62,651 nt of DNA from a virus, in IMG/VR virus record IMGVR_UViG_3300010396_000012, positions 1 through 62,651 of that record; one strand, given 5' to 3'. Both the position numbers and the translations under genes were made by a program. The notes beneath the pieces were generated by a model. The model did not search any database. It saw nothing but the letters and a program-made list of their open reading frames with translations, and was not told where the DNA came from. Of the stretch, positions 1-62,651 are shown one piece after another. Position 1 is the first letter of the stretch. Each line of letters begins with the position of its first letter.

Positions 1-123
1 ATCTCGGTAAGATTGCCCGCAGCTACGCCCGTGGGGAACAGGTAATTAATCCGCGCCCACCAGTACGGCGGATTGGGGCTGGCAGCAGGTACATACCCTG
101 ACGAGTTGTAGGTTAGCCAGCCC
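1..123. repeat. Terminal overlap repeat, left copy
   Basis: These 123 bases are identical to the last 123 bases of the window. The copy lies inside a structural gene whose reading frame continues unbroken from the left end onto the right end. This fits a circular or circularly permuted molecule whose assembled contig overlaps itself, rather than a biological terminal repeat, although a short direct terminal repeat cannot be excluded from sequence alone. Confidence 0.95.
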
Positions 124-464
124 GTGCCGCCACCTAACTCGCCCGCACTGACACTCGCCACATACGAGGTAAGTGTGGTGTCATTAACAGTAGGCGTCGT
201 ACTACCAGAACCTACAGCAACATTGTTGAATGTCGCACCACTGGAATCGAACGCGCCAAAGTGAGGCTGCGTATGAAAGTACCCCAACCCCAAGTTGGTA
301 ATAACATTATCCATCCAACCTGTTTCTTTCGTAACCGTGCCGGACTTCGCTTTGTGCACACGAAGTTTGTACAAACCCTTCATACGCACCATCGGAAGCA
401 TAACAATGCCGTGCCGATCACTAGGCATGATGATGTTACGATCCGGCGTGATTATACGTCCCAT
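1..464 (-). CDS. Tail-associated structural protein, N-terminal part (gene crosses the contig join)
   Basis: The reverse-strand frame opens with an ATG at 464, overlapping the stop of the preceding gene by one base (TAATG), and stays open to position 1. It continues in the same frame at the right end, where it stops at 61955. Joined across the 123-base overlap the protein is about 345 residues. The N-terminus begins MGRIITPDRN and includes a TKETGWMDNVITNLGL segment. I recognise a phage tail or fibre-associated style but no named family. It lies among genes for tail fibres and head-tail joining proteins. Confidence 0.75.
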   Translation of the reverse strand, partial: MGRIITPDRNIIMPSDRHGIVMLPMVRMKGLYKLRVHKAKSGTVTKETGWMDNVITNLGLGYFHTQPHFGAFDSSGATFNNVAVGSGSTTPTVNDTTLTSYVASVSAGELGGGTGWLTYNSSGYVPAASPNPPYWWARINYLFPTGVAAGNLTE

Positions 465-1405
465 TATGACACCGTTGCACTATTGATGGTGATATGGCTA
501 CGTAGGTAACTTTCCTTCCCGTAGCTGTAGTCTACTTCACTTCCGTAGAGTAACCCTTGCAAAATATAGCAGTTAGAACGCATGTACCCACTATCGTTTA
601 CCGTAAAACTGCCTTGCGTGCCGAACACGTTTGCCTGCAATGGGTAGACACCTTTAGCCGACATATATTGGTCAGTTACCGAAAAACTACCTTCGGAACC
701 ATACACAAGGGCTATGTTAACCCCCATCTTCGATTGCATATACCCATCAGTGACGAACGGCTGCGTAAGCGTCCATAGGTCTCCGAAACCGAAATTGGAT
801 TTTTGACCCGGCTTATTACGGTTAGGATTAGGCGCCATCCATTCCGAGCCTTCTACAGGATATGGCTGGCTCGTCAGATAGAAGTACGGGCCACCAATCA
901 ATGGTGCTCCATTACCTGCGACACTCAAACATCCTGCTGCTGGGTACCAATCGTCAAGGTGTAGCGTCGCGTCCGACAAACTAAAATATGCTTGCACGCC
1001 TCCTACTGTTTCGGCGTCTACCGCAGCGTAAGCAACTACCCATGCGGTGCCATTCTTCCCTATCGTGAGCGCACCCGCACCATCCGCGTAAAGATTAATA
1101 GGTGCCGGCGAAATATAATCTTCAATCTCCGCACGAGTCAGTCGGTACTTGACTGTAGCCCCTACCGGAAACGCCTGTGTACACGTCCCGTCTTGCGCAC
1201 GCGTTACATTAAGCCCCGAGTAGTCCATGTACACTTTGACTACTTCGATCAATCCACTCCATTCGATGGTGAGGTACGCCCAATCGCTAATACCTAATTG
1301 CTGTGCCAAATACGTCGCCAACCCCGCATCTACCGAAATGTCTTCGGCCGACTTCGATAGGGCTGTCTGTAGTGTGCCATCGGCAAGGTATAGACGTTTA
1401 AGCAC
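464..1405 (-). CDS. Tail fibre-like protein with shared N-terminal domain and C-terminal repeats
   Basis: A 313-residue structural protein. Residues 1-100 (LYLADGTL near the start, then VTRAQDGTCTQAFPVG and a closing EIEDYI) belong to a domain found in three other genes of this genome (1398-1886, 56637-58058, 60805-61371). From about residue 210 four imperfect repeats of roughly 26 residues follow, each with a Y-M/L-x-S element, a hydrophobic patch and a YGSEGSFS-like end. The repeats look like beta-strand units of a trimeric fibre or spike. It overlaps the upstream gene by 8 bases and the downstream gene by one. The receptor-binding role is inferred. Confidence 0.65.
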   Translation of the reverse strand: MLKRLYLADGTLQTALSKSAEDISVDAGLATYLAQQLGISDWAYLTIEWSGLIEVVKVYMDYSGLNVTRAQDGTCTQAFPVGATVKYRLTRAEIEDYISPAPINLYADGAGALTIGKNGTAWVVAYAAVDAETVGGVQAYFSLSDATLHLDDWYPAAGCLSVAGNGAPLIGGPYFYLTSQPYPVEGSEWMAPNPNRNKPGQKSNFGFGDLWTLTQPFVTDGYMQSKMGVNIALVYGSEGSFSVTDQYMSAKGVYPLQANVFGTQGSFTVNDSGYMRSNCYILQGLLYGSEVDYSYGKESYLRSHITINSATVS

Positions 1406-1886
1406 TGTTAATTACGGGAGCCGACAACACGAAGTTGGGGAACTCACCGCCCACCAAGATGTTGCTGGAAGCAGACGTAATCTGCACGGCCGGCGCGGAA
1501 ATCTGGTATTGATTGGTTCCTGTCTTTGTAACGGTAACAATACCGCTTCCTGTGATATTGATCTGACCCAGCGCTTTCTCACTAATCATGGCAGCGATAG
1601 CCGCGTCTCCCATACAGAACTCTACATCTGTTCCAACAGGGAACGCTTGTGCTGTCGTGCCATCCTGCGAGCGTGCTACGTTAATGGAGTTACCCACGAA
1701 GGACTCTGTGAGTAGAACTTCATACGTCGTTGTCGTCTTGACAATAAGATACGTGTAGTCAGCGCCATTGTTCAGTGCATAACGCAGGGTAGCCATTAGC
1801 TCGTCGTCAAGCACAATAGACGACGCCACCGTAGTAAGCGCTACAGCGAGAGACCCACTCTGCCCATAGAGAGTCTTAAATGCCAT
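1398..1886 (-). CDS. Small tail protein with the shared N-terminal domain
   Basis: A 162-residue protein; the start at 1886 (MAFKTLYG) is chosen because it overlaps the upstream gene by only 11 bases. Residues 1-100 carry the repeated tail domain (ARSQDGTTAQAFPVGTDVEF). The remaining 60 residues form a short glycine- and serine-containing beta-rich segment (ITGSGIVTV, ILVGGEFPNFVLS) resembling part of the 473-residue paralogue at 56637-58058. Probably a short fibre or adaptor built on the same anchor domain. Its function is inferred from family and position. Confidence 0.6.
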   Translation of the reverse strand: MAFKTLYGQSGSLAVALTTVASSIVLDDELMATLRYALNNGADYTYLIVKTTTTYEVLLTESFVGNSINVARSQDGTTAQAFPVGTDVEFCMGDAAIAAMISEKALGQINITGSGIVTVTKTGTNQYQISAPAVQITSASSNILVGGEFPNFVLSAPVINSA

Positions 1887-2241
1887 AATTCTGATCCGGT
1901 ACAAGCTCTACGCAAGGATTAGAGTAGATGAACTCCGCGCACTGTATCCACACTCCATTGTACTGTAGTGCGGCTACGAATCGTCCTTCCGGCTGCGAAA
2001 AGAGTTGTGAATCCATCACAAACGTAAACCGCTGCTGTTTGCTTACTTCCAGCGGAGTGTAATAAATAGGCGTCGTAGGTGGATTGAAGGGGTAATTAAT
2101 CTGCCCGCCACGCTTACGAGCGCGGTACACCATTAATTGCGTGGTGCCCACGTTGGTCTTATAGATAGACAGATCGACGTTCTGCACCGTAAAGTACAGG
2201 AAAGGATTCTGTTGGGTAATGGTCTGGTAGGGTAGACGCAT
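1876..2241 (-). CDS. Small virion protein of the head-tail region (unknown family)
   Basis: A 121-residue protein starting MRLPYQTITQQNPFLYF, with hydrophobic beta-type segments and no membrane span. It overlaps the adaptor gene upstream by one base and the fibre-type gene downstream. The position after two head-tail adaptor genes suggests a connector or stopper protein. No catalytic motif is visible and I do not recognise the family. Confidence 0.55.
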   Translation of the reverse strand: MRLPYQTITQQNPFLYFTVQNVDLSIYKTNVGTTQLMVYRARKRGGQINYPFNPPTTPIYYTPLEVSKQQRFTFVMDSQLFSQPEGRFVAALQYNGVWIQCAEFIYSNPCVELVPDQNYGI

Positions 2242-2906
2242 TACAGAATCCTCGTGGGCTGGAAGTCCGCCGACTTCACCTTTCGATTTGTGCCCGCCAG
2301 CGCACGCCCGTTCAATACGGCTCGCTCGTACTGCCGATCAAACGTGCGTGACAGCGATTCATTCGTCCACGGCTTATTGGGGATCAGGAGCGCGTCCGCC
2401 ACTACACCCCGGCCCCACGCCTGCCCGAAGGGCACCACGAGGCTTGCCGGGGCTTGCATGACCGTTTCCAGCGGCAGGAGCATCACCAGCACCTTGATAC
2501 CGCACGGACGATCCACGGACGGCGTGCAGCGCAGCCGGATAATGTTGTTGTCGATGACATCGTACGCGATAGGCTGGCGGAAGTGGCCGTAGCCTTCCCC
2601 ATACCAGTACCACGGATTCGGAGAGTGCGGTTCTTCCATACCCATGATGGCGTGGATATGGTAACCATCAGGTGCTTCTAGCTGATAGTCGCGTACGCCT
2701 GACTGATAAGGAATCTTTACTTCCGTCTGTAGCAGACGTGTGCGTCGAGCAAAGTCAGTGTATTTCTGACGGAGCATATCCAACGCCATCGAGTGCGGAA
2801 GTTCCGGTACGATAGGCATGATATGCCGCAGCAACGGAGTGAGAGGTTCAAGGTCTTCAAACCCCTCATAGACTGCACTAGCGACACTGATATTAGGCAC
2901 GGTCAT
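2241..2906 (-). CDS. Head-tail adaptor-like protein 2
   Basis: A 221-residue protein with a leading segment (PLLRHIMPIVPELPHSMALD) followed by a YQSGVRDYQLEAPDGYHIHA stretch typical of podovirus head-completion or adaptor proteins that sit beneath the portal. It overlaps the upstream adaptor-like gene by 4 bases. Similar size and general layout to its neighbour suggest the two form successive rings of the tail connector. Assignment is by position and overall sequence style. Confidence 0.55.
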   Translation of the reverse strand: MTVPNISVASAVYEGFEDLEPLTPLLRHIMPIVPELPHSMALDMLRQKYTDFARRTRLLQTEVKIPYQSGVRDYQLEAPDGYHIHAIMGMEEPHSPNPWYWYGEGYGHFRQPIAYDVIDNNIIRLRCTPSVDRPCGIKVLVMLLPLETVMQAPASLVVPFGQAWGRGVVADALLIPNKPWTNESLSRTFDRQYERAVLNGRALAGTNRKVKSADFQPTRIL

Positions 2907-3607
2907 TGCGGTCGCGGCTCCCCTGTACCCGGCAACCCAGCGTAGTACCCACTACGGAACTGCGCGTACCGCTTATAGTTCACGCCCAGCACTTGGTAGA
3001 ACCGGGTAAACAGTTCGAGACTATGCTGCTTGGCACTCGTGGATTCTGTGTCAATTTCATACGCTTTGGCAAGCATGAAATCAATCACATTATTGATATA
3101 GTTGCTGTTTACTTCCAGCGTGCTATCCCAGTCGGTCAACGCGTATTTCGGCGTCTGTCCCTGTACGATAACATGCACACTCGCCGTCACCCCATAGGGT
3201 ACAGGCGGGTCAACAGTGAACACTTTCGCGTTATTCTTATTTACGTAATACGTGCGGACAACATACTGCGGAGCGCCATTCTTAAATGGCACATCTGGTG
3301 GAGCAGCATCATACTGCGCAAACGCGTCCGCCATGGATTCGTCCATGGTGGTTACACGCGGGCCACCTACATTCGAGTAAATCGCTTGAATGTCGGTCTT
3401 CCAGTCGATGGTTTGCAAGCTTCCCGGTTGCAGTGCAACGACCACATGCTTAGCGAATGCTTCTGGACGATACGTTCCAATTTCGGCTAAGCCGAGATTC
3501 ATGTAGTCCAAAAGCAAACCGCGCCCCCAACGAGTGAAGGCGCGGCCATAGCGTTGATCGTTAAGCTGCGAGGAAACGTGCGTGACGTAATCACCAACAG
3601 TCTGCAC
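2903..3607 (-). CDS. Head-tail adaptor-like protein 1 (DUF6682-like)
   Basis: A 234-residue protein with a GTG start preceded by AGGAGTGAGAAACC, a well placed ribosome binding site. The N-terminus (VGDYVTHVSSQLND, then RWGRGLLLDYMNLGLAEI) and a later YINNVIDFMLAKAYEID helix match the pattern of phage adaptor proteins that bind the portal (DUF6682-like, from memory). It sits downstream of capsid and decoration genes, the usual location for a connector subunit. Confidence 0.65.
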   Translation of the reverse strand: MQTVGDYVTHVSSQLNDQRYGRAFTRWGRGLLLDYMNLGLAEIGTYRPEAFAKHVVVALQPGSLQTIDWKTDIQAIYSNVGGPRVTTMDESMADAFAQYDAAPPDVPFKNGAPQYVVRTYYVNKNNAKVFTVDPPVPYGVTASVHVIVQGQTPKYALTDWDSTLEVNSNYINNVIDFMLAKAYEIDTESTSAKQHSLELFTRFYQVLGVNYKRYAQFRSGYYAGLPGTGEPRPQ

Positions 3608-3620
3608 GGTTTCTCACTCC

Positions 3621-3785
3621 TTATGCCGATGGCGCTTCCTGTTCCAGAGTTGTACCGTCGGTATGCTCTACCTGATTCGGGACACACGGCTCGAAGTTTT
3701 TATCCGCTGCGAGATACCGCTCGTAGGGATATATGTTTCCGTTCCGCATGTCCCGAAGATACACCTTTCCTTCTTCGTAGGCCAT
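3621..3785 (-). CDS. Small virion-region protein, 54 residues
   Basis: Reading the reverse strand from the ATG at 3785 gives a 54-residue frame beginning MAYEEGKVYLRDMRNGNIYP and ending EQEAPSA, stopped by TAA at 3621. It fills the gap between the decoration and adaptor genes, leaving about 10-15 bases on each side. The next gene's ribosome binding site overlaps its end. The family is unknown; similar short charged proteins sit near capsid genes in other podoviruses. Confidence 0.65.
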   Translation of the reverse strand: MAYEEGKVYLRDMRNGNIYPYERYLAADKNFEPCVPNQVEHTDGTTLEQEAPSA

Positions 3786-3795
3786 GAATCACCTA

Positions 3796-4407
3796 TTAGA
3801 AGTTGGTGGCCGGGAACTCTGCCGGGGAGACGATGACCGCAGACACGTTCAGGCGAAGGTTGCCGAAGCCCGCCAGCGAAGCCGTTGCCAGCGTTGCCAG
3901 CGTAACCTGCACCATGTCCGGCTGCGTGCCGATCCACTCGGCCGTTGCCAGCGACAGCACGGAACCACCAGTACCGTTACTCCACGGCCCATTCGGTGCC
4001 GAGAAGTTGGCTGACTTGGTAGTCGCGTCCACAGCTACGGCTGCACCAGTCGTGTCGCCGATGATGATACCACCGGCCGTGCCGAACTTCAAGGTGTTGG
4101 CCGTGCCGCTGTCATTGACAGCTTCGACTTCCACGTAGCAGCCCAGCAGCAGCACCTTCGGCGGAATCAGGATGATGTTCAGGATGTCCGCCGCTGCCAC
4201 CGCATTCTTCGTGAAGTAATTACGCAGCGCGTAATCATTCTTGAAGTCGAGGGTACGGCGAAGTACGTTGAACCCAACTCCGCCATGCACAGACGCGTCG
4301 ATCTGTGCAAGCGCCGGGTCAGACGCACTGAACGGATACGCCGGCCACTGCGTACGCGCGAGGGTCGAGTTGGCGGGGCCGCCGTCGTAAAGCTGGTGAG
4401 TCGTCAT
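3796..4407 (-). CDS. Capsid decoration or head-stabilising protein
   Basis: A 203-residue protein directly downstream of the major capsid gene with the same kind of leader (AGGAGCAA before ATG). It is rich in Ala, Thr, Gly and Val and predicted beta-rich from about residue 70. Position and composition suggest a decoration or minor capsid protein present in high copy. There is no enzymatic motif. The hairpin at 4453-4480 separates it from the capsid gene and may set their relative expression. Confidence 0.6.
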   Translation of the reverse strand: MTTHQLYDGGPANSTLARTQWPAYPFSASDPALAQIDASVHGGVGFNVLRRTLDFKNDYALRNYFTKNAVAAADILNIILIPPKVLLLGCYVEVEAVNDSGTANTLKFGTAGGIIIGDTTGAAVAVDATTKSANFSAPNGPWSNGTGGSVLSLATAEWIGTQPDMVQVTLATLATASLAGFGNLRLNVSAVIVSPAEFPATNF

Positions 4408-4452
4408 TGCTTGTTGCTCCTAGTGCGCTGTATTCGGTGCTTGTACCTTCAA

Positions 4453-4480
4453 ACCCTCTAGGTCTTCAACCCTAGAGGGT
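4453..4480 (-). terminator. Intercistronic hairpin after the major capsid gene
   Basis: A perfect 10-base inverted repeat (ACCCTCTAGG and CCTAGAGGGT) with an 8-base loop lies just past the capsid stop. No clear U-tract follows on the reverse strand, so it may be a partial terminator, a processing site or an mRNA stabiliser that raises capsid expression over downstream genes. Confidence 0.55.
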
Positions 4481-4488
4481 ACCGTGCA

Positions 4489-5433
4489 TTACGGAGTGAA
4501 GGTGGTCGAGAAGTAGCAGTACAGATGCGCCAACGCATCCGAGTACAGCACCTTGAAACCATAGACAGACAGACCCTGATAGTAGTTCGCCCAGTCATCC
4601 TTGTCCGTGACGACACGGCTGTCTTCGATCTGCGCCGCGAAGGCGGTAGCCATCTTCACGCCGGCCACGACATGGAAGCAACGGTTCGCACCATCCATCA
4701 CCGAAGGCACGTTCTGGCTTTCGAGGATGGTGAAACCGGCCACTTCATTCGGCACCTTGCCGTTCAAGCTCGGCGTGGTGTTCAGCGCGGTAGCGTAAGC
4801 CAGACGCAGTTCGGATGCCTTGAGGCAAGTCAGACCTGCACTCGGCATCACGATAAACCGGCCATCGCGAGGCGCCAGCGCTTCGTCCAACACCTGATGC
4901 ACCTGCGACAGGATGAAGACGACGTTCTGGTTGGTAACCTGTACCGGCGTACCCGTGACGCCGAGGTTGATGTTCTTGGACACCAAACCTGCAGTCGCGC
5001 CCTGATTGTAGCTGGACACGTTCGTCCACATCGCGGTGAGCAACTGCGGGTCGATGGCACGAGTCAACTCGTAGCCAGCCGACTTGAGGAAGCCAGCCTT
5101 CCACGCATCGAAGTTCTGAATCTGGCGTTCGTCGATATGATTCATCTTGATCGAGAACGTCTTGGCGTAGTCGATGGTCATCGTGACCGGCTCGCCGTCG
5201 ATGGTGTCGTGCTGAATCTTGCCATTCTTGTCGTAGTCGCGAACGATCACCTTCGGTTCACGCATGAAGGTAATCTGATCGCCACCTTTCTGCAGGTCAC
5301 CCGTGTACTCGGTCGTGGAAATGTCCGAGTAGACAGTGGTGGTGTAGAAGCGCTCCAACAGTTCCATGCGGAACAGGGGGGTAATAAGGCTGTTGCTGTA
5401 CTGCGGGTAGCCCGATGCGGCATTGACGGCCAT
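4489..5433 (-). CDS. Major capsid protein (HK97-fold type)
   Basis: A 314-residue protein following the scaffold gene. It has the features of podoviral HK97-fold capsid subunits: an N-terminal arm with LERFYTTTVYSDIST, a GGDQITFMREP segment, an IDYAKTFSIKMNHIDERQI spine-helix region, a central VVFILSQVHQVLDEA helix with a following RFIVMPSAGL strand, and a C-terminal YGFKVLYSDALAHLY. It has a strong ribosome binding site (AGGAGCAAGACAAC). It assembles with the scaffold into the procapsid. The family is clear; the subfamily is not. Confidence 0.85.
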   Translation of the reverse strand: MAVNAASGYPQYSNSLITPLFRMELLERFYTTTVYSDISTTEYTGDLQKGGDQITFMREPKVIVRDYDKNGKIQHDTIDGEPVTMTIDYAKTFSIKMNHIDERQIQNFDAWKAGFLKSAGYELTRAIDPQLLTAMWTNVSSYNQGATAGLVSKNINLGVTGTPVQVTNQNVVFILSQVHQVLDEALAPRDGRFIVMPSAGLTCLKASELRLAYATALNTTPSLNGKVPNEVAGFTILESQNVPSVMDGANRCFHVVAGVKMATAFAAQIEDSRVVTDKDDWANYYQGLSVYGFKVLYSDALAHLYCYFSTTFTP

Positions 5434-5474
5434 GTTGTCTTGCTCCTAGTTACGTCCTAGTTGTTTACGCCGTA

Positions 5475-6449
5475 TCAGGCGTTGTAGTCCAAACGACCTT
5501 CTTTCTCTGCCTTTTCGTAGGCGTCGCGAATCCGCTGGTACTCGGAATCCGAAATCTGTTTGTTGATCCACTGCTTGTGCGCTTCCTTACGCTTGCTGAA
5601 TGGCAGCATTTCCGGTTCGTCGTTACCTTCCGGTACTCGGCTACCACCACCTGAAAGTCCGCCTTCATAGCCAGTCGAGGATGGCCGTTCGCCGATCCCA
5701 TACTTTTTGGCGAAGTCTTTGAAGACACGAACTACCACTTCGACCTTGCGGTTCTGCAGTCCGCCACGAATCACGTCCGCGTACAGATAGCCAGTGTTCG
5801 GGTCTTCCGATTCTGCGAATGCCACCCAGTGCTGATGGTTCACGACATCATCGAAATTGATCTTGTCGCCGGCCAACTTCTGGCGCACCTGATCGTTGAA
5901 GTCGCGTCCTTCGATCTGCTCCGTATGCTTCACGGTCTTGGTGACGGCCTGCTCAATCTCAGTGAGCTTACCCTTCACCCCCTTTAGTCCGGCGAGAGCC
6001 TTCGGCAGCACCTTGTTCAGCGTGTCGATGACGACCTTTTCCACAAACTCACGGCTTTCGCCGTAGTCTCGCTGCTCGTCTTCGGTAAACTGCACTTGGC
6101 TCGGCTGCCAGTCCTCGTCGTTCGCGGGCGGCGCGTCGTTGCCTTGACCCTGACCACTACCCTTAGAGGCGTTTTCAAGCGCTGTCAAGCGGGCCTCAAG
6201 CGCTTCCTTGTCCATTTCCAAGGACTCGACCCGGCCTTCCGCCGCGCGCACGCGGCCAGCCGCCGCCTGCAACTCGTTGAACTCGCCACGCGTCACGGTC
6301 ACACTTTCACCCTGCACACGGTCTTCTGCCGACGGTACGGGAGTAAGCGCCGGAGTAGGTGCTGCTGGGGCTTGTGCCGGCGGAGCATCACCTTTGTCGG
6401 CGGCGCTAAGGGCATCGAGACGAGCTTGCTGTGCGGCAGGAAGGGCCAT
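5475..6449 (-). CDS. Scaffolding / capsid assembly protein
   Basis: A 324-residue acidic, helical protein between portal and major capsid genes. It has a Pro/Ala-rich N-terminus (about residues 20-45), a coiled coil (about 50-95, RVRAAEGRVESLEMDKEALE), a charged disordered linker, and a helical C-terminal half ending in a Lys-rich segment (FSKRKEAHKQWINKQIS), the usual capsid-binding end. It guides procapsid assembly and is lost on maturation. No protease gene was recognised next to it, so scaffold may exit intact. Confidence 0.75.
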   Translation of the reverse strand: MALPAAQQARLDALSAADKGDAPPAQAPAAPTPALTPVPSAEDRVQGESVTVTRGEFNELQAAAGRVRAAEGRVESLEMDKEALEARLTALENASKGSGQGQGNDAPPANDEDWQPSQVQFTEDEQRDYGESREFVEKVVIDTLNKVLPKALAGLKGVKGKLTEIEQAVTKTVKHTEQIEGRDFNDQVRQKLAGDKINFDDVVNHQHWVAFAESEDPNTGYLYADVIRGGLQNRKVEVVVRVFKDFAKKYGIGERPSSTGYEGGLSGGGSRVPEGNDEPEMLPFSKRKEAHKQWINKQISDSEYQRIRDAYEKAEKEGRLDYNA

Positions 6450-6451
6450 GG

Positions 6452-6658
6452 TTACGGTTCTCGTGAAAGTTGAATGAACTTGATAAGGTCTTGCAGTTCA
6501 AGTGCTCGACCTTGCACTTGTCGGTACGTGGCTTCGTTAGCTACCACGAGTTGGGACTTCACAGAAGCTAGGCGAGCCTCAAGGTACGCCACGGTTGCCC
6601 GGTTCGTGCCCCCCGAGGACATCGCCCGCTTCATGTCTGTTTCGACATTAGCATCCAT
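6452..6658 (-). CDS. Small helical protein of the head module
   Basis: A 68-residue protein predicted almost entirely alpha-helical (VAYLEARLASVKSQLVVANE), possibly a short coiled coil. It is wedged between the portal-side small basic protein and the scaffold with 2-3 base spacings. Several phages encode a short helical protein here, but the function is not known to me. Confidence 0.6.
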   Translation of the reverse strand: MDANVETDMKRAMSSGGTNRATVAYLEARLASVKSQLVVANEATYRQVQGRALELQDLIKFIQLSREP

Positions 6659-6660
6659 GC

Positions 6661-6960
6661 TTAGTCGCTCGTTGTAAAGCCCGCTCGGTTCTTGGCCGGC
6701 TGCGGAGTCTTCACACCCTTCAAACCGAAGCCCACCTTCTGGCCGCTCGGCGCGTTGCCATTGGTACGCACGGGCGCATTCTTCGGGTTGGCAATCGTCT
6801 GTTTCATCGCCAGTTTACCCGGCTTGACGTTGCTGGTCTCCGGCTTGTAGCTGCTGCCGAAACTGACCGTACCCTGCGCGCCGGGGTTGTACACCATCGC
6901 GTTCGCCTTTGCCGATGCCTTGCTGCCCATCGTGTTGGCGGTATTGACGTTCTTTGCCAT
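6661..6960 (-). CDS. Small basic, low-complexity head-module protein
   Basis: A 99-residue basic protein rich in Lys, Asn, Ala and Gly (start MAKNVNTANTMG, end NRAGFTTSD). The start at 6960 is preferred over the ATG at 6966 because the AGGAGC site is then 7 bases away. It directly follows the portal gene. Composition suggests a disordered virion or DNA-associated protein; no family is recognised. Confidence 0.55.
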   Translation of the reverse strand: MAKNVNTANTMGSKASAKANAMVYNPGAQGTVSFGSSYKPETSNVKPGKLAMKQTIANPKNAPVRTNGNAPSGQKVGFGLKGVKTPQPAKNRAGFTTSD

Positions 6961-6962
6961 CT

Positions 6963-8993
6963 TCATGCTCCTGCGCCAGCGACTTGTGGCGGTTGTGGGA
7001 TCGGTTGCATCTGCGGGTTGGGAGGCGGCGTACTCTGTGGCGGCAGTGCAACAGGGTTAGACGTTCCCCGCTGCATCGACTGTGCTTGGCTACCTACGGC
7101 TTGTCCACCAAGCAGCGATGTGAGGTCTTGTACCGTGCTGGCTTGATCCGGGTCGGGGATGATCTTGTCCACGGGCAAACCCGTGTTCTGCAGGACTGCC
7201 CGAAGGATGTAGTCCAAAGCTGTCTTGTCGATGGCCTGCATCTGTACGTAAGGCGTCAACAACTGCAGGATGGAGATAGTATTACTCTGAGCAAGCTCAC
7301 GTTGCAAGAGGCCCGTCGCACCGCGCGCTACGATCTTGGCATCTGCCTTGATACCCATATCCGGCGACACGACCATATTGTAGTAGTACATCGCCGAAAC
7401 TATTGGCGCAATGACATCACGGTCGATGTTCAACTGGACATTCTTGATACCTTTCGCTGCGTTACCCATCAGCATCGAAAGTCCGCCCAACGTACGACCT
7501 GCGCCTGCTACATCTGGATTACCCAGCACATAAGCAGGTACGCCTGAGAGGTCATCGGCCATCTTGTTGAAGCGGTCGAACACATTCATCAAGTCCGGTG
7601 CTACGGAAGCCACATTATGGAACTTGAATGCTGGCGCACCCGTGCCAGTGATGTCCGGGCCTACTCGGAAAATCTTATATGGTTTGACATCAGTTTCATC
7701 GTCGTTGTCTGCTAGACGATCACCAACGACTTCACCGATAGGGCCACTTGAGTAGCCCATATTCTTCACCGTAGCGCGTGCAGCAGCGTTACACACACGC
7801 TGCACATCATACACTACGTCGATAACCGACTGACCCCAAATGGAGTTGTTGACCTTCACAAAGCTAGTTGCAAAAATCGGTCGATGCCCCATTGGGTTCG
7901 GATTTAGTACCGCACGAATGCAGTAAGCACCGATCACCCACACTTCGGCTTCGTAGAACTTCTGTGGGTCTTCGACCATCACATTGTTCTCGATAAGATA
8001 CTTCCCTTCGATCTTACCGTTGTAGATAACCATTTCGAGTTCGCGCTTCATCTGCATAGTAGCGCGACGATCTTCAAGGTACCGTCGAGTGGAGTCTTCC
8101 ATCTTGTGCGGCTTGAATCCTTCGCGGTATTCGCGAAGTATCTGACGGATGTTCCCTTCGTTGAACGTGGGAACGCCAATCAGTTCGTGCACTTCGGAGT
8201 GTGTCCACTCCTTACCTTCGATAAAATACTCCGCACCATTGATGCTTGTGGCATTCGGTGAAGGGTAAGCATCGAAAGGAGACACGATCCGAACTTTAGG
8301 TACCGTCTTCTGCTTTACTTCAAACTTGTTTCCGTCCCACTCGGCTTGAGGAAGATTGCACTCAATCGGCCCACGGATGAACGCGGTAGGAAAGACAGTC
8401 AAGTTGTCGATGAAGTTTGCATAGGTATCAATCCAGTCACCTTCCGTCAACTGGTCATTGATACGCGTCTCCATACGTTTCGTGGCGTCCTGTGCCTGCT
8501 TCATATTGATCGCCTGCAGGGCAGACTTCACCTGCATGGCACGATCTTTCAAAGCATCCGCTGTGTTGAAGCTGGGTAGCTCCTGCAGCAAGACATTGAT
8601 CGCTTGCTCCATCAAGCTTTCCGGAAGCTCGGGTTCCGGAGTCGGGTCGATAGTCCACGGCTTGTCGATGTTGTTCATCACAATATCGACCAACCAAGAC
8701 GCAGCAGCACGCGCCTTTAGCGCGCATAGACCGATATAGATATTGTTGTGCGGCCCGAGTAGAGCTTCCTCGTCCGGTAAATACTTGCAGCGCTTAGCAT
8801 ACAAGTTACGCAGCAGGCGGTCAGTGATTCCCACGTTCTGACGATTCTGTTTCGCAAACATATACTGGCGCTGTACGTAGCTCGCCAGATTATCTTCGAG
8901 TTTGGTATTGCTAAGTTCCCCGAGTCCGAAATCCCCTAGTTCGGGGGTATCGACTCCTTCCAAGCTCGGGTCAGTGTTGGCTGTACTTGGCAT
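6963..8993 (-). CDS. Portal protein (podovirus type)
   Basis: A 676-residue protein, the normal size for podovirus portals. It forms the dodecameric ring through which DNA is packaged and ejected. Recognisable traits include an N-terminal RLLRNLYAKRCKYLPDE segment, a middle AEVWVIGAYCIRAVLNPNPM to FVKVNNSIWGQSVIDVVYDVQ core with the crown-side helices, and a Gln/Pro-rich C-terminal tail. The start overlaps the end of the Rz gene by 23 bases. It lies between lysis and scaffold genes. Confidence 0.85.
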   Translation of the reverse strand: MPSTANTDPSLEGVDTPELGDFGLGELSNTKLEDNLASYVQRQYMFAKQNRQNVGITDRLLRNLYAKRCKYLPDEEALLGPHNNIYIGLCALKARAAASWLVDIVMNNIDKPWTIDPTPEPELPESLMEQAINVLLQELPSFNTADALKDRAMQVKSALQAINMKQAQDATKRMETRINDQLTEGDWIDTYANFIDNLTVFPTAFIRGPIECNLPQAEWDGNKFEVKQKTVPKVRIVSPFDAYPSPNATSINGAEYFIEGKEWTHSEVHELIGVPTFNEGNIRQILREYREGFKPHKMEDSTRRYLEDRRATMQMKRELEMVIYNGKIEGKYLIENNVMVEDPQKFYEAEVWVIGAYCIRAVLNPNPMGHRPIFATSFVKVNNSIWGQSVIDVVYDVQRVCNAAARATVKNMGYSSGPIGEVVGDRLADNDDETDVKPYKIFRVGPDITGTGAPAFKFHNVASVAPDLMNVFDRFNKMADDLSGVPAYVLGNPDVAGAGRTLGGLSMLMGNAAKGIKNVQLNIDRDVIAPIVSAMYYYNMVVSPDMGIKADAKIVARGATGLLQRELAQSNTISILQLLTPYVQMQAIDKTALDYILRAVLQNTGLPVDKIIPDPDQASTVQDLTSLLGGQAVGSQAQSMQRGTSNPVALPPQSTPPPNPQMQPIPQPPQVAGAGA

Positions 8994-9525
8994 TGTATGC
9001 TGCTCGTTCTGCGTTAATTACGTCCTGCAGCGCAGTTATTTTGGCGTCGAGCAATTGCTCCCGCTTATCGGCTTCATCACCCACTCGAACAACAGCGATT
9101 GCAGTTTGCACGCGGTCTTCAAGGGCTTGGGTGGCGGCTGCATCAGCGGCGCGGGAAGCGACGGTAGCTGCGCTCCCTGCACTACCACTGGGGCAGGTTT
9201 CGGCGGCTGTGTTGCGCAACTTGAGAGCGCCAGCAGACATACTAGCAGAAATAGAGTCGGAAACGCTAGGAGTTTGCGCATCACGGATAGCCTCGTACTT
9301 GGCATTAGCGTCGGCAACCTGTTTCTTGAGGTCGTCCGTCTTTAACTTGTTGTCGGCAACTACTTTCGCTGCAGCCGCCTTATCGACCTGCACCTGTAGG
9401 TTGTACTTCGCTTCTAGCGCTACTTTGCCAGAGTGACCCCACTCGTACCCCAAAATAACAACGCCGCCCGTGTATAGGGCGGCAAAGAGGATACCTGCAA
9501 TGAGCAGGATAATGTCTTTCTTCAC
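8971..9525 (-). CDS. Rz: Rz-like inner-membrane spanin (i-spanin)
   Basis: A 184-residue protein with a single N-terminal membrane anchor (DIILLIAGILFAALYTGGVV) followed by a long Ala-, Lys- and Asp-rich coiled coil, the classic layout of i-spanins. It bridges to the outer-membrane partner to fuse the envelope membranes in the last lysis step. Its gene contains the Rz1 gene in another frame and overlaps the holin candidate by 4 bases. It is placed in the lysis cassette between terminase and portal. Confidence 0.8.
   Translation of the reverse strand: MKKDIILLIAGILFAALYTGGVVILGYEWGHSGKVALEAKYNLQVQVDKAAAAKVVADNKLKTDDLKKQVADANAKYEAIRDAQTPSVSDSISASMSAGALKLRNTAAETCPSGSAGSAATVASRAADAAATQALEDRVQTAIAVVRVGDEADKREQLLDAKITALQDVINAERAAYNAKYSQH
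9036..9281 (-). CDS. Rz1: Rz1-like outer-membrane lipoprotein spanin (o-spanin), nested in Rz
   Basis: An 81-residue protein encoded wholly inside the Rz gene in a different frame. It begins MRKLLAFPTLFLLVC and carries a lipobox (LALSSC) with Cys at about residue 22, then a Pro-rich stretch (PPKPAPVV, PPPKPLK) as in lambda-type Rz1. After lipidation it would pair with the i-spanin across the periplasm. The nested arrangement is typical and supports a Gram-negative host. Confidence 0.75.
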   Translation of the reverse strand: MRKLLAFPTLFLLVCLLALSSCATQPPKPAPVVVQGAQLPSLPAPLMQPPPKPLKTACKLQSLLFEWVMKPISGSNCSTPK

Positions 9526-9854
9526 GACGGCGTACTCGGCGGATTCGATGCCTTCACGGCAACTTCCAGTCGCTGTACCTGCTGCGTCAGTGCTGCGACT
9601 TGGTTCTTCAACTGGTTAATGGTGTCGAACGCAGCGTCTCGATCCTTCATGTATTGGTCAGCACGAGCGCGTTCTGTGTTGAGCTGATCCGTCAACATCC
9701 GGATCACGTCAAGCTGTGCATTCGTTCCCGCTTGCCCCAACTTGCTCGAACTGAACCACTTCCAGAAAGCTATACCTGCTGTACCTACTGCACCACCCGC
9801 AGCGACGAACCATCCGATAAGGTTGTTATCCGGTGGAGGAAGTGCTGCTGCCAT
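9522..9854 (-). CDS. Holin candidate: one membrane span plus coiled coil
   Basis: The start at 9854 (MAAALPPPDNNLIGW) is chosen because it overlaps the endolysin gene by 29 bases and removes an implausible N-terminal extension. The 110-residue protein has one clear transmembrane segment (about 13-32, GWFVAAGGAVGTAGIAFW) and then a long coiled coil (LTDQLNTERARADQYMKD). Position between endolysin and spanins points to a holin or pinholin. It could alternatively be an accessory lysis protein. Confidence 0.55.
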   Translation of the reverse strand: MAAALPPPDNNLIGWFVAAGGAVGTAGIAFWKWFSSSKLGQAGTNAQLDVIRMLTDQLNTERARADQYMKDRDAAFDTINQLKNQVAALTQQVQRLEVAVKASNPPSTPS

Positions 9855-10332
9855 TGAACTGTCCCTGAGCGGTCGCGTAGTTCCCCGGCCAAGTAAGCGG
9901 CTTAGGCTTACCGGGTCGCCAATTCCGTATGTAACAGCGCCAGCTACCATCCACATCACCTACCGTTGGGAGTGCCTGTGGGTCGGCATAGTAAATCAGC
10001 CGTGCCAGTCCGCAAGCTAGGCAATCGTTTTGAGGCAACATGATTGCATCGTACACTGCATCTTCTGTTGCATCGACATTAAAGTGAGCACATAGTTCTA
10101 CTGCTAGGTCACGCGTCACATCCGATGTGAGCACGCCGTGGACTCCGCCACCTTTCTCCATTTGCCAGAAACTATGCGCCGGGCCACCCACCTGCACCCT
10201 ATCCATGAAACGTGATTCTTGAAGTCCTGTAGCAGCAAGCTGTATACGCGCGCTCGGTGTATCGAACTTCGTATCTAGGTACTGCTCGAACGTACGGTTA
10301 ATCACCCACGCACCGTACTCGATGCCGTCCAT
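9826..10332 (-). CDS. Endolysin candidate (lysozyme/transglycosylase-like)
   Basis: A 168-residue protein with a GLQESRFMDRVQVGGPAHSF segment (about residues 36-55) resembling the catalytic Glu-Ser helix of lysozyme-like and lytic transglycosylase folds. An FWQMEKGGGVHGV stretch follows. No signal peptide or membrane span is seen, so export would rely on the holin. Gene order terminase - endolysin - holin - Rz/Rz1 supports the role. The exact bond cleaved is unknown. Confidence 0.65.
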   Translation of the reverse strand: MDGIEYGAWVINRTFEQYLDTKFDTPSARIQLAATGLQESRFMDRVQVGGPAHSFWQMEKGGGVHGVLTSDVTRDLAVELCAHFNVDATEDAVYDAIMLPQNDCLACGLARLIYYADPQALPTVGDVDGSWRCYIRNWRPGKPKPLTWPGNYATAQGQFNGSSTSSTG

Positions 10333-10387
10333 TGCCCTGTCCTGATCCTGATCGACAGTTAGACCGTACGGCCCGCTGCGCTCCCCG

Positions 10388-11830
10388 TCAAGCCCATAGG
10401 AAGGGCTTTGGGTTGGCCTTCACTTCGTTGTCCACGGGTTTGTTGATCGGCTTGCCCGCCCCATACCGCGCGTACATGCAGAGGTACTGGATAGCGTCCG
10501 CGATATGACTGAACTCGTTCTTGTCGGGTATGTCCAGCACTCGACCTGAACTATTGCGCGTTTCCTTATACACATAGCCCGCGCCCATCGCTTCCCGCGT
10601 ATAGGTCAGATGCGGCGATACTAGGAAGCCTTCATCACGACTTAGGAAGAAGTCTACGGCTTCCTTACGTTTCGCAAACACGTTCGTTGCAGCAGGATAC
10701 GCTGTGATACCGCGACTGTGCATCATCTGGAAACTGGTCAGCTTTGTCTGTGCTGATCGACCCATACCTGCCGGGTCACCACACGCGATGACTTTGTAGC
10801 CGTTGTACTTCTGCCGTATTAGCGGCAAGACATACTGGTCGAGAAAGTCTTCCAACGACTCATCAGTGGCTGGTAGCTCGTCGAGCAGACGTAGCCCACG
10901 AAAGTCAAGCTGACCAACAATAACAGCCGGCGTAAGTCCATAGTCGATCCCTAGCAGAATGTGCGTACCACGTATCGGTAGAAGTATCTCCTTCGACACA
11001 TGCTTCATTTCACTGAACTTGCTGAACACGGGTTTGCCCTTACGGGTCATACCGTACTCACCGGCCAAGTTCACCCGGATATGCTCGTCACCCAACGCCA
11101 ACTGACGGTCATAATAATCTGCGCTGAGATTCTTCAAGTTCTCGGCGTCAGGGTTCAGTACCCACTTATCCCCATTCCAATACACCGCAGGCGGCTGCTT
11201 GTACTTACGCCAGCCCGAAGGTGTCTCGCCTGCCTCAAACTTTGTATAGCACCAGTGCGTCGTTCGCGGCGGGTTGCTGTCGCAGATCACGCCCGGTTCA
11301 CTTGCACCGTACATCTTCGCGCCTTCGCTATCCTTGATAGTCTTCGGATAGCGGTCGATACGTGAAATCAGTCCTTCCAGAATCTCCCACGGAATCTCAC
11401 GCGCTTCGTTAATGTACGCCCCAGTCAGTTCCAATGAAAGCAGCTTCGCCACATCTTCCGGCGTATCCAGTGCCATGAAGTAAACTTCAAGCTCGACTAT
11501 CGTACCATCCGCTACCTTCTGCTTGAACGTGCAGTTGATCGGCATGGAGTAGACGATAGGTGCAATCTCGTTCGGCACCCACTGCTGCCACGTCTTGATC
11601 GTCGTGGTTTTCAGTTCCGGGTACGTGTTACGAACTATCGCCCATCGCGACTTCCGACGACCCTGTTCATCAGGCTGCTGACGAAACGCACGCATGAGTA
11701 TTTCCATCATGCACGCGGTAGACTTACCCGAACCGACCGGGCCTTCAATGTACTGTACATCCAGTCCCCGGTCATTATGCAGACGCGCCGGTGTCGGCTC
11801 CGCATCGTATTTCATTAATTGCGTTGCCAT
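10388..11830 (-). CDS. terL: Terminase large subunit
   Basis: A 480-residue packaging motor. The ATPase half has Walker A GPVGSGKST (residues 30-38) and an acidic Walker B/coupling region near YINEAREIP. The nuclease half shows acidic residues in LLGIDYGLTP, VIACGDPAG and SHIADAIQY, the usual RNase H-like triad. It pairs with the small subunit encoded 2 bases upstream and docks on the portal. Length and motif order are normal and complete. Confidence 0.9.
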   Translation of the reverse strand: MATQLMKYDAEPTPARLHNDRGLDVQYIEGPVGSGKSTACMMEILMRAFRQQPDEQGRRKSRWAIVRNTYPELKTTTIKTWQQWVPNEIAPIVYSMPINCTFKQKVADGTIVELEVYFMALDTPEDVAKLLSLELTGAYINEAREIPWEILEGLISRIDRYPKTIKDSEGAKMYGASEPGVICDSNPPRTTHWCYTKFEAGETPSGWRKYKQPPAVYWNGDKWVLNPDAENLKNLSADYYDRQLALGDEHIRVNLAGEYGMTRKGKPVFSKFSEMKHVSKEILLPIRGTHILLGIDYGLTPAVIVGQLDFRGLRLLDELPATDESLEDFLDQYVLPLIRQKYNGYKVIACGDPAGMGRSAQTKLTSFQMMHSRGITAYPAATNVFAKRKEAVDFFLSRDEGFLVSPHLTYTREAMGAGYVYKETRNSSGRVLDIPDKNEFSHIADAIQYLCMYARYGAGKPINKPVDNEVKANPKPFLWA

Positions 11831-11832
11831 GC

Positions 11833-12492
11833 CTAGACACCATCCTTCGGTTCTTGGAGCGGTGCAATGGCCGGGTAGTCCGAGTGAACACGTTGCAGAT
11901 AATCAGGCGGTCGGTCGAGTTGGAATGGATTGGTTTCTTCCAGTGAGAAAGACACCTTCGGTAAGGCGTGTGGGTCAGCCGGTACGGGGGCAATGGGGTT
12001 GTCTGGCGCTTGTCCCCGCGTATTGATCTGCACAGTGCTTTCGTTACCAATGTTGAATACGTAGCTGACCGACGCACCCTGCCCCAGTTCATTGATCGTA
12101 TTGCCGTAGGTCTTCTTGTCCTTCTTGGACGCCATCCATCGTCCATGCTCGATCATGGCTTTCGCTTTATCCAACTCAAACTTCGTCGTGGCGACGCGCA
12201 ACATACGCTGCCCTTCCACCACGTAGCCTTCTGCGCTGAGGACACTAGCTTCCTCAATCGCCGCTTCATGCCCTTCGTTCTCGATCCAGACGTGTAATGC
12301 AGTGAGTGGAAGGCCCAGTTCTTCGGCTACTTCCAACAAGGTAGCGCCCTTGAACAGGCGTTCTCGCACGGGGACTAAACCAATGTCGTTCAAAAAGGCG
12401 AACGGGTTTCCTACGCCACGCCATCGTGCCAGCTTGGCCCGCTGCTGGATAGAGTCATGGAATGTGGTCGGTGTCTGAGGGTCTAGTTGCAT
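11833..12492 (-). CDS. terS: Terminase small subunit
   Basis: A 219-residue protein directly upstream of the large terminase gene and the first gene of the reverse (late) block. Residues 40-75 (ERLFKGATLLEVAEELGLPL) look like a helix-turn-helix for binding the packaging site, followed by charged helices and a Pro-rich C-terminus expected to contact the large subunit. The upstream Shine-Dalgarno is weak. Identity rests on position and the DNA-binding motif. Confidence 0.75.
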   Translation of the reverse strand: MQLDPQTPTTFHDSIQQRAKLARWRGVGNPFAFLNDIGLVPVRERLFKGATLLEVAEELGLPLTALHVWIENEGHEAAIEEASVLSAEGYVVEGQRMLRVATTKFELDKAKAMIEHGRWMASKKDKKTYGNTINELGQGASVSYVFNIGNESTVQINTRGQAPDNPIAPVPADPHALPKVSFSLEETNPFQLDRPPDYLQRVHSDYPAIAPLQEPKDGV

Positions 12493-12859
12493 TCTCTACA
12501 ACGCCTAGCAAATTACGGGTCAGGTTAGATCAGCGAGGTCAATTTTACAAGAGGGCCGGTAATTTTTCGAGGACACATATTTCCGCAGTAGGCGCGGATG
12601 GCTGTATTGCTGGGGTATTCAGATATGGGAGTCACAGGGTGTGCCGAACTTTCAGGGGTGGGGTAGTCGCGGCCTCGATCCGGGTAGGGGGTGGGGTACG
12701 GGGTAGGCTCGCACATAGCAGCGCGGCACGGTTTGGTGCGCTGCAGCTTGGCAGACCGTATTAATCCCTGATATAGTTTACTGGCCGTGGTGGCAACACC
12801 CGGCAATTAAATGCCTTCACGCCATGCGGCGCGACTAAATCACTAAAGAGGATTAGACA
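12493..12859. promoter_or_regulatory. Divergent intergenic control region
   Basis: These 367 bases separate the start of the late reverse block from the first forward gene. I found no supported gene here. It includes a G-rich run around 12655-12705 and, near its right edge, the forward promoter at 12748-12777. A reverse promoter for the late genes must lie here or further upstream, but I could not pick one with a good -35/-10 pair. Confidence 0.6.
12748..12777 (+). promoter_or_regulatory. Sigma70-type promoter for the leftmost forward genes
   Basis: TTGGCA, 18 bases, then TATAGT, about 80 bases before the first forward gene. The elements match the host sigma70 consensus at 8 of 12 positions. 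Confidence 0.5.
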
Positions 12860-13138
12860 ATGGCCCTTGAACAAAGCGACTTGGACAAGATCGAAGCGCT
12901 GATTAGCAGGCACGAAGCAAAGGCGCGGCGAGTCGTGGTGAATGACTCGAAGACGTGCGCAAGGATCGCCCGGAAGCATTGGAAGCGGCGCATTATCGGG
13001 GTAACTATCGCATGCGTGATTAGCTACGGCTGTCATTACGCGCTGCAAAGCAAGTATCTTGAAGGTCTCATGCAGACCGGCGAAATGACGGTGTTAGCGT
13101 TCATTGAGTGGGGATTCTCCCGCGCTAAGGAACTCTAA
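12860..13138 (+). CDS. Small single-pass membrane protein
   Basis: A 92-residue protein preceded by an AGAGGATTAG site. The first 45 residues are charged and helical with a Lys/Arg cluster (HWKRR). A membrane span follows at about 46-61 (IIGVTIACVISYGCHYAL), then a short tail. The first gene of the forward block, so probably expressed very early. No recognised family; a host-envelope or takeover role is possible but not shown. Confidence 0.6.
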   Translation: MALEQSDLDKIEALISRHEAKARRVVVNDSKTCARIARKHWKRRIIGVTIACVISYGCHYALQSKYLEGLMQTGEMTVLAFIEWGFSRAKEL

Positions 13139-13223
13139 GCCGTAGTGTGCTAAGTGATGCGGCCCAGTACATCGGGCCGTATTGCCCAGCGCATTAGCTG
13201 GATCACAACAGGACTAACGAGCC

Positions 13224-13415
13224 ATGACACGTAAAGATTATGTCTTGCCGGCGGCTGCCTTGCGCGACGCCAAGCCGAACGGCTACGGCCAGCACATCGG
13301 CCGCATTAGCCAATGGCGCAAAGACTGCGCCGCCATATGCAACGCACTGGCGCAAGATAACAGCGCCTTCGACGCACAACGGTTCATCCACGCATGCGAG
13401 GAAACGAAATCATGA
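13224..13415 (+). CDS. Small early protein, 63 residues
   Basis: A 63-residue protein beginning MTRKDYVLPAAALRDAKPNG, preceded by an AGGACTAACGAGC leader. Its TGA stop overlaps the next ATG (ATGA), showing translational coupling to the interrupted gene downstream. Small proteins with a similar beginning recur in phages of Proteobacteria, but no function is known to me. Confidence 0.6.
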   Translation: MTRKDYVLPAAALRDAKPNGYGQHIGRISQWRKDCAAICNALAQDNSAFDAQRFIHACEETKS

Positions 13416-13642
13416 GCAAGTACAACGGCCACTAATCATGGGCGCAGTGGAATGTTAGCCTATGGCTGAACAATGACGAAGCGCTCTATAACGGCATGCG
13501 CAACGCCATTCGCTGGACGAAGAACCGCACGGAAGCGGCGCGGAAGATGCTCACATGGCTCAAGGAATCAGGCCAGACGGAAACGCCGGACGGCGCAGCG
13601 TATACGCTGACAAGCATCAAGCATGCCATGGTAGGCATGTGA
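13412..13642 (+). pseudogene. Small conserved-type phage gene interrupted by an in-frame TAA at codon 8
   Basis: The frame from ATG 13412 encodes MSKYNGH, then TAA (13433-13435), and continues in the same frame for 68 codons (SWAQWNVSLWLNNDEALYNG and on) to TGA at 13640. Removing the stop gives a 76-residue protein resembling a family I know from other phages (DUF7249-like, KYNGH-x-SWNQWNVSLW), where codon 8 is normally Lys or Arg. AAA to TAA is one base change. The rest shows no further damage and the start is coupled to the previous gene. Readthrough, internal restart at 13496, recent loss or a sequencing error are all possible. Confidence 0.7.
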
Positions 13643-14037
13643 TACCGCAAGCCGTGCCGCGAAGCGTATGCCTAGCCGTACGGATCAGAACAATTAGTAA
13701 ACTGCGCAGGTTAGGCAAGGTGCGTCGCAAGGCGTGCCTTGCCGTGCCGTTTGTTAAGGTTTTGTATAGACGATTAACACTAAACTAATGAGTCGTGCCG
13801 CAAGGCAGATTAATCAGTACCGCGCGCAACAAGGATAAAACTAATTAACTCGCCCTTCGCACAAACGGGAAACAAGGCAACGCGCGATTATCTGAACCAT
13901 TATGCAAACCGTGCCGACGATCAGGCGTAGAAAATCAGGCAAAACATATACCGTACGTGTTTCGCTCCTTAGTGTGTTATACACCAAAATTAAGCGTCGA
14001 TTAAGATTCGTGTTAAAGTTCCATTTAATTTACATGG

Positions 14038-14495
14038 TGTTTCTTGTTAAACGTAGCCTTGTAGCTTGTTAACCAAACTTTAAGAAACAGCAGCAGCCGT
14101 TGTGCCAGTAGGTCGGTCTTATTATTTGTTTCTTGTTTCCTCTAAAAATAAGCTAGGTCGTGTGAGAGCGATTCCACAGTAATGCAGCAATGAACCTGAA
14201 CGAGCCTGTTTCTTGTTTCCTGTCAGTGTGTCTTAACGTCTGACTTGCAGCATTTGTGTGTCTGCTACACCCTCTAAAACCCTGACTCTGCCCCCTGCGC
14301 CTAGGAAACAGAAACGCGCACTTGTAACCCGTTGATTTTGTTACACCCACTTTGTAACCTTCGATCCCCATTTCCACCATACGCCTGCGTCACAGTAATT
14401 GTTTGTTTGTTTCTTGTTAGTGTGTGCCTTAACGTATCTTGTTTCTGGTGAGTGTGGCCGCTAGTGTTTCCTGTTTCTTTTGAGTGTGCGCGCCT
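14038..14495 (+). repeat. Array of six degenerate TGTTTCT direct repeats
   Basis: TGTTTCTTGTT occurs exactly at 14038, 14127, 14207 and 14408. Two shorter copies (TGTTTCTGG, TGTTTCTTT) lie at 14440 and 14472. The last four are followed by AGTGTG, and copies at 14207 and 14408 continue to CTTAACGT. The two final units share a 26-base pattern ending in a CGC-x-x-AG element. Could be iterons of an origin or operator sites. Confidence 0.75.
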
Positions 14496-14512
14496 AGACT
14501 TCGCGCCACCTA

Positions 14513-14541
14513 TTGCAGCCATGCTTTACCCATGGTAGAAT
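14513..14541 (+). promoter_or_regulatory. Sigma70-type promoter
   Basis: TTGCAG, 17 bases, TAGAAT; the start site would fall about 40 bases before the gene at 14588. It lies immediately right of the TGTTTCT repeat array, which could control it. Confidence 0.55.
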
Positions 14542-14587
14542 TGCAACGTAACAAACCGATCAACCATTCCCTAAGCGAGGTTATCCG

Positions 14588-14935
14588 ATGAAAGCTTTCC
14601 TGATTGATCCGAAAGAAAAAACAGTTTCCGAAATCGACTATGACGGCAACTGGAAATCCATCGCGCCACTGATTCATGCCGAGTCTGGCCTGTTCGATCT
14701 GGTACGCTTGCAAGGGCGGATCAGTGAAGGCCGCGCTGACCTGTTCGTGGATGACGAAGGGCTGCTCTACAACAACGGCAATCCGCACGGCTACTTTCAA
14801 GTGAACCATGGCGGCAATCAGTGGCAAACGCTGGCCGGCTATGCGCTGGTGCTGGATCACGACGAGGAAGGCGACAGCGTGGCGGCAAGCTGCAGTCTGG
14901 AATGGATCACGTCCCGTGTACGTTTCGCGCCATAG
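14588..14935 (+). CDS. DUF3846-like protein
   Basis: A 115-residue protein. The N-terminal MKAFLIDPKEKTVSEIDYDG, a central DLFVDDEGLL and a late LAGYALVLDHDEEGD follow the layout of DUF3846, a small domain common in phages and plasmids with no established biochemical role. It has a good leader (AAGCGAGG) and its own promoter. It is probably one of the first products made. Confidence 0.6.
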   Translation: MKAFLIDPKEKTVSEIDYDGNWKSIAPLIHAESGLFDLVRLQGRISEGRADLFVDDEGLLYNNGNPHGYFQVNHGGNQWQTLAGYALVLDHDEEGDSVAASCSLEWITSRVRFAP

Positions 14936-14937
14936 GT

Positions 14938-14966
14938 TTGCACTTCACGATTAGTTGTGCTATACT
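14938..14966 (+). promoter_or_regulatory. Strong sigma70-type promoter
   Basis: TTGCAC, 17 bases, TATACT, located right after the stop of the DUF3846-like gene. The -10 context TGTGCTATACTT is repeated exactly at 16989-17000. Confidence 0.65.
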
Positions 14967-15038
14967 TAGCACGCAATCTAGGAAACCTTGCCATGGATGG
15001 CAGTATGTTCAAACTCACAATTCACGCGAGGTTCTATT

Positions 15039-15389
15039 ATGCGCAAGATTAGCAGTCAAACCGTGGACGCGATTATCCGCGCGACGCGACTGGGTAAGTC
15101 GTGGGAAAAGGACAACACGCGCGTCGAGCCATTGGATGGCAACAAGTGCCGTGTGATATTGCACGGCCATGTGATTGCTTTCGTGACCGATACAAACCGG
15201 AACTATACCGTGGAGATTAATCTTTGCGGATATAACACGCCGACCACGCGCGAACGTCTGAGCGCGATTGTGTCTGCCTTTGTGCCGGGGTGTTGTGGCG
15301 TGGGGACGAAGCTTGGGCAGCCGAGCATTCGCTACATGGATAGTTCAAAGGATCGCAACATTGCCAGTGATGGCTGGATCGTGGTATAA
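15039..15389 (+). CDS. Small early protein of a recurrent phage family
   Basis: A 116-residue protein; the start at 15039 (MRKISSQTVDAIIRATRLG) has GAGG 7-11 bases upstream and follows its own promoter. The sequence includes NTRVEPLDGN, VILHGHVIAFV and TPTTRERLSAIV, a pattern I associate with small early phage proteins of unknown function. There is no membrane segment or catalytic motif. The last codons overlap the next promoter. Confidence 0.6.
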   Translation: MRKISSQTVDAIIRATRLGKSWEKDNTRVEPLDGNKCRVILHGHVIAFVTDTNRNYTVEINLCGYNTPTTRERLSAIVSAFVPGCCGVGTKLGQPSIRYMDSSKDRNIASDGWIVV

Positions 15390-15390
15390 T
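15361..15390 (+). promoter_or_regulatory. Sigma70-type promoter with consensus -10
   Basis: TTGCCA, 18 bases, TATAAT, partly inside the end of the preceding gene. The start site falls just before the stem-loop at 15399-15423 and about 60 bases before the AAA+ ATPase gene. Confidence 0.6.
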
Positions 15391-15398
15391 TCCAAGCG

Positions 15399-15423
15399 CA
15401 GGCTAGACTAGCACTCTAGCCTG
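15399..15423 (+). promoter_or_regulatory. Perfect stem-loop at the 5' end of the ATPase transcript
   Basis: CAGGCTAG and CTAGCCTG form an 8-base perfect stem with a 9-base loop within a few bases of the predicted start site. Without a U-run it is unlikely to be a terminator. It may stabilise the mRNA 5' end or be an operator. Confidence 0.5.
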
Positions 15424-15458
15424 CTAGTTTCCGCGTGTCACTCAAGTAAGGATTACTC

Positions 15459-16970
15459 ATGGCTAACATTGCGTTCGACTTTAGCGCCGCGACTGAACCG
15501 GCGCTGGCATTGCGTATCGCGAATCTGGTCACTCAAGACATTGAACGGCTTGAGGCCAGCGTGTTCGGTACGCGTACCAATTGGCAACGGCTGGACAAGC
15601 CGTTCAAAGCTCACTATGCGATCAAGCTGGTGAACCAGATCATCGACCCGGCGCAGCGTATCGCAATACTGGAAGCGCTGCCGAGCTACGAAAAGAATGC
15701 AGCGAACTACAAACGCGACAGCAAACGTCGCGGCCGTCCGCTCACGGAATATACGCACAAGAAAAGCGAGGGTAACAACATGCCGCGAATCGAAATGACG
15801 AACAAGCTGCAGGACAATGAAGTTGAACCGGCAGCGCCGAGCGATGAATCGCTGGACGATCAGTTGCGCGAGTTGCTTGAGGCGACCGGCGATAACATGG
15901 AAGCGAAATTGCGCGAACGGATCGAAGCGAACGCACAAAGCCGGCCGGGCAAACCGCAAGGCGAATCCGACAAGCCGGCGAACGCGCAGGCGCAGTCTGG
16001 TGCGGGCGAGGATGATCCGTTGCGTGCAGCGGTACAACAGATGTTGGACGTGATGCAGGTGCAGCGTGGTGAAGGTGACAGCAACCTTGACGAAGACCGC
16101 GTGCGTGAGATTGCGCGCGAGGAAGACAAGGCGAACGTGCCGGTCATCATTGAGACCTTGCAAGACTACATCCGCGAACAGGTGAAGCCGGTCACGACAG
16201 TAACAGTCGAGCGCGTGAATGGTGTCGAGCGTGAAGTGGTGGACATGGGTTTGCAGCACAAGTCTTTCGTGCAACTGTTGAAGTTGCTGCAGGTCAGGAA
16301 CGCCGATGGATACCAGTATCCGGTATGGTTGCCGGGGCCGGCTGGCAGTGGCAAGACGACCGCCGCACGCAATGCAGCTAAGGCACTCAACCTGCCGTTC
16401 TACTTTACTGGCGCAGTGGACAATCAATACCAGTTGCTTGGTTTCCGTGATGCTGGCGGTAACTATGGCCGCACGACATTTCGTGAAGCATGGGAGCATG
16501 GTGGCGTTTACTTGTGGGACGAAGTGGATGCCAGCAATCCGAACGCGCTGACCGTGTTCAATGCCGCGTTTGAGAATGGCGTGTGTGCATTCCCCGATGG
16601 TATCGTGGCACGGCATCCGGACTGCATTCTGATTGCAGCGGCGAACACGTACGGCCATGGTGCGACGCATGAGTACGTCGGCCGGAACAAGCTGGACGCG
16701 GCGACCGTGGATCGGTTCATCATGCTGGACTGGACATACGACGAAGACCTTGAACGGAACTTGTCGAGCAACAAGGAATGGTGCACTTGGGTACAGAAGG
16801 CACGGCGCGCATGTGTTGCGGCTGGCGTTAAGCATGTGATTAGTCCGCGTGCGTCGATCCGTGGCAGTGAGTTGCTGGCGAGTGGGTTTGCCCGCGACTT
16901 TGTGGAGCGCAGTCTGGTACGTAAAGGTTTGCCGGATGACTCATGGCGGACGATCACCAGTCGCATGTAA
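15459..16970 (+). CDS. AAA+ ATPase, MoxR/CobS-like
   Basis: A 503-residue ATPase. The first 100 residues form a basic helical domain; a disordered, charged linker follows (about 105-245). The AAA+ core has Walker A GPAGSGKTT (residues 293-301), Walker B VYLWDEVDA (about 350-358) and a sensor-like ILIAAANTYG, with a late VDRFIML arginine region. MoxR/CobS ATPases remodel partner proteins or insert metals. The next gene encodes the partner usually seen beside this ATPase in phages. Own promoter and 5' stem-loop. Confidence 0.8.
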   Translation: MANIAFDFSAATEPALALRIANLVTQDIERLEASVFGTRTNWQRLDKPFKAHYAIKLVNQIIDPAQRIAILEALPSYEKNAANYKRDSKRRGRPLTEYTHKKSEGNNMPRIEMTNKLQDNEVEPAAPSDESLDDQLRELLEATGDNMEAKLRERIEANAQSRPGKPQGESDKPANAQAQSGAGEDDPLRAAVQQMLDVMQVQRGEGDSNLDEDRVREIAREEDKANVPVIIETLQDYIREQVKPVTTVTVERVNGVEREVVDMGLQHKSFVQLLKLLQVRNADGYQYPVWLPGPAGSGKTTAARNAAKALNLPFYFTGAVDNQYQLLGFRDAGGNYGRTTFREAWEHGGVYLWDEVDASNPNALTVFNAAFENGVCAFPDGIVARHPDCILIAAANTYGHGATHEYVGRNKLDAATVDRFIMLDWTYDEDLERNLSSNKEWCTWVQKARRACVAAGVKHVISPRASIRGSELLASGFARDFVERSLVRKGLPDDSWRTITSRM

Positions 16971-16999
16971 TGGACAGAAGCACATGGATGTGCTATACT
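16971..16999 (+). promoter_or_regulatory. Sigma70-type promoter
   Basis: TGGACA, 17 bases, TATACT, beginning right after the ATPase stop. It shares the 12-base TGTGCTATACTT with the promoter at 14938-14966. Confidence 0.55.
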
Positions 17000-17023
17000 T
17001 CGCAGACACAATGAGGCGAGACC

Positions 17024-17875
17024 ATGAAAAGTAATTTCAAAGTATACGACTCGGTTCATGCGTTTGTTGGCACGCGCGGTAACGAACAGACGATTGATCG
17101 GCTGGCACTGCGCACGGATGAATGGACAGGGCCGCGCAACTACAAAGAGTCAAAGACGTATTTCCTACATGGTGCGGGCGAGGATGAACTGAGCGCATCG
17201 CGCAAGTTGCTGAACCAGATTGACGTGGCCGTGCATGGTGTTCAAGGTGAAGTCTGGAAACCGCAAGTGTACGGTGCGTATCCGGTAGTCGCGGACTATC
17301 TGGCCGGCGATCCGATGTGCATGCGGAACAAAGAGTGGGACGAGACCGACGTGGCTCCCGTTCGCATCATCCTGAATACGGCCGTGGCGGCGGGTGTTGA
17401 AGCCGATACCATCGCGCGACGTGCTGCAGCGAGTGCGGCGTTCGCCATGAAACTGAGTGAGCGTCGGCCGGTCGAGTTGTGGATCAGCACGGCGCTGCAC
17501 AACATGCGCCTGAAAACGGATGTCGGCTTTCGTGTGAAGCTGGACATGCCGATGAACCTTAGTCAGGTTGTCGCGGCGTATGATCGCAGCGTGTCGCGCG
17601 TGCTGACTTCGCCGATACTGGAACTGCTGGCGAACAACGACGATCCGAATGCGACGGAAAGTTGCGACGGATATAGTTTTGAGTTGAACGGTTTCAATGC
17701 GAATCGTGGTGGGCGTCATATGTATATGAAAGCTTTCCGCGACTACATGAACCTGAGCGAGGACGATATAGTTTTGGACGCTGGTATCTTGACGGACTGC
17801 GAAGCGATTGACCGTAACCCAGTCGAGTGGGTGAAGTCGATGCTGATTAAATACGGTATGCCATCGGAGGATTAA
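17024..17875 (+). CDS. Partner protein of the MoxR-like ATPase (DUF7192-like)
   Basis: A 283-residue protein with no enzymatic motif that I recognise. It has alternating alpha/beta character (AYPVVADYLAGDP, VRIILNTAVAAGV, PVELWISTALHN). In many phages a protein of this size and style follows a MoxR/CobS-type ATPase, and it may supply the substrate-binding half of the pair (family name from memory). It has its own promoter and is followed closely by three more genes ending in the amidoligase. Confidence 0.55.
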   Translation: MKSNFKVYDSVHAFVGTRGNEQTIDRLALRTDEWTGPRNYKESKTYFLHGAGEDELSASRKLLNQIDVAVHGVQGEVWKPQVYGAYPVVADYLAGDPMCMRNKEWDETDVAPVRIILNTAVAAGVEADTIARRAAASAAFAMKLSERRPVELWISTALHNMRLKTDVGFRVKLDMPMNLSQVVAAYDRSVSRVLTSPILELLANNDDPNATESCDGYSFELNGFNANRGGRHMYMKAFRDYMNLSEDDIVLDAGILTDCEAIDRNPVEWVKSMLIKYGMPSED

Positions 17876-17878
17876 GTC

Positions 17879-18175
17879 ATGGGTTATCAAGTTATAAGCA
17901 CGCGCCCGAATGATTTTGTGGGCGGCGAAAGAGTCTTGTACCAGTGCGACAATGGGTATCAGGTAAGCACGATACGCAACCGCTACTCCTATGGTGGCGA
18001 CCATGGGCTATGGGAACTGGCGGTAATAAACCGTACCGGCGAACTGGACTACACGACGTCGATAACAGATGACGTGGTAGGCCATCTTACGGATGCGGAT
18101 GTGCTGGACTACCTTGCGCGTGTGGACGCGCTACCCGAAGCGCCGATGCTTGCACTACCCAATCCGGAGGAGTAA
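17879..18175 (+). CDS. Hypothetical protein, 98 residues
   Basis: A 98-residue protein starting MGYQVISTRPNDFVGGERVL; mixed alpha/beta, acidic C-terminus (LPNPEE). It lies 3 bases after the ATPase-partner gene and its stop abuts the next ATG, so it belongs to the same operon. I do not recognise the family. Tyr-rich central part (NGYQVSTIRNRYSYGG) suggests a small beta-fold. Confidence 0.6.
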   Translation: MGYQVISTRPNDFVGGERVLYQCDNGYQVSTIRNRYSYGGDHGLWELAVINRTGELDYTTSITDDVVGHLTDADVLDYLARVDALPEAPMLALPNPEE

Positions 18176-18355
18176 ATGAAAGCATTCTTGAGGCGGCATG
18201 TGCATATCATATGCGCAATGGTTGTAGGTGAAGCAATCACCATAGCGTTTTTCCTACCGGATCGCTGGTACTGGGCGTTTCCGCTGGGCATTGTGCTGGG
18301 TGCTATTTCAGGGCAACTTAAAGCCCGCGATGTAAGGAGACAAAGCCGTGGCTAA
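18176..18355 (+). CDS. Small two-span membrane protein
   Basis: A 59-residue frame from ATG 18176 (GGAGGAG a few bases upstream) to TAA 18353. It has a basic N-terminus (FLRRHVHII), one hydrophobic segment (CAMVVGEAITIAFFL), a short WYW turn and a second segment (AFPLGIVLGAISG), then a basic tail. It overlaps the amidoligase gene by 8 bases, suggesting coupled synthesis, and might place that enzyme's product at the membrane. Function unknown. Confidence 0.65.
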   Translation: MKAFLRRHVHIICAMVVGEAITIAFFLPDRWYWAFPLGIVLGAISGQLKARDVRRQSRG

Positions 18356-19529
18356 ACTGACAAAACTAAACACGACCATGGGTATCGAGTTGACGTTCAT
18401 GCCGCCGTGTCTGCAGGAAATGGTCGAGGCGATTAATCCTGAGTGCGACAGGGAAGTCGATGACGTTGTGCATCCGTTCGCATGCAACCATATCTGCAGT
18501 GGCTATGCGCTGGTGCTAGGCAAGGTCATGCAAGCACGCAACATTCCAACATGGGATGGCGTCAAGACCGATCCCGGCTGCGTCGAGGTACCAACGAAAC
18601 CGTACGGTACATTGAATGGTCTGGTGAAAGCCAGTCGCCAGATATGGAAGTGCGCAAGCAGTATCGGACTGGTGCCGAAGCTGGACAGCTTTAATGGCGG
18701 CGGCGCGCATATCCATACCGGCATCATGGGCAAGACACCAGAGCAGCGCGTCGAGTACGTCGGCCGCATGGCGTTGTTCGCGGCACAGAATCCATGGCTG
18801 AGTTGGGCGTTCGTCGGGCTGGTGGACGACATCAATGCTGAGCCGATTGCCATGCGGCATATCGTGTGCGTTGAACCGACCACGCGTGAGCAGTTGCAGG
18901 ATATGATTGCCGAACGCAAGGCATCGCTGGCAACGCATGAATTGCTGCTGCACGGCAAGGACGGCTGCTTTAGCGGAGCTATGGGGTACAGTAAACGTCT
19001 GCGTTGCCAAGCGAAGATTGATAGTTCACGCGCACATCTTATGCGGGCGAAGCTTGCCTTGCATCGGTTCCGTGACAGCGAGTTGGCCGTGACCGACTTG
19101 CGGATGCCGCGCCATGGCAAAGACAACGTGATGCGCTGGGCGGACTATGGCCCGAACGGAACGATTGAGTTCCGTGCGTTTGAAATGCCGGAAGACATCG
19201 CCACGCTGACGCGCTACATCAAGCTGGCCGATGCCATTGTGGGTTACGTGGCGCAGCAATCGTGGACGCATGTTGCCCTGCCGGAGATACCGACCAACGA
19301 ACAACAGAAGGCCATGACGTGGCGGCAACGGCGCGACGGATTCAACGCCATGCTGGTGAAGCTGGGGCTTAACCCGGCCGACTACAAAGCCGAGCGTGTG
19401 CAGATCGCCTTGCGTATGCGGTTCTACCGACCCAAGCCTGTCGCGCCGCTGATAGCGTCGATGGACGCGGCGATAGCCGGCACGCGGGCTGCACTGCGCG
19501 GCGAGGACAATTACGAACTGGCCGCTTGA
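18348..19529 (+). CDS. Amidoligase-like enzyme (glutamine synthetase fold)
   Basis: A 393-residue protein with a GTG start. It shows the amidoligase (COOH-NH2 ligase) signature: MGIELTF (about 11-17), a TDPGCVEVPTKP strand (about 75-86), GGGAHIHTGI (about 117-126) and GTIEFRAFEMP (about 273-283). These are the ATP- and metal-binding elements of the glutamine-synthetase fold. Such enzymes join a carboxylate to an amine with ATP. Candidate targets include peptidoglycan peptides, small peptides or modified nucleotides; none is shown by the sequence. It ends the ATPase operon. Confidence 0.7.
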   Translation: MAKLTKLNTTMGIELTFMPPCLQEMVEAINPECDREVDDVVHPFACNHICSGYALVLGKVMQARNIPTWDGVKTDPGCVEVPTKPYGTLNGLVKASRQIWKCASSIGLVPKLDSFNGGGAHIHTGIMGKTPEQRVEYVGRMALFAAQNPWLSWAFVGLVDDINAEPIAMRHIVCVEPTTREQLQDMIAERKASLATHELLLHGKDGCFSGAMGYSKRLRCQAKIDSSRAHLMRAKLALHRFRDSELAVTDLRMPRHGKDNVMRWADYGPNGTIEFRAFEMPEDIATLTRYIKLADAIVGYVAQQSWTHVALPEIPTNEQQKAMTWRQRRDGFNAMLVKLGLNPADYKAERVQIALRMRFYRPKPVAPLIASMDAAIAGTRAALRGEDNYELAA

Positions 19530-19558
19530 AATCCTTTGGAGCAAACACTACTATAGGT

Positions 19559-19600
19559 TCCGCAGATGATGCAGGCTAGAATGTACTGCGGAGTTTGTTA
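19559..19600 (+). terminator. Terminator-like hairpin after the amidoligase
   Basis: TCCGCAG (19559-19565) and CTGCGGA (19586-19592) form a 7-base perfect stem with a 20-base loop, followed by GTTTGTTAATTT. A moderate rho-independent terminator that would end the operon before the promoter at 19656. Confidence 0.5.
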
Positions 19601-19655
19601 ATTTGTGCGGGGCTATCACGCAACAAAAATCACAGGTTCAAACGCAACAAGGTAG

Positions 19656-19683
19656 TTGACAACTAGCAAAACCGTAGTACAAT
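19656..19683 (+). promoter_or_regulatory. Sigma70-type promoter with consensus -35
   Basis: TTGACA, 16 bases, TACAAT, about 40 bases before the gene at 19725. Confidence 0.65.
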
Positions 19684-19724
19684 GAGCGTGCCAATCCGGC
19701 AAGCACCCAACAAGCGAGGGATAT

Positions 19725-20552
19725 ATGAGCAACGTGAATGTGAAGACGATCACCATTGAAGCCAGTTCGCGCGAGGAAGCGCTGGCCGAGTTGAAGGCCA
19801 AGCTGGGCGACGAGGTTCCGGCCGACGTGCTTGAGTTCGTGGTGTCGAAGTTTGAGGAACACGCCAAGGACAAGGATCACGGCGAACTGCTGATCGACAC
19901 GAAGGCGCGCACCGTCGAGGAAATCGACATCCACGCGGAGAAGATGAACGCTATCGACAACGCCAAGCATATCGCGAACCTGCCGCCCGAGAAGCGTTTG
20001 GCGGCGATGCGTGACTACGTGCTGGAACTGGGCCGCAAGTTTGGGTTCAGCGAGCAGGAAACGCTGGACAAGGCCAACGCCACGCGTCGCAAGGTGAACA
20101 GTGCGTTTGAAGCGATGGGTGTCAAGGTGCCGGCCGGTCTGGACGGTATGTTCGATACCAACAACGTCAAGGAAGACGGCGAAAGCCACAGTGAGACCGC
20201 CGCGAAGTTCGACAATGCCATCAAGCAGATGCGCAAAGCTGGTTTCAGCGACGACGCACTGAACCATATCGGCTGGTTCTACAACGCGCAGGACGACATG
20301 GTGAACACGCTGGTCAACCTGTTCAAGGTGGGCGGGTTCGGTAGCGGCCACAACCATGTGCCGAGCGCCAAGTTGTTCCAGCAGATGGACGACTATCTCA
20401 AGTGCACGAACGAAATGGTGTACGGGTGCTGCAAGCACGCCGGGGTTGACCCGCGTGACTTTGGCTTCCTGCCGGAGTCGGAGTGGCGTTCGCGCTACAA
20501 TGACATGGCCCCTGTTCGCGAGTGCATTCAGGAGACCATCAACAACGGCTGA
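19725..20552 (+). CDS. Hypothetical protein, 275 residues, highly charged and helical
   Basis: A 275-residue acidic protein. The N-terminus (TITIEASSREEALAELKAKL) looks like a small alpha/beta unit; the rest is largely helical with many Asp, Glu and Lys, plus two Cys near YGCCKHAG (about 236-243). It has its own consensus promoter and a following hairpin terminator (20568-20594), so it is a single-gene transcription unit, suggesting abundant early synthesis. No family recognised. Confidence 0.65.
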   Translation: MSNVNVKTITIEASSREEALAELKAKLGDEVPADVLEFVVSKFEEHAKDKDHGELLIDTKARTVEEIDIHAEKMNAIDNAKHIANLPPEKRLAAMRDYVLELGRKFGFSEQETLDKANATRRKVNSAFEAMGVKVPAGLDGMFDTNNVKEDGESHSETAAKFDNAIKQMRKAGFSDDALNHIGWFYNAQDDMVNTLVNLFKVGGFGSGHNHVPSAKLFQQMDDYLKCTNEMVYGCCKHAGVDPRDFGFLPESEWRSRYNDMAPVRECIQETINNG

Positions 20553-20567
20553 CTCTAGGCCATAGCC

Positions 20568-20594
20568 GAGTAGGGCGGAACTTCCGCCCTACTC
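20568..20594 (+). terminator. Terminator-like hairpin
   Basis: GAGTAGGGCGGAA and TTCCGCCCTACTC form a 13-base perfect stem around a single C. The following TTGAGT is only weakly U-rich. It would end the single-gene unit at 19725-20552. Confidence 0.6.
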
Positions 20595-20610
20595 TTGAGT
20601 CGATAATTAA

Positions 20611-20901
20611 ATGCCCTTTCGCACGCTAGGTTCAATCAACGATGTTTGGGTGTACGATAATCCCGACACTATGAAGCGTGAGTTATTCCGCAATGGGCAT
20701 TTAATTATCCACTTCCCTGAAGTAGCGTTTGAGTTTGACGGATACTATTACAAGTGGTATCCGCATGGCGAGAACAAATATATCGAGGAAATGTATATCG
20801 AGGACATGCGGGAGCTTGGGCCGTTCGATGAAGGTCATGAGTGGGGTGACCGCATTCACAAACCCTACGATCCACTGGCGACAGAACTTTGGAGTGAGTG
20901 A
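20611..20901 (+). CDS. Hypothetical protein, 96 residues
   Basis: A 96-residue protein rich in Tyr, Trp, Glu and His (EFDGYYYKWYPHGEN, FDEGHEWGD). No clear ribosome binding site precedes the ATG. It starts 17 bases after the hairpin and its stop overlaps the next start. Family not recognised. Confidence 0.5.
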   Translation: MPFRTLGSINDVWVYDNPDTMKRELFRNGHLIIHFPEVAFEFDGYYYKWYPHGENKYIEEMYIEDMRELGPFDEGHEWGDRIHKPYDPLATELWSE

Positions 20902-21290
20902 TGGGTAGAAAGAAAGAGTTTAGCGAAATCGAGGTGGAGGAAGCGTTGTCCGTATTCTGCACTCCGCCACGATGGCCGTGCAACCAGTGGTTCGCGTTTG
21001 GCCCGATGCAGATTTACATGCGTCGCAGCGTGCGGTGCTTGCACGGAACAGACGAAACTGTCAGAGCGTTAGACATCGCGAATGTGGAAGTAGCACAATC
21101 GCAGCGCGGAAAAGGTTTGTTCGGTCGGCTGTTGAACGCCGTCGATGCCGTGGGTGCTACTACAGGTACGCATATAATTTACGTCGAGTCGGTATTGAAT
21201 GATCGGTTCGCTGATTATCTCAAGCGCCACGGATTCATCTACGATACCGATACGCAGCCGCCGAGTTTCTACCGGAGAGTGGGACAATGA
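20901..21290 (+). CDS. GNAT-type acetyltransferase-like protein
   Basis: A 129-residue protein with the acetyl-CoA binding signature of GNAT enzymes, QSQRGKGLFGRLLNAVDAVG (Q/R-x-x-G-x-G/L), at about residues 71-90, followed by the usual strand (HIIYVESVLNDRFADYLKRHG) and a C-terminal GFIYDTDTQPP. It would transfer an acetyl group to an amine of an unknown host or phage target. The ATG at 20901 is used rather than the GTG at 20898. Confidence 0.6.
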   Translation: MGRKKEFSEIEVEEALSVFCTPPRWPCNQWFAFGPMQIYMRRSVRCLHGTDETVRALDIANVEVAQSQRGKGLFGRLLNAVDAVGATTGTHIIYVESVLNDRFADYLKRHGFIYDTDTQPPSFYRRVGQ

Positions 21291-21526
21291 TCGCCATTGA
21301 ACACGGGATAGCACTACCGCCTGCCCGCAAGGCCGACCGTAACTTAATCACGCCGAGCCTCAAGAAACTCATTGCCCGATACGGCGATGCGTACCTGAAA
21401 GTCTATGGGTTGCGTCCGCATATCGAGTGGAACAATCCATGGTTCAAGATCACTGGTGTCGATGGGCGAGTCACACGTACCCGTCTACTGGAAATGGCCC
21501 GACAGCTTGAGTACCGGAGTGGCTAA
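21287..21526 (+). CDS. Hypothetical protein, 79 residues
   Basis: A 79-residue basic protein (MIAIEHGIALPPARKADRNL). The ATG overlaps the previous stop (ATGA). The segment PSLKKLIARYGDAYLKVYG and the late RTRLLEMARQLEYRSG are helical. Possibly DNA-binding by charge, but no motif is convincing. Confidence 0.5.
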   Translation: MIAIEHGIALPPARKADRNLITPSLKKLIARYGDAYLKVYGLRPHIEWNNPWFKITGVDGRVTRTRLLEMARQLEYRSG

Positions 21527-21527
21527 C

Positions 21528-21815
21528 ATGAATGACTGGAACGATAAACCGACGATGCCGCCACGACTGATGCGATTCGTGGCTGGCGAGATAGCGATAC
21601 TGATTGCCGACTTGCCGCCGTACACCGGCACGCCAGTCGAAGTGGTCGAGGTAGGCCCGTTCAAGTGCGGGGCGTGTCCGAATGTGCACGACTACCATAT
21701 CGCTTGCTGCGATGGCCGTAAGATTCTGGTGGACGATCCGGACTTGAAAAAGTTTGAGCCGCCTGCTGAGGACATGAGCGAGGAAGAAACCAACGAGTTG
21801 GAGGAAACCGTATGA
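21528..21815 (+). CDS. Hypothetical protein with Cys pairs, 95 residues
   Basis: Start at 21528 (MNDWNDKPTMPPRLM), one base after the previous stop. It has a strand-rich N-terminal part (EIAILIADLPPYTG), a possible metal site C-x-x-C plus a later H-x-x-C-C (FKCGACPNVHDYHIACC, about 44-60) and an acidic tail (EDMSEEETNELEE). A short zinc-binding adaptor is plausible. Confidence 0.55.
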   Translation: MNDWNDKPTMPPRLMRFVAGEIAILIADLPPYTGTPVEVVEVGPFKCGACPNVHDYHIACCDGRKILVDDPDLKKFEPPAEDMSEEETNELEETV

Positions 21816-22261
21816 GCTTTGAACGAGAGAATCGTTATTTTGTGTTCAAGCGTTCCGACCATACGCCGGAAGCCATCGCGACGTTGGAGTATCTTGCGAA
21901 GACGAGGGATCATATCCGCGACATGATGGGCAAGCAACCGCTGGAATGCGTAGTGGTCGAGTCAGACTGGCCCGAATACGAAACCGTATGGGACATGATT
22001 CAAGGCCGCGTCGAGGGTGAACAGGCCGAGCGTAGCTTGGTCAATGCCGACTTTGGTAAGCTGGAAGAACGTGTCATAGCGATGCGGCCGGAGTTGGGCA
22101 TGGGCTACGGAATCGGCGCACAGATTCGCCGAGACATGGTACTGGAAAACAATCGCATCGCTGAGCAGGCTGATGCAGCCGGCGCGTTTGCAGCGGGTGA
22201 AGGCTACTACGACGCGTACCAGATGATGGCGTTCGCGTTGTTTCGGACGATGGAGGAATGA
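21812..22261 (+). CDS. Hypothetical protein, 149 residues
   Basis: A 149-residue protein beginning MSFERENRYFVFKRSDHTPE, overlapping the preceding stop by four bases. It alternates strands and helices (LECVVVESDWPEYETVWDMI) with a helical, Gly/Ala-containing C-terminus. No motif or family recognised. Confidence 0.5.
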   Translation: MSFERENRYFVFKRSDHTPEAIATLEYLAKTRDHIRDMMGKQPLECVVVESDWPEYETVWDMIQGRVEGEQAERSLVNADFGKLEERVIAMRPELGMGYGIGAQIRRDMVLENNRIAEQADAAGAFAAGEGYYDAYQMMAFALFRTMEE

Positions 22262-22264
22262 CCG

Positions 22265-22645
22265 ATGCCCTACGAACCCTATGGCGAGCAGCACAGGTCT
22301 GACCTGTACGACGAAGCGCTCAAGCGTGTAAAGGCCATCTGGACGTTGGCCCGTCGCGAGTTTGGTATCAAGGAAAGTTTTGACGTGACGTTCGGAGCCA
22401 TGAACGACGACAGCATGGCGCGCGTACCTTCACCGCACAGTCACGTCATTCCCCGCAAAGAGCGCGCCAATATGGTGGTGCTGCGGGTGAGCAAGCAGGA
22501 GCTTGAGCGGGCGGACTTTGCCGAGACCGTCCTGCCGCGTGAAATGGCGCATGTCGTGTGCAAGATCAAGCCGGCACTGGGCAACCCATTTGCAGTCGAT
22601 GATGGCTGGCAAAAGGTTTACCAGAAACTTGGCGGAAAGTGTTGA
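22265..22645 (+). CDS. SprT-like protein with a changed active-site motif
   Basis: A 126-residue protein laid out like a short SprT-like metalloprotease domain: an N-terminal helix (DLYDEALKRVKAIWTLARRE), a strand region with MVVLRVSKQEL, the zinc helix and a late DDGWQKVYQKLGG matching the usual H-G-x-x-W element. In place of the expected HExxH, the helix reads REMAH (about residues 96-100), so the first zinc ligand is Arg. The protein is probably non-catalytic if the family assignment is right. Confidence 0.5.
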   Translation: MPYEPYGEQHRSDLYDEALKRVKAIWTLARREFGIKESFDVTFGAMNDDSMARVPSPHSHVIPRKERANMVVLRVSKQELERADFAETVLPREMAHVVCKIKPALGNPFAVDDGWQKVYQKLGGKC

Positions 22646-22657
22646 CACGGATATAAT
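22629..22657 (+). promoter_or_regulatory. Sigma70-type promoter with consensus -10
   Basis: TTGGCG, 17 bases, TATAAT, overlapping the end of the SprT-like gene and about 70 bases before the gene at 22730. Confidence 0.5.
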
Positions 22658-22729
22658 TCACTGGTTCAATGTACTCACACCAACCGGGCAGCCGTTAGGC
22701 CCATCCCATAACTGAGTAGGAGATTCCCC

Positions 22730-23119
22730 ATGAGTCAGGTTCAGTTCGTTATCGAAAAGAACATCCCGATCCCGAAGCGTGAAGTCGAGTTCGGCCCCCG
22801 TGGTTCGCAGTACCCCATCGAGCAGATGGAAGTCGGCGACAGCTTCCGCGTGAAGATCGTCGGCGCAACCGATGCCACCGACAAGGACGGCAACCCGCTG
22901 AGCGTCGCCGAGGACGCCAAGAAGAAGGCCAGCCAGAAGCAGAGCTACTTCTCCGCACTGGGTCGCAAGCTGGGTGTCAAGGTAGCCACGCGCTACTTTG
23001 CCGAGGATGCCGAGTACGGCCCGCACCTTCGCGTGTGGCACGACGGCCCGCGTACCGCCGAAGACGATGCAGCCGAGCACGCTGAGGCCGAAGGCGCAGG
23101 CGACATCGACTTGGATTAA
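22730..23119 (+). CDS. Hypothetical early protein with acidic tail (DUF7303-like)
   Basis: A 129-residue protein: a charged N-terminus (IEKNIPIPKREVEFGPRG), a core (IEQMEVGDSFRVKI) followed by Lys-rich DAKKKASQKQSYFSALGRKLG, and an acidic end (EAEGAGDIDLD). The core-plus-acidic-tip design recalls small nucleic-acid-binding or SSB-like proteins. The family name is from memory. It has its own promoter and a strong terminator, a single-gene unit. Confidence 0.55.
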   Translation: MSQVQFVIEKNIPIPKREVEFGPRGSQYPIEQMEVGDSFRVKIVGATDATDKDGNPLSVAEDAKKKASQKQSYFSALGRKLGVKVATRYFAEDAEYGPHLRVWHDGPRTAEDDAAEHAEAEGAGDIDLD

Positions 23120-23130
23120 CGCAAGTCCCG

Positions 23131-23162
23131 AGCAAGGGCGCATCACTGCGCCCTTGCTTTTG
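23131..23162 (+). terminator. Rho-independent terminator
   Basis: AGCAAGGGCGCA and TGCGCCCTTGCT form a 12-base stem with a 5-base loop (TCACT), followed by TTTTG. Textbook intrinsic terminator after the gene at 22730-23119. Confidence 0.85.
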
Positions 23163-23181
23163 CCCGTTGTTGTAGTATTAT
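23154..23181 (+). promoter_or_regulatory. Sigma70-type promoter overlapping the terminator
   Basis: TTGCTT, 16 bases, TATTAT. The -35 lies in the descending arm and T-tract of the preceding terminator. It would drive the gene at 23229. Confidence 0.45.
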
Positions 23182-23228
23182 CTACAAACCCATTGCGCCG
23201 CGCTCGCGGCCTGTCTAAGGTGACCCCT

Positions 23229-23582
23229 ATGAATGACGAGACCCAAGCCCCACAGAACGGCACCGAAGGCGATCCCGCGCCGACCGAGGCCCAAGGCACG
23301 ACCACGCTTGACCTGACCGCTGCAGATGCCGCACAGGGCGCTGGCTTGCCTGTTGTCGAGGTAGCTCCGGAAGCTGTCAACGAAGCCGTATCGCTGACGC
23401 ATACCGAGAGCGGGGTGGTGACGAACCTTTCCCCGACCGCAACTACCATCCCCGCAGGCGTTCATGGCGTGGTGTCGAAGCTGGAAAGCGAACTGCATGG
23501 TGAGTTCGCCAAAGGCCAGACATCTTTCCTGACGTGGATGGGCAGCATCATCGCCGAGTTCAAAGCCCATCTAAAGATGTAG
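23229..23582 (+). CDS. Hypothetical low-complexity protein, 117 residues
   Basis: A 117-residue protein. The first 70 residues are Thr-, Ala-, Glu- and Pro-rich and probably disordered (MNDETQAPQNGTEGDPAPT); the end is helical (VHGVVSKLESELHGEFAKGQ, FLTWMGSIIAEFKAHLKM). Has its own promoter and precedes the structured RNA candidate. No family recognised. Confidence 0.55.
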   Translation: MNDETQAPQNGTEGDPAPTEAQGTTTLDLTAADAAQGAGLPVVEVAPEAVNEAVSLTHTESGVVTNLSPTATTIPAGVHGVVSKLESELHGEFAKGQTSFLTWMGSIIAEFKAHLKM

Positions 23583-23603
23583 GTGGGTGCGTTGTCGCAA
23601 GAC

Positions 23604-23690
23604 CGTAGCGTCGGCGGATTACCCTGCTGACACAGGCGTTTCCTAGGTGCTGGTCAGAGCATCCGTGAGGAGACAACCGCCGACGTTACG
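23604..23690 (+). ncRNA. Candidate structured RNA, hairpin 1
   Basis: Arms 23604-23617 (CGTAGCGTCGGCGG) and 23677-23690 (CCGCCGACGTTACG) pair at 13 of 14 positions, with G-U possible at the odd one in RNA. The enclosed 59 bases contain a further GCTGAC/GTCAG pairing. It lies in a gene-free gap of 245 bases. No known riboswitch or ribozyme consensus was recognised. It could be a 3' structure of the preceding gene or a separate RNA. Confidence 0.5.
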
Positions 23691-23793
23691 ATTTAATACT
23701 CCGCTGCACCGTCCACGATTACGTGTACTCCCCTCCCCGCGCGTAGCTATGGATGCCTTACGGCTGTAAAGGGTGCAGCGAACTATTAAATCG
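23689..23793 (+). ncRNA. Candidate structured RNA, hairpin 2
   Basis: Arms 23689-23710 and 23772-23793 pair at 20 of 22 positions (CGATTTAATA with TATTAAATCG, then CGCTGCACC with GGTGCAGCG), closing a 61-base loop with a small CACG/CGTG hairpin inside. It begins where hairpin 1 ends, so the two could stack end to end. A stem this long in 245 non-coding bases is unlikely by chance. Confidence 0.55.
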
Positions 23794-23827
23794 AGGGCTA
23801 TCACGATGGAAACGACTGGTCTTTAAT

Positions 23828-24070
23828 ATGCCACGCAAAGAACCACGCGACTACGAAGCCGAGTACGATCAGTACCATGGCAAGCAAGCGCAGATTGACA
23901 ACCGGAATCAGCGGAACAAGGCTGTTCGCAAGTTGAACCGCGAAGGCAAAGCCAAGTACGATGGCAAGGAAGTCGATCATAAACGTGGAGCCAAGAAAGG
24001 CGCAAAGCTTTCCAACGCAGATGCTAACTTGCGTGTGGTCAAGAAAGTCACTAACCGGAGAAAGGGATGA
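23828..24070 (+). CDS. Small basic HNH-like protein
   Basis: An 80-residue basic protein (MPRKEPRDYEAEYDQYHGK). The C-terminal half has KEVDHKRGAKKGAKLS and DANLRVVKKVTNRR, matching the D-H ... N-L-R-V ... N-R part of HNH nucleases but lacking the usual zinc Cys pairs. I know similar 80-90 residue proteins in many phages annotated as HNH-related. Nicking of DNA or a structural DNA-binding role are both possible. Confidence 0.55.
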   Translation: MPRKEPRDYEAEYDQYHGKQAQIDNRNQRNKAVRKLNREGKAKYDGKEVDHKRGAKKGAKLSNADANLRVVKKVTNRRKG

Positions 24071-24252
24071 CGACGAAAATTAAAGTGACGATGGAAGAAT
24101 ACGCAGGGATGCCGGTGACTGTTTGTGTCAAGACGCCAGACCGTGATCTGCAGATTGTGGACACGCTGCTGGAAAAAGGCGATAGCGCTACCGTCTACGT
24201 TCACCAGAACCAAGATGTAGTGGTCGGCGAAATCAAGACGACGGCAGCGTAG
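24067..24252 (+). CDS. Hypothetical protein, 61 residues
   Basis: A 61-residue, mostly beta protein (MTTKIKVTMEEYAGMPVTVC, then LLEKGDSATVYVHQNQDVVV). It overlaps the HNH-like gene by four bases and is followed by a GTG-started gene after two bases. The pattern resembles small phage proteins of unknown role. Confidence 0.5.
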   Translation: MTTKIKVTMEEYAGMPVTVCVKTPDRDLQIVDTLLEKGDSATVYVHQNQDVVVGEIKTTAA

Positions 24253-24254
24253 TC

Positions 24255-24533
24255 GTGACAGGAAACTTTACGGACAACATACTCGACATGGAAGTGCGCG
24301 TGCAGCTACAGCGCGCTCAGCAAGGTTTTGCCGTCCAAGTAGCAAAAGTTAACCCCGATGCCTCACTGACTATCCTTGGCACCCTGACAGGACAGGGCGA
24401 TATGCAGTACATCGGGGAGTGGTTGAAGCAGGGACTTACGCTGCAAGTGACTCGGATCACCGTCACAGGTATACCGATCCCGCCATGGTTTGACGAAGGA
24501 TACGGTATTCCCGATTCACTTGATGGAGCGTAA
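24255..24533 (+). CDS. Hypothetical protein, 92 residues
   Basis: A GTG-started 92-residue protein (MTGNFTDNILDMEVRVQLQR) with amphipathic strands and a helix (MQYIGEWLKQGLTL), ending in an acidic, Gly-containing tail. No membrane span. Sits in a string of tightly packed small genes. No family recognised. Confidence 0.5.
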   Translation: MTGNFTDNILDMEVRVQLQRAQQGFAVQVAKVNPDASLTILGTLTGQGDMQYIGEWLKQGLTLQVTRITVTGIPIPPWFDEGYGIPDSLDGA

Positions 24534-24535
24534 TC

Positions 24536-24757
24536 GTGAAAGCAGGGCTGATGGACACGCTCACCAGAATAAAGGCTGAATTGCCGTACATGGCAGTCTT
24601 TTGGTTGGCAGAGTGTGTGTTCGTAGCAATGCTTTATCGCGCAGGGGTGGTAGGGTGGTGGCCGGTTCCGCTATTGTTGATAGGCAACTTGCTTGTCCTC
24701 ATGTTGTGCGATCTGGTTGACCAATTACTAGAGCGAGTTATAAATGGCAAGGAGTGA
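24536..24757 (+). CDS. Small two-span membrane protein
   Basis: A GTG-started 73-residue protein with two hydrophobic segments (about 19-34, MAVFWLAECVFVAMLYRA, and about 42-62, PVPLLLIGNLLVLMLCDL) and a charged C-terminus (LLERVINGKE). Two-pass topology with both ends inside is likely. It is not near the lysis cassette, so it is more probably an early envelope or superinfection protein than a holin. Confidence 0.55.
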   Translation: MKAGLMDTLTRIKAELPYMAVFWLAECVFVAMLYRAGVVGWWPVPLLLIGNLLVLMLCDLVDQLLERVINGKE

Positions 24758-24759
24758 CC

Positions 24760-24954
24760 ATGTGCTACGCAGTTTTGAAAGTCAGTTACAGGAACAGTGC
24801 TTCCCCAACTTACCTTGAAGTGGAACAAAAAGATCAGCTAGATTCAAAGCTGGACGAGGTAAAGAATCGCGCGGAAGTACAGAGCGTCGCGGTGTTCAAT
24901 CACGACGTAACCCACCGGCTTGTACCGACATGGCAGGTGGCGACCCATGAATAA
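24760..24954 (+). CDS. Hypothetical protein, 64 residues
   Basis: A 64-residue protein (MCYAVLKVSYRNSASPTYLE) with an AAGGAG site before the ATG at 24760. Predicted beta-alpha-beta. Overlaps the next gene by 8 bases. No family recognised. Confidence 0.5.
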   Translation: MCYAVLKVSYRNSASPTYLEVEQKDQLDSKLDEVKNRAEVQSVAVFNHDVTHRLVPTWQVATHE

Positions 24955-25285
24955 CTTTTTCCAACTCATTATTAATCTGACGATCAAGTCGCCGGATGGA
25001 AAAGACGTGCACGTTTCCACGTCACGCACGATCCCGTTTCAACCCGTCGAAGGGCTTACCCTGTTGCTTCCCTTGTGCGAGGGAGAGGACGAGAACTACG
25101 ACGCAGAGTACCCCATCGAACTGGGCGCACCGTCCTACAGCTATCTCGAATCAGGTTTCGTAGAGTCGCAGGAAGACGACACTGTGTACGACATGGTTCG
25201 CGACGGGGATGCCACACTATCCGAGGCCATGGACGCCGTGGTCAAAGGCTACGAAGCCTATGGTTTCAAGAAGGTACGTTCATGA
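24947..25285 (+). CDS. Hypothetical protein, 112 residues
   Basis: A 112-residue acidic protein (MNNFFQLIINLTIKSPDGKD). It begins with two strands, has an Asp/Glu-rich middle (LCEGEDENYDAEYP) and a helical end (LSEAMDAVVKGYEAYGF). No motif recognised; overlaps the next gene by four bases. Confidence 0.5.
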   Translation: MNNFFQLIINLTIKSPDGKDVHVSTSRTIPFQPVEGLTLLLPLCEGEDENYDAEYPIELGAPSYSYLESGFVESQEDDTVYDMVRDGDATLSEAMDAVVKGYEAYGFKKVRS

Positions 25286-25578
25286 GTGAAGAAAAGATAC
25301 TCCGTAATCCGAAGCATACCACACTGCTAGAGTTCCCAAGTGGGTCGGGCAGATTAAGTGTCGTAGAGAACTTCGGGGAGTGGAACGAGTTACAGACACC
25401 GCAAATGTCGTTCATTGTAGACTGTGGGCCGGGGCGCAGTTTACAGGTAGACAGTATCCCGGCGCAAGCATTGGCCCAAGTCGCGTTTCGACTACTCAAG
25501 GTAGTTAAAGATCATGTCTCCGAAGTTGGTTTGGAGCGCATGTTTGAGCAGGAACTTGGGCCGTTCATTACTGACTGA
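25282..25578 (+). CDS. Hypothetical protein, 98 residues
   Basis: A 98-residue protein (MSEEKILRNPKHTTLLEFPS) with strands to about residue 55 and two C-terminal helices (PAQALAQVAFRLLKVVKDHV). Small proteins of this type occur near MazG-like genes in phages, but I cannot name it. Confidence 0.5.
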   Translation: MSEEKILRNPKHTTLLEFPSGSGRLSVVENFGEWNELQTPQMSFIVDCGPGRSLQVDSIPAQALAQVAFRLLKVVKDHVSEVGLERMFEQELGPFITD

Positions 25579-25587
25579 GGAAACACA

Positions 25588-26133
25588 ATGTCCAAGACAA
25601 AGAGCAAGGAAGTACCTGTTCAGGTAGTACCGACTCCGGAAGACATCGCCGAGAGCGCACGTATCGTACAGGATGCGGAAATGCAGATTCCGGGCGGCTT
25701 CCATAGCGTCATAGAACTGCATCGCGGGGAGCGTTCCACGACTCCGATCCTGAGTTACGTGGAGCATATCAAAGCCGTGCATTGGGGACTGAGCTACATG
25801 CAGAACCTATGCTACCGCCTGTCGTACAACAAGGGCTGGCACAACGGCTACGACGGGGTTGACCCGTACGTCTTCGCTACCAAAATCGCACTGATCCATA
25901 GCGAGCTTAGCGAAGCATTGGAAGGTCATCGCAAAGACTTGCAGGACGACCATCTGCCCCACCGCAAGGCTGTCGAGGTCGAACTGGCGGACGCCATCAT
26001 CCGTATCTTCGATCTGGCGGGTGCGGCCAAGCTGGACGTGGCAAGCGCCGTAATCGAGAAGCTGGTATATAATCAGCACCGTGCCGACCATGAGGAAGCT
26101 GCACGCAATGGTGTAAATGGAAAGCGCTATTAA
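25588..26133 (+). CDS. MazG-like nucleotide pyrophosphohydrolase
   Basis: A 181-residue protein with an all-alpha MazG-type core at about residues 95-170. The acidic metal-binding helices are IHSELSEALEGHRKD (E-x-x-E-A-x-E pattern) and AVEVELADAIIRIFD (E-x-x-D pattern). These enzymes hydrolyse NTPs or dNTPs to monophosphates; phage versions may clean the nucleotide pool or lower ppGpp. An N-terminal 90-residue extension is not recognised. The structured leader RNA candidate follows. Confidence 0.65.
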   Translation: MSKTKSKEVPVQVVPTPEDIAESARIVQDAEMQIPGGFHSVIELHRGERSTTPILSYVEHIKAVHWGLSYMQNLCYRLSYNKGWHNGYDGVDPYVFATKIALIHSELSEALEGHRKDLQDDHLPHRKAVEVELADAIIRIFDLAGAAKLDVASAVIEKLVYNQHRADHEEAARNGVNGKRY

Positions 26134-26290
26134 GGAGCGCGTGTCAGGAGCACAAGGAAACCGTGTGTGAACGGAACCGACGTTGGGCCGTTGAGCCTTC
26201 GGGCGAGCCTCCAACGTGCTGACAACGGATGTTGGTAACATCAATCAACCCGAGAGGCACGGTAGCCTTTCGTCATTTGAGGAGCGTAGT
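26134..26290 (+). promoter_or_regulatory. Structured leader with pseudoknot-like pairing, candidate cis-regulatory RNA
   Basis: ACGTTGG (26180-26186) pairs with CCAACGT (26211-26217), while CCGTTG (26188-26193) inside that loop pairs with CAACGG (26223-26228) downstream, giving pseudoknot topology. Inside the first loop a GCC-TTCG-GGC mini-hairpin (26195-26204) has a stable UUCG loop, and GATGTT/AACATC (26228-26242) forms another hairpin. The region is non-coding and directly precedes the gene at 26291. No known riboswitch consensus recognised. Confidence 0.5.
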
Positions 26291-26536
26291 ATGTTCGGAC
26301 TAACCAGAAACCTTACCTTGCGCGTGTTCAAGGACGCCGATGGTGCCAGCGAGGCAGGGTTCAGCAAGGAAGACAAGTACAAGGACGCAAAGCCATTGGA
26401 GATTAATACGGCTGTCGTGGTCAAGAACGGCACCGTAGGCGGTAACTCCACCGTCGATCTGGTCATGGAAGATAAGGACGGAAACAAATACGTGGCAATG
26501 ATTACCGGCACGTTGGTTAAATTGCTACCGCTTTAA
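26291..26536 (+). CDS. Hypothetical protein, 81 residues
   Basis: An 81-residue protein (MFGLTRNLTLRVFKDADGAS), predicted beta-rich with charged turns (MEDKDGNKYVAMITGTLVKL). The start is set by GAGGAGC 7 bases upstream. It sits behind a 157-base structured leader, which suggests tuned translation. No family recognised. Confidence 0.55.
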   Translation: MFGLTRNLTLRVFKDADGASEAGFSKEDKYKDAKPLEINTAVVVKNGTVGGNSTVDLVMEDKDGNKYVAMITGTLVKLLPL

Positions 26537-26558
26537 CAACTCACAGTCAAGGTGGACT

Positions 26559-26741
26559 ATGAAACCGAGAATCTACAAAGTTGCTGGCTGGTGGTATTGT
26601 GTACAAATACTTGCCGACCGTGGACTGGCAGGCGTTAGATGTATAGGCCGTGGTCGTAGCGTGAAAACAGCATGGAAGGACTTTGGCCGCAAGTACAACT
26701 GGTACAAGAGGGGTTGTCCGGGGTTGAGGATACGCCCATGA
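26559..26741 (+). CDS. Hypothetical basic protein, 60 residues
   Basis: A 60-residue very basic, Trp- and Tyr-rich protein (KVAGWWYCVQILADRG, AWKDFGRKYNWYKRGCP). It overlaps the helix-turn-helix gene by four bases. The composition suggests nucleic-acid binding. No family recognised. Confidence 0.5.
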   Translation: MKPRIYKVAGWWYCVQILADRGLAGVRCIGRGRSVKTAWKDFGRKYNWYKRGCPGLRIRP

Positions 26742-26914
26742 AGAACTGGTCTACCAAAGAATTGAATTGGCTGCTGGACAATAACCATAGGTTCAGCACC
26801 AAAGACCTAGCTCGGAAGTTTAATACTACTGAGCAGGATGTAGCGAAAGCTATTAAACGTGCACTAGGAAGGACGGTAGACGGTAAAGGGAAAAGACGGC
26901 GGTATGGGCATTGA
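26738..26914 (+). CDS. Small helix-turn-helix protein
   Basis: A 58-residue protein (MKNWSTKELNWLLDNNHRFS). Helices at about 6-14, 18-28 and 32-44 with TKDLARKFNTTEQDVAKAIK in the middle fit a Myb/SANT-like or simple helix-turn-helix fold, ending in a basic tail (GKGKRRRYGH). Probably binds DNA; the target is unknown. Confidence 0.6.
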   Translation: MKNWSTKELNWLLDNNHRFSTKDLARKFNTTEQDVAKAIKRALGRTVDGKGKRRRYGH

Positions 26915-26942
26915 AACACAAGTCACCCAAAGGAGCATGACG

Positions 26943-27125
26943 ATGGCAAAGGGCAAGAAAGGTATGGGCTTCAAAGCAGCGGCAGGTAGTGTCGCCAAGC
27001 GTGAAGGTATGTCGATGAAGTCGGCAAGTGCCGTGATTGCGGCAGGCGCACGCAACGCCAGCGCCGGCGCGAAACGAGCCAACCCGAACCTGAAAAAGGT
27101 CAAGGGTTCACGTAAGCGCGGTTAA
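26943..27125 (+). CDS. Small basic Ala/Lys/Gly-rich protein
   Basis: A 60-residue protein with many Lys and Arg (MAKGKKGMGFKAAAGSVAKR, ending KVKGSRKRG). The start at 26943 gives a 7-base spacing to AGGAG; the ATG at 26937 would be too close. I know similar small basic proteins in other phages and some bacteria with an A-K-x-x-G-x-S pattern; histone-like or RNA-binding roles are guesses. A strong terminator follows. Confidence 0.55.
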   Translation: MAKGKKGMGFKAAAGSVAKREGMSMKSASAVIAAGARNASAGAKRANPNLKKVKGSRKRG

Positions 27126-27139
27126 GTTTTACCCAAGTC

Positions 27140-27178
27140 ATGCTCGGCGGCGCACTGCCGCCTAGCATTTATTTTTCC
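27140..27178 (+). terminator. Rho-independent terminator
   Basis: ATGCT-C-GGCGGC and GCCGCC-T-AGCAT form an 11-base stem with one mismatch and a 5-base loop, followed by TTATTTTTCC. Convincing intrinsic terminator. Confidence 0.8.
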
Positions 27179-27198
27179 TGTTACTTGAGGATCACCGC

Positions 27199-27672
27199 TT
27201 GTCTGGCTACATCAAACTCAAGTCGCATTTCAAGACGACGCTTTCGCGTGACGTAAGCGATATGATTCTAGGCGCGCATATCGCTACAGGCGCTACGCGT
27301 ATGGTGTACGCGCATGCGACGCAAAGTGACGCCGTGGTGAAGCTGGAAAACATAGCGAATAGTTTCTGCAACATCTACGAAGAACAGGTTTGGTACCACG
27401 TCAAGGACACGGAGTTTGCGCAGTGGTTCGCGCCGGTCTTGCGTATCAGTCCGAACGGTACCGTGCTGGTCATGCGTCGCACCATGCCTGTGTCCATCAA
27501 TGATCTGCCAAAGCATGTGCCTGCGTTCTTTACCGACCTGAAAGCGGAAAACTTCGGCCGTATGGATGGGCGCATTGTGTGCCATGACTACGGGTTCCAT
27601 CGGTTTATCGAGCGCGGCATGACGAAGAAAATGCGGCTGGCGAACTGGGAAGCGAAAGAGACGAAAGCCTAA
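27199..27672 (+). CDS. Minimal protein kinase-like protein
   Basis: A 157-residue protein with a TTG start (GAGG 10 bases upstream). Three elements match a reduced kinase fold: AVVKLENIA (about 45-53, the VAxK-type lysine strand), FTDLKAENFG (about 112-121, the catalytic-loop D-L-K-x-x-N) and IVCHDYGF (about 127-134, DFG-like). The first two-thirds also carry GATRMVYAHA, which could replace the glycine loop. At half normal kinase size, it may be a catalytic minimum, a pseudokinase or a nucleotide binder. It is the first gene after a terminator. Confidence 0.5.
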   Translation: MSGYIKLKSHFKTTLSRDVSDMILGAHIATGATRMVYAHATQSDAVVKLENIANSFCNIYEEQVWYHVKDTEFAQWFAPVLRISPNGTVLVMRRTMPVSINDLPKHVPAFFTDLKAENFGRMDGRIVCHDYGFHRFIERGMTKKMRLANWEAKETKA

Positions 27673-28238
27673 TGCCTATTTACACAACAGGGAACGTCAT
27701 CAAACGCGGGGAAATGTGGTGCGATGACGCCGACGAGATTACACAGAATGCACTTGAGTCAGCCGGGTACGACTGGAACAGTGAATGGCCGATCCAATTT
27801 GGATTGGATACCTGCGGACTAGGCAATGCGTTGCTGGCGTTAGGCGCACCGTTACCACGGTACAAAGTCAAGGCCCGCGAAGTAGAAATTAAGTATCTGA
27901 AATACCTATACGACGTGGCCGTGCAGATCGCGTGTCGTCATGGCTTCACGATAACCGATACCAAGGCGTGGCTGGATCGAGAGGATCGTCAAGTAAGTTG
28001 TCTGGCCTATGCCAAGATGTGGATCGAAATCAAGCAGTGTGCCGAGAATACAGGCATGGAGCAATTAGCTTCTGCCATGACGCTGATCTACAGCGCCGAC
28101 AAGAGTTACATGCTACGCAATGTCATGGCAACACGGTATCTCGCCACCGGCCAACGATTACTCGAAGGCGAAGCAGCGTCACACGAAACCATCAGTAATC
28201 TTAAAGATTACCTACGGAAGGAACTGGATAATGTCTGA
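27672..28238 (+). CDS. Hypothetical protein, 188 residues
   Basis: A 188-residue protein (MPIYTTGNVIKRGEMWCDDA), mainly helical after residue 60 (VEIKYLKYLYDVAVQIACRH, SCLAYAKMWIEIKQCAENTG). Six cysteines are dispersed and do not form an obvious zinc motif. It overlaps the kinase-like gene by one base and the next gene by eight, so it is co-translated. No family recognised. Confidence 0.55.
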   Translation: MPIYTTGNVIKRGEMWCDDADEITQNALESAGYDWNSEWPIQFGLDTCGLGNALLALGAPLPRYKVKAREVEIKYLKYLYDVAVQIACRHGFTITDTKAWLDREDRQVSCLAYAKMWIEIKQCAENTGMEQLASAMTLIYSADKSYMLRNVMATRYLATGQRLLEGEAASHETISNLKDYLRKELDNV

Positions 28239-28650
28239 ACACAAACACGTCAACACACGTTACTGGAAACGCACTGAGCTGGACAGTACCGTCGTGTACT
28301 TTTTCACCGAGTCGAATGCAGCGCATGCCCGCGCCGAGGACGATAGCCGCGCCGAGGAAATCGAGCAGGCCGAGTACACGGCCAACGTGCCCGAGGAAGC
28401 GCGCCAGAAGCCCTACGATGCGACGAACGGCAAAGCCGTCACCGGGGTAGCGGCCCAAGGGGCTGCCGCCGTGATCGAGTCCTACAAGGCCCGCTGCGCG
28501 GCGCAGATGATCGGTGCCCACCAACAGATCATCCAACTGCTACTGAACGCCGACATCACTCATGCCGAGCGTGTGTTCATCCTTGAAATGGTCAAGGCGG
28601 AACTGGTGCAGTCGATGTTGTCCCCCGTCCCCCAACAGCCAGTGCACTGA
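28231..28650 (+). CDS. Hypothetical helical protein, 139 residues
   Basis: A 139-residue protein (MSEHKHVNTRYWKRTELDST) with an acidic Ala/Glu-rich centre (HARAEDDSRAEEIEQAEYTA) and a helical C-terminus (ERVFILEMVKAELVQSMLSP). Codon use is strongly GC-ending here. No family recognised. Confidence 0.5.
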   Translation: MSEHKHVNTRYWKRTELDSTVVYFFTESNAAHARAEDDSRAEEIEQAEYTANVPEEARQKPYDATNGKAVTGVAAQGAAAVIESYKARCAAQMIGAHQQIIQLLLNADITHAERVFILEMVKAELVQSMLSPVPQQPVH

Positions 28651-28657
28651 GGTAGTC

Positions 28658-28918
28658 ATGTCACCCAACCGTGCTTTCCGAGAGAGTCGCGAGCGCTTTT
28701 TGCATGTCAGCGCTCCCCTGATCCCCAACCCCGCAAGGCAGATTGAGATTGCGTTGAAGGGTCACTCCATTCTTCCCGAGATAGTTGTCGGCCACCGTGT
28801 CACGTTCTGCAAAAAGATCAATCAGCGTAAACGCCAGCGTGCAGAAATGTACGGCACGTCTTACCAACGTCGTCTGGCGCAGCCAACTGTCCGCATGGTA
28901 GGAGCAATGACCCCATGA
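28658..28918 (+). CDS. Hypothetical basic protein, 86 residues
   Basis: An 86-residue Arg-rich protein (MSPNRAFRESRERFLHVSAP). It contains ICKK-like basic helices (TFCKKINQRKRQRAEMYG). Overlaps the exonuclease gene by four bases. May bind nucleic acid; no family recognised. Confidence 0.45.
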   Translation: MSPNRAFRESRERFLHVSAPLIPNPARQIEIALKGHSILPEIVVGHRVTFCKKINQRKRQRAEMYGTSYQRRLAQPTVRMVGAMTP

Positions 28919-29457
28919 GTAAAGACCTTTCCATCGACATCGAGACGCTAGGCGTCAACTCCAACGCGCCGGTACTGTCCATCGGTTACTGCTGGTTCAA
29001 CTACGACAAGCCGGAGATTGAGCCGACCGGCAAAGGTCACACCGCGTTCGACATCAACGAGCAGACCCGCAAGTACGGTCGTGTGATCCACGCTGATACC
29101 GTGAAGTGGTGGTTCAACCAGTCGGACAGTGCCCGCAGCGCCGTGTTCCCAGCCAACCAGAGCAGCTTCCCCGGTTTCATTGAACGACTGACCGCCATGC
29201 TGAATGCGGCGGATCAAGTGTGGGCGAAAGGGCCGGACTTCGACTGCGTGATCTTGAAGGACTTGGTAGAAGCATGCGGTCACGACTACAAGTGGCCGTT
29301 CTGGAAGCACCGTTGCGTGCGTACGATGACCGAGTTGTTTCCGAGTATCATTACCGATGTACGTATGTCGGGTAATGCCCACAATGCGCTGGACGACGCG
29401 GTGCACCAAGCCAACCAGATTCGCGCCATCGCACAAGCACTGGGTCGAGGCGTGTAA
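28915..29457 (+). CDS. DnaQ-like 3'-5' exonuclease
   Basis: A 180-residue exonuclease of the DEDD superfamily. Acidic sites: D-I-E in SIDIETLGV (about 7-10), D in AKGPDFDCVI (about 108-112), and the H-x-x-x-x-D pair in AHNALDDAVHQA (about 161-165), which indicates the DEDDh type. The VLSIGYCWFN strand follows motif I as in the Rv2179c-like group. It probably degrades DNA or RNA 3' ends, supporting replication or nucleotide salvage. It precedes csrA and thyX. Confidence 0.75.
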   Translation: MSKDLSIDIETLGVNSNAPVLSIGYCWFNYDKPEIEPTGKGHTAFDINEQTRKYGRVIHADTVKWWFNQSDSARSAVFPANQSSFPGFIERLTAMLNAADQVWAKGPDFDCVILKDLVEACGHDYKWPFWKHRCVRTMTELFPSIITDVRMSGNAHNALDDAVHQANQIRAIAQALGRGV

Positions 29458-29507
29458 TTACCGTTCAGTCAAGGACTGACTGGACTCACCGTAGTAAGGA
29501 GAGATAT

Positions 29508-29693
29508 ATGCTTGTAATGACGCACCGACAGGGCGATAAAGTATACATCGGCAACGATGGCGAAATCGTCGTCGAGGTACTGGAAGTGCATGGTGGTAAG
29601 GTGAAGCTTGGGTTCCACGCACCCAAGGACATCCCCATTGTTCGAGACAAGGTTAAGGAGCGCGACCATGGCAATACGCCTGAAAGCAATTGA
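29508..29693 (+). CDS. csrA: CsrA-like RNA-binding translational regulator
   Basis: A 61-residue protein with a complete CsrA core: MLVMTHRQGDKVYIG (matching the MLILTRRxGExxxIG start), then IVVEVLEVHGGKVKLGFHAP and KDIPIVRDKV, the five-strand layout with the RNA-contacting N-terminal strand and the second Arg-containing region. CsrA dimers bind GGA motifs in mRNA leaders and block or stabilise messages. It follows an AAGGAGA site and overlaps thyX by 26 bases. In a phage it may redirect host carbon flow or time phage translation. Confidence 0.85.
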   Translation: MLVMTHRQGDKVYIGNDGEIVVEVLEVHGGKVKLGFHAPKDIPIVRDKVKERDHGNTPESN

Positions 29694-30354
29694 GGAATGC
29701 CGGCTGGAATTAATTGCAGCTACGCAAGGTGTTCCACCGCTGCCGTGCCATATGGACAACATGCCTGTGCATGCGGCCCGTGTCAGTTTCGGCAAAGAGG
29801 AAGACGTACGCAGTGAGTCCGAGGATGCGCGACTCATGAACTATCTTGCCCAACACGATCATCTGACACCGTTCGAGTATCAGCATGCGACATTCATGAT
29901 TGAGTGTCCACTGTTTATTCGCAGCCAGATTCATCGCCACCGTACATTCAGCTTCAATGAAATCAGCCGGCGTTACACGTCCGATGAAATCGAGTTCTGG
30001 AAACCGACGACATGGCGCGGTCAAGCGGAGAAAAACAAGCAGGGTAGTGAAGGTGAAATACGGCCGCTGATAGCAGAGTCGCTATTCAAAAGCCACGAAG
30101 CCCACTGCCAGATAGCAGTGAATGCGTACGAGACAGCTTTGAACGCTGGCGTAGCGCGTGAGCAAGCCCGAGCGATCCTTCCCCAGTCGCTACTGACCCG
30201 GTTCTATATGGGCGGTAACCTGCGTAACTGGGTGCACTTCCTCAAGCTACGTCTGGACGAGCATGCCCAATACGAAGTGCGTGTGATCGCACAGCGTATC
30301 CACAAGCAGCTTGCTATTCTATGGCCCAACTCACTAGAGGCGTTGATGAAATGA
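29668..30354 (+). CDS. thyX: Flavin-dependent thymidylate synthase ThyX
   Basis: A 228-residue enzyme with the ThyX signature RHRTFSFNEISRRYT (residues 90-104) preceded by the substrate- and flavin-binding HDHLTPFEYQHATFMI and followed by LPQSLLTRFYMGGNLRNWVHF near the end, the dUMP-binding part. It makes dTMP from dUMP with FAD, NADPH and methylene-folate, boosting phage DNA synthesis. The start at 29668 is preferred over an upstream ATG because it gives the family length and lies 11 bases after AAGGAG. Confidence 0.9.
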   Translation: MAIRLKAIEECRLELIAATQGVPPLPCHMDNMPVHAARVSFGKEEDVRSESEDARLMNYLAQHDHLTPFEYQHATFMIECPLFIRSQIHRHRTFSFNEISRRYTSDEIEFWKPTTWRGQAEKNKQGSEGEIRPLIAESLFKSHEAHCQIAVNAYETALNAGVAREQARAILPQSLLTRFYMGGNLRNWVHFLKLRLDEHAQYEVRVIAQRIHKQLAILWPNSLEALMK

Positions 30355-30890
30355 GCGATGCAGTCGAGTCTCCGCAGCATTACACCCAAGGCTACATCGA
30401 GTCGATCTACGCCATTAAACAGATACTCGGCAATGAAGGTTTCAAAGCCTTCTGCATGGGTAACTTCCTCAAGTACAAGCAGCGCGCCGATTACAAGAAT
30501 GGCGAGGAAGACTTGAAGAAAGCTGCCATCTATCTGGACTGGGCCGTCAATGGGTTGCCCGCACCCGTGAACAACATGGTGCCTAAGAAAGACCGTGCGC
30601 CCGTAGAGCCGAAGCTGAGCGGAAGTATCAGCGCCGTCCTACAGCACGAACTTGATATTCTTGCGCCCAACGTGTGGTGCGTGGATGCCGTACAGGTCTT
30701 CCCACTTAGCGATGGCTGGCGGCGCATATCAGCCGTAATTAGCTACGCACAAGCCAATAATAACCCCGACAAGTTCGAGCTTCGGCCGGTACTGCAGCGT
30801 GTCCATGAAGGTGCACGCTACGCTGAAATAGTGTTTGACTTGATCGAGGAAGCCAAGAAGATTCACCGCGATGGGCCGTGGAAAGCGTGA
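30351..30890 (+). CDS. DUF3310-containing protein
   Basis: A 179-residue protein. Residues 6-65 match DUF3310 (SPQHYTQGYIESIYAIKQIL, then FCMGNFLKYKQRADYK and EEDLKKAAIYLDWAV), a small domain common in phages, often next to nucleotide metabolism genes. The remaining 110 residues are not recognised. ATGA overlap with thyX and a GTGA overlap with the polymerase show coupled expression. Confidence 0.7.
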   Translation: MSDAVESPQHYTQGYIESIYAIKQILGNEGFKAFCMGNFLKYKQRADYKNGEEDLKKAAIYLDWAVNGLPAPVNNMVPKKDRAPVEPKLSGSISAVLQHELDILAPNVWCVDAVQVFPLSDGWRRISAVISYAQANNNPDKFELRPVLQRVHEGARYAEIVFDLIEEAKKIHRDGPWKA

Positions 30891-32869
30891 AGTTCATAAC
30901 ACTAGACTTCGAGACCTATTACGGGGACGGATATAGTCTTAGCTTAAAGAACGTCACGACGGAAAGCTATATCCGTGACCCGCAATTCCTCGTCCATGGG
31001 ATGGGTGTCAAGATCGGGGAAAGCCCTTCCCGCTGGGTGCCGCGTGCCTACATCCCCGCTGCACTGGAAAAGCTACAGCTTCACAAGCACGCGCTGGTAG
31101 GACATAACTTACAGTTTGACGGTTCCATTCTCGGCTGGCATTACGGAGTCTACCCCAAGCTATACGTTGACACCCTTGCGCTGAGTCGCGCATTGGTCGG
31201 CCCGCACTCTATTCGTCATGGTCTTAAATACGCTGCGCAGATTATGTGCGGCATGACCAAGATGGATGAACTTTCCAAGTCCTATAATTTGCGCGAACTA
31301 CCAACGCACATTATGGAACGGATTATCGACTACTGCATTGGCGCACCGCGCTGGGTCGAAGGTAATCCCGATGCCAAAGATTCATTCTGCCAGACCGGCC
31401 ATTGGCAGGCAGGCGATACCGAACTGACATGGGCGCTGGCAAAGAAACTTCTGCCGCATTTCCCGAAAGAGGAATTGCCGTCACTGGACTGGACGATACG
31501 AGCGTTCACCGATCCCACGTTGTTGCTGGACACGGATCGACTCGCGGCATACCAAGAGGAATTGAAGCAGGCGAAGGTGGATGCGTTGGAACGTGCGGGG
31601 TTACTCGACCGTACTATTCTGATGTCGAATCCGAAGTTCGCCGAAGCACTGGAATACTACGGCGTTGAACCGCCGACCAAAGTTAACAAGAAAGGTAAGG
31701 TCACCTATGCCTTCGCCAAGACGGACGAGGGATTAAAGGAATTACTTGAACATGAGAACCCCGACGTACAAGCGCTGGTCGCCGCCCGCTTGGAACATAA
31801 GTCAACGATTGAGGAAACCCGGTCTGCATTATACCATGCTGCATCAACGCGCGGTGCTTGGCCTGTGGGCTATAACTACGCGGGGGCACAGGTCACGCAA
31901 CGGTATTCGGGAAACAAAGGTGGCGGCGGAAATCCGCAAAACCTTAAACGCGGGGGTACACTACGCAAGTGCATCTATGCGCCAGAACCGTATTTGCTCG
32001 GCGTTGCCGATCTATCGCAGATCGAGGCACGTATTACGCTCTGGCTCGGAATGCAGATTACCGGAGCTACTGGGGAAGAAGCCAACGCGCTCAAGATCAT
32101 GGGCGAAGGTGGGGATATTTATGGGTGGTTCGGTACACGTATTTACGGTAAACCGATCAATAAATACGAAACGCCACTGGAACGGCAAGTCAGTAAGTCG
32201 GCCGTACTTGGACTCGGTTTCGGCATGGGCGCGGGACGGTTCATCGAATACTGCAAGCAGAGTGGTATCCACGGAATCACTCCTGAGTTCGCCGAGTTTA
32301 TCGTCCACTTGTATCGAGACACCTTCGTTGGTGTGACAAAGTTTTGGCGGCAGGCGACTCGCGCCATCGACGCCATGCTACGTGGTATGGTAGGATACGA
32401 GTTACCGCAAGTTAATCCCATTGTCGTCACAGCACTCGACCCGATATTTAATCAGCCGGCGATTCGACTCCCGAATAACCTGTATATTAAATACCCCGGA
32501 CTGAACAAGGACGGTAATGGCGAAGTCAGCTATCTCGACGGCGCGAAGTTCGTCAAGCTGTTTGGTGGCAAGACCACTGAGAATATCGTGCAGGCCGTAG
32601 CCGCTTTGGTTATGCGGATGCAGAAGACCGAGTTGAATAAGTTCTACCGTGTGGTGATGACCACGCACGACGAATTGGTTTGCTTGATCCCCGAGTCCGA
32701 TGGCGACACGCACGAGTTCAACGAGAAAAAGCAACGCTGGGAGAAAACGGCCGATGGCGTGTTCAGCAAGAAAGCCATTGAGATAATGACCAAGCCAGTC
32801 AGCTTCCTGCCCGGTCTTCCCATCGGTATTGAGAGCGACACCGCTTACACGTATGGGGATGCGAAATGA
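30887..32869 (+). CDS. DNA polymerase, family A (T7/PolA type)
   Basis: A 660-residue polymerase (start at GTG 30887 chosen; GTG 30878 is possible). The N-terminal exonuclease domain has TLDFETYYG (about 5-13). Polymerase motif A is DLSQIEARI (from residue 375), motif B is KSAVLGLGFGMGAGRF (K with the LG-x-G-F-G form seen in many phage enzymes), and motif C is THDELV (H594-D-E). All catalytic residues are present. It replicates the phage genome with the PrimPol-helicase, ligase and SSB encoded downstream. Confidence 0.9.
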   Translation: MKFITLDFETYYGDGYSLSLKNVTTESYIRDPQFLVHGMGVKIGESPSRWVPRAYIPAALEKLQLHKHALVGHNLQFDGSILGWHYGVYPKLYVDTLALSRALVGPHSIRHGLKYAAQIMCGMTKMDELSKSYNLRELPTHIMERIIDYCIGAPRWVEGNPDAKDSFCQTGHWQAGDTELTWALAKKLLPHFPKEELPSLDWTIRAFTDPTLLLDTDRLAAYQEELKQAKVDALERAGLLDRTILMSNPKFAEALEYYGVEPPTKVNKKGKVTYAFAKTDEGLKELLEHENPDVQALVAARLEHKSTIEETRSALYHAASTRGAWPVGYNYAGAQVTQRYSGNKGGGGNPQNLKRGGTLRKCIYAPEPYLLGVADLSQIEARITLWLGMQITGATGEEANALKIMGEGGDIYGWFGTRIYGKPINKYETPLERQVSKSAVLGLGFGMGAGRFIEYCKQSGIHGITPEFAEFIVHLYRDTFVGVTKFWRQATRAIDAMLRGMVGYELPQVNPIVVTALDPIFNQPAIRLPNNLYIKYPGLNKDGNGEVSYLDGAKFVKLFGGKTTENIVQAVAALVMRMQKTELNKFYRVVMTTHDELVCLIPESDGDTHEFNEKKQRWEKTADGVFSKKAIEIMTKPVSFLPGLPIGIESDTAYTYGDAK

Positions 32870-33228
32870 GTAATTATCCTGACAACATACCCTTAGAGGG
32901 ACGAGCCATGAGTGAAGATGTCGAAAGCAAGCGTGATGATGTAGAGACCAACCCGAAGGCGTTGGCTGCCATCGCCAAAGCACAGAAGATCGGCGAGGCT
33001 ATTGCCAAGAAGTTTCCCAAGCACACGCTGTTCGTACGGCGTCACGATCTTGGAGACGATGGTGGTTTCGTGGAGATTGCTTTGCGTCCGGATGGCGGCG
33101 GATATAATCAGGAAATCCATACCGCTTATAGCGACGAGTATTTCCTGAACGCCAATGGAGACGAACTCAATGCTCGCGCCAAACGAATCTACAACGACTT
33201 CAAAGTCCACTTCGGAATCCAAGACTAA
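32866..33228 (+). CDS. Hypothetical protein, 120 residues
   Basis: A 120-residue protein overlapping the polymerase stop (ATGA). It has a charged N-terminus (MSEDVESKRDDVETNPKALA is an internal segment), then a strand-rich core (TLFVRRHDLGDDGGFVEIAL) and RAKRIYNDFKVHFG near the end. It shares that ending pattern with the next gene (AQRIYQGWK), suggesting ancient duplication. Function unknown. Confidence 0.55.
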   Translation: MSNYPDNIPLEGRAMSEDVESKRDDVETNPKALAAIAKAQKIGEAIAKKFPKHTLFVRRHDLGDDGGFVEIALRPDGGGYNQEIHTAYSDEYFLNANGDELNARAKRIYNDFKVHFGIQD

Positions 33229-33508
33229 AAACGCTATCAAGGTAGCCTACGTTCTGCAGAAGAAACTAGGTGGCTTTATTTCGTTAGGTCGGTTTCCGTT
33301 GGCGAATGGCCGAATGGGATTCTCATTTAGCCGAGACGGAGTTAACTACGACGGTTTTGGAGAGTCATTCTTTGACGGTAATCTGTCGGTAGTCGCACAG
33401 CGTATTTACCAAGGGTGGAAGGATGGAACTGAAAAAAGTCATGCTGGCGGTAAAGGCAAAGGAGTTCGACACTCTACGGTATCCACTACTCGCCAGTACG
33501 AAGATTGA
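33170..33508 (+). CDS. Hypothetical protein, 112 residues, paralogue-like to its neighbour
   Basis: A 112-residue protein starting MLAPNESTTTSKSTSESKTK, with GGAG 8 bases upstream of the ATG at 33170. The core (KLGGFISLGRFPLANGRMGF) and the AQRIYQGWKDG ending echo the preceding protein. It overlaps that gene by 59 bases and the ligase by 86, an unusually long overlap, so its last 30 codons are shared with ligase DNA in another frame. Confidence 0.45.
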   Translation: MLAPNESTTTSKSTSESKTKNAIKVAYVLQKKLGGFISLGRFPLANGRMGFSFSRDGVNYDGFGESFFDGNLSVVAQRIYQGWKDGTEKSHAGGKGKGVRHSTVSTTRQYED

Positions 33509-34310
33509 CGGCGTACGTGGAACTGTAAAAGGCGAGGCGCTTTTGTCCCGCACCATGACGCCGATCCCCAATCGCTACACCCAAAGCCTGTTCAGTCATC
33601 CGCTGTTCGCAGGGCTGGATGGTGAGCTAGTAGTGGGCGAACCGAATCATCCGAACTGCATGCAGAACACCATGAGTGGCGTGATGTCGCAGGACGGCGA
33701 GCCGGACGTTAAGTGGTACGTGTTCGATGACTGGACGGTCGATAAGCCTTACGCGCACCGTGCGCGGATCGCCAAGGAGCGAATACAGGAGATTGATGAC
33801 TCACGTTTGATCTGGCTGCCGCAGGTACCGATCTACAATGTAGAGCAGCTTTTTGCCTATGAGGAAAAGTGCGTCGCGGACGGTTATGAAGGCGTGATTC
33901 TCCGGGCACCAGATGGCCCGTACAAGCAGAACCGCAGCACCGTGCGCGAAGGCTACATGCTCAAGGTCAAACGCTTTGAAGACTCTGAGGCGGAGATTCT
34001 TGACTGCTACGAAATGCAGCACAACGACAACGAAGCCACGATAGACGCACGCGGCCATACCAAGCGCGCGACGAACCAAGAGAATAAACGCGCAGCGGGT
34101 GTACTGGGTGGGTTTAATCTGCGCGACATTTATACCGGCGTAGAGTTCGATTTGGGTACTGGCTTCACTGCTGAGCAACGAAAGAACCTGTGGGAAGGCC
34201 GACGCTATCTAAAAGGAAAACTGGTGAAGTATAAGCACTTCCCCATTGGTGTGGTAGAGAAACCCCGTCACCCTATCTTTCTAGGGTTTCGGGATAAGCG
34301 TGACATTTAA
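33423..34310 (+). CDS. ATP-dependent DNA ligase
   Basis: A 295-residue ligase. The adenylation motif is STKIDGVRG with K27 as the nucleophile; motif III-like LDGELVVGE, motif IV EGVILRAPDG and motif V YMLKVKRFED follow in order, then a short OB-type end (EQRKNLWEGRRYLKGKLVKY). Compact phage-type ligase that seals nicks after replication. The length fits small viral ligases such as that of T7 (somewhat longer). Confidence 0.85.
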   Translation: MELKKVMLAVKAKEFDTLRYPLLASTKIDGVRGTVKGEALLSRTMTPIPNRYTQSLFSHPLFAGLDGELVVGEPNHPNCMQNTMSGVMSQDGEPDVKWYVFDDWTVDKPYAHRARIAKERIQEIDDSRLIWLPQVPIYNVEQLFAYEEKCVADGYEGVILRAPDGPYKQNRSTVREGYMLKVKRFEDSEAEILDCYEMQHNDNEATIDARGHTKRATNQENKRAAGVLGGFNLRDIYTGVEFDLGTGFTAEQRKNLWEGRRYLKGKLVKYKHFPIGVVEKPRHPIFLGFRDKRDI

Positions 34311-34325
34311 TCAAGGAGATTTACC

Positions 34326-34487
34326 ATGGCGTATATCAAGTATCGTGGTGCGAAGCATGTTCCCGTCAAGATCGTGGGGAAGGTGAAGCGCGACGGCAAG
34401 ATTATGGACAAGGTAAAGACTACCAAGAAACTGCCGAATCGAAAGAAAGGTTCCGTGGACTATCGTTCCCCGAACAAGGTTTACTAA
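34326..34487 (+). CDS. Very small basic protein, 53 residues
   Basis: ATG 34326 follows CAAGGAGATTTACC, a strong ribosome binding site, and reads 53 codons to TAA 34485. The product is Lys-rich (MAYIKYRGAKHVPVKIVGKV, then KVKTTKKLPNRKKG). Likely binds nucleic acids. Lies just after ligase. Confidence 0.65.
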   Translation: MAYIKYRGAKHVPVKIVGKVKRDGKIMDKVKTTKKLPNRKKGSVDYRSPNKVY

Positions 34488-34496
34488 GGACAGATC

Positions 34497-34871
34497 ATGA
34501 CGGCCCTAATGAACACCAAACATTTAAGCCGTCGCGTCGAGAACGGACTCGCTGAATTGCTAAGCCATTTCGGACGTAGCATCGGTAGATTCGATGTGAG
34601 CTACGATGTGGTAAGGGATTGCATGCGACTTCGCGCGATAATTAATCTGCCGTGGGGCGAGCAGACTCAGGTTAACGCAGAAGTATGGACGCTTGAGTTA
34701 ACAAGTCATGATGCCGACGGCATTATCAATAAGATAGTGCTTGAGTTATTCCGGCGTGCCGTGGATGAAGCGGACATTAAGGAAGAAGTAGCCAACGAGA
34801 GCCTTCCGCCCGAAGTGCTCGATATATTTGAAAGGATAACTCATGTCGCTAATACCATGGTCGTTCAGTAG
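34497..34871 (+). CDS. Hypothetical protein, 124 residues
   Basis: A 124-residue protein (MTALMNTKHLSRRVENGLAE) with a strand segment (CMRLRAIINLPWGEQTQVNA) and acidic helices at the end. It overlaps the start of the Cas4-like nuclease gene by 29 bases. No family recognised. Confidence 0.5.
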   Translation: MTALMNTKHLSRRVENGLAELLSHFGRSIGRFDVSYDVVRDCMRLRAIINLPWGEQTQVNAEVWTLELTSHDADGIINKIVLELFRRAVDEADIKEEVANESLPPEVLDIFERITHVANTMVVQ

Positions 34872-35529
34872 TTGGTCGGCGTACCAGACTTGCCCACGTC
34901 AGTTCTACGAAATGCGTGTGGCGAAGAACTTCCGAGAACCTAAGTCAAAGCAGATTATTTGGGGTGAGGAAGTCCATACCGCACTCGAAGATAATATCAA
35001 AGAGAGCAAACCCATCCCCGAGTCGATGGCTCACTTCTCGCCTGTGGTGGAGCGTATCCTTGAAGCCCCCGGAGATAACTACGCCGAACTGGAACTAGCG
35101 TGCGATGTCAATCTGCATCCAGTGGGGTTTTGGGACGACGACGCATGGGTGCGTGGCAAGGGTGATCTAGTCAAGATCAATGGCGCTAAAGGTATCGCGT
35201 TTGACTGGAAGACAGGTAAGAAAAAGCCGAACAGTCTGCAGCTAGATTTAATGAGCGTATTGTCGTTCGCCAAGTTCCCTGACCTTGAGGAATTATCGAC
35301 GTGCTTTGTGTGGTTCCAAGACCCGACGCGGCCGACCATTAAAAAGTACCATCGCGACCGTGCGCCGGCTTTGCTGGATCAGTTCATGCAGGGTGTCGAT
35401 GACATGATCTGGTCTCAAGAACATGATGTGTGGCCGGAGAAACCTTCGGGGCTATGCCGACCCAATCCACGTACAGGGTTTGCGGGCTGTCCTGTGACAA
35501 CATGCCCGCATAATGGACGACGCAAATGA
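34843..35529 (+). CDS. RecB/Cas4-like PD-(D/E)XK nuclease
   Basis: A 228-residue protein. An N-terminal Cys (YQTCPRQFYEM, about 15-25) plus three Cys near the C-terminus (LCRPNPRTGF, then GCPVTTCPH) are arranged like the iron-sulfur cage of Cas4/AddB proteins. The nuclease core shows RGKGDLV (about 104-110) and FDWKTGK (about 119-125), the D and D/E-x-K elements, with a Q-containing helix after it. It probably resects or processes DNA ends in replication or recombination. Confidence 0.75.
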   Translation: MSLIPWSFSSWSAYQTCPRQFYEMRVAKNFREPKSKQIIWGEEVHTALEDNIKESKPIPESMAHFSPVVERILEAPGDNYAELELACDVNLHPVGFWDDDAWVRGKGDLVKINGAKGIAFDWKTGKKKPNSLQLDLMSVLSFAKFPDLEELSTCFVWFQDPTRPTIKKYHRDRAPALLDQFMQGVDDMIWSQEHDVWPEKPSGLCRPNPRTGFAGCPVTTCPHNGRRK

Positions 35530-35732
35530 CCGTAGCTAAAGACATACGTGTACCGAGCCTGATGTTTAGCCGGGTGGTATTCAAAGAGACGTTATCAGTA
35601 TTTGCCACGGATGTTCTTGAACTGGACTTCCAGCAACGCAAAGCACGCGTGACGAATCGCGCTGGTAAAGTCAAAGCCGTTACTTCCTTTGTGGCCGAAG
35701 CTGATGGGCAAAACACTACAACCGGGAGTTGA
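35526..35732 (+). CDS. Hypothetical protein, 68 residues
   Basis: A 68-residue protein starting MTVAKDIRVPSLMFSRVVFK, in an ATGA overlap with the nuclease gene and overlapping the VRR-NUC gene by 29 bases. Predicted beta-rich and basic. No family recognised. Confidence 0.45.
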   Translation: MTVAKDIRVPSLMFSRVVFKETLSVFATDVLELDFQQRKARVTNRAGKVKAVTSFVAEADGQNTTTGS

Positions 35733-36153
35733 CAAGATTCCCGAGTCGTGGGTAAAGGATAAGGTTAAAGCCATCCTAGACCACTACGGCGACTTGCACT
35801 GGGATATGCCACCGGCCAGTGAGTTTGGTACAGCAGGACGCCATGACTTTACTATCTGCCAAAATGGCTTGTTCTGGACAATAGAAACAAAAGCCGGTAA
35901 GAACAAACCGACTGAGTTACAGATTAACTACGCTGTTGACATCGCCAAGGCAGGCGGCATAAGCTTGTTAATCAATGAGTTTAATTTGGATGAAGTCAAA
36001 AGAGTGAGTGCGTACATTAATTGTATGCGCCGGCTTCCTATCCACATGGGTCACGACTTCACAAGGTATCGAAGGGATGCTAGTAAGAAACGGCGCACTC
36101 GTCATGTCGGTGTCAAACCCGGCGTCGATCACAGTAGCGATACCGACCGCTAG
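35704..36153 (+). CDS. VRR-NUC-type nuclease
   Basis: A 149-residue protein. The catalytic region GTAGRHDFTICQNGLFWTIE followed by TKAGKNKPTELQINY (about 42-78) fits the VRR-NUC pattern G-x-x-x-D ... E-x-K ... Q. Start at 35704 (MGKTLQPGVDKIPESW). A C-terminal 35-residue basic stretch extends past the usual domain and overlaps the helicase gene by 77 bases. VRR-NUC proteins cut branched or single-stranded DNA; next to an SNF2 helicase this pairing recurs in phages. Confidence 0.7.
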   Translation: MGKTLQPGVDKIPESWVKDKVKAILDHYGDLHWDMPPASEFGTAGRHDFTICQNGLFWTIETKAGKNKPTELQINYAVDIAKAGGISLLINEFNLDEVKRVSAYINCMRRLPIHMGHDFTRYRRDASKKRRTRHVGVKPGVDHSSDTDR

Positions 36154-37621
36154 GGAGATTAACTATCGAGGCCACCGGATCGTGGCCGTCAAGCACACGC
36201 TGGACTCAACTCGCGTGCTGCGGAATCTTGGGCTAGATGCTCCCAGTCCGATTTTATACGACGGATTTATCTTCGGCGGTCGTTATAAGCCGATGGAACA
36301 CCAGACTAAGACGGCCGAGTTCCTTACACTCCATACGCGAGCCTTCTGCTTCAACACCATGGGTACCGGCAAAACTGCCGCCGCACTATGGACGATGGAT
36401 TATCTCAAGCAGCGAGGATTCATTAAGAAGATTCTGATTGTTTCCCCACTGTCTGTCATGGACGTATGGGCGAATGAAGCATTCAGTGTACTCCCACACT
36501 GGAACGTCGTGCAGTTAGTGGGTAAGCGTGAACGCCGTATTGATCTACTTAATTCCGGAGCCGATATTTGCGTCATTAATTTCGACGGCGTAGTGTCGAT
36601 CCAAGATGCCATCGCGAAGTGGCAGCCCGACCTAGTGATCGTTGACGAGGCAAGCGCTTACTGCAACCCACAGACCAAGCGATACAAGGCGCTGCAGGCC
36701 ACGCTCAAGGCCACCACGCGGCTTTGGTTGCTCACCGGCACGCCTGTCGCCAACGCACCGACCGATGCGTACGGCCTGATTAAGCTGGTGGCTCCGCGAG
36801 CGATCCCTGCCAGCTTCAAGCTGTTCCGCGAAACATTGATGTTCAAGAAAGGCCCGTACAAGTGGTTCCCGAAACCGGGTGCCGTGGAGCGTGTATTTGA
36901 ACTGATGCAACCGGCGATACGGTTCACAAAAAAGGACTGCATGGACTTGCCGCCCATCACGTTCAATATGCGTGCGGCACAAATGAGCGACGAACAACTT
37001 GCTGCATTCGACGCCATGAAGGCTACGATGCGCCACGAGGATCAAGAGTCTGGCGTTGAGATACGTGCGGCTAATGCAGCCGTTAAACTAATTAAGTTGC
37101 AGCAGATTCTATGCGGCGCGGTGAAGGACACGGACGGTAACCCCGTCTTCCTGAATCCGAAAGGACGACTTGAACTGGTGCACGATTTATGTGAACAGTC
37201 AGAAGGTAAAGTCATTATCTTTGTTCCATTCATCCATGCGATGCACATGGTTCAGAATCACATGGCGCAAACCTATGAGACGTTCTTAGTTAACGGCGAA
37301 GTTAGCAAGAACGCACGTACGGAAATCTTTGCTCGATTCCAACGAGACAGCGACAAACAAATACTGGTAGCCCACCCGAAGGTTGCCGCCCATGGTCTCA
37401 CACTCACTGCAGCTAACACCATCATTTGGTATGCGCCGATCTTTAGTATTGACCAATACTTGCAGGCAAATGCGCGTATTGACCGTACCGGCCAAACTCT
37501 ATCCATGAGTGTGTATAACCTCTACTCGCACCCGGTAGAAGCTGCTATCTACAGTGTGCTTCAAGCCCGTGAAAATATGCAGGCACGGGTGTTGGATTTG
37601 TATAACGCGGCGCTTGCATAA
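36077..37621 (+). CDS. SNF2/DEAD-type helicase
   Basis: A 514-residue helicase of superfamily 2 (start at 36077 used; ATG 36104 possible). Motif I is TMGTGKT (about 94-100), motif II DEAS (about 190-193), motif III LTGTP (about 214-218), motif VI QANARIDRTGQ (about 463-473). The region after motif III (FKLFRETLMFKKG) is typical of SNF2 enzymes. Likely opens DNA for replication, recombination or repair with the two adjacent nucleases. Confidence 0.85.
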   Translation: MLVRNGALVMSVSNPASITVAIPTAREINYRGHRIVAVKHTLDSTRVLRNLGLDAPSPILYDGFIFGGRYKPMEHQTKTAEFLTLHTRAFCFNTMGTGKTAAALWTMDYLKQRGFIKKILIVSPLSVMDVWANEAFSVLPHWNVVQLVGKRERRIDLLNSGADICVINFDGVVSIQDAIAKWQPDLVIVDEASAYCNPQTKRYKALQATLKATTRLWLLTGTPVANAPTDAYGLIKLVAPRAIPASFKLFRETLMFKKGPYKWFPKPGAVERVFELMQPAIRFTKKDCMDLPPITFNMRAAQMSDEQLAAFDAMKATMRHEDQESGVEIRAANAAVKLIKLQQILCGAVKDTDGNPVFLNPKGRLELVHDLCEQSEGKVIIFVPFIHAMHMVQNHMAQTYETFLVNGEVSKNARTEIFARFQRDSDKQILVAHPKVAAHGLTLTAANTIIWYAPIFSIDQYLQANARIDRTGQTLSMSVYNLYSHPVEAAIYSVLQARENMQARVLDLYNAALA

Positions 37622-37687
37622 CGCCCGAAGACCTAGTAGTATTTCCAACTCCCACCCGCGCCCTCACCCACCCACCGAGGACATCCC

Positions 37688-38077
37688 ATGACTCAGATTA
37701 ACGCGGATACTGTCACCGCTGCGTATATCAAGCTACGCGACCAACGCAGCGAGCTAAAGAAAGCCTACGATCAGGAAGACCAAGTTCTCAAGGACAAGAT
37801 GGATCGCCTTGAAACGTGGCTGATGGAAACCATGCAGGCCACGAACGCTACACAGCTTGGCACCGCGCACGGTACGGCATACATCCAGACCCAGTACAAG
37901 GCAAGTTGTTCGGATTGGCCCACGTTTTGGGGTTTCGTGGCCGACAATGGCCGGTTCGATATGCTCGAAAAGCGCGTGTCTTCCAAGACCGTGAACGAGT
38001 ACATCGAAGAAACCGGCGATGCGCCGCCCGGTGTCAACGTGGCCGCTGAACTCAAAGTCGTGGTGCGCCGCACATGA
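37688..38077 (+). CDS. DUF7173-like protein
   Basis: A 129-residue protein with an N-terminal coiled coil (about 12-50, DQRSELKKAYDQEDQVLKDK) and a small alpha/beta end (SDWPTFWGFVADNGRFDMLE, VNEYIEETGDAPPGVNV). It follows the helicase gene, the position where this small family often sits in phages (family name from memory). No enzymatic motif. ATGA overlap with the next gene. Confidence 0.55.
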   Translation: MTQINADTVTAAYIKLRDQRSELKKAYDQEDQVLKDKMDRLETWLMETMQATNATQLGTAHGTAYIQTQYKASCSDWPTFWGFVADNGRFDMLEKRVSSKTVNEYIEETGDAPPGVNVAAELKVVVRRT

Positions 38078-38556
38078 CCACCTACGCCGGCACCGGCCAC
38101 AGGCCGGACAAGCTAGGCGGCTACACCAAGGAAGCGTTCGGTAGATTAGTGCTAGTAGCCGCTCACTGGATGAAGTCCCTTAATGATCCTGATTTGAAGA
38201 TTATCTCGGGGATGGCCTTAGGATGGGATCAAGCACTAGCCATGGCGGCTATCTACACCAACACGCCGTTCATAGCCGCAGTACCGTTTGAGGGTCAGTG
38301 CAGTGTATGGCCCAAAGAATCGAAGTTTAAGTACACTCGCATACTAGATCGTGCTGCCGAGATACACGTCGTAAGCGATGGAGGGTATTCTTCGCACAAG
38401 ATGCAGGTACGCAATGAGTGGATGGTAGACCACTCTGACGCAGTAGTAGCTATGTTCAATGGCACCGCTGGCGGAACCGCTAACTGCGTGGCATACGCGG
38501 AAGGTGTGCACAAGCCTATCATTAATTTATACCCTGAATGGTTAAAACAGGCATGA
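38074..38556 (+). CDS. SLOG-fold protein (YpsA/DprA-like)
   Basis: A 160-residue protein with the Rossmann-like SLOG signature: TYAGTGHRPDKLG at the start, IISGMALGWDQALA (about 44-57) and MFNGTAGGTANCVAYAEG (about 128-145). SLOG proteins bind nucleotides or nucleotide-derived signals; roles range from nucleotide processing to defence signalling. It lies two genes before the Acb2-like protein, so a signal-capturing or anti-defence role is conceivable. Confidence 0.65.
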   Translation: MTTYAGTGHRPDKLGGYTKEAFGRLVLVAAHWMKSLNDPDLKIISGMALGWDQALAMAAIYTNTPFIAAVPFEGQCSVWPKESKFKYTRILDRAAEIHVVSDGGYSSHKMQVRNEWMVDHSDAVVAMFNGTAGGTANCVAYAEGVHKPIINLYPEWLKQA

Positions 38557-38900
38557 AACCACTGCTTATCAAAGTCACGTTAGAGGAAATGACGGCGTTC
38601 CTCAATGACCCCGCAAGCCGCATTGTAGACAGTCGTATGTTGGAGACTGCCGACTTTAGCTACGCGTTTCAGATACTTCGACTCGACAACTCTATTTGGG
38701 AATTGGAAGTTCGAGCCAACTACCTCATGCATGAGGACGGTACATTCACGTACCTCAACAACTTCCACCTTGAAGCGCTTGATCTGTTCCGTCTGCAGTA
38801 CCGCAACTCCCCACGCATGAATCCCGCACTGTACGGCCTACTCGACGCGGCAGACGCCGAGAGCCGTGTGGAAAATACTCTGCCCATCCAATCTCGATAG
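38553..38900 (+). CDS. Hypothetical protein, 115 residues
   Basis: A 115-residue protein (MKPLLIKVTLEEMTAFLNDP), ATGA-coupled to the SLOG gene. It has alternating helices and strands (AFQILRLDNSIWELEVRANY) and an acidic helical end. No family recognised. Confidence 0.5.
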   Translation: MKPLLIKVTLEEMTAFLNDPASRIVDSRMLETADFSYAFQILRLDNSIWELEVRANYLMHEDGTFTYLNNFHLEALDLFRLQYRNSPRMNPALYGLLDAADAESRVENTLPIQSR

Positions 38901-38909
38901 GAGACAGCC

Positions 38910-39158
38910 ATGTCACAAGCCATCAAAGGCTATCGTGATCTTAGCCAAGCGGAAATCGACGCTATCAACCGCGTCAAGACACTCGGCGATGATCTGAAAG
39001 CCGCGTGCAAGGAAGCGAGCGACCTTATTGAGGAAGCCAACCGTGTGCACGGTATTGGTGACTCCGAGGCGTATCGTTGGGTAGCCATTGCCCGCACGCA
39101 TTTCCAAGAGGGTATGATGGCGCTTGTGCGTTCCATCGCCCGTCCCGAACACTTCTAA
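38910..39158 (+). CDS. Acb2-like cyclic-nucleotide sponge (anti-CBASS)
   Basis: An 82-residue protein matching the Acb2 family pattern: KGYRDLSQAEIDAINRVKTL at the start, a central linker, then YRWVAIARTHFQEGMMALVR and IARPEHF at the C-terminus. Acb2 (and T4 Vs.4) form hexamers that bind and hide cyclic di- and trinucleotides, blocking CBASS and in some cases Thoeris signalling. Length and the W-x-A-x-x-x-T-x-x-Q-x-G-x-M-A-L core are as expected. A GGAGACAGCC site precedes it. Confidence 0.75.
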   Translation: MSQAIKGYRDLSQAEIDAINRVKTLGDDLKAACKEASDLIEEANRVHGIGDSEAYRWVAIARTHFQEGMMALVRSIARPEHF

Positions 39159-39170
39159 TCGGAGCCATCC

Positions 39171-40280
39171 ATGTCCAACGATATTCTTGTACCCGGCAAC
39201 AATGGTCAGCTTGCCATCCCTGACTACTTGCGTGGTGCCGACTTTGGTGTCACACAGAACTTGCTGGAAGGCATGTTCCAAGGTGGCAACCGTATCGGTC
39301 TACGCAACTCCCGCTTCCGACTGGTTGTTGGCGGCGTAGAGGAAGGCATCATCCAAGAGAACTACTTGGATACCATCATTCTCGGTGCAGCACCTGGTGT
39401 GAGCCGTGTGTTCTACAGCAGTAACTACGACCCCAACGAGAATCAGCCGCCTGCCTGTTACAGCGCCGATGGCATCGTGCCGGCCGAAGACGTGAAGACC
39501 AAGCAGGCCGACAAGTGCATGACCTGTCCGCAGAACGTCAAGGGCAGCAAGATCGCCGATGGCAAGCAGTACAAGGCGTGTAGCTACTTCCGTCGTGTCG
39601 TGGTGATGCTGGCTGGTGACACGCAGGATCGTCGCGTGTTCAAGCTCGACGTGAAATCGCAGGGTTTGTTTGGCGAGAATACCGCCAACGAGAAAAACCT
39701 GAACGACTACATCGAGATGGTGGCAACGCGTGGTGTGGACTTGGGTGCGGTAGTGACTCGGATCAGCTTCGACCTTGACGCAAGCGTACCCAAGCTGGTG
39801 TTCAAGGCGCATCGGTTTGTCGATCCCGAAGAAATGTACGCCGTGCAGGACTTGGTGCAGTCCGAGGAAGTCATCAACCTCAAGCATGTCAGCATGGCAA
39901 CGCTGGATATGTCTGCCGAGGAAACGGGTGCCGAAGCCGATCAGCATCCACAGGAAGCCGCACCGCAGACCCAGCAAGCCCCAGCCCAGCAGCGTCCCGC
40001 CCCACAGCAAGCACCACGGCAACAGGCCCAGCGCGCAGCAGCCCCCGCACCGGCTCCGGCTGCCCAGCGGCAGACCACCGTGCAGATCGACAAGGACGTG
40101 CCGCCGCCCAGCCGCCCAGCCCCGCAGCAAGCCCAGCGTGCGCCCCGGCAGGCTCCGCAGCAGGCAACCCAACGCCCCGCTGCAGCCCAGCAAGCCGCAC
40201 GTCCCGCCCCGGCTCCGGCCCCCGTGCAGGAAGCGATGACCGACGACGACCTTGGCGCGTTGCTCGACAGCTTGGAGTAA
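39171..40280 (+). CDS. Single-stranded DNA-binding-like protein with Cys cluster and long Gln/Pro/Ala linker
   Basis: A 369-residue protein. The N-terminal 240 residues form a folded, beta-rich domain with a possible zinc site (DKCMTCPQN to YKACSYF, about 114-141). A 110-residue linker of Gln, Pro, Ala and Arg follows, then an acidic tip (TDDDLGALLDSLE). The folded-domain, flexible-linker, acidic-tip design is that of SSB proteins, whose tips recruit polymerase and helicase. Its place between Acb2 and the PrimPol-helicase fits. The fold itself is not proven. Confidence 0.6.
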   Translation: MSNDILVPGNNGQLAIPDYLRGADFGVTQNLLEGMFQGGNRIGLRNSRFRLVVGGVEEGIIQENYLDTIILGAAPGVSRVFYSSNYDPNENQPPACYSADGIVPAEDVKTKQADKCMTCPQNVKGSKIADGKQYKACSYFRRVVVMLAGDTQDRRVFKLDVKSQGLFGENTANEKNLNDYIEMVATRGVDLGAVVTRISFDLDASVPKLVFKAHRFVDPEEMYAVQDLVQSEEVINLKHVSMATLDMSAEETGAEADQHPQEAAPQTQQAPAQQRPAPQQAPRQQAQRAAAPAPAPAAQRQTTVQIDKDVPPPSRPAPQQAQRAPRQAPQQATQRPAAAQQAARPAPAPAPVQEAMTDDDLGALLDSLE

Positions 40281-40286
40281 GTAGGA

Positions 40287-40565
40287 ATGGATGGCGTAGC
40301 TACGAGGCTTAAACACGCAATGAAGGTTTCCGGGCTAAATGCCCGGAACCTCGCGGCTATGTCCCACGTCCATCACACGACGATATATTCTATACTTCGG
40401 AAAGGTGAAGCCGCCCGGCCACACGCTACAGTACAGGTATCTATCGACCGCACACTGGACGCCATCAATAAGTTGGTACTCGAAGGAAAGTTGCCGCTAT
40501 CTGCAAGCTTATCGCAAGAAGCGAAACAGAAGTTACTGGCGCAGCTTATCGAACAACAAGCATAA
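40287..40565 (+). CDS. Helix-turn-helix regulator (XRE/Cro-like)
   Basis: A 92-residue protein with a helix-turn-helix at about 12-45 (LKHAMKVSGLNARNLAAMSH, then TTIYSILRKGEA), the Cro/XRE layout, and a second helical half. It may repress early promoters, bind the TGTTTCT array, or switch from early to late expression. Six bases separate it from the SSB-like gene and 17 from the PrimPol gene. Confidence 0.65.
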   Translation: MDGVATRLKHAMKVSGLNARNLAAMSHVHHTTIYSILRKGEAARPHATVQVSIDRTLDAINKLVLEGKLPLSASLSQEAKQKLLAQLIEQQA

Positions 40566-40582
40566 AACGAGTAGGGGCACCT

Positions 40583-43468
40583 GTGTCGGATCAAGAGCGG
40601 TTCTTCCGCTCCGTATTATCGGAGCAGGGGAAGCCATGTTTGGCATGGCTTGTCCAAGGTAATCCCAAACCATATTTCAAACACAAAGTCTTCGATACCA
40701 TCGAAGACTTGCTTGAGGCGCTTGGTCGGATTAATTTCACCACGTACAATTACTACTTCTGCGTGTCTACGCTTCGGGAGCGTTCCGTAACTGACGGCGA
40801 TAAGAACCGTGTGCGTACCCAAAAGAACACGGAATTGACGCGGTGCTTTGTACTGGACGTAGACATTCGGCCGGACGAGGAAGACCACTACCACACATTC
40901 GATGAAGCCTACGAAGGTGTCGAACAAGTACGTACTGCATTTAATCTTCCGCAACCCATCATCGTCAACAGTGGGTTTGGGTTGCATGTCTACTGGCCGA
41001 TGGCTGATGGCATCGAATCCAAGACGTGGGTTAAGTTTGGGCAGAAGTTCAAGCGGGCTATCCAGTTTGTGGCACCGAAAGTGGTTGCCGATGGTACCCG
41101 CGTCGCGGACAGTGCAGGCGTACTTCGCGTCCCACTATCGTTTAATCTCAAGTCGGAACCACCCACAGCCGTTGAAATTGTTCAGTGGCACGACGACTTC
41201 CTAGACTTCTCGACGTTCAGCGCCACGCTGAGTCGGCTGGTTAAGGACGAGAATGAAACCCGCACCGTAGACATCGGCACCACTGTCTACGAATCTGGCC
41301 CGGTCGAACTGTCGGCTGTCGCGAAAAAGTGTGCGTGGGTACGCGCCTATCTCAAGGATAAGGCCAGCGCCAGCGAGCCGGAATGGTATGCGGTACTCGG
41401 CCTTGCACCGTACATGGTGCACACGAAGCCGGACGGTACCCAGCTTGTCCGCGAGAAAGTCGCCCATGCGCTGTCCAACGGCCATCCCGGCTACGATCCC
41501 GAAGCGACCTATCTCAAGTATATCCAAGTCTCCACGGCGCAGACCGGGCCGACGACGTGTGCGCGCTTCGCGTCGATTAACCCCGCACGCTGCGAAGGCT
41601 GCCCGTTCCGAGGGTCGATCAAGACTCCCTTGCAAGTCGCTGCGCTGGACGTACCGGCCACCGCGCCGGTCGTGGTGGAAGCGGCTACGCAGGACGAGGA
41701 AGGCAATACTGCTGTAGAGGAAGTCACGATCCCACTGCCACCTGAGCCGTATTTCCGAGGGGAGAATGGCGGCGTGTTCGTGCGAACAAAGGTCAAGAAT
41801 GAGGAAGGCGGATGGGACTCCATCATTCAGCGTATCTACGACTACGACTTCTATCCCGTCAAGCGTCTACGCACCGAAGCTACTGAATCCGAAGCTACCG
41901 AATGCCATCTATGGCTTCCGCAAGATGGCCTGAAAAAGTTCCGACTTCCATCCGGCTTGTTGGCTGAGTCCAAGAAACTCAATACATTCCTGTCTGATAA
42001 AGGCGTGGTCGCTGAGTTCAATAAATCGGCCGGCGTCACGAAGTATCTGGTTGACTACATAAGGTTTCTACAAATGAATAATCGAGCAGACATCGAGTTC
42101 TCACGGTTTGGTTGGCGCGACGCATTGAGCGCTGATCCCAAGTTCGTCGTCAGCAATGGCTACTATGATCGAGCAGGTACGTTGGTTAAATCAGGCGTCG
42201 CAGCTAACCTCAAGGAAGCGGCGAAAGCTATCTCCGAACGCGGCTCCATATCCAAGTGGAAGGAGGGTTTCAATGTCTACAATCATGTACCTAACTCTGA
42301 TCCTTACATCCTTGCTAGCTTGTTGGGCTTCGCAGCACCACTTATGGCTCTCACTGAGTATTCTGGTGTGTTATATAACATTGTGGGGCATAGTGCTGCG
42401 GGCAAATCGACTGCTTTGAAGTTGATGACAAGCGTGTGGGGTGAACCGAATCCCGAACACATTTTGATTAATGACACTGACAATGCCATCTACAACTTCA
42501 TCGGCTACCTTAGCTCCATCCCGGTAGCGTTTGACGAAATCACCAACATGGAGCCGCAGCGGCTATCCAGTTTCCTGCTGAGCTTCACAGGCGGACGCGG
42601 CAAAATGCGCGCCACACGCGACGGCCAGAACCGTACCAATGAAGTCTTTTGGGACACCATCATTTGCTCCACCAGTAATTCATGGCTGTACACGAAGCTA
42701 ATGGAAGCACGGCAAGGCTACAACGCCGAACAGACCCGCGTGTTTGAACTCGAAGTCCAGCCATCGCAAGACGCCTACCGTGGCATCATCGACCGCTCCA
42801 TCCAACTGGTGAACGAGAACTACGGTATTGCCGGCCGTACTTTCTTGGAGTATATAATTCCCCGACTCACGAAGATTAAACCCATGCTCGACCAAGCCCA
42901 CGCCACCGTCATGAGCATGGGCCTGCGCAACCACGAACGGTTTTGGGGAGCCATGCTGTCCTGCGTGTTGGTCAGCGGCAAGATCGCCCGCGACAAGCTG
43001 CATCTGCACGATTACGACGTGGAAGGTCTCGTCCATCGCTTGGTGACCGGCGTCGAACGCGTACGCGCGAACATGGCGTCCAGTGCCAGCGAGCCGGTGT
43101 CCATCATCGCGGAGTTCTTGAACACGAATCTCGGCGCGACGCTACGCTTCAAGGATGGTCAGATTGACCTTGCTACGCTGAACAACAATTTGAACGCTGT
43201 CAAGATTCGTATGGAAGCCGAAGGCGGTATTGTCGTACGTGCCTTTATTTCAGCACAAGCGCTCAAAGAGTATTGCCAAATGCGGCGCATCGACTTTGGC
43301 TGGCTACGGCGTGAACTGTCCGATGCTGGCGTACTTACCAACATGAACCTGCAGAAGCGGCTCACAACAGGTAGTAACCTGCCGGCCGTCAACGCCAAGT
43401 GCTGGGAACTGAACATGACGCACACACGTATCATCGGTGTGCTTGACCAGATTGAAGCGACTGAATAG
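40583..43468 (+). CDS. PrimPol-helicase: archaeo-eukaryotic-type primase fused to a DUF927-like helicase
   Basis: A 961-residue GTG-started protein. The N-terminal third is an AEP-type primase: CFVLDVDIRPDEE with D92 and D94, SGFGLHVYWP (about 131-140) and DSAGVLRVPLSFNLK. A Cys motif (RFASINPARCEGCPF) lies near residue 340. The C-terminal half has Walker A GHSAAGKST (about 601-609) and Walker B VAFDEITNM, as in DUF927/D5-type viral helicases. It would make primers and unwind DNA at the fork, replacing a T7 gp4. It is the last forward gene. Confidence 0.8.
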   Translation: MSDQERFFRSVLSEQGKPCLAWLVQGNPKPYFKHKVFDTIEDLLEALGRINFTTYNYYFCVSTLRERSVTDGDKNRVRTQKNTELTRCFVLDVDIRPDEEDHYHTFDEAYEGVEQVRTAFNLPQPIIVNSGFGLHVYWPMADGIESKTWVKFGQKFKRAIQFVAPKVVADGTRVADSAGVLRVPLSFNLKSEPPTAVEIVQWHDDFLDFSTFSATLSRLVKDENETRTVDIGTTVYESGPVELSAVAKKCAWVRAYLKDKASASEPEWYAVLGLAPYMVHTKPDGTQLVREKVAHALSNGHPGYDPEATYLKYIQVSTAQTGPTTCARFASINPARCEGCPFRGSIKTPLQVAALDVPATAPVVVEAATQDEEGNTAVEEVTIPLPPEPYFRGENGGVFVRTKVKNEEGGWDSIIQRIYDYDFYPVKRLRTEATESEATECHLWLPQDGLKKFRLPSGLLAESKKLNTFLSDKGVVAEFNKSAGVTKYLVDYIRFLQMNNRADIEFSRFGWRDALSADPKFVVSNGYYDRAGTLVKSGVAANLKEAAKAISERGSISKWKEGFNVYNHVPNSDPYILASLLGFAAPLMALTEYSGVLYNIVGHSAAGKSTALKLMTSVWGEPNPEHILINDTDNAIYNFIGYLSSIPVAFDEITNMEPQRLSSFLLSFTGGRGKMRATRDGQNRTNEVFWDTIICSTSNSWLYTKLMEARQGYNAEQTRVFELEVQPSQDAYRGIIDRSIQLVNENYGIAGRTFLEYIIPRLTKIKPMLDQAHATVMSMGLRNHERFWGAMLSCVLVSGKIARDKLHLHDYDVEGLVHRLVTGVERVRANMASSASEPVSIIAEFLNTNLGATLRFKDGQIDLATLNNNLNAVKIRMEAEGGIVVRAFISAQALKEYCQMRRIDFGWLRRELSDAGVLTNMNLQKRLTTGSNLPAVNAKCWELNMTHTRIIGVLDQIEATE

Positions 43469-43495
43469 TTACTTGCGGCACGTCTACGTGCTTTT

Positions 43496-43524
43496 GGCCC
43501 ACTTTCGAGTGGGCCTCTTTTTAT
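43496..43524. terminator. Bidirectional terminator between the convergent blocks
   Basis: GGCCCACTTTCGAGTGGGCC (43496-43515) forms an 8-base stem with a 4-base loop. TCTTTTTAT follows on the forward strand and an A/T-rich stretch (AAAAGCACG) flanks the other side. It ends the forward block after the PrimPol gene and the reverse block after the giant protein, whose stop codon is at 43521-43523. Confidence 0.85.
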
Positions 43525-46500
43525 GGCATCTTGTCGGTTACAGAGTCCAGTGTACGGCGCAGCTTCGAGTCGATCTGCTTCATCTGTAGCTCACGTCCTG
43601 TAGCACTAATGAACTTGTTGGCTTGCAGTGCTTTCATTTCCTGCGCACGCTGACCCGCTGCCGACTGCAGCACACTATAAAGCTGGCGCTGTTTCTGCAT
43701 ATCCGGATCACGCGCCACGATAAGGTCGGCCTGCTGCTTGGCCTGTTCAGGCGACATACCACTACTAACCGCATGGTCTACGATAGCGTTGTAGCGCTTG
43801 TTCGCGTTGTCCAACTGGCCCAAGGTATCGTAGAGTTGGCGCTGCTGATAGAAGTCCTGATCCTTAACCAGACCCGGAATAGGCAGCGCCGTCTTGGGAG
43901 TCATGCTCTGCGACTCAAGCTGCGAAATCAGCGTGCCAGCCCACTGACCACCGTAGTTGCGCACCATGTACTGGATGTCTTCTGGATAGAAGTCGATAGT
44001 ACCGTTGGTCAAACTATTCAACCACTGCGCCTGTTCCTTGAACACATCCGGCGTACTCTTACGTCCCGAGTCGGCCGCGAAGTGGCCTTTACGAGCATCA
44101 CCATGGATAGGTACGCCCCAGTGGTTGACGTTATTAGCGATGTCTTCTAGCGGCTGCACGACCGTTGGCGTGATAGCACCTTTCGCTAATGAGCCGAGAA
44201 AACCCAGTGGTGTATGATCGACTGAGCCACCTGTCTCGATAGCGGAGTTACGCGCTACGAGCTTTGCGTAGGTGTCGGCCGCATCTTCTGGACTGACATG
44301 GCCGGCAGCGACAGCGGCCATCAAGGCACCGGGAGCCATCATGATCTGCGGCAGACCAAGACCCATCTGCCATCCGGCCACCTGATCGCCTATCGGGAAC
44401 AGTACCCGCGTAGCAATCGTTTCGGGCAGCATCTTGGCGATGTTGTCTTTACCGTCCTCGTCCTGACCCAGCATCATGCTGGATGTCATGTACCCTGCCG
44501 CACCGAGCATGCTGTAGAAGCCCATCCACTTCGCCATCTTCGGGAAGTCGTAGCCGCCCGTAGGCTTCACGAACGAGCGACGCATGGCGTCTACGCCGGT
44601 CGCCGCGACGCGGAAGAACGCTTTATAGGCATTGATACGACGACCCTGTACACCGGATTCGCCGTAGTCAAGTACGCGTCGTGCTTCGGCCGCCGCATCG
44701 CGTTCGTCAATACCTTGCTCCACCAACGTACGGAAAGCAGCCACACGAGGAATCTGCGTTACGAAGTCTGCGTAACGATTCGTGTATTTAAGTACCGTGT
44801 TCCAACCTAGCTTGGTCGCATCCCACACACCATCGGCACTACGCGGGATATTGTTGAAACCACCTGTGCCGAGTCGATCCTGAATATCGTTGGTATTAAA
44901 TCCACCGACAAACTCATTGTTACCGCCGAGGCGCATATAGCGCAGCGTCCACGCGGCCCAGCTATTGGGGTCGGCCTTCGCCATCCGTTCCAGTGCCAAG
45001 TGATCGCTTTTCAGGGCCGGCGCAATCTGACGCAACGCGGCAACTGACTTGAGCGCATTCACGCCGTAGCGGGCAAAGAACGGCACCGCTTCCAGTGGAT
45101 TGTCGAAACGTGTGGTCGCCAAGACAGCAGGTACGTACGTCATGTCACGAGCATACGCCGTGAACGTCTGCCACACCGGAGACAATGTGGTCTGGATACG
45201 TGCAATGGCGTTGGTCACTTTACCGACTTGCCGCCCCAGCGGATCGGGTGCAGCGATGTTATTCATCTTCCACAAACCACGCGCCATCTGCGAGTCTTTC
45301 GGGAAGGTAATGACGTAATGCGTACGCCCATCGTGCACCAACACTTGGTTCGGTTCCATCTTCAAGCGTGCGGTGTATTCGCCTGTACTGGCGTTCTTGT
45401 ACCCATCGTGCGGCGTACCCTCCCACGTCTCGATGTCAGCCCCGAGTGCCTTGCGCGCTTTCTTATCGGACACGAGATTATAGAGTGCATCGCCGAGAGT
45501 AGCGTTGGCGTGAGCATTACCTGCCTGCGCCGTGTCAGCATACAGACGGAAGACTGGCGACTCCGAAAAGGTGCTACGTCCCTGCATTGCAGCCATGGTC
45601 GAATTAAGTTTCGCCAACGACAAGTTGCCGTTTTGTGCGATACCCCAAAACGGCGTGTCGGTTTTCTTGGCCGACTTGAGCGGCACGTACCACTTCCACC
45701 CGTAAAGCTTCACCCACGGATCGTCCTTCGACACGACACCGGCGTCCTGCAAACGCTGTGTCTGGCGCTGGCGTGCGCCTTCCATGACCTTATTCAACTC
45801 GGCCATAGAGTTCTGATCCATGCCGTGCTTGAGTTTCAGTTCGTTGAGTTTCTTGTTGATTACATCTATGGGAACATTGTGGTTACGGCCCCACTGCTCC
45901 CAGCCATACTTCATGTCCGACTTCATGGTTTCAAGTTGCTTAGCCGCTACGGCCGGATCGACTTTCAAGTTCTGCACATCATCCAGCAATTTAGCGCGCT
46001 GGATTTCCATGGCAGCCGACTTCATCGGAGCCTGCATCAGCCACGCAGTACGTACACGTTCCAGCCAGTGCGTGTTCTGGAAAAACATATTGATGTTACG
46101 CAGTGAATCATCCATCGTGTTGCCGAAGCGCTGGAAGTTTTTGTTCACCCAATCATGGAATGGCTTGAATACGTCGTAGCTATCCGTCATGTTGTATTCG
46201 GAACGCAGGCCACGCGTACGCGAGATAGCGTAGTCCACGTTGTTGTCGGCGGTAATCTTGACACCAAGACGGCGTAGCCCTTGGAGCGCCATTTCGACGC
46301 CCACATGGGCATTCATTCCTTGTTCGACAACGTGGTTGACGACGCCACTGAACCCACGGGTTTCGGCACTGTTATCGTGTACTGGTTGCGCTTGCGCTTC
46401 CTCGTTGTCATCGCCTTCATCGTCTTCATGAAGTGCGTCATGCAGTTCATCGTTGACTTCACCCTTCCCACGAGGCGATGAAAGCATGCGTTCATTGTAG

Positions 46501-49500
46501 TCTTCCCCCGGCGACTTGAGGATGGCGTCAAGGGCACGGCTTACTTTGTGGTTGCTGTCCAAGCCCAGCATCGACTTGATATGCTGGAAGAATCCACCTA
46601 GCCATTGCTTGATGCGATCTGCTTTTCCATTCTTTACCCAACGATTGTTCAGCAAGTCCGTCGATTCGACGGCCCAGTATTCACTAGGGTTCTTGTACTT
46701 ATAGAACTCGTCGTACGGCAGCTTCTTGCTTGTACGCATGAGTAACGACATTTCCTTCTCTGCTTCTAGCGAAGGATGCGCGTAGTTTTCGATGGCAAGC
46801 TGTATGAACCGCTCACCATCCTTGTTCCCATTCTTGATAACCTGCTTGAGTTTGTTCTGCAGACGCCCGATATATTCATTACGAATATCGTTCTGCATGT
46901 CTTCCGGCATTAGTTGTTCTGCACTGTGCATAATTTCATGCACGGCAGTACCGGGATTTGTTGCTGTGGAATTAATATGGAACAGACGCTGCGACGGGCT
47001 GAATCGTCCACCCGGCCCTTTCTCGCCAAGATCGTGGATGCGTACGGCAAGATAATTCGCAAGGTTTGGATTCTTATCCAGCAGCCATTGCGCGAACTTG
47101 CCAGCTTCATAGTGATCGCTGCCGGGTTCATGCGACGCAATCATTTCCTGCAGACGCTGGCGTACGTATTCTACACCACGACGCGGCTTACGGCCCATGT
47201 CGCGCAGCGCACGCTCCATCTTGGCGGCTTCCATGTCGTCATGAAGCTTCTGCAGTTCCGCACCCGTCTCGTGAATATCTGCGCCTTCACGAACACGGTT
47301 AATGATTTCACCGACACGGCGCTTGGTTTGAACAGGGGCAATCTTATCGACTTCCTTTTCGGTACCGACCGTCGAGGCATGCCGCTCGTCGGCCATCTGC
47401 TCAAGATCATCCATGTGCAGCGTGTATTCGCCGTGTGGGCCGAAGTTACTTTCCTCGTGCCCACTCGTCTGCGCGCCTTCATGCACTTGGTCGAGTTCAT
47501 CCTTGGCGCGATTTAATTTACCAGCAGCGGTGTCACCTGTCAGATCGTCGCCGTGGGACATCACTGTCCAATCGTCTTTGCCTACTCCACGCTGTACGAC
47601 CACTTCGCCGGGTCGAGCGTGGGTATCAACGGCATCGACGCCACTGAGCGGTTCAACACTTCCATCGCGGCGGATAATAGCTCGTGTTTGCCCAGCGGCG
47701 CGTTCGTCGCGCAAACGATTCTGTGCTTCGAGACTAGCGGATGACTCCCCACTGGCGTTGTTCTGGTGGTATTCGTCATTAAGGTAGTCATCGTTCGGCT
47801 CGCTTTCATTGGCGCGTGCTTCGGCTACGTCTTCCTTGAGCGACGCGGGAGTACGCTTGAGCGGCTTGGTGGCTTTCGCCATCGTCGGCGTCTTAGCCTG
47901 TTGGCGAAGCCACTTCACGTCATCATTGGTAAGATCACCTGTCTGCTTCCACCCGTCCAGTAGATCGCCCAAGTCATGACTGTCGCCCATACGTGCAGTG
48001 GCGACGGCATCGTGAATCTGGTCAATCGTATGCTGAGGCAGCGTATCCGCAAAACGGTCACGAAGCTGTTGGTCAAGCTCCGTTACGGCTGCCCCCGTAT
48101 TAGCTACGGGGGCTTCGCTTTTTGGGGGCTTTGCGGCCCCTCCTTTCAGCGGCTTGGGTTTAGCTACGGGCGCAGCGGGTGCCGGTTCAGGCGGCGGAGC
48201 GGCTGCCTTTTTCAAACCTTTAGGTTTCGTAACAGGAGTCGTGACCTGTTGGTTTGCCTTCTCTGCGATGTCACGCTCGTTCTTGAGGAATGCCCCAAGC
48301 TGTTCCGGCGTCGAAATACGACCATCCTGAATAGCCGTCTTTACCGCGAGGAAGTGCGGATCGGATCGGAAAGCATCCTCGCCTGCACCCCCGGACACGC
48401 CAGCATTCATCGCTGCCTGCATGTACTGTTCATTGTACTTCTGCTCGGCATTCTTGCGTACGCGTGCCTTTAGCTTGTTGGTTGCGGTCGGCGCAGTGCC
48501 CTGCGGTGCAAGAGCTTCCGTTACCGTGCTGGCGACGTTATCGTGATCCTGCGCTTGTTCGGCATTAGTTTTCGGTACTGGCGCTGCGGCAGGCGTAGGA
48601 GCCGGCGCGGGGGCTGCAGCTTCCGGAGCTTTCGGTGTAACTTTATTCCCCGGCGCCGCTTTGCTGGTTGCCAATCCCGTAAGTAGCTTTTGTACATCGG
48701 CTTCGGAACTCACATTACCCTGTTGCACCAAGCGCATGACCGCCTTACCCAGCGGCGACTCATGCAACTGCGGGTTCTGCACATCGCCCGTCGCTACGCC
48801 ATAGAGCATCTTGGCCTGCGTCGGAATGTCAGTACCATCCAACACGCCAGCCGTGACCGACTGGATCGTAGCGTTCGGCGTAGGCGCTTGTGCAGCGGTA
48901 CCGGGAACCTGCTGCCCACTAATATCCGAAGGAAGTGGCTGCTCACCACCCGTCGGGCCGGCTGCGGCCGGTGTGGGTTGCGCTGCAGGTTGTGCACTAG
49001 GCGGCGTAGTTTCTGCCGCTGCTGCAGCCGGAGTTTCGGCCGGTTTGCCAAACTGCTGTATCGTCTGGTCAATCGCCCCTGCATCCAGCTTCGGATTACG
49101 CTTGGTCAGATACGTCGCGGCTTCTTCTATAGCGAACTGACGCTGCTCTGCCGACATCGCGTTCCATTCTTCATCCGGAACAAAGTGACGAGCAAGCTGC
49201 ACCGCTCCATCGACGGCCGATTCAGGCGTCGTGGCGTACTTGACAATGGCTTGTACCGTACGGCTACGGCCTTGACCATTCAACTCCTTGGTAAACTCCT
49301 TCATGGAGTTAGCGTGCTGCTCGGCCGTCATGCCCGTAGCATGCGCATTCGTATTCACTGCAGCGTTGTACTGTGCGGCAATGTTTCCATCGTTGCCTGC
49401 AGCCGGAGCCGTACCTGCCGGGATCATGGCAATGTGCCCATCAGGCATCCGCACTACCGTCGATCCATCGACCTGCGTACCCAGCACTTCGGCACCTTCC

Positions 49501-50888
49501 GGAATCGGCGACGCACCCGCACCGGGCGGCGGCGGGTTACCTGACCCATCGGTCGGCGCTTCGGTAGATACGGCTTCGGGCGGCGGTGTCTTACCCACTT
49601 GGCTACGACGCTTGAGAGGATTCTTGGAATTGATCGCTTCCTTGTTACCGCCCAAGATACCCAACAATGCACCCATCAAGCCTTGCTGCAGTACACTTTC
49701 CCCACTGAACTGGTTTGAGTTATTCAGCCCTTGATCGACAAGCTGCTGGCCGGTTGCCATACCGGCGTTGACTGCGCCAGCCTGACCTATACGCTTCAAA
49801 AGCTTAGCCCCCGGCGTATGCACGGGAGCGACATTCAACAACGTACCAATAGCGGAGTCAGCAACACCTTGGCGAAGTACCGCATCGGAATCCTGACCGG
49901 CATTCATCTGGTCGGCCACGTTGCCCGTGGTGTTGGCGAGTGCCGTTGCACCGCCCGCTGCCAGTAGCGGAATGTCCGCGCCGCCCGTCGCCAGCGTGGC
50001 CGCCGCGACCGGGATGGCTCCTACCCCGGCCTGACCCAGCAATGCGCCGCCACGGTTCGTCTGCTGCGCCTGAGCGAGGTCTTGGTTGCCTTCCGCCGCC
50101 ATGGTCGAAGCGCCGCCATTGGCCGCGTCGAAGTTCTTGCCGAGCGTGTTCTGCAGCACCGCATACTGCGGATCGTTGTAGTTGTGCCCAAGCATCATCT
50201 GCAAGAACTGTTCGCGATCCTGTCCTGCCTGATTGCGGCCGTGAACAATGTTTCCGTTACCTTGGCGCATCAGCGAGTCACCGAAGTCGCCACCGACGAC
50301 ACGGTTGCCTAGTGCACCCAAAAACGCCAGTGCACCACCACCTAGCTTCTGTGCTTCACCCGCTGCACCCTCCCCGAGCGCTTTACCAAAGCCCGAGTAC
50401 CAGTGACTGTTGTCGGCTTGGTCGCCCGGAAACAGGCGGTCACCCAACTGGCGTGCACGCAGTTCGTATTCAGCTTGGTACGCCTTCAACTGCTGCGGTT
50501 TGATTTTCGGAATCGCCGTGATGCTTGGGTCTACGAATTGCGTCTTGTAATCCAGCGAAAACTGGTCGTAGTCCTGCCGAGTCGGCGGGCGGCCTAGTCC
50601 ACTAGAATACTGCTGCCATGCCACCGGCAGAGGAACAGGAGCACTTGGCTGTGTCGGCTGTTGCTGTGGCGAAGGCATGCCCCCCATACCACCACTGGGC
50701 GATGGTACGGCATTCTGTGAAAAGGTCGGCAAAGGCTGTGCGGGTGCCATCTGTGTCGCCGGCCCTTGCAGCACACGAGGGTCTTGCAGCGGTGCGGGCT
50801 GCGAAGGTGGCAGATTGTAGAGATTAGGCGGGATAGGCTGTGGCCCGCTAGTCTGCGGCAGCGAATAAGCCTGAGTTCCGAGTGCCAT
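43521..50888 (-). CDS. Giant internal virion protein with a HExxH motif
   Basis: A 2455-residue protein. The first 100 residues are Pro/Gln-rich. Membrane-active or amphipathic Gly/Ala-rich segments lie around 285-330 (AGVGAIPVAAATLATGGADI). The middle (about 430-1050) is Ala/Pro-rich and disordered. A zinc-protease-like motif HEIMH occupies residues 1317-1321 in AVHEIMHSAEQLM. The C-terminal quarter resembles large polyvalent protein domains (LPD38-like, from memory; INAYKAFFRVAATGVDAMRR near 2080). It is probably carried in the capsid and injected ahead of DNA. Confidence 0.65.
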   Translation of the reverse strand: MALGTQAYSLPQTSGPQPIPPNLYNLPPSQPAPLQDPRVLQGPATQMAPAQPLPTFSQNAVPSPSGGMGGMPSPQQQPTQPSAPVPLPVAWQQYSSGLGRPPTRQDYDQFSLDYKTQFVDPSITAIPKIKPQQLKAYQAEYELRARQLGDRLFPGDQADNSHWYSGFGKALGEGAAGEAQKLGGGALAFLGALGNRVVGGDFGDSLMRQGNGNIVHGRNQAGQDREQFLQMMLGHNYNDPQYAVLQNTLGKNFDAANGGASTMAAEGNQDLAQAQQTNRGGALLGQAGVGAIPVAAATLATGGADIPLLAAGGATALANTTGNVADQMNAGQDSDAVLRQGVADSAIGTLLNVAPVHTPGAKLLKRIGQAGAVNAGMATGQQLVDQGLNNSNQFSGESVLQQGLMGALLGILGGNKEAINSKNPLKRRSQVGKTPPPEAVSTEAPTDGSGNPPPPGAGASPIPEGAEVLGTQVDGSTVVRMPDGHIAMIPAGTAPAAGNDGNIAAQYNAAVNTNAHATGMTAEQHANSMKEFTKELNGQGRSRTVQAIVKYATTPESAVDGAVQLARHFVPDEEWNAMSAEQRQFAIEEAATYLTKRNPKLDAGAIDQTIQQFGKPAETPAAAAAETTPPSAQPAAQPTPAAAGPTGGEQPLPSDISGQQVPGTAAQAPTPNATIQSVTAGVLDGTDIPTQAKMLYGVATGDVQNPQLHESPLGKAVMRLVQQGNVSSEADVQKLLTGLATSKAAPGNKVTPKAPEAAAPAPAPTPAAAPVPKTNAEQAQDHDNVASTVTEALAPQGTAPTATNKLKARVRKNAEQKYNEQYMQAAMNAGVSGGAGEDAFRSDPHFLAVKTAIQDGRISTPEQLGAFLKNERDIAEKANQQVTTPVTKPKGLKKAAAPPPEPAPAAPVAKPKPLKGGAAKPPKSEAPVANTGAAVTELDQQLRDRFADTLPQHTIDQIHDAVATARMGDSHDLGDLLDGWKQTGDLTNDDVKWLRQQAKTPTMAKATKPLKRTPASLKEDVAEARANESEPNDDYLNDEYHQNNASGESSASLEAQNRLRDERAAGQTRAIIRRDGSVEPLSGVDAVDTHARPGEVVVQRGVGKDDWTVMSHGDDLTGDTAAGKLNRAKDELDQVHEGAQTSGHEESNFGPHGEYTLHMDDLEQMADERHASTVGTEKEVDKIAPVQTKRRVGEIINRVREGADIHETGAELQKLHDDMEAAKMERALRDMGRKPRRGVEYVRQRLQEMIASHEPGSDHYEAGKFAQWLLDKNPNLANYLAVRIHDLGEKGPGGRFSPSQRLFHINSTATNPGTAVHEIMHSAEQLMPEDMQNDIRNEYIGRLQNKLKQVIKNGNKDGERFIQLAIENYAHPSLEAEKEMSLLMRTSKKLPYDEFYKYKNPSEYWAVESTDLLNNRWVKNGKADRIKQWLGGFFQHIKSMLGLDSNHKVSRALDAILKSPGEDYNERMLSSPRGKGEVNDELHDALHEDDEGDDNEEAQAQPVHDNSAETRGFSGVVNHVVEQGMNAHVGVEMALQGLRRLGVKITADNNVDYAISRTRGLRSEYNMTDSYDVFKPFHDWVNKNFQRFGNTMDDSLRNINMFFQNTHWLERVRTAWLMQAPMKSAAMEIQRAKLLDDVQNLKVDPAVAAKQLETMKSDMKYGWEQWGRNHNVPIDVINKKLNELKLKHGMDQNSMAELNKVMEGARQRQTQRLQDAGVVSKDDPWVKLYGWKWYVPLKSAKKTDTPFWGIAQNGNLSLAKLNSTMAAMQGRSTFSESPVFRLYADTAQAGNAHANATLGDALYNLVSDKKARKALGADIETWEGTPHDGYKNASTGEYTARLKMEPNQVLVHDGRTHYVITFPKDSQMARGLWKMNNIAAPDPLGRQVGKVTNAIARIQTTLSPVWQTFTAYARDMTYVPAVLATTRFDNPLEAVPFFARYGVNALKSVAALRQIAPALKSDHLALERMAKADPNSWAAWTLRYMRLGGNNEFVGGFNTNDIQDRLGTGGFNNIPRSADGVWDATKLGWNTVLKYTNRYADFVTQIPRVAAFRTLVEQGIDERDAAAEARRVLDYGESGVQGRRINAYKAFFRVAATGVDAMRRSFVKPTGGYDFPKMAKWMGFYSMLGAAGYMTSSMMLGQDEDGKDNIAKMLPETIATRVLFPIGDQVAGWQMGLGLPQIMMAPGALMAAVAAGHVSPEDAADTYAKLVARNSAIETGGSVDHTPLGFLGSLAKGAITPTVVQPLEDIANNVNHWGVPIHGDARKGHFAADSGRKSTPDVFKEQAQWLNSLTNGTIDFYPEDIQYMVRNYGGQWAGTLISQLESQSMTPKTALPIPGLVKDQDFYQQRQLYDTLGQLDNANKRYNAIVDHAVSSGMSPEQAKQQADLIVARDPDMQKQRQLYSVLQSAAGQRAQEMKALQANKFISATGRELQMKQIDSKLRRTLDSVTDKMP

Positions 50889-51274
50889 TAGCAGGACTCC
50901 AACAATTTGCGCAGATAGTTACGCACCGACTTTTCGTTCTTCATGGAAAGCGTTTTACCGAATGCTGGTGTGGTCTGCAGCATATCGAACGTCGCCGTAC
51001 CTGTAGGCTTGAGGGACGCCAACTCCATCCCTTGGTCGCCGAGCGAAAGTACGTCGTCTGAAAAAGCGAGGTTGTACTCGTTACCGTAACGCTTGAGGCC
51101 GAAGTGTTTTGCGCCCTTGAGTTTATTGACACCCTTCTTGGCTTCTTGGTACGCAAGCCCATACTCGGCAAGCTGTACTTGCAGGTCAGTCGCCATGCGC
51201 TGGTTCGAGCGCAGACCAATCGGCCCACCGGCAGAGGCGTAATTAGGCATCGGGGGATTGAGATTGGTAAGCAT
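50888..51274 (-). CDS. Virion-region protein, 128 residues
   Basis: A 128-residue protein (MLTNLNPPMPNYASAGGPIG), one-base overlap with both neighbours. Mixed helix and strand (LQVQLAEYGLAYQEAKKGVN), no membrane span. It sits between the giant protein and the transglycosylase, so it is probably another internal virion component. No family recognised. Confidence 0.5.
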   Translation of the reverse strand: MLTNLNPPMPNYASAGGPIGLRSNQRMATDLQVQLAEYGLAYQEAKKGVNKLKGAKHFGLKRYGNEYNLAFSDDVLSLGDQGMELASLKPTGTATFDMLQTTPAFGKTLSMKNEKSVRNYLRKLLESC

Positions 51275-51954
51275 CAGCCAGCATCCGCCACAAGTTCAGG
51301 TTGCTGCGCACGCGCCAAGTAGTCATTCAGACCGGACTCCAAAGGAGTGCCTTTGACAACGTATCGCAAATAGGTAAGTGCAGGCTGTACCACTCGACCG
51401 CCTACACGGAAAGGTTTGTCCCAACGATTCGGCTGATTAGCCAGTGCTGGAAGATAATGCGCCACGATAGCTTTGTAAGGGTCGTTACCGTAAGCTGCAA
51501 GACGTGCGGCTACATCGTGCGCGAACTTAGCGTCCTGAACTTGCGGCGGAGCCAGTGCAGCTTTCGGATACCCACCGTACCCATTCCATGTGCTGTCCGT
51601 GTACTGGTAAGCACCCGAAGCCGAGCTACGCGGGTTTACTGCTTGGTAGTTACCGTTTGACTCCCGCTGTTTGATAATACCCGTCAACGTATGCGCAAGA
51701 TTTGAGTTGGCTTCGGGTTCCGGTGCCTGTCGCTGAGACATCTGTTGGACTTGCTGCGGGCCAATGAAGTAATTTCGATTGTATGCTTCTGGCCCCATCG
51801 GCTGCCGATCCGGCATCATCGGCATATAATCTTCGGGTAGTCCTGCGGAACCTTGCGCTGGCCCTTGTGGTGCAGCCATATTCTGGCTAAGTGCTGGCAG
51901 ACTCGCCAAACCACCGAGTCCTGCTAAGGCTTCCAACTGCATCGGATCGGCCAT
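51274..51954 (-). CDS. Virion-associated lytic transglycosylase
   Basis: A 226-residue protein. The N-terminal 75 residues are Pro/Met/Gln-rich and disordered. From about 85 the domain reads TLTGIIKQRESNGNYQAVNP, then SASGAYQYTDSTWNGYGG, the catalytic Glu-Ser helix and G-x-Y-Q signature of lysozyme-like transglycosylases (catalytic E of RESNG, about residue 97). It would loosen peptidoglycan as the tail penetrates. No signal peptide, as expected for a virion enzyme. Confidence 0.75.
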   Translation of the reverse strand: MADPMQLEALAGLGGLASLPALSQNMAAPQGPAQGSAGLPEDYMPMMPDRQPMGPEAYNRNYFIGPQQVQQMSQRQAPEPEANSNLAHTLTGIIKQRESNGNYQAVNPRSSASGAYQYTDSTWNGYGGYPKAALAPPQVQDAKFAHDVAARLAAYGNDPYKAIVAHYLPALANQPNRWDKPFRVGGRVVQPALTYLRYVVKGTPLESGLNDYLARAQQPELVADAG

Positions 51955-52793
51955 TAGTATCCTGCATCCTGCATGACTTGACCCGGCGGACTATAGGTAC
52001 CGTACCCACCCATAGGTTGCGTCATCGGACGCTGCGGCGTACCCGGATTGTAGCCACCGTTGCCCAGTCCGTAGGTACCCAGTTCAGCGTTCGACGGCAT
52101 ACGCATCTGCATCGGCGGCTGCTGCGGCTGTTCCTGCGGCTGTTCCTGTGGCTGTGCAAAGAACGGATCGAGCGGGTGCCCTGCAGGCTGCCCCATCGGC
52201 GGGAACGCGCCGGCTCGTGCATTGTAGTAGTTCGCCTGCCCGAGGTCACGAATGTAGCCGCCGATACCGTAGCGACCGTACTGCGCCATGGCATTATAGT
52301 TATTAATCTGTGCCTGTGCGAGGTTCCCCTGCATCTGCTGCGGGAAATACAACTGCTGCATTAGGCGACTGGTATCTGCATCGCCCACCCAGTGCGGTTG
52401 GCCGTTGGCGTCGTGCATGACATAGCGCGTCTGGCCCTGTGAATTAATACCAGACGGCGTGAAGCCGCCATACTCGGCGACGTTTCCATAGAACGGTTGC
52501 GTGATGCCCGTAAGCATAGCAATACGTTCGTCCAGCGGAAGTTGCTGCTGTGCTAGTTGCGTACGATAGAACTGATTCTGGATAGCTGGATGCTGTACAT
52601 CGAACGGAAGTGCTGCATTGTCGCGCACATCATTACGCTGGATACCGGCCAGTCGATACGGATTCAGCACATTGTAGTCATAATCCTGCGCACGCGCCTG
52701 ACGCACGTTGCTTTCCAATCGCTGCTGTTGGTTCGCGCCAAGATCGAAGCCTTGGACAGAACTACCAAAGGGGTCAAACATTACGTGGCGCAT
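51954..52793 (-). CDS. Internal virion protein candidate, Gln/Gly/Pro-rich
   Basis: A 279-residue protein (MRHVMFDPFGSSVQGFDLGA) overlapping the upstream stop by one base (TAATG). The first half is helical with repeated Gln-rich stretches; the C-terminal 80 residues are Gln-, Pro- and Gly-rich, including a tandem QPQEQPQEQPQQPP block. Probably an ejection-type virion protein on the basis of place and composition. Confidence 0.5.
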   Translation of the reverse strand: MRHVMFDPFGSSVQGFDLGANQQQRLESNVRQARAQDYDYNVLNPYRLAGIQRNDVRDNAALPFDVQHPAIQNQFYRTQLAQQQLPLDERIAMLTGITQPFYGNVAEYGGFTPSGINSQGQTRYVMHDANGQPHWVGDADTSRLMQQLYFPQQMQGNLAQAQINNYNAMAQYGRYGIGGYIRDLGQANYYNARAGAFPPMGQPAGHPLDPFFAQPQEQPQEQPQQPPMQMRMPSNAELGTYGLGNGGYNPGTPQRPMTQPMGGYGTYSPPGQVMQDAGY

Positions 52794-53560
52794 TATTTCA
52801 TTCCCATGCTAGGTACGCCGTACATGCTACGGACAGCACGACGAGCATCTTCCGATGATCCTTTCATTGCCCAGCCATTGCCGATGGCTGAAACAGTATC
52901 CCCCAGCGTATCGTACGCCTGACTCACTTCACCGACTGCACTGGCAAGACCCTGCCGCACCATGGACGCGATACCCAAACCGATGTTCGCCATTGCAGTC
53001 TTGCGGTCAAAAGCACGAAGGTTATGCTGGTCAGTCCACGTCAGTTCGTAGCGTGTGCCCAAGTTCCAGCCCGACACTATGGCGTGTGTACGTGCAATTG
53101 CCATGTCATAGTCGAGCCGACGCTGCTGTCCGATGTTGTATTTCGGTAGACGGCGACGTGCTTCAAACCACTGACGTTCATTCACTGAGGTCGATGCGAT
53201 ACCACCGGGCAGTGACGCGTAGAAGTCGTAAGGGTAGATGGGGTTCAGTGTACCGCTAAAAGCTTCACTGGCCGACTGCGCAATCTGTGGCTGGTGCTGC
53301 CCCGTAAAGAACGCGTAGTCTTGCTTATTGATGTTGTAGTAGTTCTGGCCGAGGTCGATGACCTTCTGCTTCAACTCGTATTCGGCAATAGCGATAGCGA
53401 GCAGACCAAGCCCACGCATACCACCCTTGTCTATACTGGACGCGAGATTAGTGACCGCATCCTCGCCTGCGATCATCTGTGTCTGACCCACGCCCGAGTA
53501 GCCATTCTGGCTAGGACGGTAGTTCACCATCATCCCGTAGCTAGAGTATTGGTCAGCCAT
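52793..53560 (-). CDS. Internal virion protein candidate, helical
   Basis: A 255-residue protein; the start at 53560 (MADQYSSYGMMVNYRPSQNG) overlaps the upstream gene by 8 bases. It has hydrophobic helices (GLGLLAIAIAEYELKQKVID) and Tyr/Asn-rich turns. It shares a general layout with the upstream 250-residue protein (N-terminal helix with Q/Y patches, a middle WFEARRRLPKYN), which may reflect a common origin. Function unknown; likely in the virion. Confidence 0.5.
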   Translation of the reverse strand: MADQYSSYGMMVNYRPSQNGYSGVGQTQMIAGEDAVTNLASSIDKGGMRGLGLLAIAIAEYELKQKVIDLGQNYYNINKQDYAFFTGQHQPQIAQSASEAFSGTLNPIYPYDFYASLPGGIASTSVNERQWFEARRRLPKYNIGQQRRLDYDMAIARTHAIVSGWNLGTRYELTWTDQHNLRAFDRKTAMANIGLGIASMVRQGLASAVGEVSQAYDTLGDTVSAIGNGWAMKGSSEDARRAVRSMYGVPSMGMK

Positions 53561-54305
53561 TGCTCTGTCCCGGCTGCATGAACGGTACACCTTTCCAACC
53601 CGAGTCGGTTGACGAACGCATACCTATGGAAGGTGCATCGCGGAACTGTGTGCCCTGTGCAAAGTAATCGGCCACATCAGACAGCCCACGACGGTATCCT
53701 GCAAACTTCGCTGCGCCATTACCGTACGTCGCCAACTGATCCGCCATATCCCCGATCTGGCTGGTGAGATTGGTCAGTCCATACTGCAGCGCCGGCACCA
53801 CGGCCGAGCCTTGCTTGATACCCATGTTGTGGACGGCCATACGCTTGTACCACCGCTGGTCGTTGCGTACATCGTACCAGTATTCCTCAAACCGGAACAG
53901 GTAGTTGGCCCAGTCGCTTTCGACACGCGGAAGGTCTACGGCCGACTCCGTGATGCGGCTATCCGGCGTGCTTCCGTACATCGCTGCATGCCGTGCCCAC
54001 CATCCTACGGTATCTGTACTCGACCCACCATACGGCCCTGTGTTGGCATTAAGCATGGTCGTCATGCGCGCTGCGTAATTACGCGTGTACGGTAGATCGG
54101 TACTCAAGTCTCCAATCAGCGGCAGTTCCACACCTTGCTGGAAAGTGCTGAAATAAAACTGCCGTTGTGCCGCATATAGGTTGTAATACTGCTGAGCAAT
54201 AGCGACTGACTTGAACGACTGCATAAGCGAGCCGATAGCAGACGCCGCTTCCACGACCTGCGTAATTGCCTCTGTTTCGTCGTAGATGAATTGCTGAGAT
54301 ACCAT
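53553..54305 (-). CDS. Internal virion protein candidate, helical
   Basis: A 250-residue protein. The ATG at 54305 overlaps the upstream stop (TGATG), so an upstream extension of the frame is rejected. The first 60 residues are helical (AITQVVEAASAIGSLMQSFK), followed by Tyr- and Gln-rich stretches (QQYYNLYAAQRQFYFSTFQQ). Along with the next two genes it probably forms the set of proteins ejected with DNA, as T7 gp14-16 do. Confidence 0.55.
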   Translation of the reverse strand: MVSQQFIYDETEAITQVVEAASAIGSLMQSFKSVAIAQQYYNLYAAQRQFYFSTFQQGVELPLIGDLSTDLPYTRNYAARMTTMLNANTGPYGGSSTDTVGWWARHAAMYGSTPDSRITESAVDLPRVESDWANYLFRFEEYWYDVRNDQRWYKRMAVHNMGIKQGSAVVPALQYGLTNLTSQIGDMADQLATYGNGAAKFAGYRRGLSDVADYFAQGTQFRDAPSIGMRSSTDSGWKGVPFMQPGQSNG

Positions 54306-54832
54306 CAGTTCACCAAATAAGGCGCCAATGCGATCTTGAGCGGTAGTGAGCGGTTCGACATCAGCATCGGCCCACCCACCAAGTAAAGAATCATGGAAAA
54401 GATTTCCAGCGGTACAAGCTGTGTCGCCGAAGTCAGCTTGTCGTAGATCGTGTACTCCGAGTTCTGCATTGCGTCTACTTTCAGCGCTACACCATCCTTG
54501 TGCGCATTGCACATGATCGTGAGAATCGGCACGAGGATAGGCGCATTCTTCGCCCAAAAGTCATTGGCGTTCAGCGCGTACACCAAGTCCTGCATGACTC
54601 GCAGCCCACGACCTGACTCCGGTTTACGCATGGAGATAATCATGTTCGCCATAGACACGGCAACTTCAATTGCCATCATGGCCCATGCACGATACCCCAT
54701 CTTGTTCGGGTCTTTCTCGATGTCCTCGTTGGTCGGGATGTCGAAATGTTCTTTGAAAATACCGCGCAGCACTTCGTCCACTTCGGACTGCTTGGCGATG
54801 GCACGCATGGTCGATTCAGGAAGTGTGTTCAT
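54305..54832 (-). CDS. Virion-region protein with hydrophobic helices, 175 residues
   Basis: A 175-residue protein (MNTLPESTMRAIAKQSEVDE). Two or three hydrophobic helices (AWAMMAIEVAVSMANMIISM, LVPLEIFSMILYLVGG) suggest membrane association during ejection. It lies between the nozzle gene and the internal virion genes with 1-4 base overlaps. No family recognised. Confidence 0.5.
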   Translation of the reverse strand: MNTLPESTMRAIAKQSEVDEVLRGIFKEHFDIPTNEDIEKDPNKMGYRAWAMMAIEVAVSMANMIISMRKPESGRGLRVMQDLVYALNANDFWAKNAPILVPILTIMCNAHKDGVALKVDAMQNSEYTIYDKLTSATQLVPLEIFSMILYLVGGPMLMSNRSLPLKIALAPYLVN

Positions 54833-56637
54833 TGTTCTGTGAGGTCTTCGGTTGAGGTAGCGATGTGGAGTTCGTAGACGTTGGCCGTCCCTTCCAACTC
54901 AAACTCGTACTCTACGCCTTGAACGGACGGCGGTAAAGTAAATGGCTTCTGGCTGTATACTGGCGTGTCGTAAGTGCAGCATCCATCGACGTAGACACGG
55001 AACCGCAGCGTCCCACAATCATGCAGGATTTTAGCGGCTGCGAACGTCGTAATGCCGGGAAGCACGAATCGCTTCGACTTCCAGCTATACGTTAACTTCT
55101 GTGCGTCTCGATAAGCGTCTTTAGCCCCCATATTTGGGAATGGCATTTCCCAAACACCACCTGCATTGTCTAGTACAGCTAGACCATTATTCGTCCACAC
55201 ACTGCTCAAGACATCCGGGCTTTTGTAGTCGAACGTGCTTAGACGAGCGTAAGGACGGTCACCGTCCAACGTAGAGCCGGTATCGAACATATACCCGATA
55301 GGCAGGAATGACCCACCATTGATCGGCACATCGCAGAATCCAAAGTATATGCCATGGTAGAAGATACCATACGTAGTGTCCGCAAAGTCTACATCTACGC
55401 ATGTTAACGCATTAGCATTGGTCGAGTCCAAGTATTGCGCATGATATAGTGGATAGACAGAGTTAGTCAAAGACGAGGTAAGCACACGCATACCTTCTTG
55501 ACTGAGCGATATGAGGCCCGAGGGAGAGGCGTAGACCGCACCCGAAGGAGTCTCGGCCATCGTATTCACTAGACACGGGTAGGACTCTTGCGCCGGAATG
55601 ATATTCGCCTGCAAACCTACTTCGCCCATGCTAAGCGAAAGCACGTACGGCTTTGCTTCTGTACCTACGTACACCGTGTCGTAATGCGACGCCATTGCGG
55701 TGATGTTGACCGGCACTTGGTACGTGTTCTCTGTGGGCCACGCATGCGTCATATGCCGTTCGGACACCGCAATGGTGCCATCCGAGGTAGCGGCCACTAG
55801 CCAGCCGCCTTCGGTGTTGCAAAGATAGTTGTAGGTGTAGATAGCTGGCGGATAGAACCGTCCCGCTAGGTACCGATCCAAGGGCTTCGTGGTGACGCTG
55901 CCATTGTCAATGAAGCTGTACTCGCGCCCAAGACCTGCTGAGTAAGCTACGTACGAATTAATATCCGCACACAGATACCAGTCGGTGTCCAGCTTGTTGT
56001 CCAACTCCTGCCCCGTGGACAATCCTGTCATACTGCGGTACAGACGCAGATGGCAATTCTCGCGTATGTTAGCTGCCTGCACACGAGCAAGCACCCAGCA
56101 ACTATCGCCTTCAAAATACTGCGCCGTAGCACTTTGGCCCGGTAGCAACGAGAGCGGCGATTCTTCGGTCTTATTACCCGTCGTGCGTACCAAGCTGCAT
56201 GCATAGATGCGGTTCACAGGTTTCTGTGATTGATACTCCGGTGTCCACGTCATCGTGGTCTGCGACATCATGACTGGCGCAGTCACACCGACTTCCAAGA
56301 TGGCGTCGATGTTGACGAAATTATTCTGATAGCAGATATTGCTGCGATCCGAGTCTACGATAGATGGATTCAGTCCAATGACTGTACCTGTAGGATATGT
56401 TGGATCATTCAGTATAACTGCTTTCTGTAGATTGATGGTGTACAGATTCGTACCATCGAAACCCAGTGTGTAGCGATTGACCAACCCACCCTGCTTACTC
56501 TGCCATTTAGCAAGCGGACGCAATGCACCGTCCCACAACAAACAGTTATGAGCTACCTGTGCCACATCAGGGTCAGCATTGCGGGTAGCAATACTGAGGT
56601 TCATACCCCCGAAGCGTTTTATGCGGATGCTAGGCAT
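54829..56637 (-). CDS. Tail nozzle-like protein
   Basis: A 602-residue protein that starts like podovirus nozzle proteins: RFGGMNLSIATRNADPDVAQ then AHNCLLWDGALRPLAKW (about 7-43). The rest is repetitive beta-sheet with Gly/Asp turns, consistent with a beta-propeller tube that extends the connector. It would form the DNA exit channel below the adaptor. Length fits the 550-800 residue range for the family. Confidence 0.65.
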   Translation of the reverse strand: MPSIRIKRFGGMNLSIATRNADPDVAQVAHNCLLWDGALRPLAKWQSKQGGLVNRYTLGFDGTNLYTINLQKAVILNDPTYPTGTVIGLNPSIVDSDRSNICYQNNFVNIDAILEVGVTAPVMMSQTTMTWTPEYQSQKPVNRIYACSLVRTTGNKTEESPLSLLPGQSATAQYFEGDSCWVLARVQAANIRENCHLRLYRSMTGLSTGQELDNKLDTDWYLCADINSYVAYSAGLGREYSFIDNGSVTTKPLDRYLAGRFYPPAIYTYNYLCNTEGGWLVAATSDGTIAVSERHMTHAWPTENTYQVPVNITAMASHYDTVYVGTEAKPYVLSLSMGEVGLQANIIPAQESYPCLVNTMAETPSGAVYASPSGLISLSQEGMRVLTSSLTNSVYPLYHAQYLDSTNANALTCVDVDFADTTYGIFYHGIYFGFCDVPINGGSFLPIGYMFDTGSTLDGDRPYARLSTFDYKSPDVLSSVWTNNGLAVLDNAGGVWEMPFPNMGAKDAYRDAQKLTYSWKSKRFVLPGITTFAAAKILHDCGTLRFRVYVDGCCTYDTPVYSQKPFTLPPSVQGVEYEFELEGTANVYELHIATSTEDLTEQ

Positions 56638-58058
56638 TAGACAATAATCGCGGCCAATGTTGCTGCAGTAACCGTCTGCGTTCCTGCGAGGGCTGTGGTA
56701 CTGATAGTGATCGTAGCCGAGCTAAGCGGGCCTTGCACCAAGCACACGATACACTGCTTACCTGCTACGGCGATACGGCTTGAATAAAGCACGACAGCAC
56801 CAGAAGTGATTATCGCCACACCAAAAGCTGGTGTTCCCGCAGCAGTATCGGTTACGCATACTTCGCCAACAAGGAGCGCCGTCTGCCCTGTGGTTAAGGT
56901 AAGGCTTGTAGCGGTAGCAGCGACGGTATTTGTGTACGCACTAGCCGCTTCACCTGCATGCGTACCCGCGCCGACAATAGTGGCGCTGAGAGCCGCAATC
57001 GCTTGGGCTACTACCTTGGAAGTCGTTGCCAGTGTGTCTTCGGCGGGGTTGAACGTCCCTGAACTATCGGCCATGGCTACAATACCATGGACACCGACGG
57101 CCGCATTGTTCAGCGTGATGTTATAGGTCGAGCCTACCTTGACGATATTGCCGCCATTGGTAAGCACTACGTTGCCGACAGGCGCAAAGCCTGACGTGAT
57201 GTTCGTTATCTGCCCTTGGGCATTGATCGTGAGGTCGCCGTACGTGCCTGCCGCAACACCCGTGTTCGAGAGGCTAAGCGTCGGGTTAACTGTTGGCGTG
57301 CCAGACAGCGAAAGTCCCGTACCCACGTTGACTTGCTGGACAGTGCCCGTACCACCGCCACCGCCGCCCGTGATCGTGAAGCCCGCTGCCCACGACCCCG
57401 TAACGGTAATGCCACCCGCACCTGTAAAGGTCGGCCCCGTCAGCCCGAGGGTAAGCATGGTACCCGCGATGCTACCCGTAAGGATAGGGCTATTGATCGT
57501 AAGTGTGGTTATACCGCCTGTACCACTGCCGCCACTACTGCTTCCCCCGCAGCACCCGGCGTCATTCCCTTCGTAGGAAAACACCAGATTGGGCCACACG
57601 CCTTGTACGGATATGCCGTCGCTGCCCAAGAAGTTAGGCGGCTGCGTTCCTACGGTATAGGTTGTCGTAGAGCCGGCAACAGCGCTAGTGACTTGCGAGA
57701 TACCATTACCCTGCACCACGACATTAGCTGGCGAGGGGTTAGCCGCAATAATGTCCTGAATAGCCTGCGCGCCAACGTGGTCGTAAATCTGCGTGTTGAC
57801 GGCACTAAAAGGCTGCGCGGTAGACCCTGACTGCGCACGCACCACTTCAAGATAATTGGTCTGTGTGCTGATGACCTTGACTTCTTCCGAGTAAATCTCA
57901 TTCGTCAGAGTAAGGTACGTCCAGTCTCCTGCTACGAAGTTAAGGTTCGCATTGATGATCGACAGCGTGTTCGCATCGACAGGAAGCAATTGAGTAGCCG
58001 CCGAGACATCGCTCGTCAGCGTACCTTCGACCTTGGTATAGAGAATCTTGAGAGCCAT
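56637..58058 (-). CDS. Tail fibre protein with shared N-terminal domain and Gly-rich stalk
   Basis: A 473-residue protein. Residues 1-105 are the shared tail domain (EVVRAQSGSTAQPFSAVN, closing AIQDII). After a linker a Gly-rich beta stalk follows (ITGGGGGGTGTVQQV and a CCGGSSSGGSGTGG spacer), then a C-terminal beta domain (GEAASAYTNTVAATATS, LTTGQTALLVGEVCV) that resembles small-beta fibre tips. Likely a main fibre attached through the common N-terminal anchor. Receptor-binding role inferred. Confidence 0.65.
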   Translation of the reverse strand: MALKILYTKVEGTLTSDVSAATQLLPVDANTLSIINANLNFVAGDWTYLTLTNEIYSEEVKVISTQTNYLEVVRAQSGSTAQPFSAVNTQIYDHVGAQAIQDIIAANPSPANVVVQGNGISQVTSAVAGSTTTYTVGTQPPNFLGSDGISVQGVWPNLVFSYEGNDAGCCGGSSSGGSGTGGITTLTINSPILTGSIAGTMLTLGLTGPTFTGAGGITVTGSWAAGFTITGGGGGGTGTVQQVNVGTGLSLSGTPTVNPTLSLSNTGVAAGTYGDLTINAQGQITNITSGFAPVGNVVLTNGGNIVKVGSTYNITLNNAAVGVHGIVAMADSSGTFNPAEDTLATTSKVVAQAIAALSATIVGAGTHAGEAASAYTNTVAATATSLTLTTGQTALLVGEVCVTDTAAGTPAFGVAIITSGAVVLYSSRIAVAGKQCIVCLVQGPLSSATITISTTALAGTQTVTAATLAAIIV

Positions 58059-58073
58059 GATCTTTGCTACCTA

Positions 58074-58280
58074 TCAGTTAAACGATATTTGTCCTTGATT
58101 ACCACTACCGCCTCCACCACTAGCAGGCATTACTCCTATGCCTATAGTCTTCGTTATTAGATTAGTAAATAGCGAAGACACAGATGCCGATTTTATAAGT
58201 GTAGTAGCATCTTTCGGCGCAAATCCCGAATTAGCGAAGTTCACTAAAAGCTCTGGGAATTGTGTGGTTATTACAGCCAT
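58074..58280 (-). CDS. Small tail-region protein, 68 residues
   Basis: A 68-residue protein (MAVITTQFPELLVNFANSGF) with a Gly/Ser-rich end (SGGGGSGNQGQISF). It fits between the two fibre genes and overlaps the upstream one by a base. Possibly a fibre-joining peptide. No family recognised. Confidence 0.5.
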   Translation of the reverse strand: MAVITTQFPELLVNFANSGFAPKDATTLIKSASVSSLFTNLITKTIGIGVMPASGGGGSGNQGQISFN

Positions 58281-59197
58281 TACTGGAACTTCATGAGGAG
58301 TGAATACAGGGTATTAGCTGGTAGAGCAGCCCCCATCGCACCACTACCGATCATCAAATAATCTTGCGCTGTGGCCCCGACTACAGCAGTATGCGCTGTA
58401 GCCCCCTGTGCTGTTTCTGCTATCAGTCCTTGGATAACCCAATTAACTGGGGTTATCAATGGCAAGCATGCAAAGCATGGGAACACCTGAATGTCGCCAC
58501 TTGGTATCGCAGTAGCGCTTAGCGCGTATGGCGCTAATGAAAAATAAGAAGTAGTAGTGAAAGACAACCCCGTAGTTGTATTCATACAGTACATAACCCA
58601 CGGATTGTTCTGTGGAGTACCATACGCTACAGTGTTCTTTAGGAAGATGTATCCCCCACCGATATAGTTACCACTGCTATCTGACGGACGCCCGATCATG
58701 AACGCCGCATTAGGCCATATTCCACCATTATACGCCGTTACTCCTTCCAACTTATGTACTACCCCAAGATAGCTTCCGTCGAAGCAGAAATACGACTGGT
58801 ACGGAGTAGTTGTTGAACGTATCCCACCAGATGCTCGATCGTACACATGCAAGGCGGTGCGTGCCATTAGACTACCACTTAGTGTACCCGCTCCATTCGT
58901 AGCGGTACCTATAGTAATCCATATATCAGGCTGTGCTACTAGCGGGCCTGTACCATACTCCACCTTGATGAATATGGGGTATGTAGCCTGCAAGGCGTCA
59001 GTAAACTTATATACTTCATATCCTGCAGCGGTGTTAGCCACGGTAGGATGTAACACTGTAGTCCAGTTAATCTGCCCCGTATCTGTAGTTACGGCCAGCC
59101 CGCATGCTTGTAGCGCATTGGAGAACTCTAGCCCCCATGCACGGAAATCTGCATCAGTAGTGTTCGCAAATACAGTGGAAAAAGTTTGAGTGGTCAT
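58280..59197 (-). CDS. Tail structural protein, tandem paralogue 1
   Basis: A 305-residue protein that aligns along its full length with the next gene: MTTQTFSTVFANTTDADFRA, CGLAVTTDTGQINWTTV, YEVYKFTDALQATYPIFIKV, a central fibre-like region and a C-terminal NTLYSLLMKF. The two probably arose by duplication. The AT-rich, degenerate-looking codon use seems higher in this stretch than in the capsid genes. Probably a virion surface or receptor-binding protein. Family not recognised. Confidence 0.6.
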   Translation of the reverse strand: MTTQTFSTVFANTTDADFRAWGLEFSNALQACGLAVTTDTGQINWTTVLHPTVANTAAGYEVYKFTDALQATYPIFIKVEYGTGPLVAQPDIWITIGTATNGAGTLSGSLMARTALHVYDRASGGIRSTTTPYQSYFCFDGSYLGVVHKLEGVTAYNGGIWPNAAFMIGRPSDSSGNYIGGGYIFLKNTVAYGTPQNNPWVMYCMNTTTGLSFTTTSYFSLAPYALSATAIPSGDIQVFPCFACLPLITPVNWVIQGLIAETAQGATAHTAVVGATAQDYLMIGSGAMGAALPANTLYSLLMKFQ

Positions 59198-59198
59198 A

Positions 59199-60140
59199 TC
59201 ATTCCCACAACATCAACATGGAGTAGTTATTGTTTGACGGTAATCCCCACCCAGCAGACGCCATGCCCGTCATTATGTATGTGTGTGAAGCAGCTCCTAC
59301 TGGGGTCGCCTTTATGGATACACCTAACGGGAGTTCTGCATTTAGCCCGTACAATAGCCATTGATTAGGGGATACTTCTGGATACACCCCATAAGTGGGG
59401 AACACTTGGAACTGTGCGCCACCTACGGCCGAGGTTGTCATTTGGTATGGCACCCAACTGAAATACCCGCTTGCCTGCGAATACATTATACCCGTAGTAG
59501 TGTTTATACAGAAGGTCTGCGCCACATCGTAGAATACAGATGCAGGATTGGTGGCGTCCTGCATGCACACCATTGTCTTGTTGCCTACGTACGCCCCAGT
59601 ATTATCTACTGCTCGCCCAATAGTAAACATAGTAGCACCGCCGGTTTGGCCTGAATACGTATTGTACAAGCCACCTACTTTTAGCGCTACCCCTAAAAAG
59701 CTTCCATTAAAACTCACAAATGTCGGAAACGACACTGTATTGTACCCTATCACCCGAGCATTTTGCCCGGATGAATTACACATAATCTGTGTGCGTGTAG
59801 TTAGAATACCTGTAAGGGTGCCCGTACCGTTAGACCCTTGACCTACGGTAAGCCATAAGGCTGGACTACCGTAGTTCGTAAGCGTTGTGCCAGTCCCGTA
59901 CTCTATCTTTACGAATATGGGAGACGTAGCTTGCAGCGCATCCGTGAACTGATATATCTCGTATCCTGCTGGGGTATTCGCGCCCGCAGGACGAGCTACC
60001 GTCGTCCAATTAATCTGTCCAGTATCTGCAGAGGGTACTAAGCCACACGTCTGCATTGCTGCAGACAGCGCAGACCCCCACGCTCGAAACTCTGCGTCAG
60101 TAGTATGCGACCACGCGGTCGAATATATGGATGTGGTCAT
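59199..60140 (-). CDS. Tail structural protein, tandem paralogue 2
   Basis: A 313-residue protein sharing the N-terminal 100 residues (TTDAEFRAWGSALSAAMQTC, DTGQINWTTVARPAG, YEIYQFTDALQATSPIFVKI) and the closing NNYSMLMLWE with its downstream neighbour, while the middle diverges. It is separated from the paralogue by one base and overlaps the upstream gene by four. Conserved ends with a diverged centre suggest a swapped or fast-evolving recognition region. Confidence 0.6.
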   Translation of the reverse strand: MTTSIYSTAWSHTTDAEFRAWGSALSAAMQTCGLVPSADTGQINWTTVARPAGANTPAGYEIYQFTDALQATSPIFVKIEYGTGTTLTNYGSPALWLTVGQGSNGTGTLTGILTTRTQIMCNSSGQNARVIGYNTVSFPTFVSFNGSFLGVALKVGGLYNTYSGQTGGATMFTIGRAVDNTGAYVGNKTMVCMQDATNPASVFYDVAQTFCINTTTGIMYSQASGYFSWVPYQMTTSAVGGAQFQVFPTYGVYPEVSPNQWLLYGLNAELPLGVSIKATPVGAASHTYIMTGMASAGWGLPSNNNYSMLMLWE

Positions 60141-60805
60141 ACCCGTTTCCCTAAAAGCGCTAAGTTAAACCACGTAGCCGTACTAGCTGATTTAACCGTA
60201 ATCTCTACAACTGCCCCTAATGGTATATTCACACTAGCCCAAGTAGACAGATCATTAGAAGAATTGTACGTAGAGCCAGCAATCGTAGGAAAGTTCCCCG
60301 TACCTACTATAGTAGATGTAGCTCCACCTAATGCACCTACTTTCACGTCTACTACGACTGATCCAGATGGATCGCACTGGATACTCCAACCCGTAAGTTG
60401 GTATGCTGCAGTAGAGATTCCTGTTACTCCTTCACCCGCCGTTAGGACAGCGCCACCAACTGACCCGGAGGAAGCATTTATACCCCCCGCTACTGGCGTA
60501 GTAGACGTATAGATAGGAGCTTCTGGATTAGTGTTGTCTATAGTAAGATTGTTACCTGCTACTGGAATAGGTACGGATACTTTTGGGTGGTTAACGTCCG
60601 TGGCATCTACGACAACACCGCCTGTGCCCGCCACTATGGTCTGTACCGATTGACGCAACGCTATGTCTGCAACCTTAGCAGCGGTAGTTTGCTGACTTGC
60701 GCCCGCACCGCCACCATCCTGTATTTCCATCAACTCGGTGCCTACCAACGAGGTCGGGCCTGCTGGTAGATCGCCGATGGTTTTAACTGTGGTTTCGACG
60801 GCCAT
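60137..60805 (-). CDS. Beta-rich tail-associated protein
   Basis: A 222-residue Thr/Val/Gly-rich protein (MAVETTVKTIGDLPAGPTSL, GTGGVVVDATDVNHPKVSVP). Sequence is beta-rich throughout with a DPSGSVVVDVKVGALGGATS segment near the end, resembling fibre-tip or lectin-like folds. It overlaps the next gene by one base. No specific family recognised. Confidence 0.5.
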   Translation of the reverse strand: MAVETTVKTIGDLPAGPTSLVGTELMEIQDGGGAGASQQTTAAKVADIALRQSVQTIVAGTGGVVVDATDVNHPKVSVPIPVAGNNLTIDNTNPEAPIYTSTTPVAGGINASSGSVGGAVLTAGEGVTGISTAAYQLTGWSIQCDPSGSVVVDVKVGALGGATSTIVGTGNFPTIAGSTYNSSNDLSTWASVNIPLGAVVEITVKSASTATWFNLALLGKRV

Positions 60806-61371
60806 TAAATATATTCTCGATAACTACCATCTATGGTCTGACGATAGTACCCTTCTGTCACAATGCGAAGTTTGTAGTAATTCAGTGGAATGGGCGGTGG
60901 CAGCGATGGCGAAAGTGGATTGCTGCACCCTGCATTATCCGAAATGTCTTGGATCATCCATAAGCCTTCATCGCTACCATCAACTGTGCACCCACCTAAT
61001 CCTACAATGTCGAGTTCAGTGTAAAACAGCACATTATTTATGTACTGCAGTGGATACTGCACAGTAAGCTGCGCGCCCACATAGTCCACCGCGTCCTGAA
61101 TCTCCGCCGAGGATACCCCGTATGCTATGGAAGTTCCTGCGGCCCATGCTACGCGATCCGACCCGCTTACTCCCCGGATAACGAGTGCTATATTCGGCGC
61201 TTCCAATAGCTGTATTTTAACTACTTCCTGTTTCCCCACTATGAGATAACAATAATCTCCCGCCAGCAGCGTGTTCAGGTAGCCCCACGTAGCTGCGTCT
61301 AGGACGAGGATATTATCCGTCGTCTTGGCTGGTGCAGCCAGAGTTCCGTTGGCTAGATACGCTCGCTTCAC
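60805..61371 (-). CDS. Tail protein with the shared N-terminal domain
   Basis: A 188-residue protein. Residues 1-95 are the shared tail domain (KRAYLANGTLAAPAKTT, EVVKIQLLEAP, VIRGVSGSDRVAWAAGTSIA, EIQDAVDYV). The remainder includes paired Cys (GCTVDGSDEG, AGCSNPLSPS) and a Tyr-rich tail (YYKLRIVTEGYYRQTIDGSY). Another fibre or adaptor built on the same anchor. Confidence 0.6.
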   Translation of the reverse strand: MKRAYLANGTLAAPAKTTDNILVLDAATWGYLNTLLAGDYCYLIVGKQEVVKIQLLEAPNIALVIRGVSGSDRVAWAAGTSIAYGVSSAEIQDAVDYVGAQLTVQYPLQYINNVLFYTELDIVGLGGCTVDGSDEGLWMIQDISDNAGCSNPLSPSLPPPIPLNYYKLRIVTEGYYRQTIDGSYREYI

Positions 61372-61973
61372 AGTAGCTTCGCTCGTAGCTTTAGTTGCAC
61401 TCGGTTGATGCCATTCATACCTGCCTTGACCAACGTACCATTAATGCTGGCCCGCAGTAAATACTCCACACCATATCGGTCACGCTGCCGCCGATAGTAC
61501 AGATTGTTGTTATTCGTGTAGAGCAGGCATATATCACTTATGCCATTCTCCCACGGACGTTTTTCGTCCAGCGTGCAAACTACTGAGTCTACCGTAGGTG
61601 GAAGTTGCGTTGTCGTAGGGCCGGGAATAGTCGTGTCATACCACCAGTAACTCCACTGTCCCTTCGACAAGTACGCTACGAATGGACGCATGTTCTGATC
61701 GAAGCAACAACGTATGGAATCTACTGGTACGCCGGGGGTAAGTATGACTTGTCGATTTACTGTAGGTGCACTTGCATATACAGAGGTTTGGTCAGTGTCG
61801 AAAGTCCATAGCTGGTACTCAAGACCGTAGGTAGGATCATCGAGTCCTTTCGCACCCATTTCGTAGTCGATGGTGTCCGTAGGATCAACCACATCTAGCC
61901 CACGCCATGTATAGTGGAAAGCTACATCCGACAATACATTATTCGGAAAGCCCATTACGGGTACCGTCCCCAT
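61368..61973 (-). CDS. Podoviral tail structural protein
   Basis: A 201-residue protein containing CCFDQNMRPFVAYLSKGQWS, SDICLLYTNNNNLYYRRQ and RDRYGVEYLL, a recurring pattern (F-D-Q-x-x-R-P ... Y-x-R-x-Q-R-D-R-Y) I have seen in uncharacterised podovirus tail proteins. It is beta-rich. It overlaps the fibre-domain gene by four bases and the junction gene by 19. Confidence 0.6.
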   Translation of the reverse strand: MGTVPVMGFPNNVLSDVAFHYTWRGLDVVDPTDTIDYEMGAKGLDDPTYGLEYQLWTFDTDQTSVYASAPTVNRQVILTPGVPVDSIRCCFDQNMRPFVAYLSKGQWSYWWYDTTIPGPTTTQLPPTVDSVVCTLDEKRPWENGISDICLLYTNNNNLYYRRQRDRYGVEYLLRASINGTLVKAGMNGINRVQLKLRAKLL

Positions 61974-62651
61974 GATCCACGGAACGACATCTGCAACTGT
62001 TGGCCGCTCGTCTTCACGATAGGCGTGCTGAGGTTACCGAACTGATACTGCAGTAAGCCATGGTTGTATGTAATGGACGCAATGGTACCCGTCGCGGTAC
62101 CCGTAGGCATCGTCAACGTGTAGTCGTAATACCATGTGCCAGAATTGGCGATGTCATTCACCCAGTCGATGAACGACCCCGGATTGCTGTTGCCCTGACT
62201 GACGCCGATCTGGCCGGTAGGCTGTCCTGTAACCGTTCCGATGGCCCCCGTGTAAAAACCTACGGTAGGTACATTACCATCCAGACCGCCATTAAGATTC
62301 GGCGTCGTGCCGATGTTACACATCCGATAGATGCCCGTAACCGGCGAGCTATTCAGATTAAAGCTAAATGCTGTGTCTGACGTGTCGATGTAGTAGTTGA
62401 TCTGGTACGTGACTGTCAGCACTTCGTCAGACAGTACCGTAATCGTCGTCGGATTACCGCCAGCATCCACGATCAAAGCATGGCTGAACAAGCCATTCGT
62501 GTAGCTCGTACCCCCCGGATATACACCAATCTCGGTAAGATTGCCCGCAGCTACGCCCGTGGGGAACAGGTAATTAATCCGCGCCCACCAGTACGGCGGA
62601 TTGGGGCTGGCAGCAGGTACATACCCTGACGAGTTGTAGGTTAGCCAGCCC
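61955..62651 (-). CDS. Tail-associated structural protein, C-terminal part (gene crosses the contig join)
   Basis: This frame stops at 61955 and stays open to the right end of the window. Over the last 123 bases it repeats the DNA at 1-123, where the same gene begins its N-terminal half (ATG at 464). Read across the join, the protein is about 345 residues with a beta-rich C-terminal half (GGNPTTITVLSDEVLTVTYQ, ending GRYP-like after SFRGSW). It has no recognised family; position suggests a tail or fibre-anchoring protein. Confidence 0.75.
   Translation of the reverse strand, partial: GWLTYNSSGYVPAASPNPPYWWARINYLFPTGVAAGNLTEIGVYPGGTSYTNGLFSHALIVDAGGNPTTITVLSDEVLTVTYQINYYIDTSDTAFSFNLNSSPVTGIYRMCNIGTTPNLNGGLDGNVPTVGFYTGAIGTVTGQPTGQIGVSQGNSNPGSFIDWVNDIANSGTWYYDYTLTMPTGTATGTIASITYNHGLLQYQFGNLSTPIVKTSGQQLQMSFRGSWGRYP
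62529..62651. repeat. Terminal overlap repeat, right copy
   Basis: Exact copy of positions 1-123. It shows that the sequence closes on itself; the unique genome length is about 62,528 bases. Confidence 0.95.

Follow-up and report, generated by a model that had tools for sequence, protein, structure and literature searches.

What does a phage genome encode in a 245-nt gap that holds no credible gene and is nearly filled by two long, abutting hairpins? The gap (23583-23827, with the ATG of the next gene at 23828) lies in a 62,651-base virus record from IMG/VR, the window of this study, and an earlier note had flagged it as a candidate new phage RNA; we compared six genomes, the window and five relatives (G001-G005). 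The portal and DNA polymerase of the window share only about 25-31% identity with their counterparts in HMO-2011-like podoviruses, Rhizobium phage RHph_TM3_14A and Pseudomonas phage KPP25, and the window therefore represents a distant tailed-phage lineage, its genes running rightward from about 12.8 to 43.5 kb and leftward elsewhere. Among bacterial genome contigs, polymerase relatives were only 25-38% identical and give no clue to the host.

Both inverted repeats described in the earlier note were found exactly where it had placed them, with the same pairing counts, and its gene-free gap was verified (Table 1). W1 combines 13 Watson-Crick pairs and one G.U pair with a branched 59-nt interior, and the stem of W2 consists of a 10-bp A+T-rich basal helix, a 3x3 internal loop and a 9-bp G+C helix around a branched interior of 61 nt. 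Folding against shuffled sequence, which the note had proposed, revealed an excess of stability: as + strand RNA the whole gap reached -96.8 kcal/mol compared with -78.6 +/- 4.6 for dinucleotide shuffles (z -3.9, 0/200 as good), its fold beat all 200 shuffles on either strand, and the single hairpins scored z -5.5 (W1) and -6.0 (W2), again with 0/200 shuffles as good for each. Among 3000 shuffles of the gap, an arm pair as good as that of hairpin 1 arose in three and two such pairs in none, and W1 and W2 are two of the three inverted repeats scoring at least 13 in the 62.6-kb window (shuffled genomes, 0-2). In simulated transcripts of 430-740 nt starting at the presumed promoter the hairpins persist, with mean stem pair probabilities of 0.74-0.98. 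The third strong repeat (window 20602-20709; GATAATTAAATGCCC/GGGCATTTAATTATC, 15 perfect pairs, loop 78) includes the ATG of ORF 20611 in its 5' arm, and no strong repeat of the relatives corresponds to it.

Table 1. Features of the hairpin locus in the window and its relatives.
Feature	Genome	Position	Strand	Description
Terminator-like hairpin	window	23131..23158	+	12-bp perfect stem, 4-nt loop, T-rich tail; closes the DUF7303-like gene unit
Promoter-like region	window	23154..23187	+	TTGCTT-N16-TATTAT with palindrome TTGTAGTATTATCTACAA
Small upstream gene	window	23229..23582	+	117 aa, no family match; variable, missing in G004 and G005
Hairpin 1 (W1)	window	23604-23690	+	arms 23604-23617/23677-23690, 13/14 paired, 59 nt inside
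Hairpin 2 (W2)	window	23689-23793	+	arms 23689-23710/23772-23793, 20/22 paired, 61 nt inside
C-rich motif CTCCCCTCCCC	window	23728..23738	+	apical loop of W2, predicted fully unpaired (probability 1.0)
Conserved stretch GAGGGCTATCACG	window	23793..23805	+	GGGGCTATCACG in relatives; ends just before an ATG
Possible six-codon leader ORF (METTGL + stop)	window	23806..23826	+	precedes the HNH-like gene; candidate read from the sequence
Small HNH-like gene	window	23828..24070	+	80 aa, PHROG 4590; cross-genome anchor
Hairpin A	G001	43121-43226 (re-oriented genome)		
Hairpins B1, B2, B3	G002	within 43345-43599		
Hairpin C	G003	18235-18358		
Hairpin D	G005	L204 624-742		14-bp arms, loop 80; gap two genes 5' of the HNH-like gene
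Hairpin E	G004	L203 about 2335-2431		long stem; counterpart in G005
Module F	G004; G005	L203 2446-2554; L204 32-141		non-coding, GGTGATGGCAAGCYAGCAAGTGCCTWAACACTRGC...TACTAAGACGACTAGG

A coding role for the gap was rejected: ORFs of 40 and 53 aa are present, but the gap sequence is unconserved and they therefore cannot have counterparts. ARAGORN found no tRNA in the window, leaving a tRNA-like fold of the branched interiors unsupported; Rfam places tRNA genes 3' of the hairpins in G001 (four) and G002 (two) (L177 13481-17331, L181 13486-16369), unlike the window, which has none. The claim that the gap matches no known RNA family was upheld, as Rfam at the gathering threshold returned nothing for the window, and only tRNAs for positions 1-60000 of G001 and G002, while permissive searches of the window (E up to 10) and of the L203 gap gave chance-level matches only. 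Nucleotide similarity searches against 50,697 phage records gave none for the window, G002 or G004 gap. The reported lack of a terminator was also borne out, with no T-run after W1 or W2, no U-run after a G+C-rich stem and no terminator call on the + strand of the gap.

Relatives were picked from IMG/VR with the downstream 80-aa HNH-like protein as anchor, "HNH-like" referring only to its C-terminal D-H...N...N pattern. Three distinct close relatives were obtained, G001 (L002, 62,870 b), G002 (L003 and copies, 62,203 b) and G003 (L084/L124, 63,050 b), whose portals are 69-78% and DNA polymerases 71-75% identical to those of the window; the more distant G004 (L203, polymerase 60% identical) and G005 (L204, 62%) both hold homologues of the HNH-like and DUF7303-like genes. 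An exact scan of IMG/VR for GGGCTATCACGATG matched at least 119 stretches, most of them, among the matches listed, unrelated sequence, and true relatives were sorted from these by the presence of the HNH-like gene; a scan for TTAATT-N0-14-GGGGCTATCAC returned the known relatives and, among those inspected, hairpin-free sequence. The stretches read of the cultivated distant relatives KPP25 and RHph_TM3_14A hold no comparable hairpin array. In G005 the DNA polymerase gene is split (L204 7160-10021), with an intein-like start, CIGSETEVLTLNGWKRI, closing its first part and an intein-like end, NHRFTVRG...VSNC, opening its last. A separate endonuclease-like ORF (9030-9704) lies between the two parts, and the arrangement resembles a fractured gene carrying a split intein.

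The homologous gap, upstream of the same HNH-like gene, holds one hairpin in G001, three in G002 and one in G003. Hairpins A, B2 with B3, and C rank first among the inverted repeats of their respective genomes, all three falling in the gap by chance with a probability of about 2e-8, and such hairpins are limited to one locus per genome. Only the A+T base (ATTAAT/TATTAA) is shared; above it the arms differ in every genome. Pairing is nevertheless kept although the arm sequences have been replaced, as 77 of 80 cells in W2, A, B3 and C still pair over the 20 positions closest to the base. Since homology of arm positions is not demonstrable, we speak of pairing preserved while the sequence turns over, not of classical covariation. 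Modules measure 54-126 nt, number one to three per close genome and have no common sequence. The stem nearest the ribosome site spans roughly 18-30 pairs, about two helical turns, in W2, A, B3, C and D, and the outer pairs of W1 (14) and B1 (11) are short of a two-turn helix. In G001 and G003 the stop codon of the upstream gene lies inside the stem base, so that the hairpins occupy all the space from this stop to the ribosome site; in G002 neighbouring hairpins share palindromic AATTAATT ends and an extra gene separates them from the HNH-like gene. What is kept, then, is an architecture: the stems are long and A+T-rich at the base, the interior of about 30-80 nt is branched or looped, and most arrays expose at least one C-rich loop. 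This points to selection that keeps the shape rather than the sequence of an undescribed phage RNA.

That it is the RNA which is selected is indicated by the imperfections of the stems. With arms defined strand-neutrally, 12 of these are G.T and one is A.C (binomial P 0.0017), and because the G.T combinations pair only in + strand RNA, the 12:1 excess places + strand RNA under selection. The + strand also gave the better z-score in eight of nine properly delimited hairpins, W2 being about equal (the G005_E slice, which misses its 5' arm, was left out of this count). Together with the excess stability and the pairing kept in relatives, the two points on which the earlier note could have been refuted, this asymmetry strengthens the case for a new phage RNA.

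In the more distant genomes the elements E and F, both non-coding, sit in the gap right after the DUF7303-like gene. No DNA segment is better conserved between G004 and G005 than module F (83% over 109 nt, other segments 67-77%), which an exact pattern scan of IMG/VR found in the L203 and L204 contigs only and which has a covarying stem (GCCAG/CTGGC to GCTAG/CTAGC). In the outer stem of E, comparison of G004 with G005 reveals one compensatory change (T.G to G.C) and one broken pair, and E alone is thus not decisive. Crossing, mutually exclusive complements occur at L203 2290-2431 and in its G005 counterpart (GCCGGGGA/TCCCCGGC, ACAGGGG/CCCCTGT, GCGCTACGG/CTGTAGCGC and the E outer stem); they lie next to a TTGACA box and could form a pseudoknot or switch. 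HNH-like homologues of about 50% identity are found in other phages, with hairpins absent beside the 24 distant homologues inspected, and the RNA is therefore a property of this phage group rather than of the HNH-like gene.

Upstream of the array, as in the window, a similar terminator-like hairpin follows the homologous DUF7303-like gene in the relatives. The promoter-like region, a putative promoter read from the sequence, was absent from the consensus-scan matches; a TGTAG..CTAC-type site heads the corresponding unit in G001, G003, G004 and G005, the pattern not being found in G002. The palindrome TGTAG-N6-CTACA (window 23170-23187) overlaps promoter-like hexamers where several rightward units begin and is a possible operator of a phage regulator. 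At the other end, the conserved 11-14-mer stands before the following gene in each of the three close relatives and GGGGCUAUCACG/GAGGGCUAUCACG follows the last hairpin in 4/4 close genomes; the position of 23793..23805 just before an ATG marks it as the ribosome-binding region of the next reading frame. G001 and G003 lack the leader ORF, the ATG behind the motif there being the HNH-like gene's own.

The 11-mer GGGGCTATCAC appears again after another intergenic hairpin (window 19540-19620; G001 around 38700 and G002 around 36370, re-oriented), in G001 following a promoter-like TTGACA-N18-TACAAT. As it also lies far from start codons, the motif is more than a ribosome site. It is found, too, inside two apparently homologous coding pairs of G001/G003 (re-oriented 37130/12168 and 62248/37608), once right after the start codon (ATGCGCGGGGCTATCACG). 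An explanation of the 11-mer as an rRNA complement was rejected, GTGATAGCCCC not being enriched in five bacterial genomes, unlike rRNA copies.

One sequence feature does recur within the hairpins. A UCCCCU/CUCCCCU motif, whose complement is Shine-Dalgarno-like, appears unpaired in five of the six genomes, and its predicted unpaired probability is 0.68-1.0 in each carrier hairpin. Within the four close genomes (251 kb, both strands) TCCCCTCC has three copies, all on the + strand and in the loops of W2, B1 and B2, and TCCCCT is also present in the loop of hairpin A. The motif was spotted by inspection before testing, which makes the first P values post hoc; we corrected for this over all 4096 hexamers, and the four TCCCCT copies in the gaps (766 nt), with 0.073 expected, then gave about 0.005. 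It was replicated once, in the independent pair G004/G005, where the E hairpins of both genomes contain CTCCCCT, which has no other + strand copy in the 64 kb of G005. Altogether the loops of six of ten hairpins carry CUCCCCUCCCC, UCCCCU, UCCCCUCCCCC, CUCCCCUCC or CUCCCCU, and the C-rich loop is absent from the other four, W1, B3, D and C, the last being the sole hairpin of G003.

How does such an array relate to known systems? HEARO/OMEGA RNAs adjoin IscB HNH nucleases. The phage array likewise lies 5' of an HNH-type gene, but its neighbour is an 80-aa stand-alone PHROG 4590 protein and not of the IscB type, there is no Rfam match, the relatives of this protein at about 50% identity lack hairpins, and in G002 a gene intervenes. 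A closer parallel is provided by the rhizobial SmelA075/SmelA099/RS0680a RNAs, whose arrays comprise 2-4 hairpins, expose CCUCCUCCC anti-SD motifs in the loops and vary in stem sequence and number of modules (PMC3927594). The phage array shares with RFMSmelA075/RFMSmelA099 and RS0680a of Alphaproteobacteria a varying number of modules, variable stems and an exposed C-rich loop of anti-SD type; unlike RFMSmelA075/A099, however, its loop reads CUCCCCU(CC) and not CCUCCUCCC and is missing in some modules, the modules are longer, branched inside and virus-borne, and there is one locus per genome where that family has several copies. Lacking the CCUCCUCCC loop and multiple genomic copies, it is not a member of the RFMSmelA075/A099 family and may at most work like one. 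The element is a hairpin-array RNA, a known kind; what is new is its occurrence in a virus, the shift of its loop motif and the branching of its modules.

A small regulatory RNA, suggested by the earlier note among other functions, is a leading, if unproven, reading of these data. We infer that the tandem array is made within a + strand transcript that would also carry gene 23229 and the HNH-like gene, and that host ribonucleases (RNase III, perhaps RNase E) would cut or trim its stems from the mRNA to yield stable small RNAs. The UCCCCU/CUCCCCU loops of these RNAs could then pair with G-rich ribosome-binding sites and lower the translation of the messages concerned, and processing would leave the HNH-like gene its own short leader starting near GGGGCUAUCACG. 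To this model, in which the array is cut from an early or middle mRNA into sRNAs that bind G-rich ribosome sites, we assign a probability of about 0.4. It accounts for the variable number of tandem modules, the free stems and the kept C-rich loops, and has a close precedent in the rhizobial arrays. Against it speak the four hairpins that lack a C-rich loop, the single locus per genome, where the rhizobial family has several, and the rarity of the exact complement AGGGGA before phage gene starts, which leaves the targets hypothetical.

It is also possible, if rather less probable, that the hairpins serve intercistronic RNase III processing or insulation, in which the stems keep the upstream gene apart from the HNH-like operon and are cut, the new mRNA ends are stabilised and the loops are irrelevant. 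The mRNAs of T7 and lambda are known RNase III substrates (PMC9032294), and the T7 early-mRNA hairpins similarly place long stems between phage genes, just 5' of the ribosome-binding region. Consistent with this precedent, the hairpins fill the space from the upstream stop codon to the next ribosome site, their stem sequence is free, as in RNase III substrates, and the near-continuous helix of about two turns typical of RNase III sites is present in the stem nearest the ribosome site in five genomes (W2, A, B3, C and D), but not in W1 and B1 with their 14 and 11 outer pairs. The T7 hairpins occupy many loci, however, and a general processing system would be expected to use several gaps per genome; the phage array uses one, is tandem, larger, branched and unrelated in sequence, its cleavage being hypothetical, and processing as such leaves the branched interiors, tandem modules and C-rich loop motif unexplained. 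The two models are compatible, because the sRNAs could be set free by RNase III cleavage.

The remaining explanations appear weaker. Control in cis of the HNH-like operon, with the C-rich loop forming a pseudoknot with the G-rich ribosome site (GGGG/GAGGG) and restraining translation until a signal or processing intervenes, is unlikely: by inspection, the CCCC or CCCUC of the W2, A and B2 loops can pair with the GGGGCUAUCACG/GAGGGCUAUCACG after the last hairpin, but G003 has no matching loop, a gene intervenes in G002, hairpin D of G005 lies two genes upstream, and nested folding with and without the hairpins alters the accessibility of the site little or inconsistently. The latter result, with the missing terminator, also leaves the large attenuator of the earlier note unsupported. 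Its packaging or replication element belongs with the DNA-level functions (replication origin, packaging site, recombination or mobile inverted repeat), for which the palindromic AATTAATT ends common to neighbouring G002 hairpins and the varying copy number would speak; these we consider very improbable, as the G.T over A.C asymmetry and the better + strand z-scores indicate RNA pairing, the locus is not at a coding-strand switch, and the arms differ between genomes, whereas mobile copies would share them. Least credible of all is an antitermination RNA acting on host RNA polymerase early in the transcript. The HK022 put RNAs are likewise two consecutive stem-loops near the start of an early transcript (PMC9378689), of about 70 nt in all and with sequence similarity between copies; the modules here differ in size (54-126 nt each), in number (one to three), in having no common sequence and in position, the window hairpins beginning over 400 nt downstream of the putative promoter. 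TIGR-Tas and ToxIN-type repeat RNAs were dropped for want of repeated units.

Returning to the preferred model of processed sRNAs, one might tentatively go further and see in these fast-diverging long-stem arrays with anti-Shine-Dalgarno loops a new class of phage riboregulator that reprograms host or phage translation, although we would not call this probable. The quick replacement of the stems may perhaps reflect a host nuclease or a rival element that recognises them. Structured RNAs in virulent phages are poorly mapped, and those with sequence turnover escape homology searches; the constant position, the architecture and, mostly, the loop motif of the array mean that synteny and pairing, not sequence, can be used to find such elements. 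If the loops are indeed anti-SD modules, the phage would steer translation during infection with a device of bacterial stress sRNAs.
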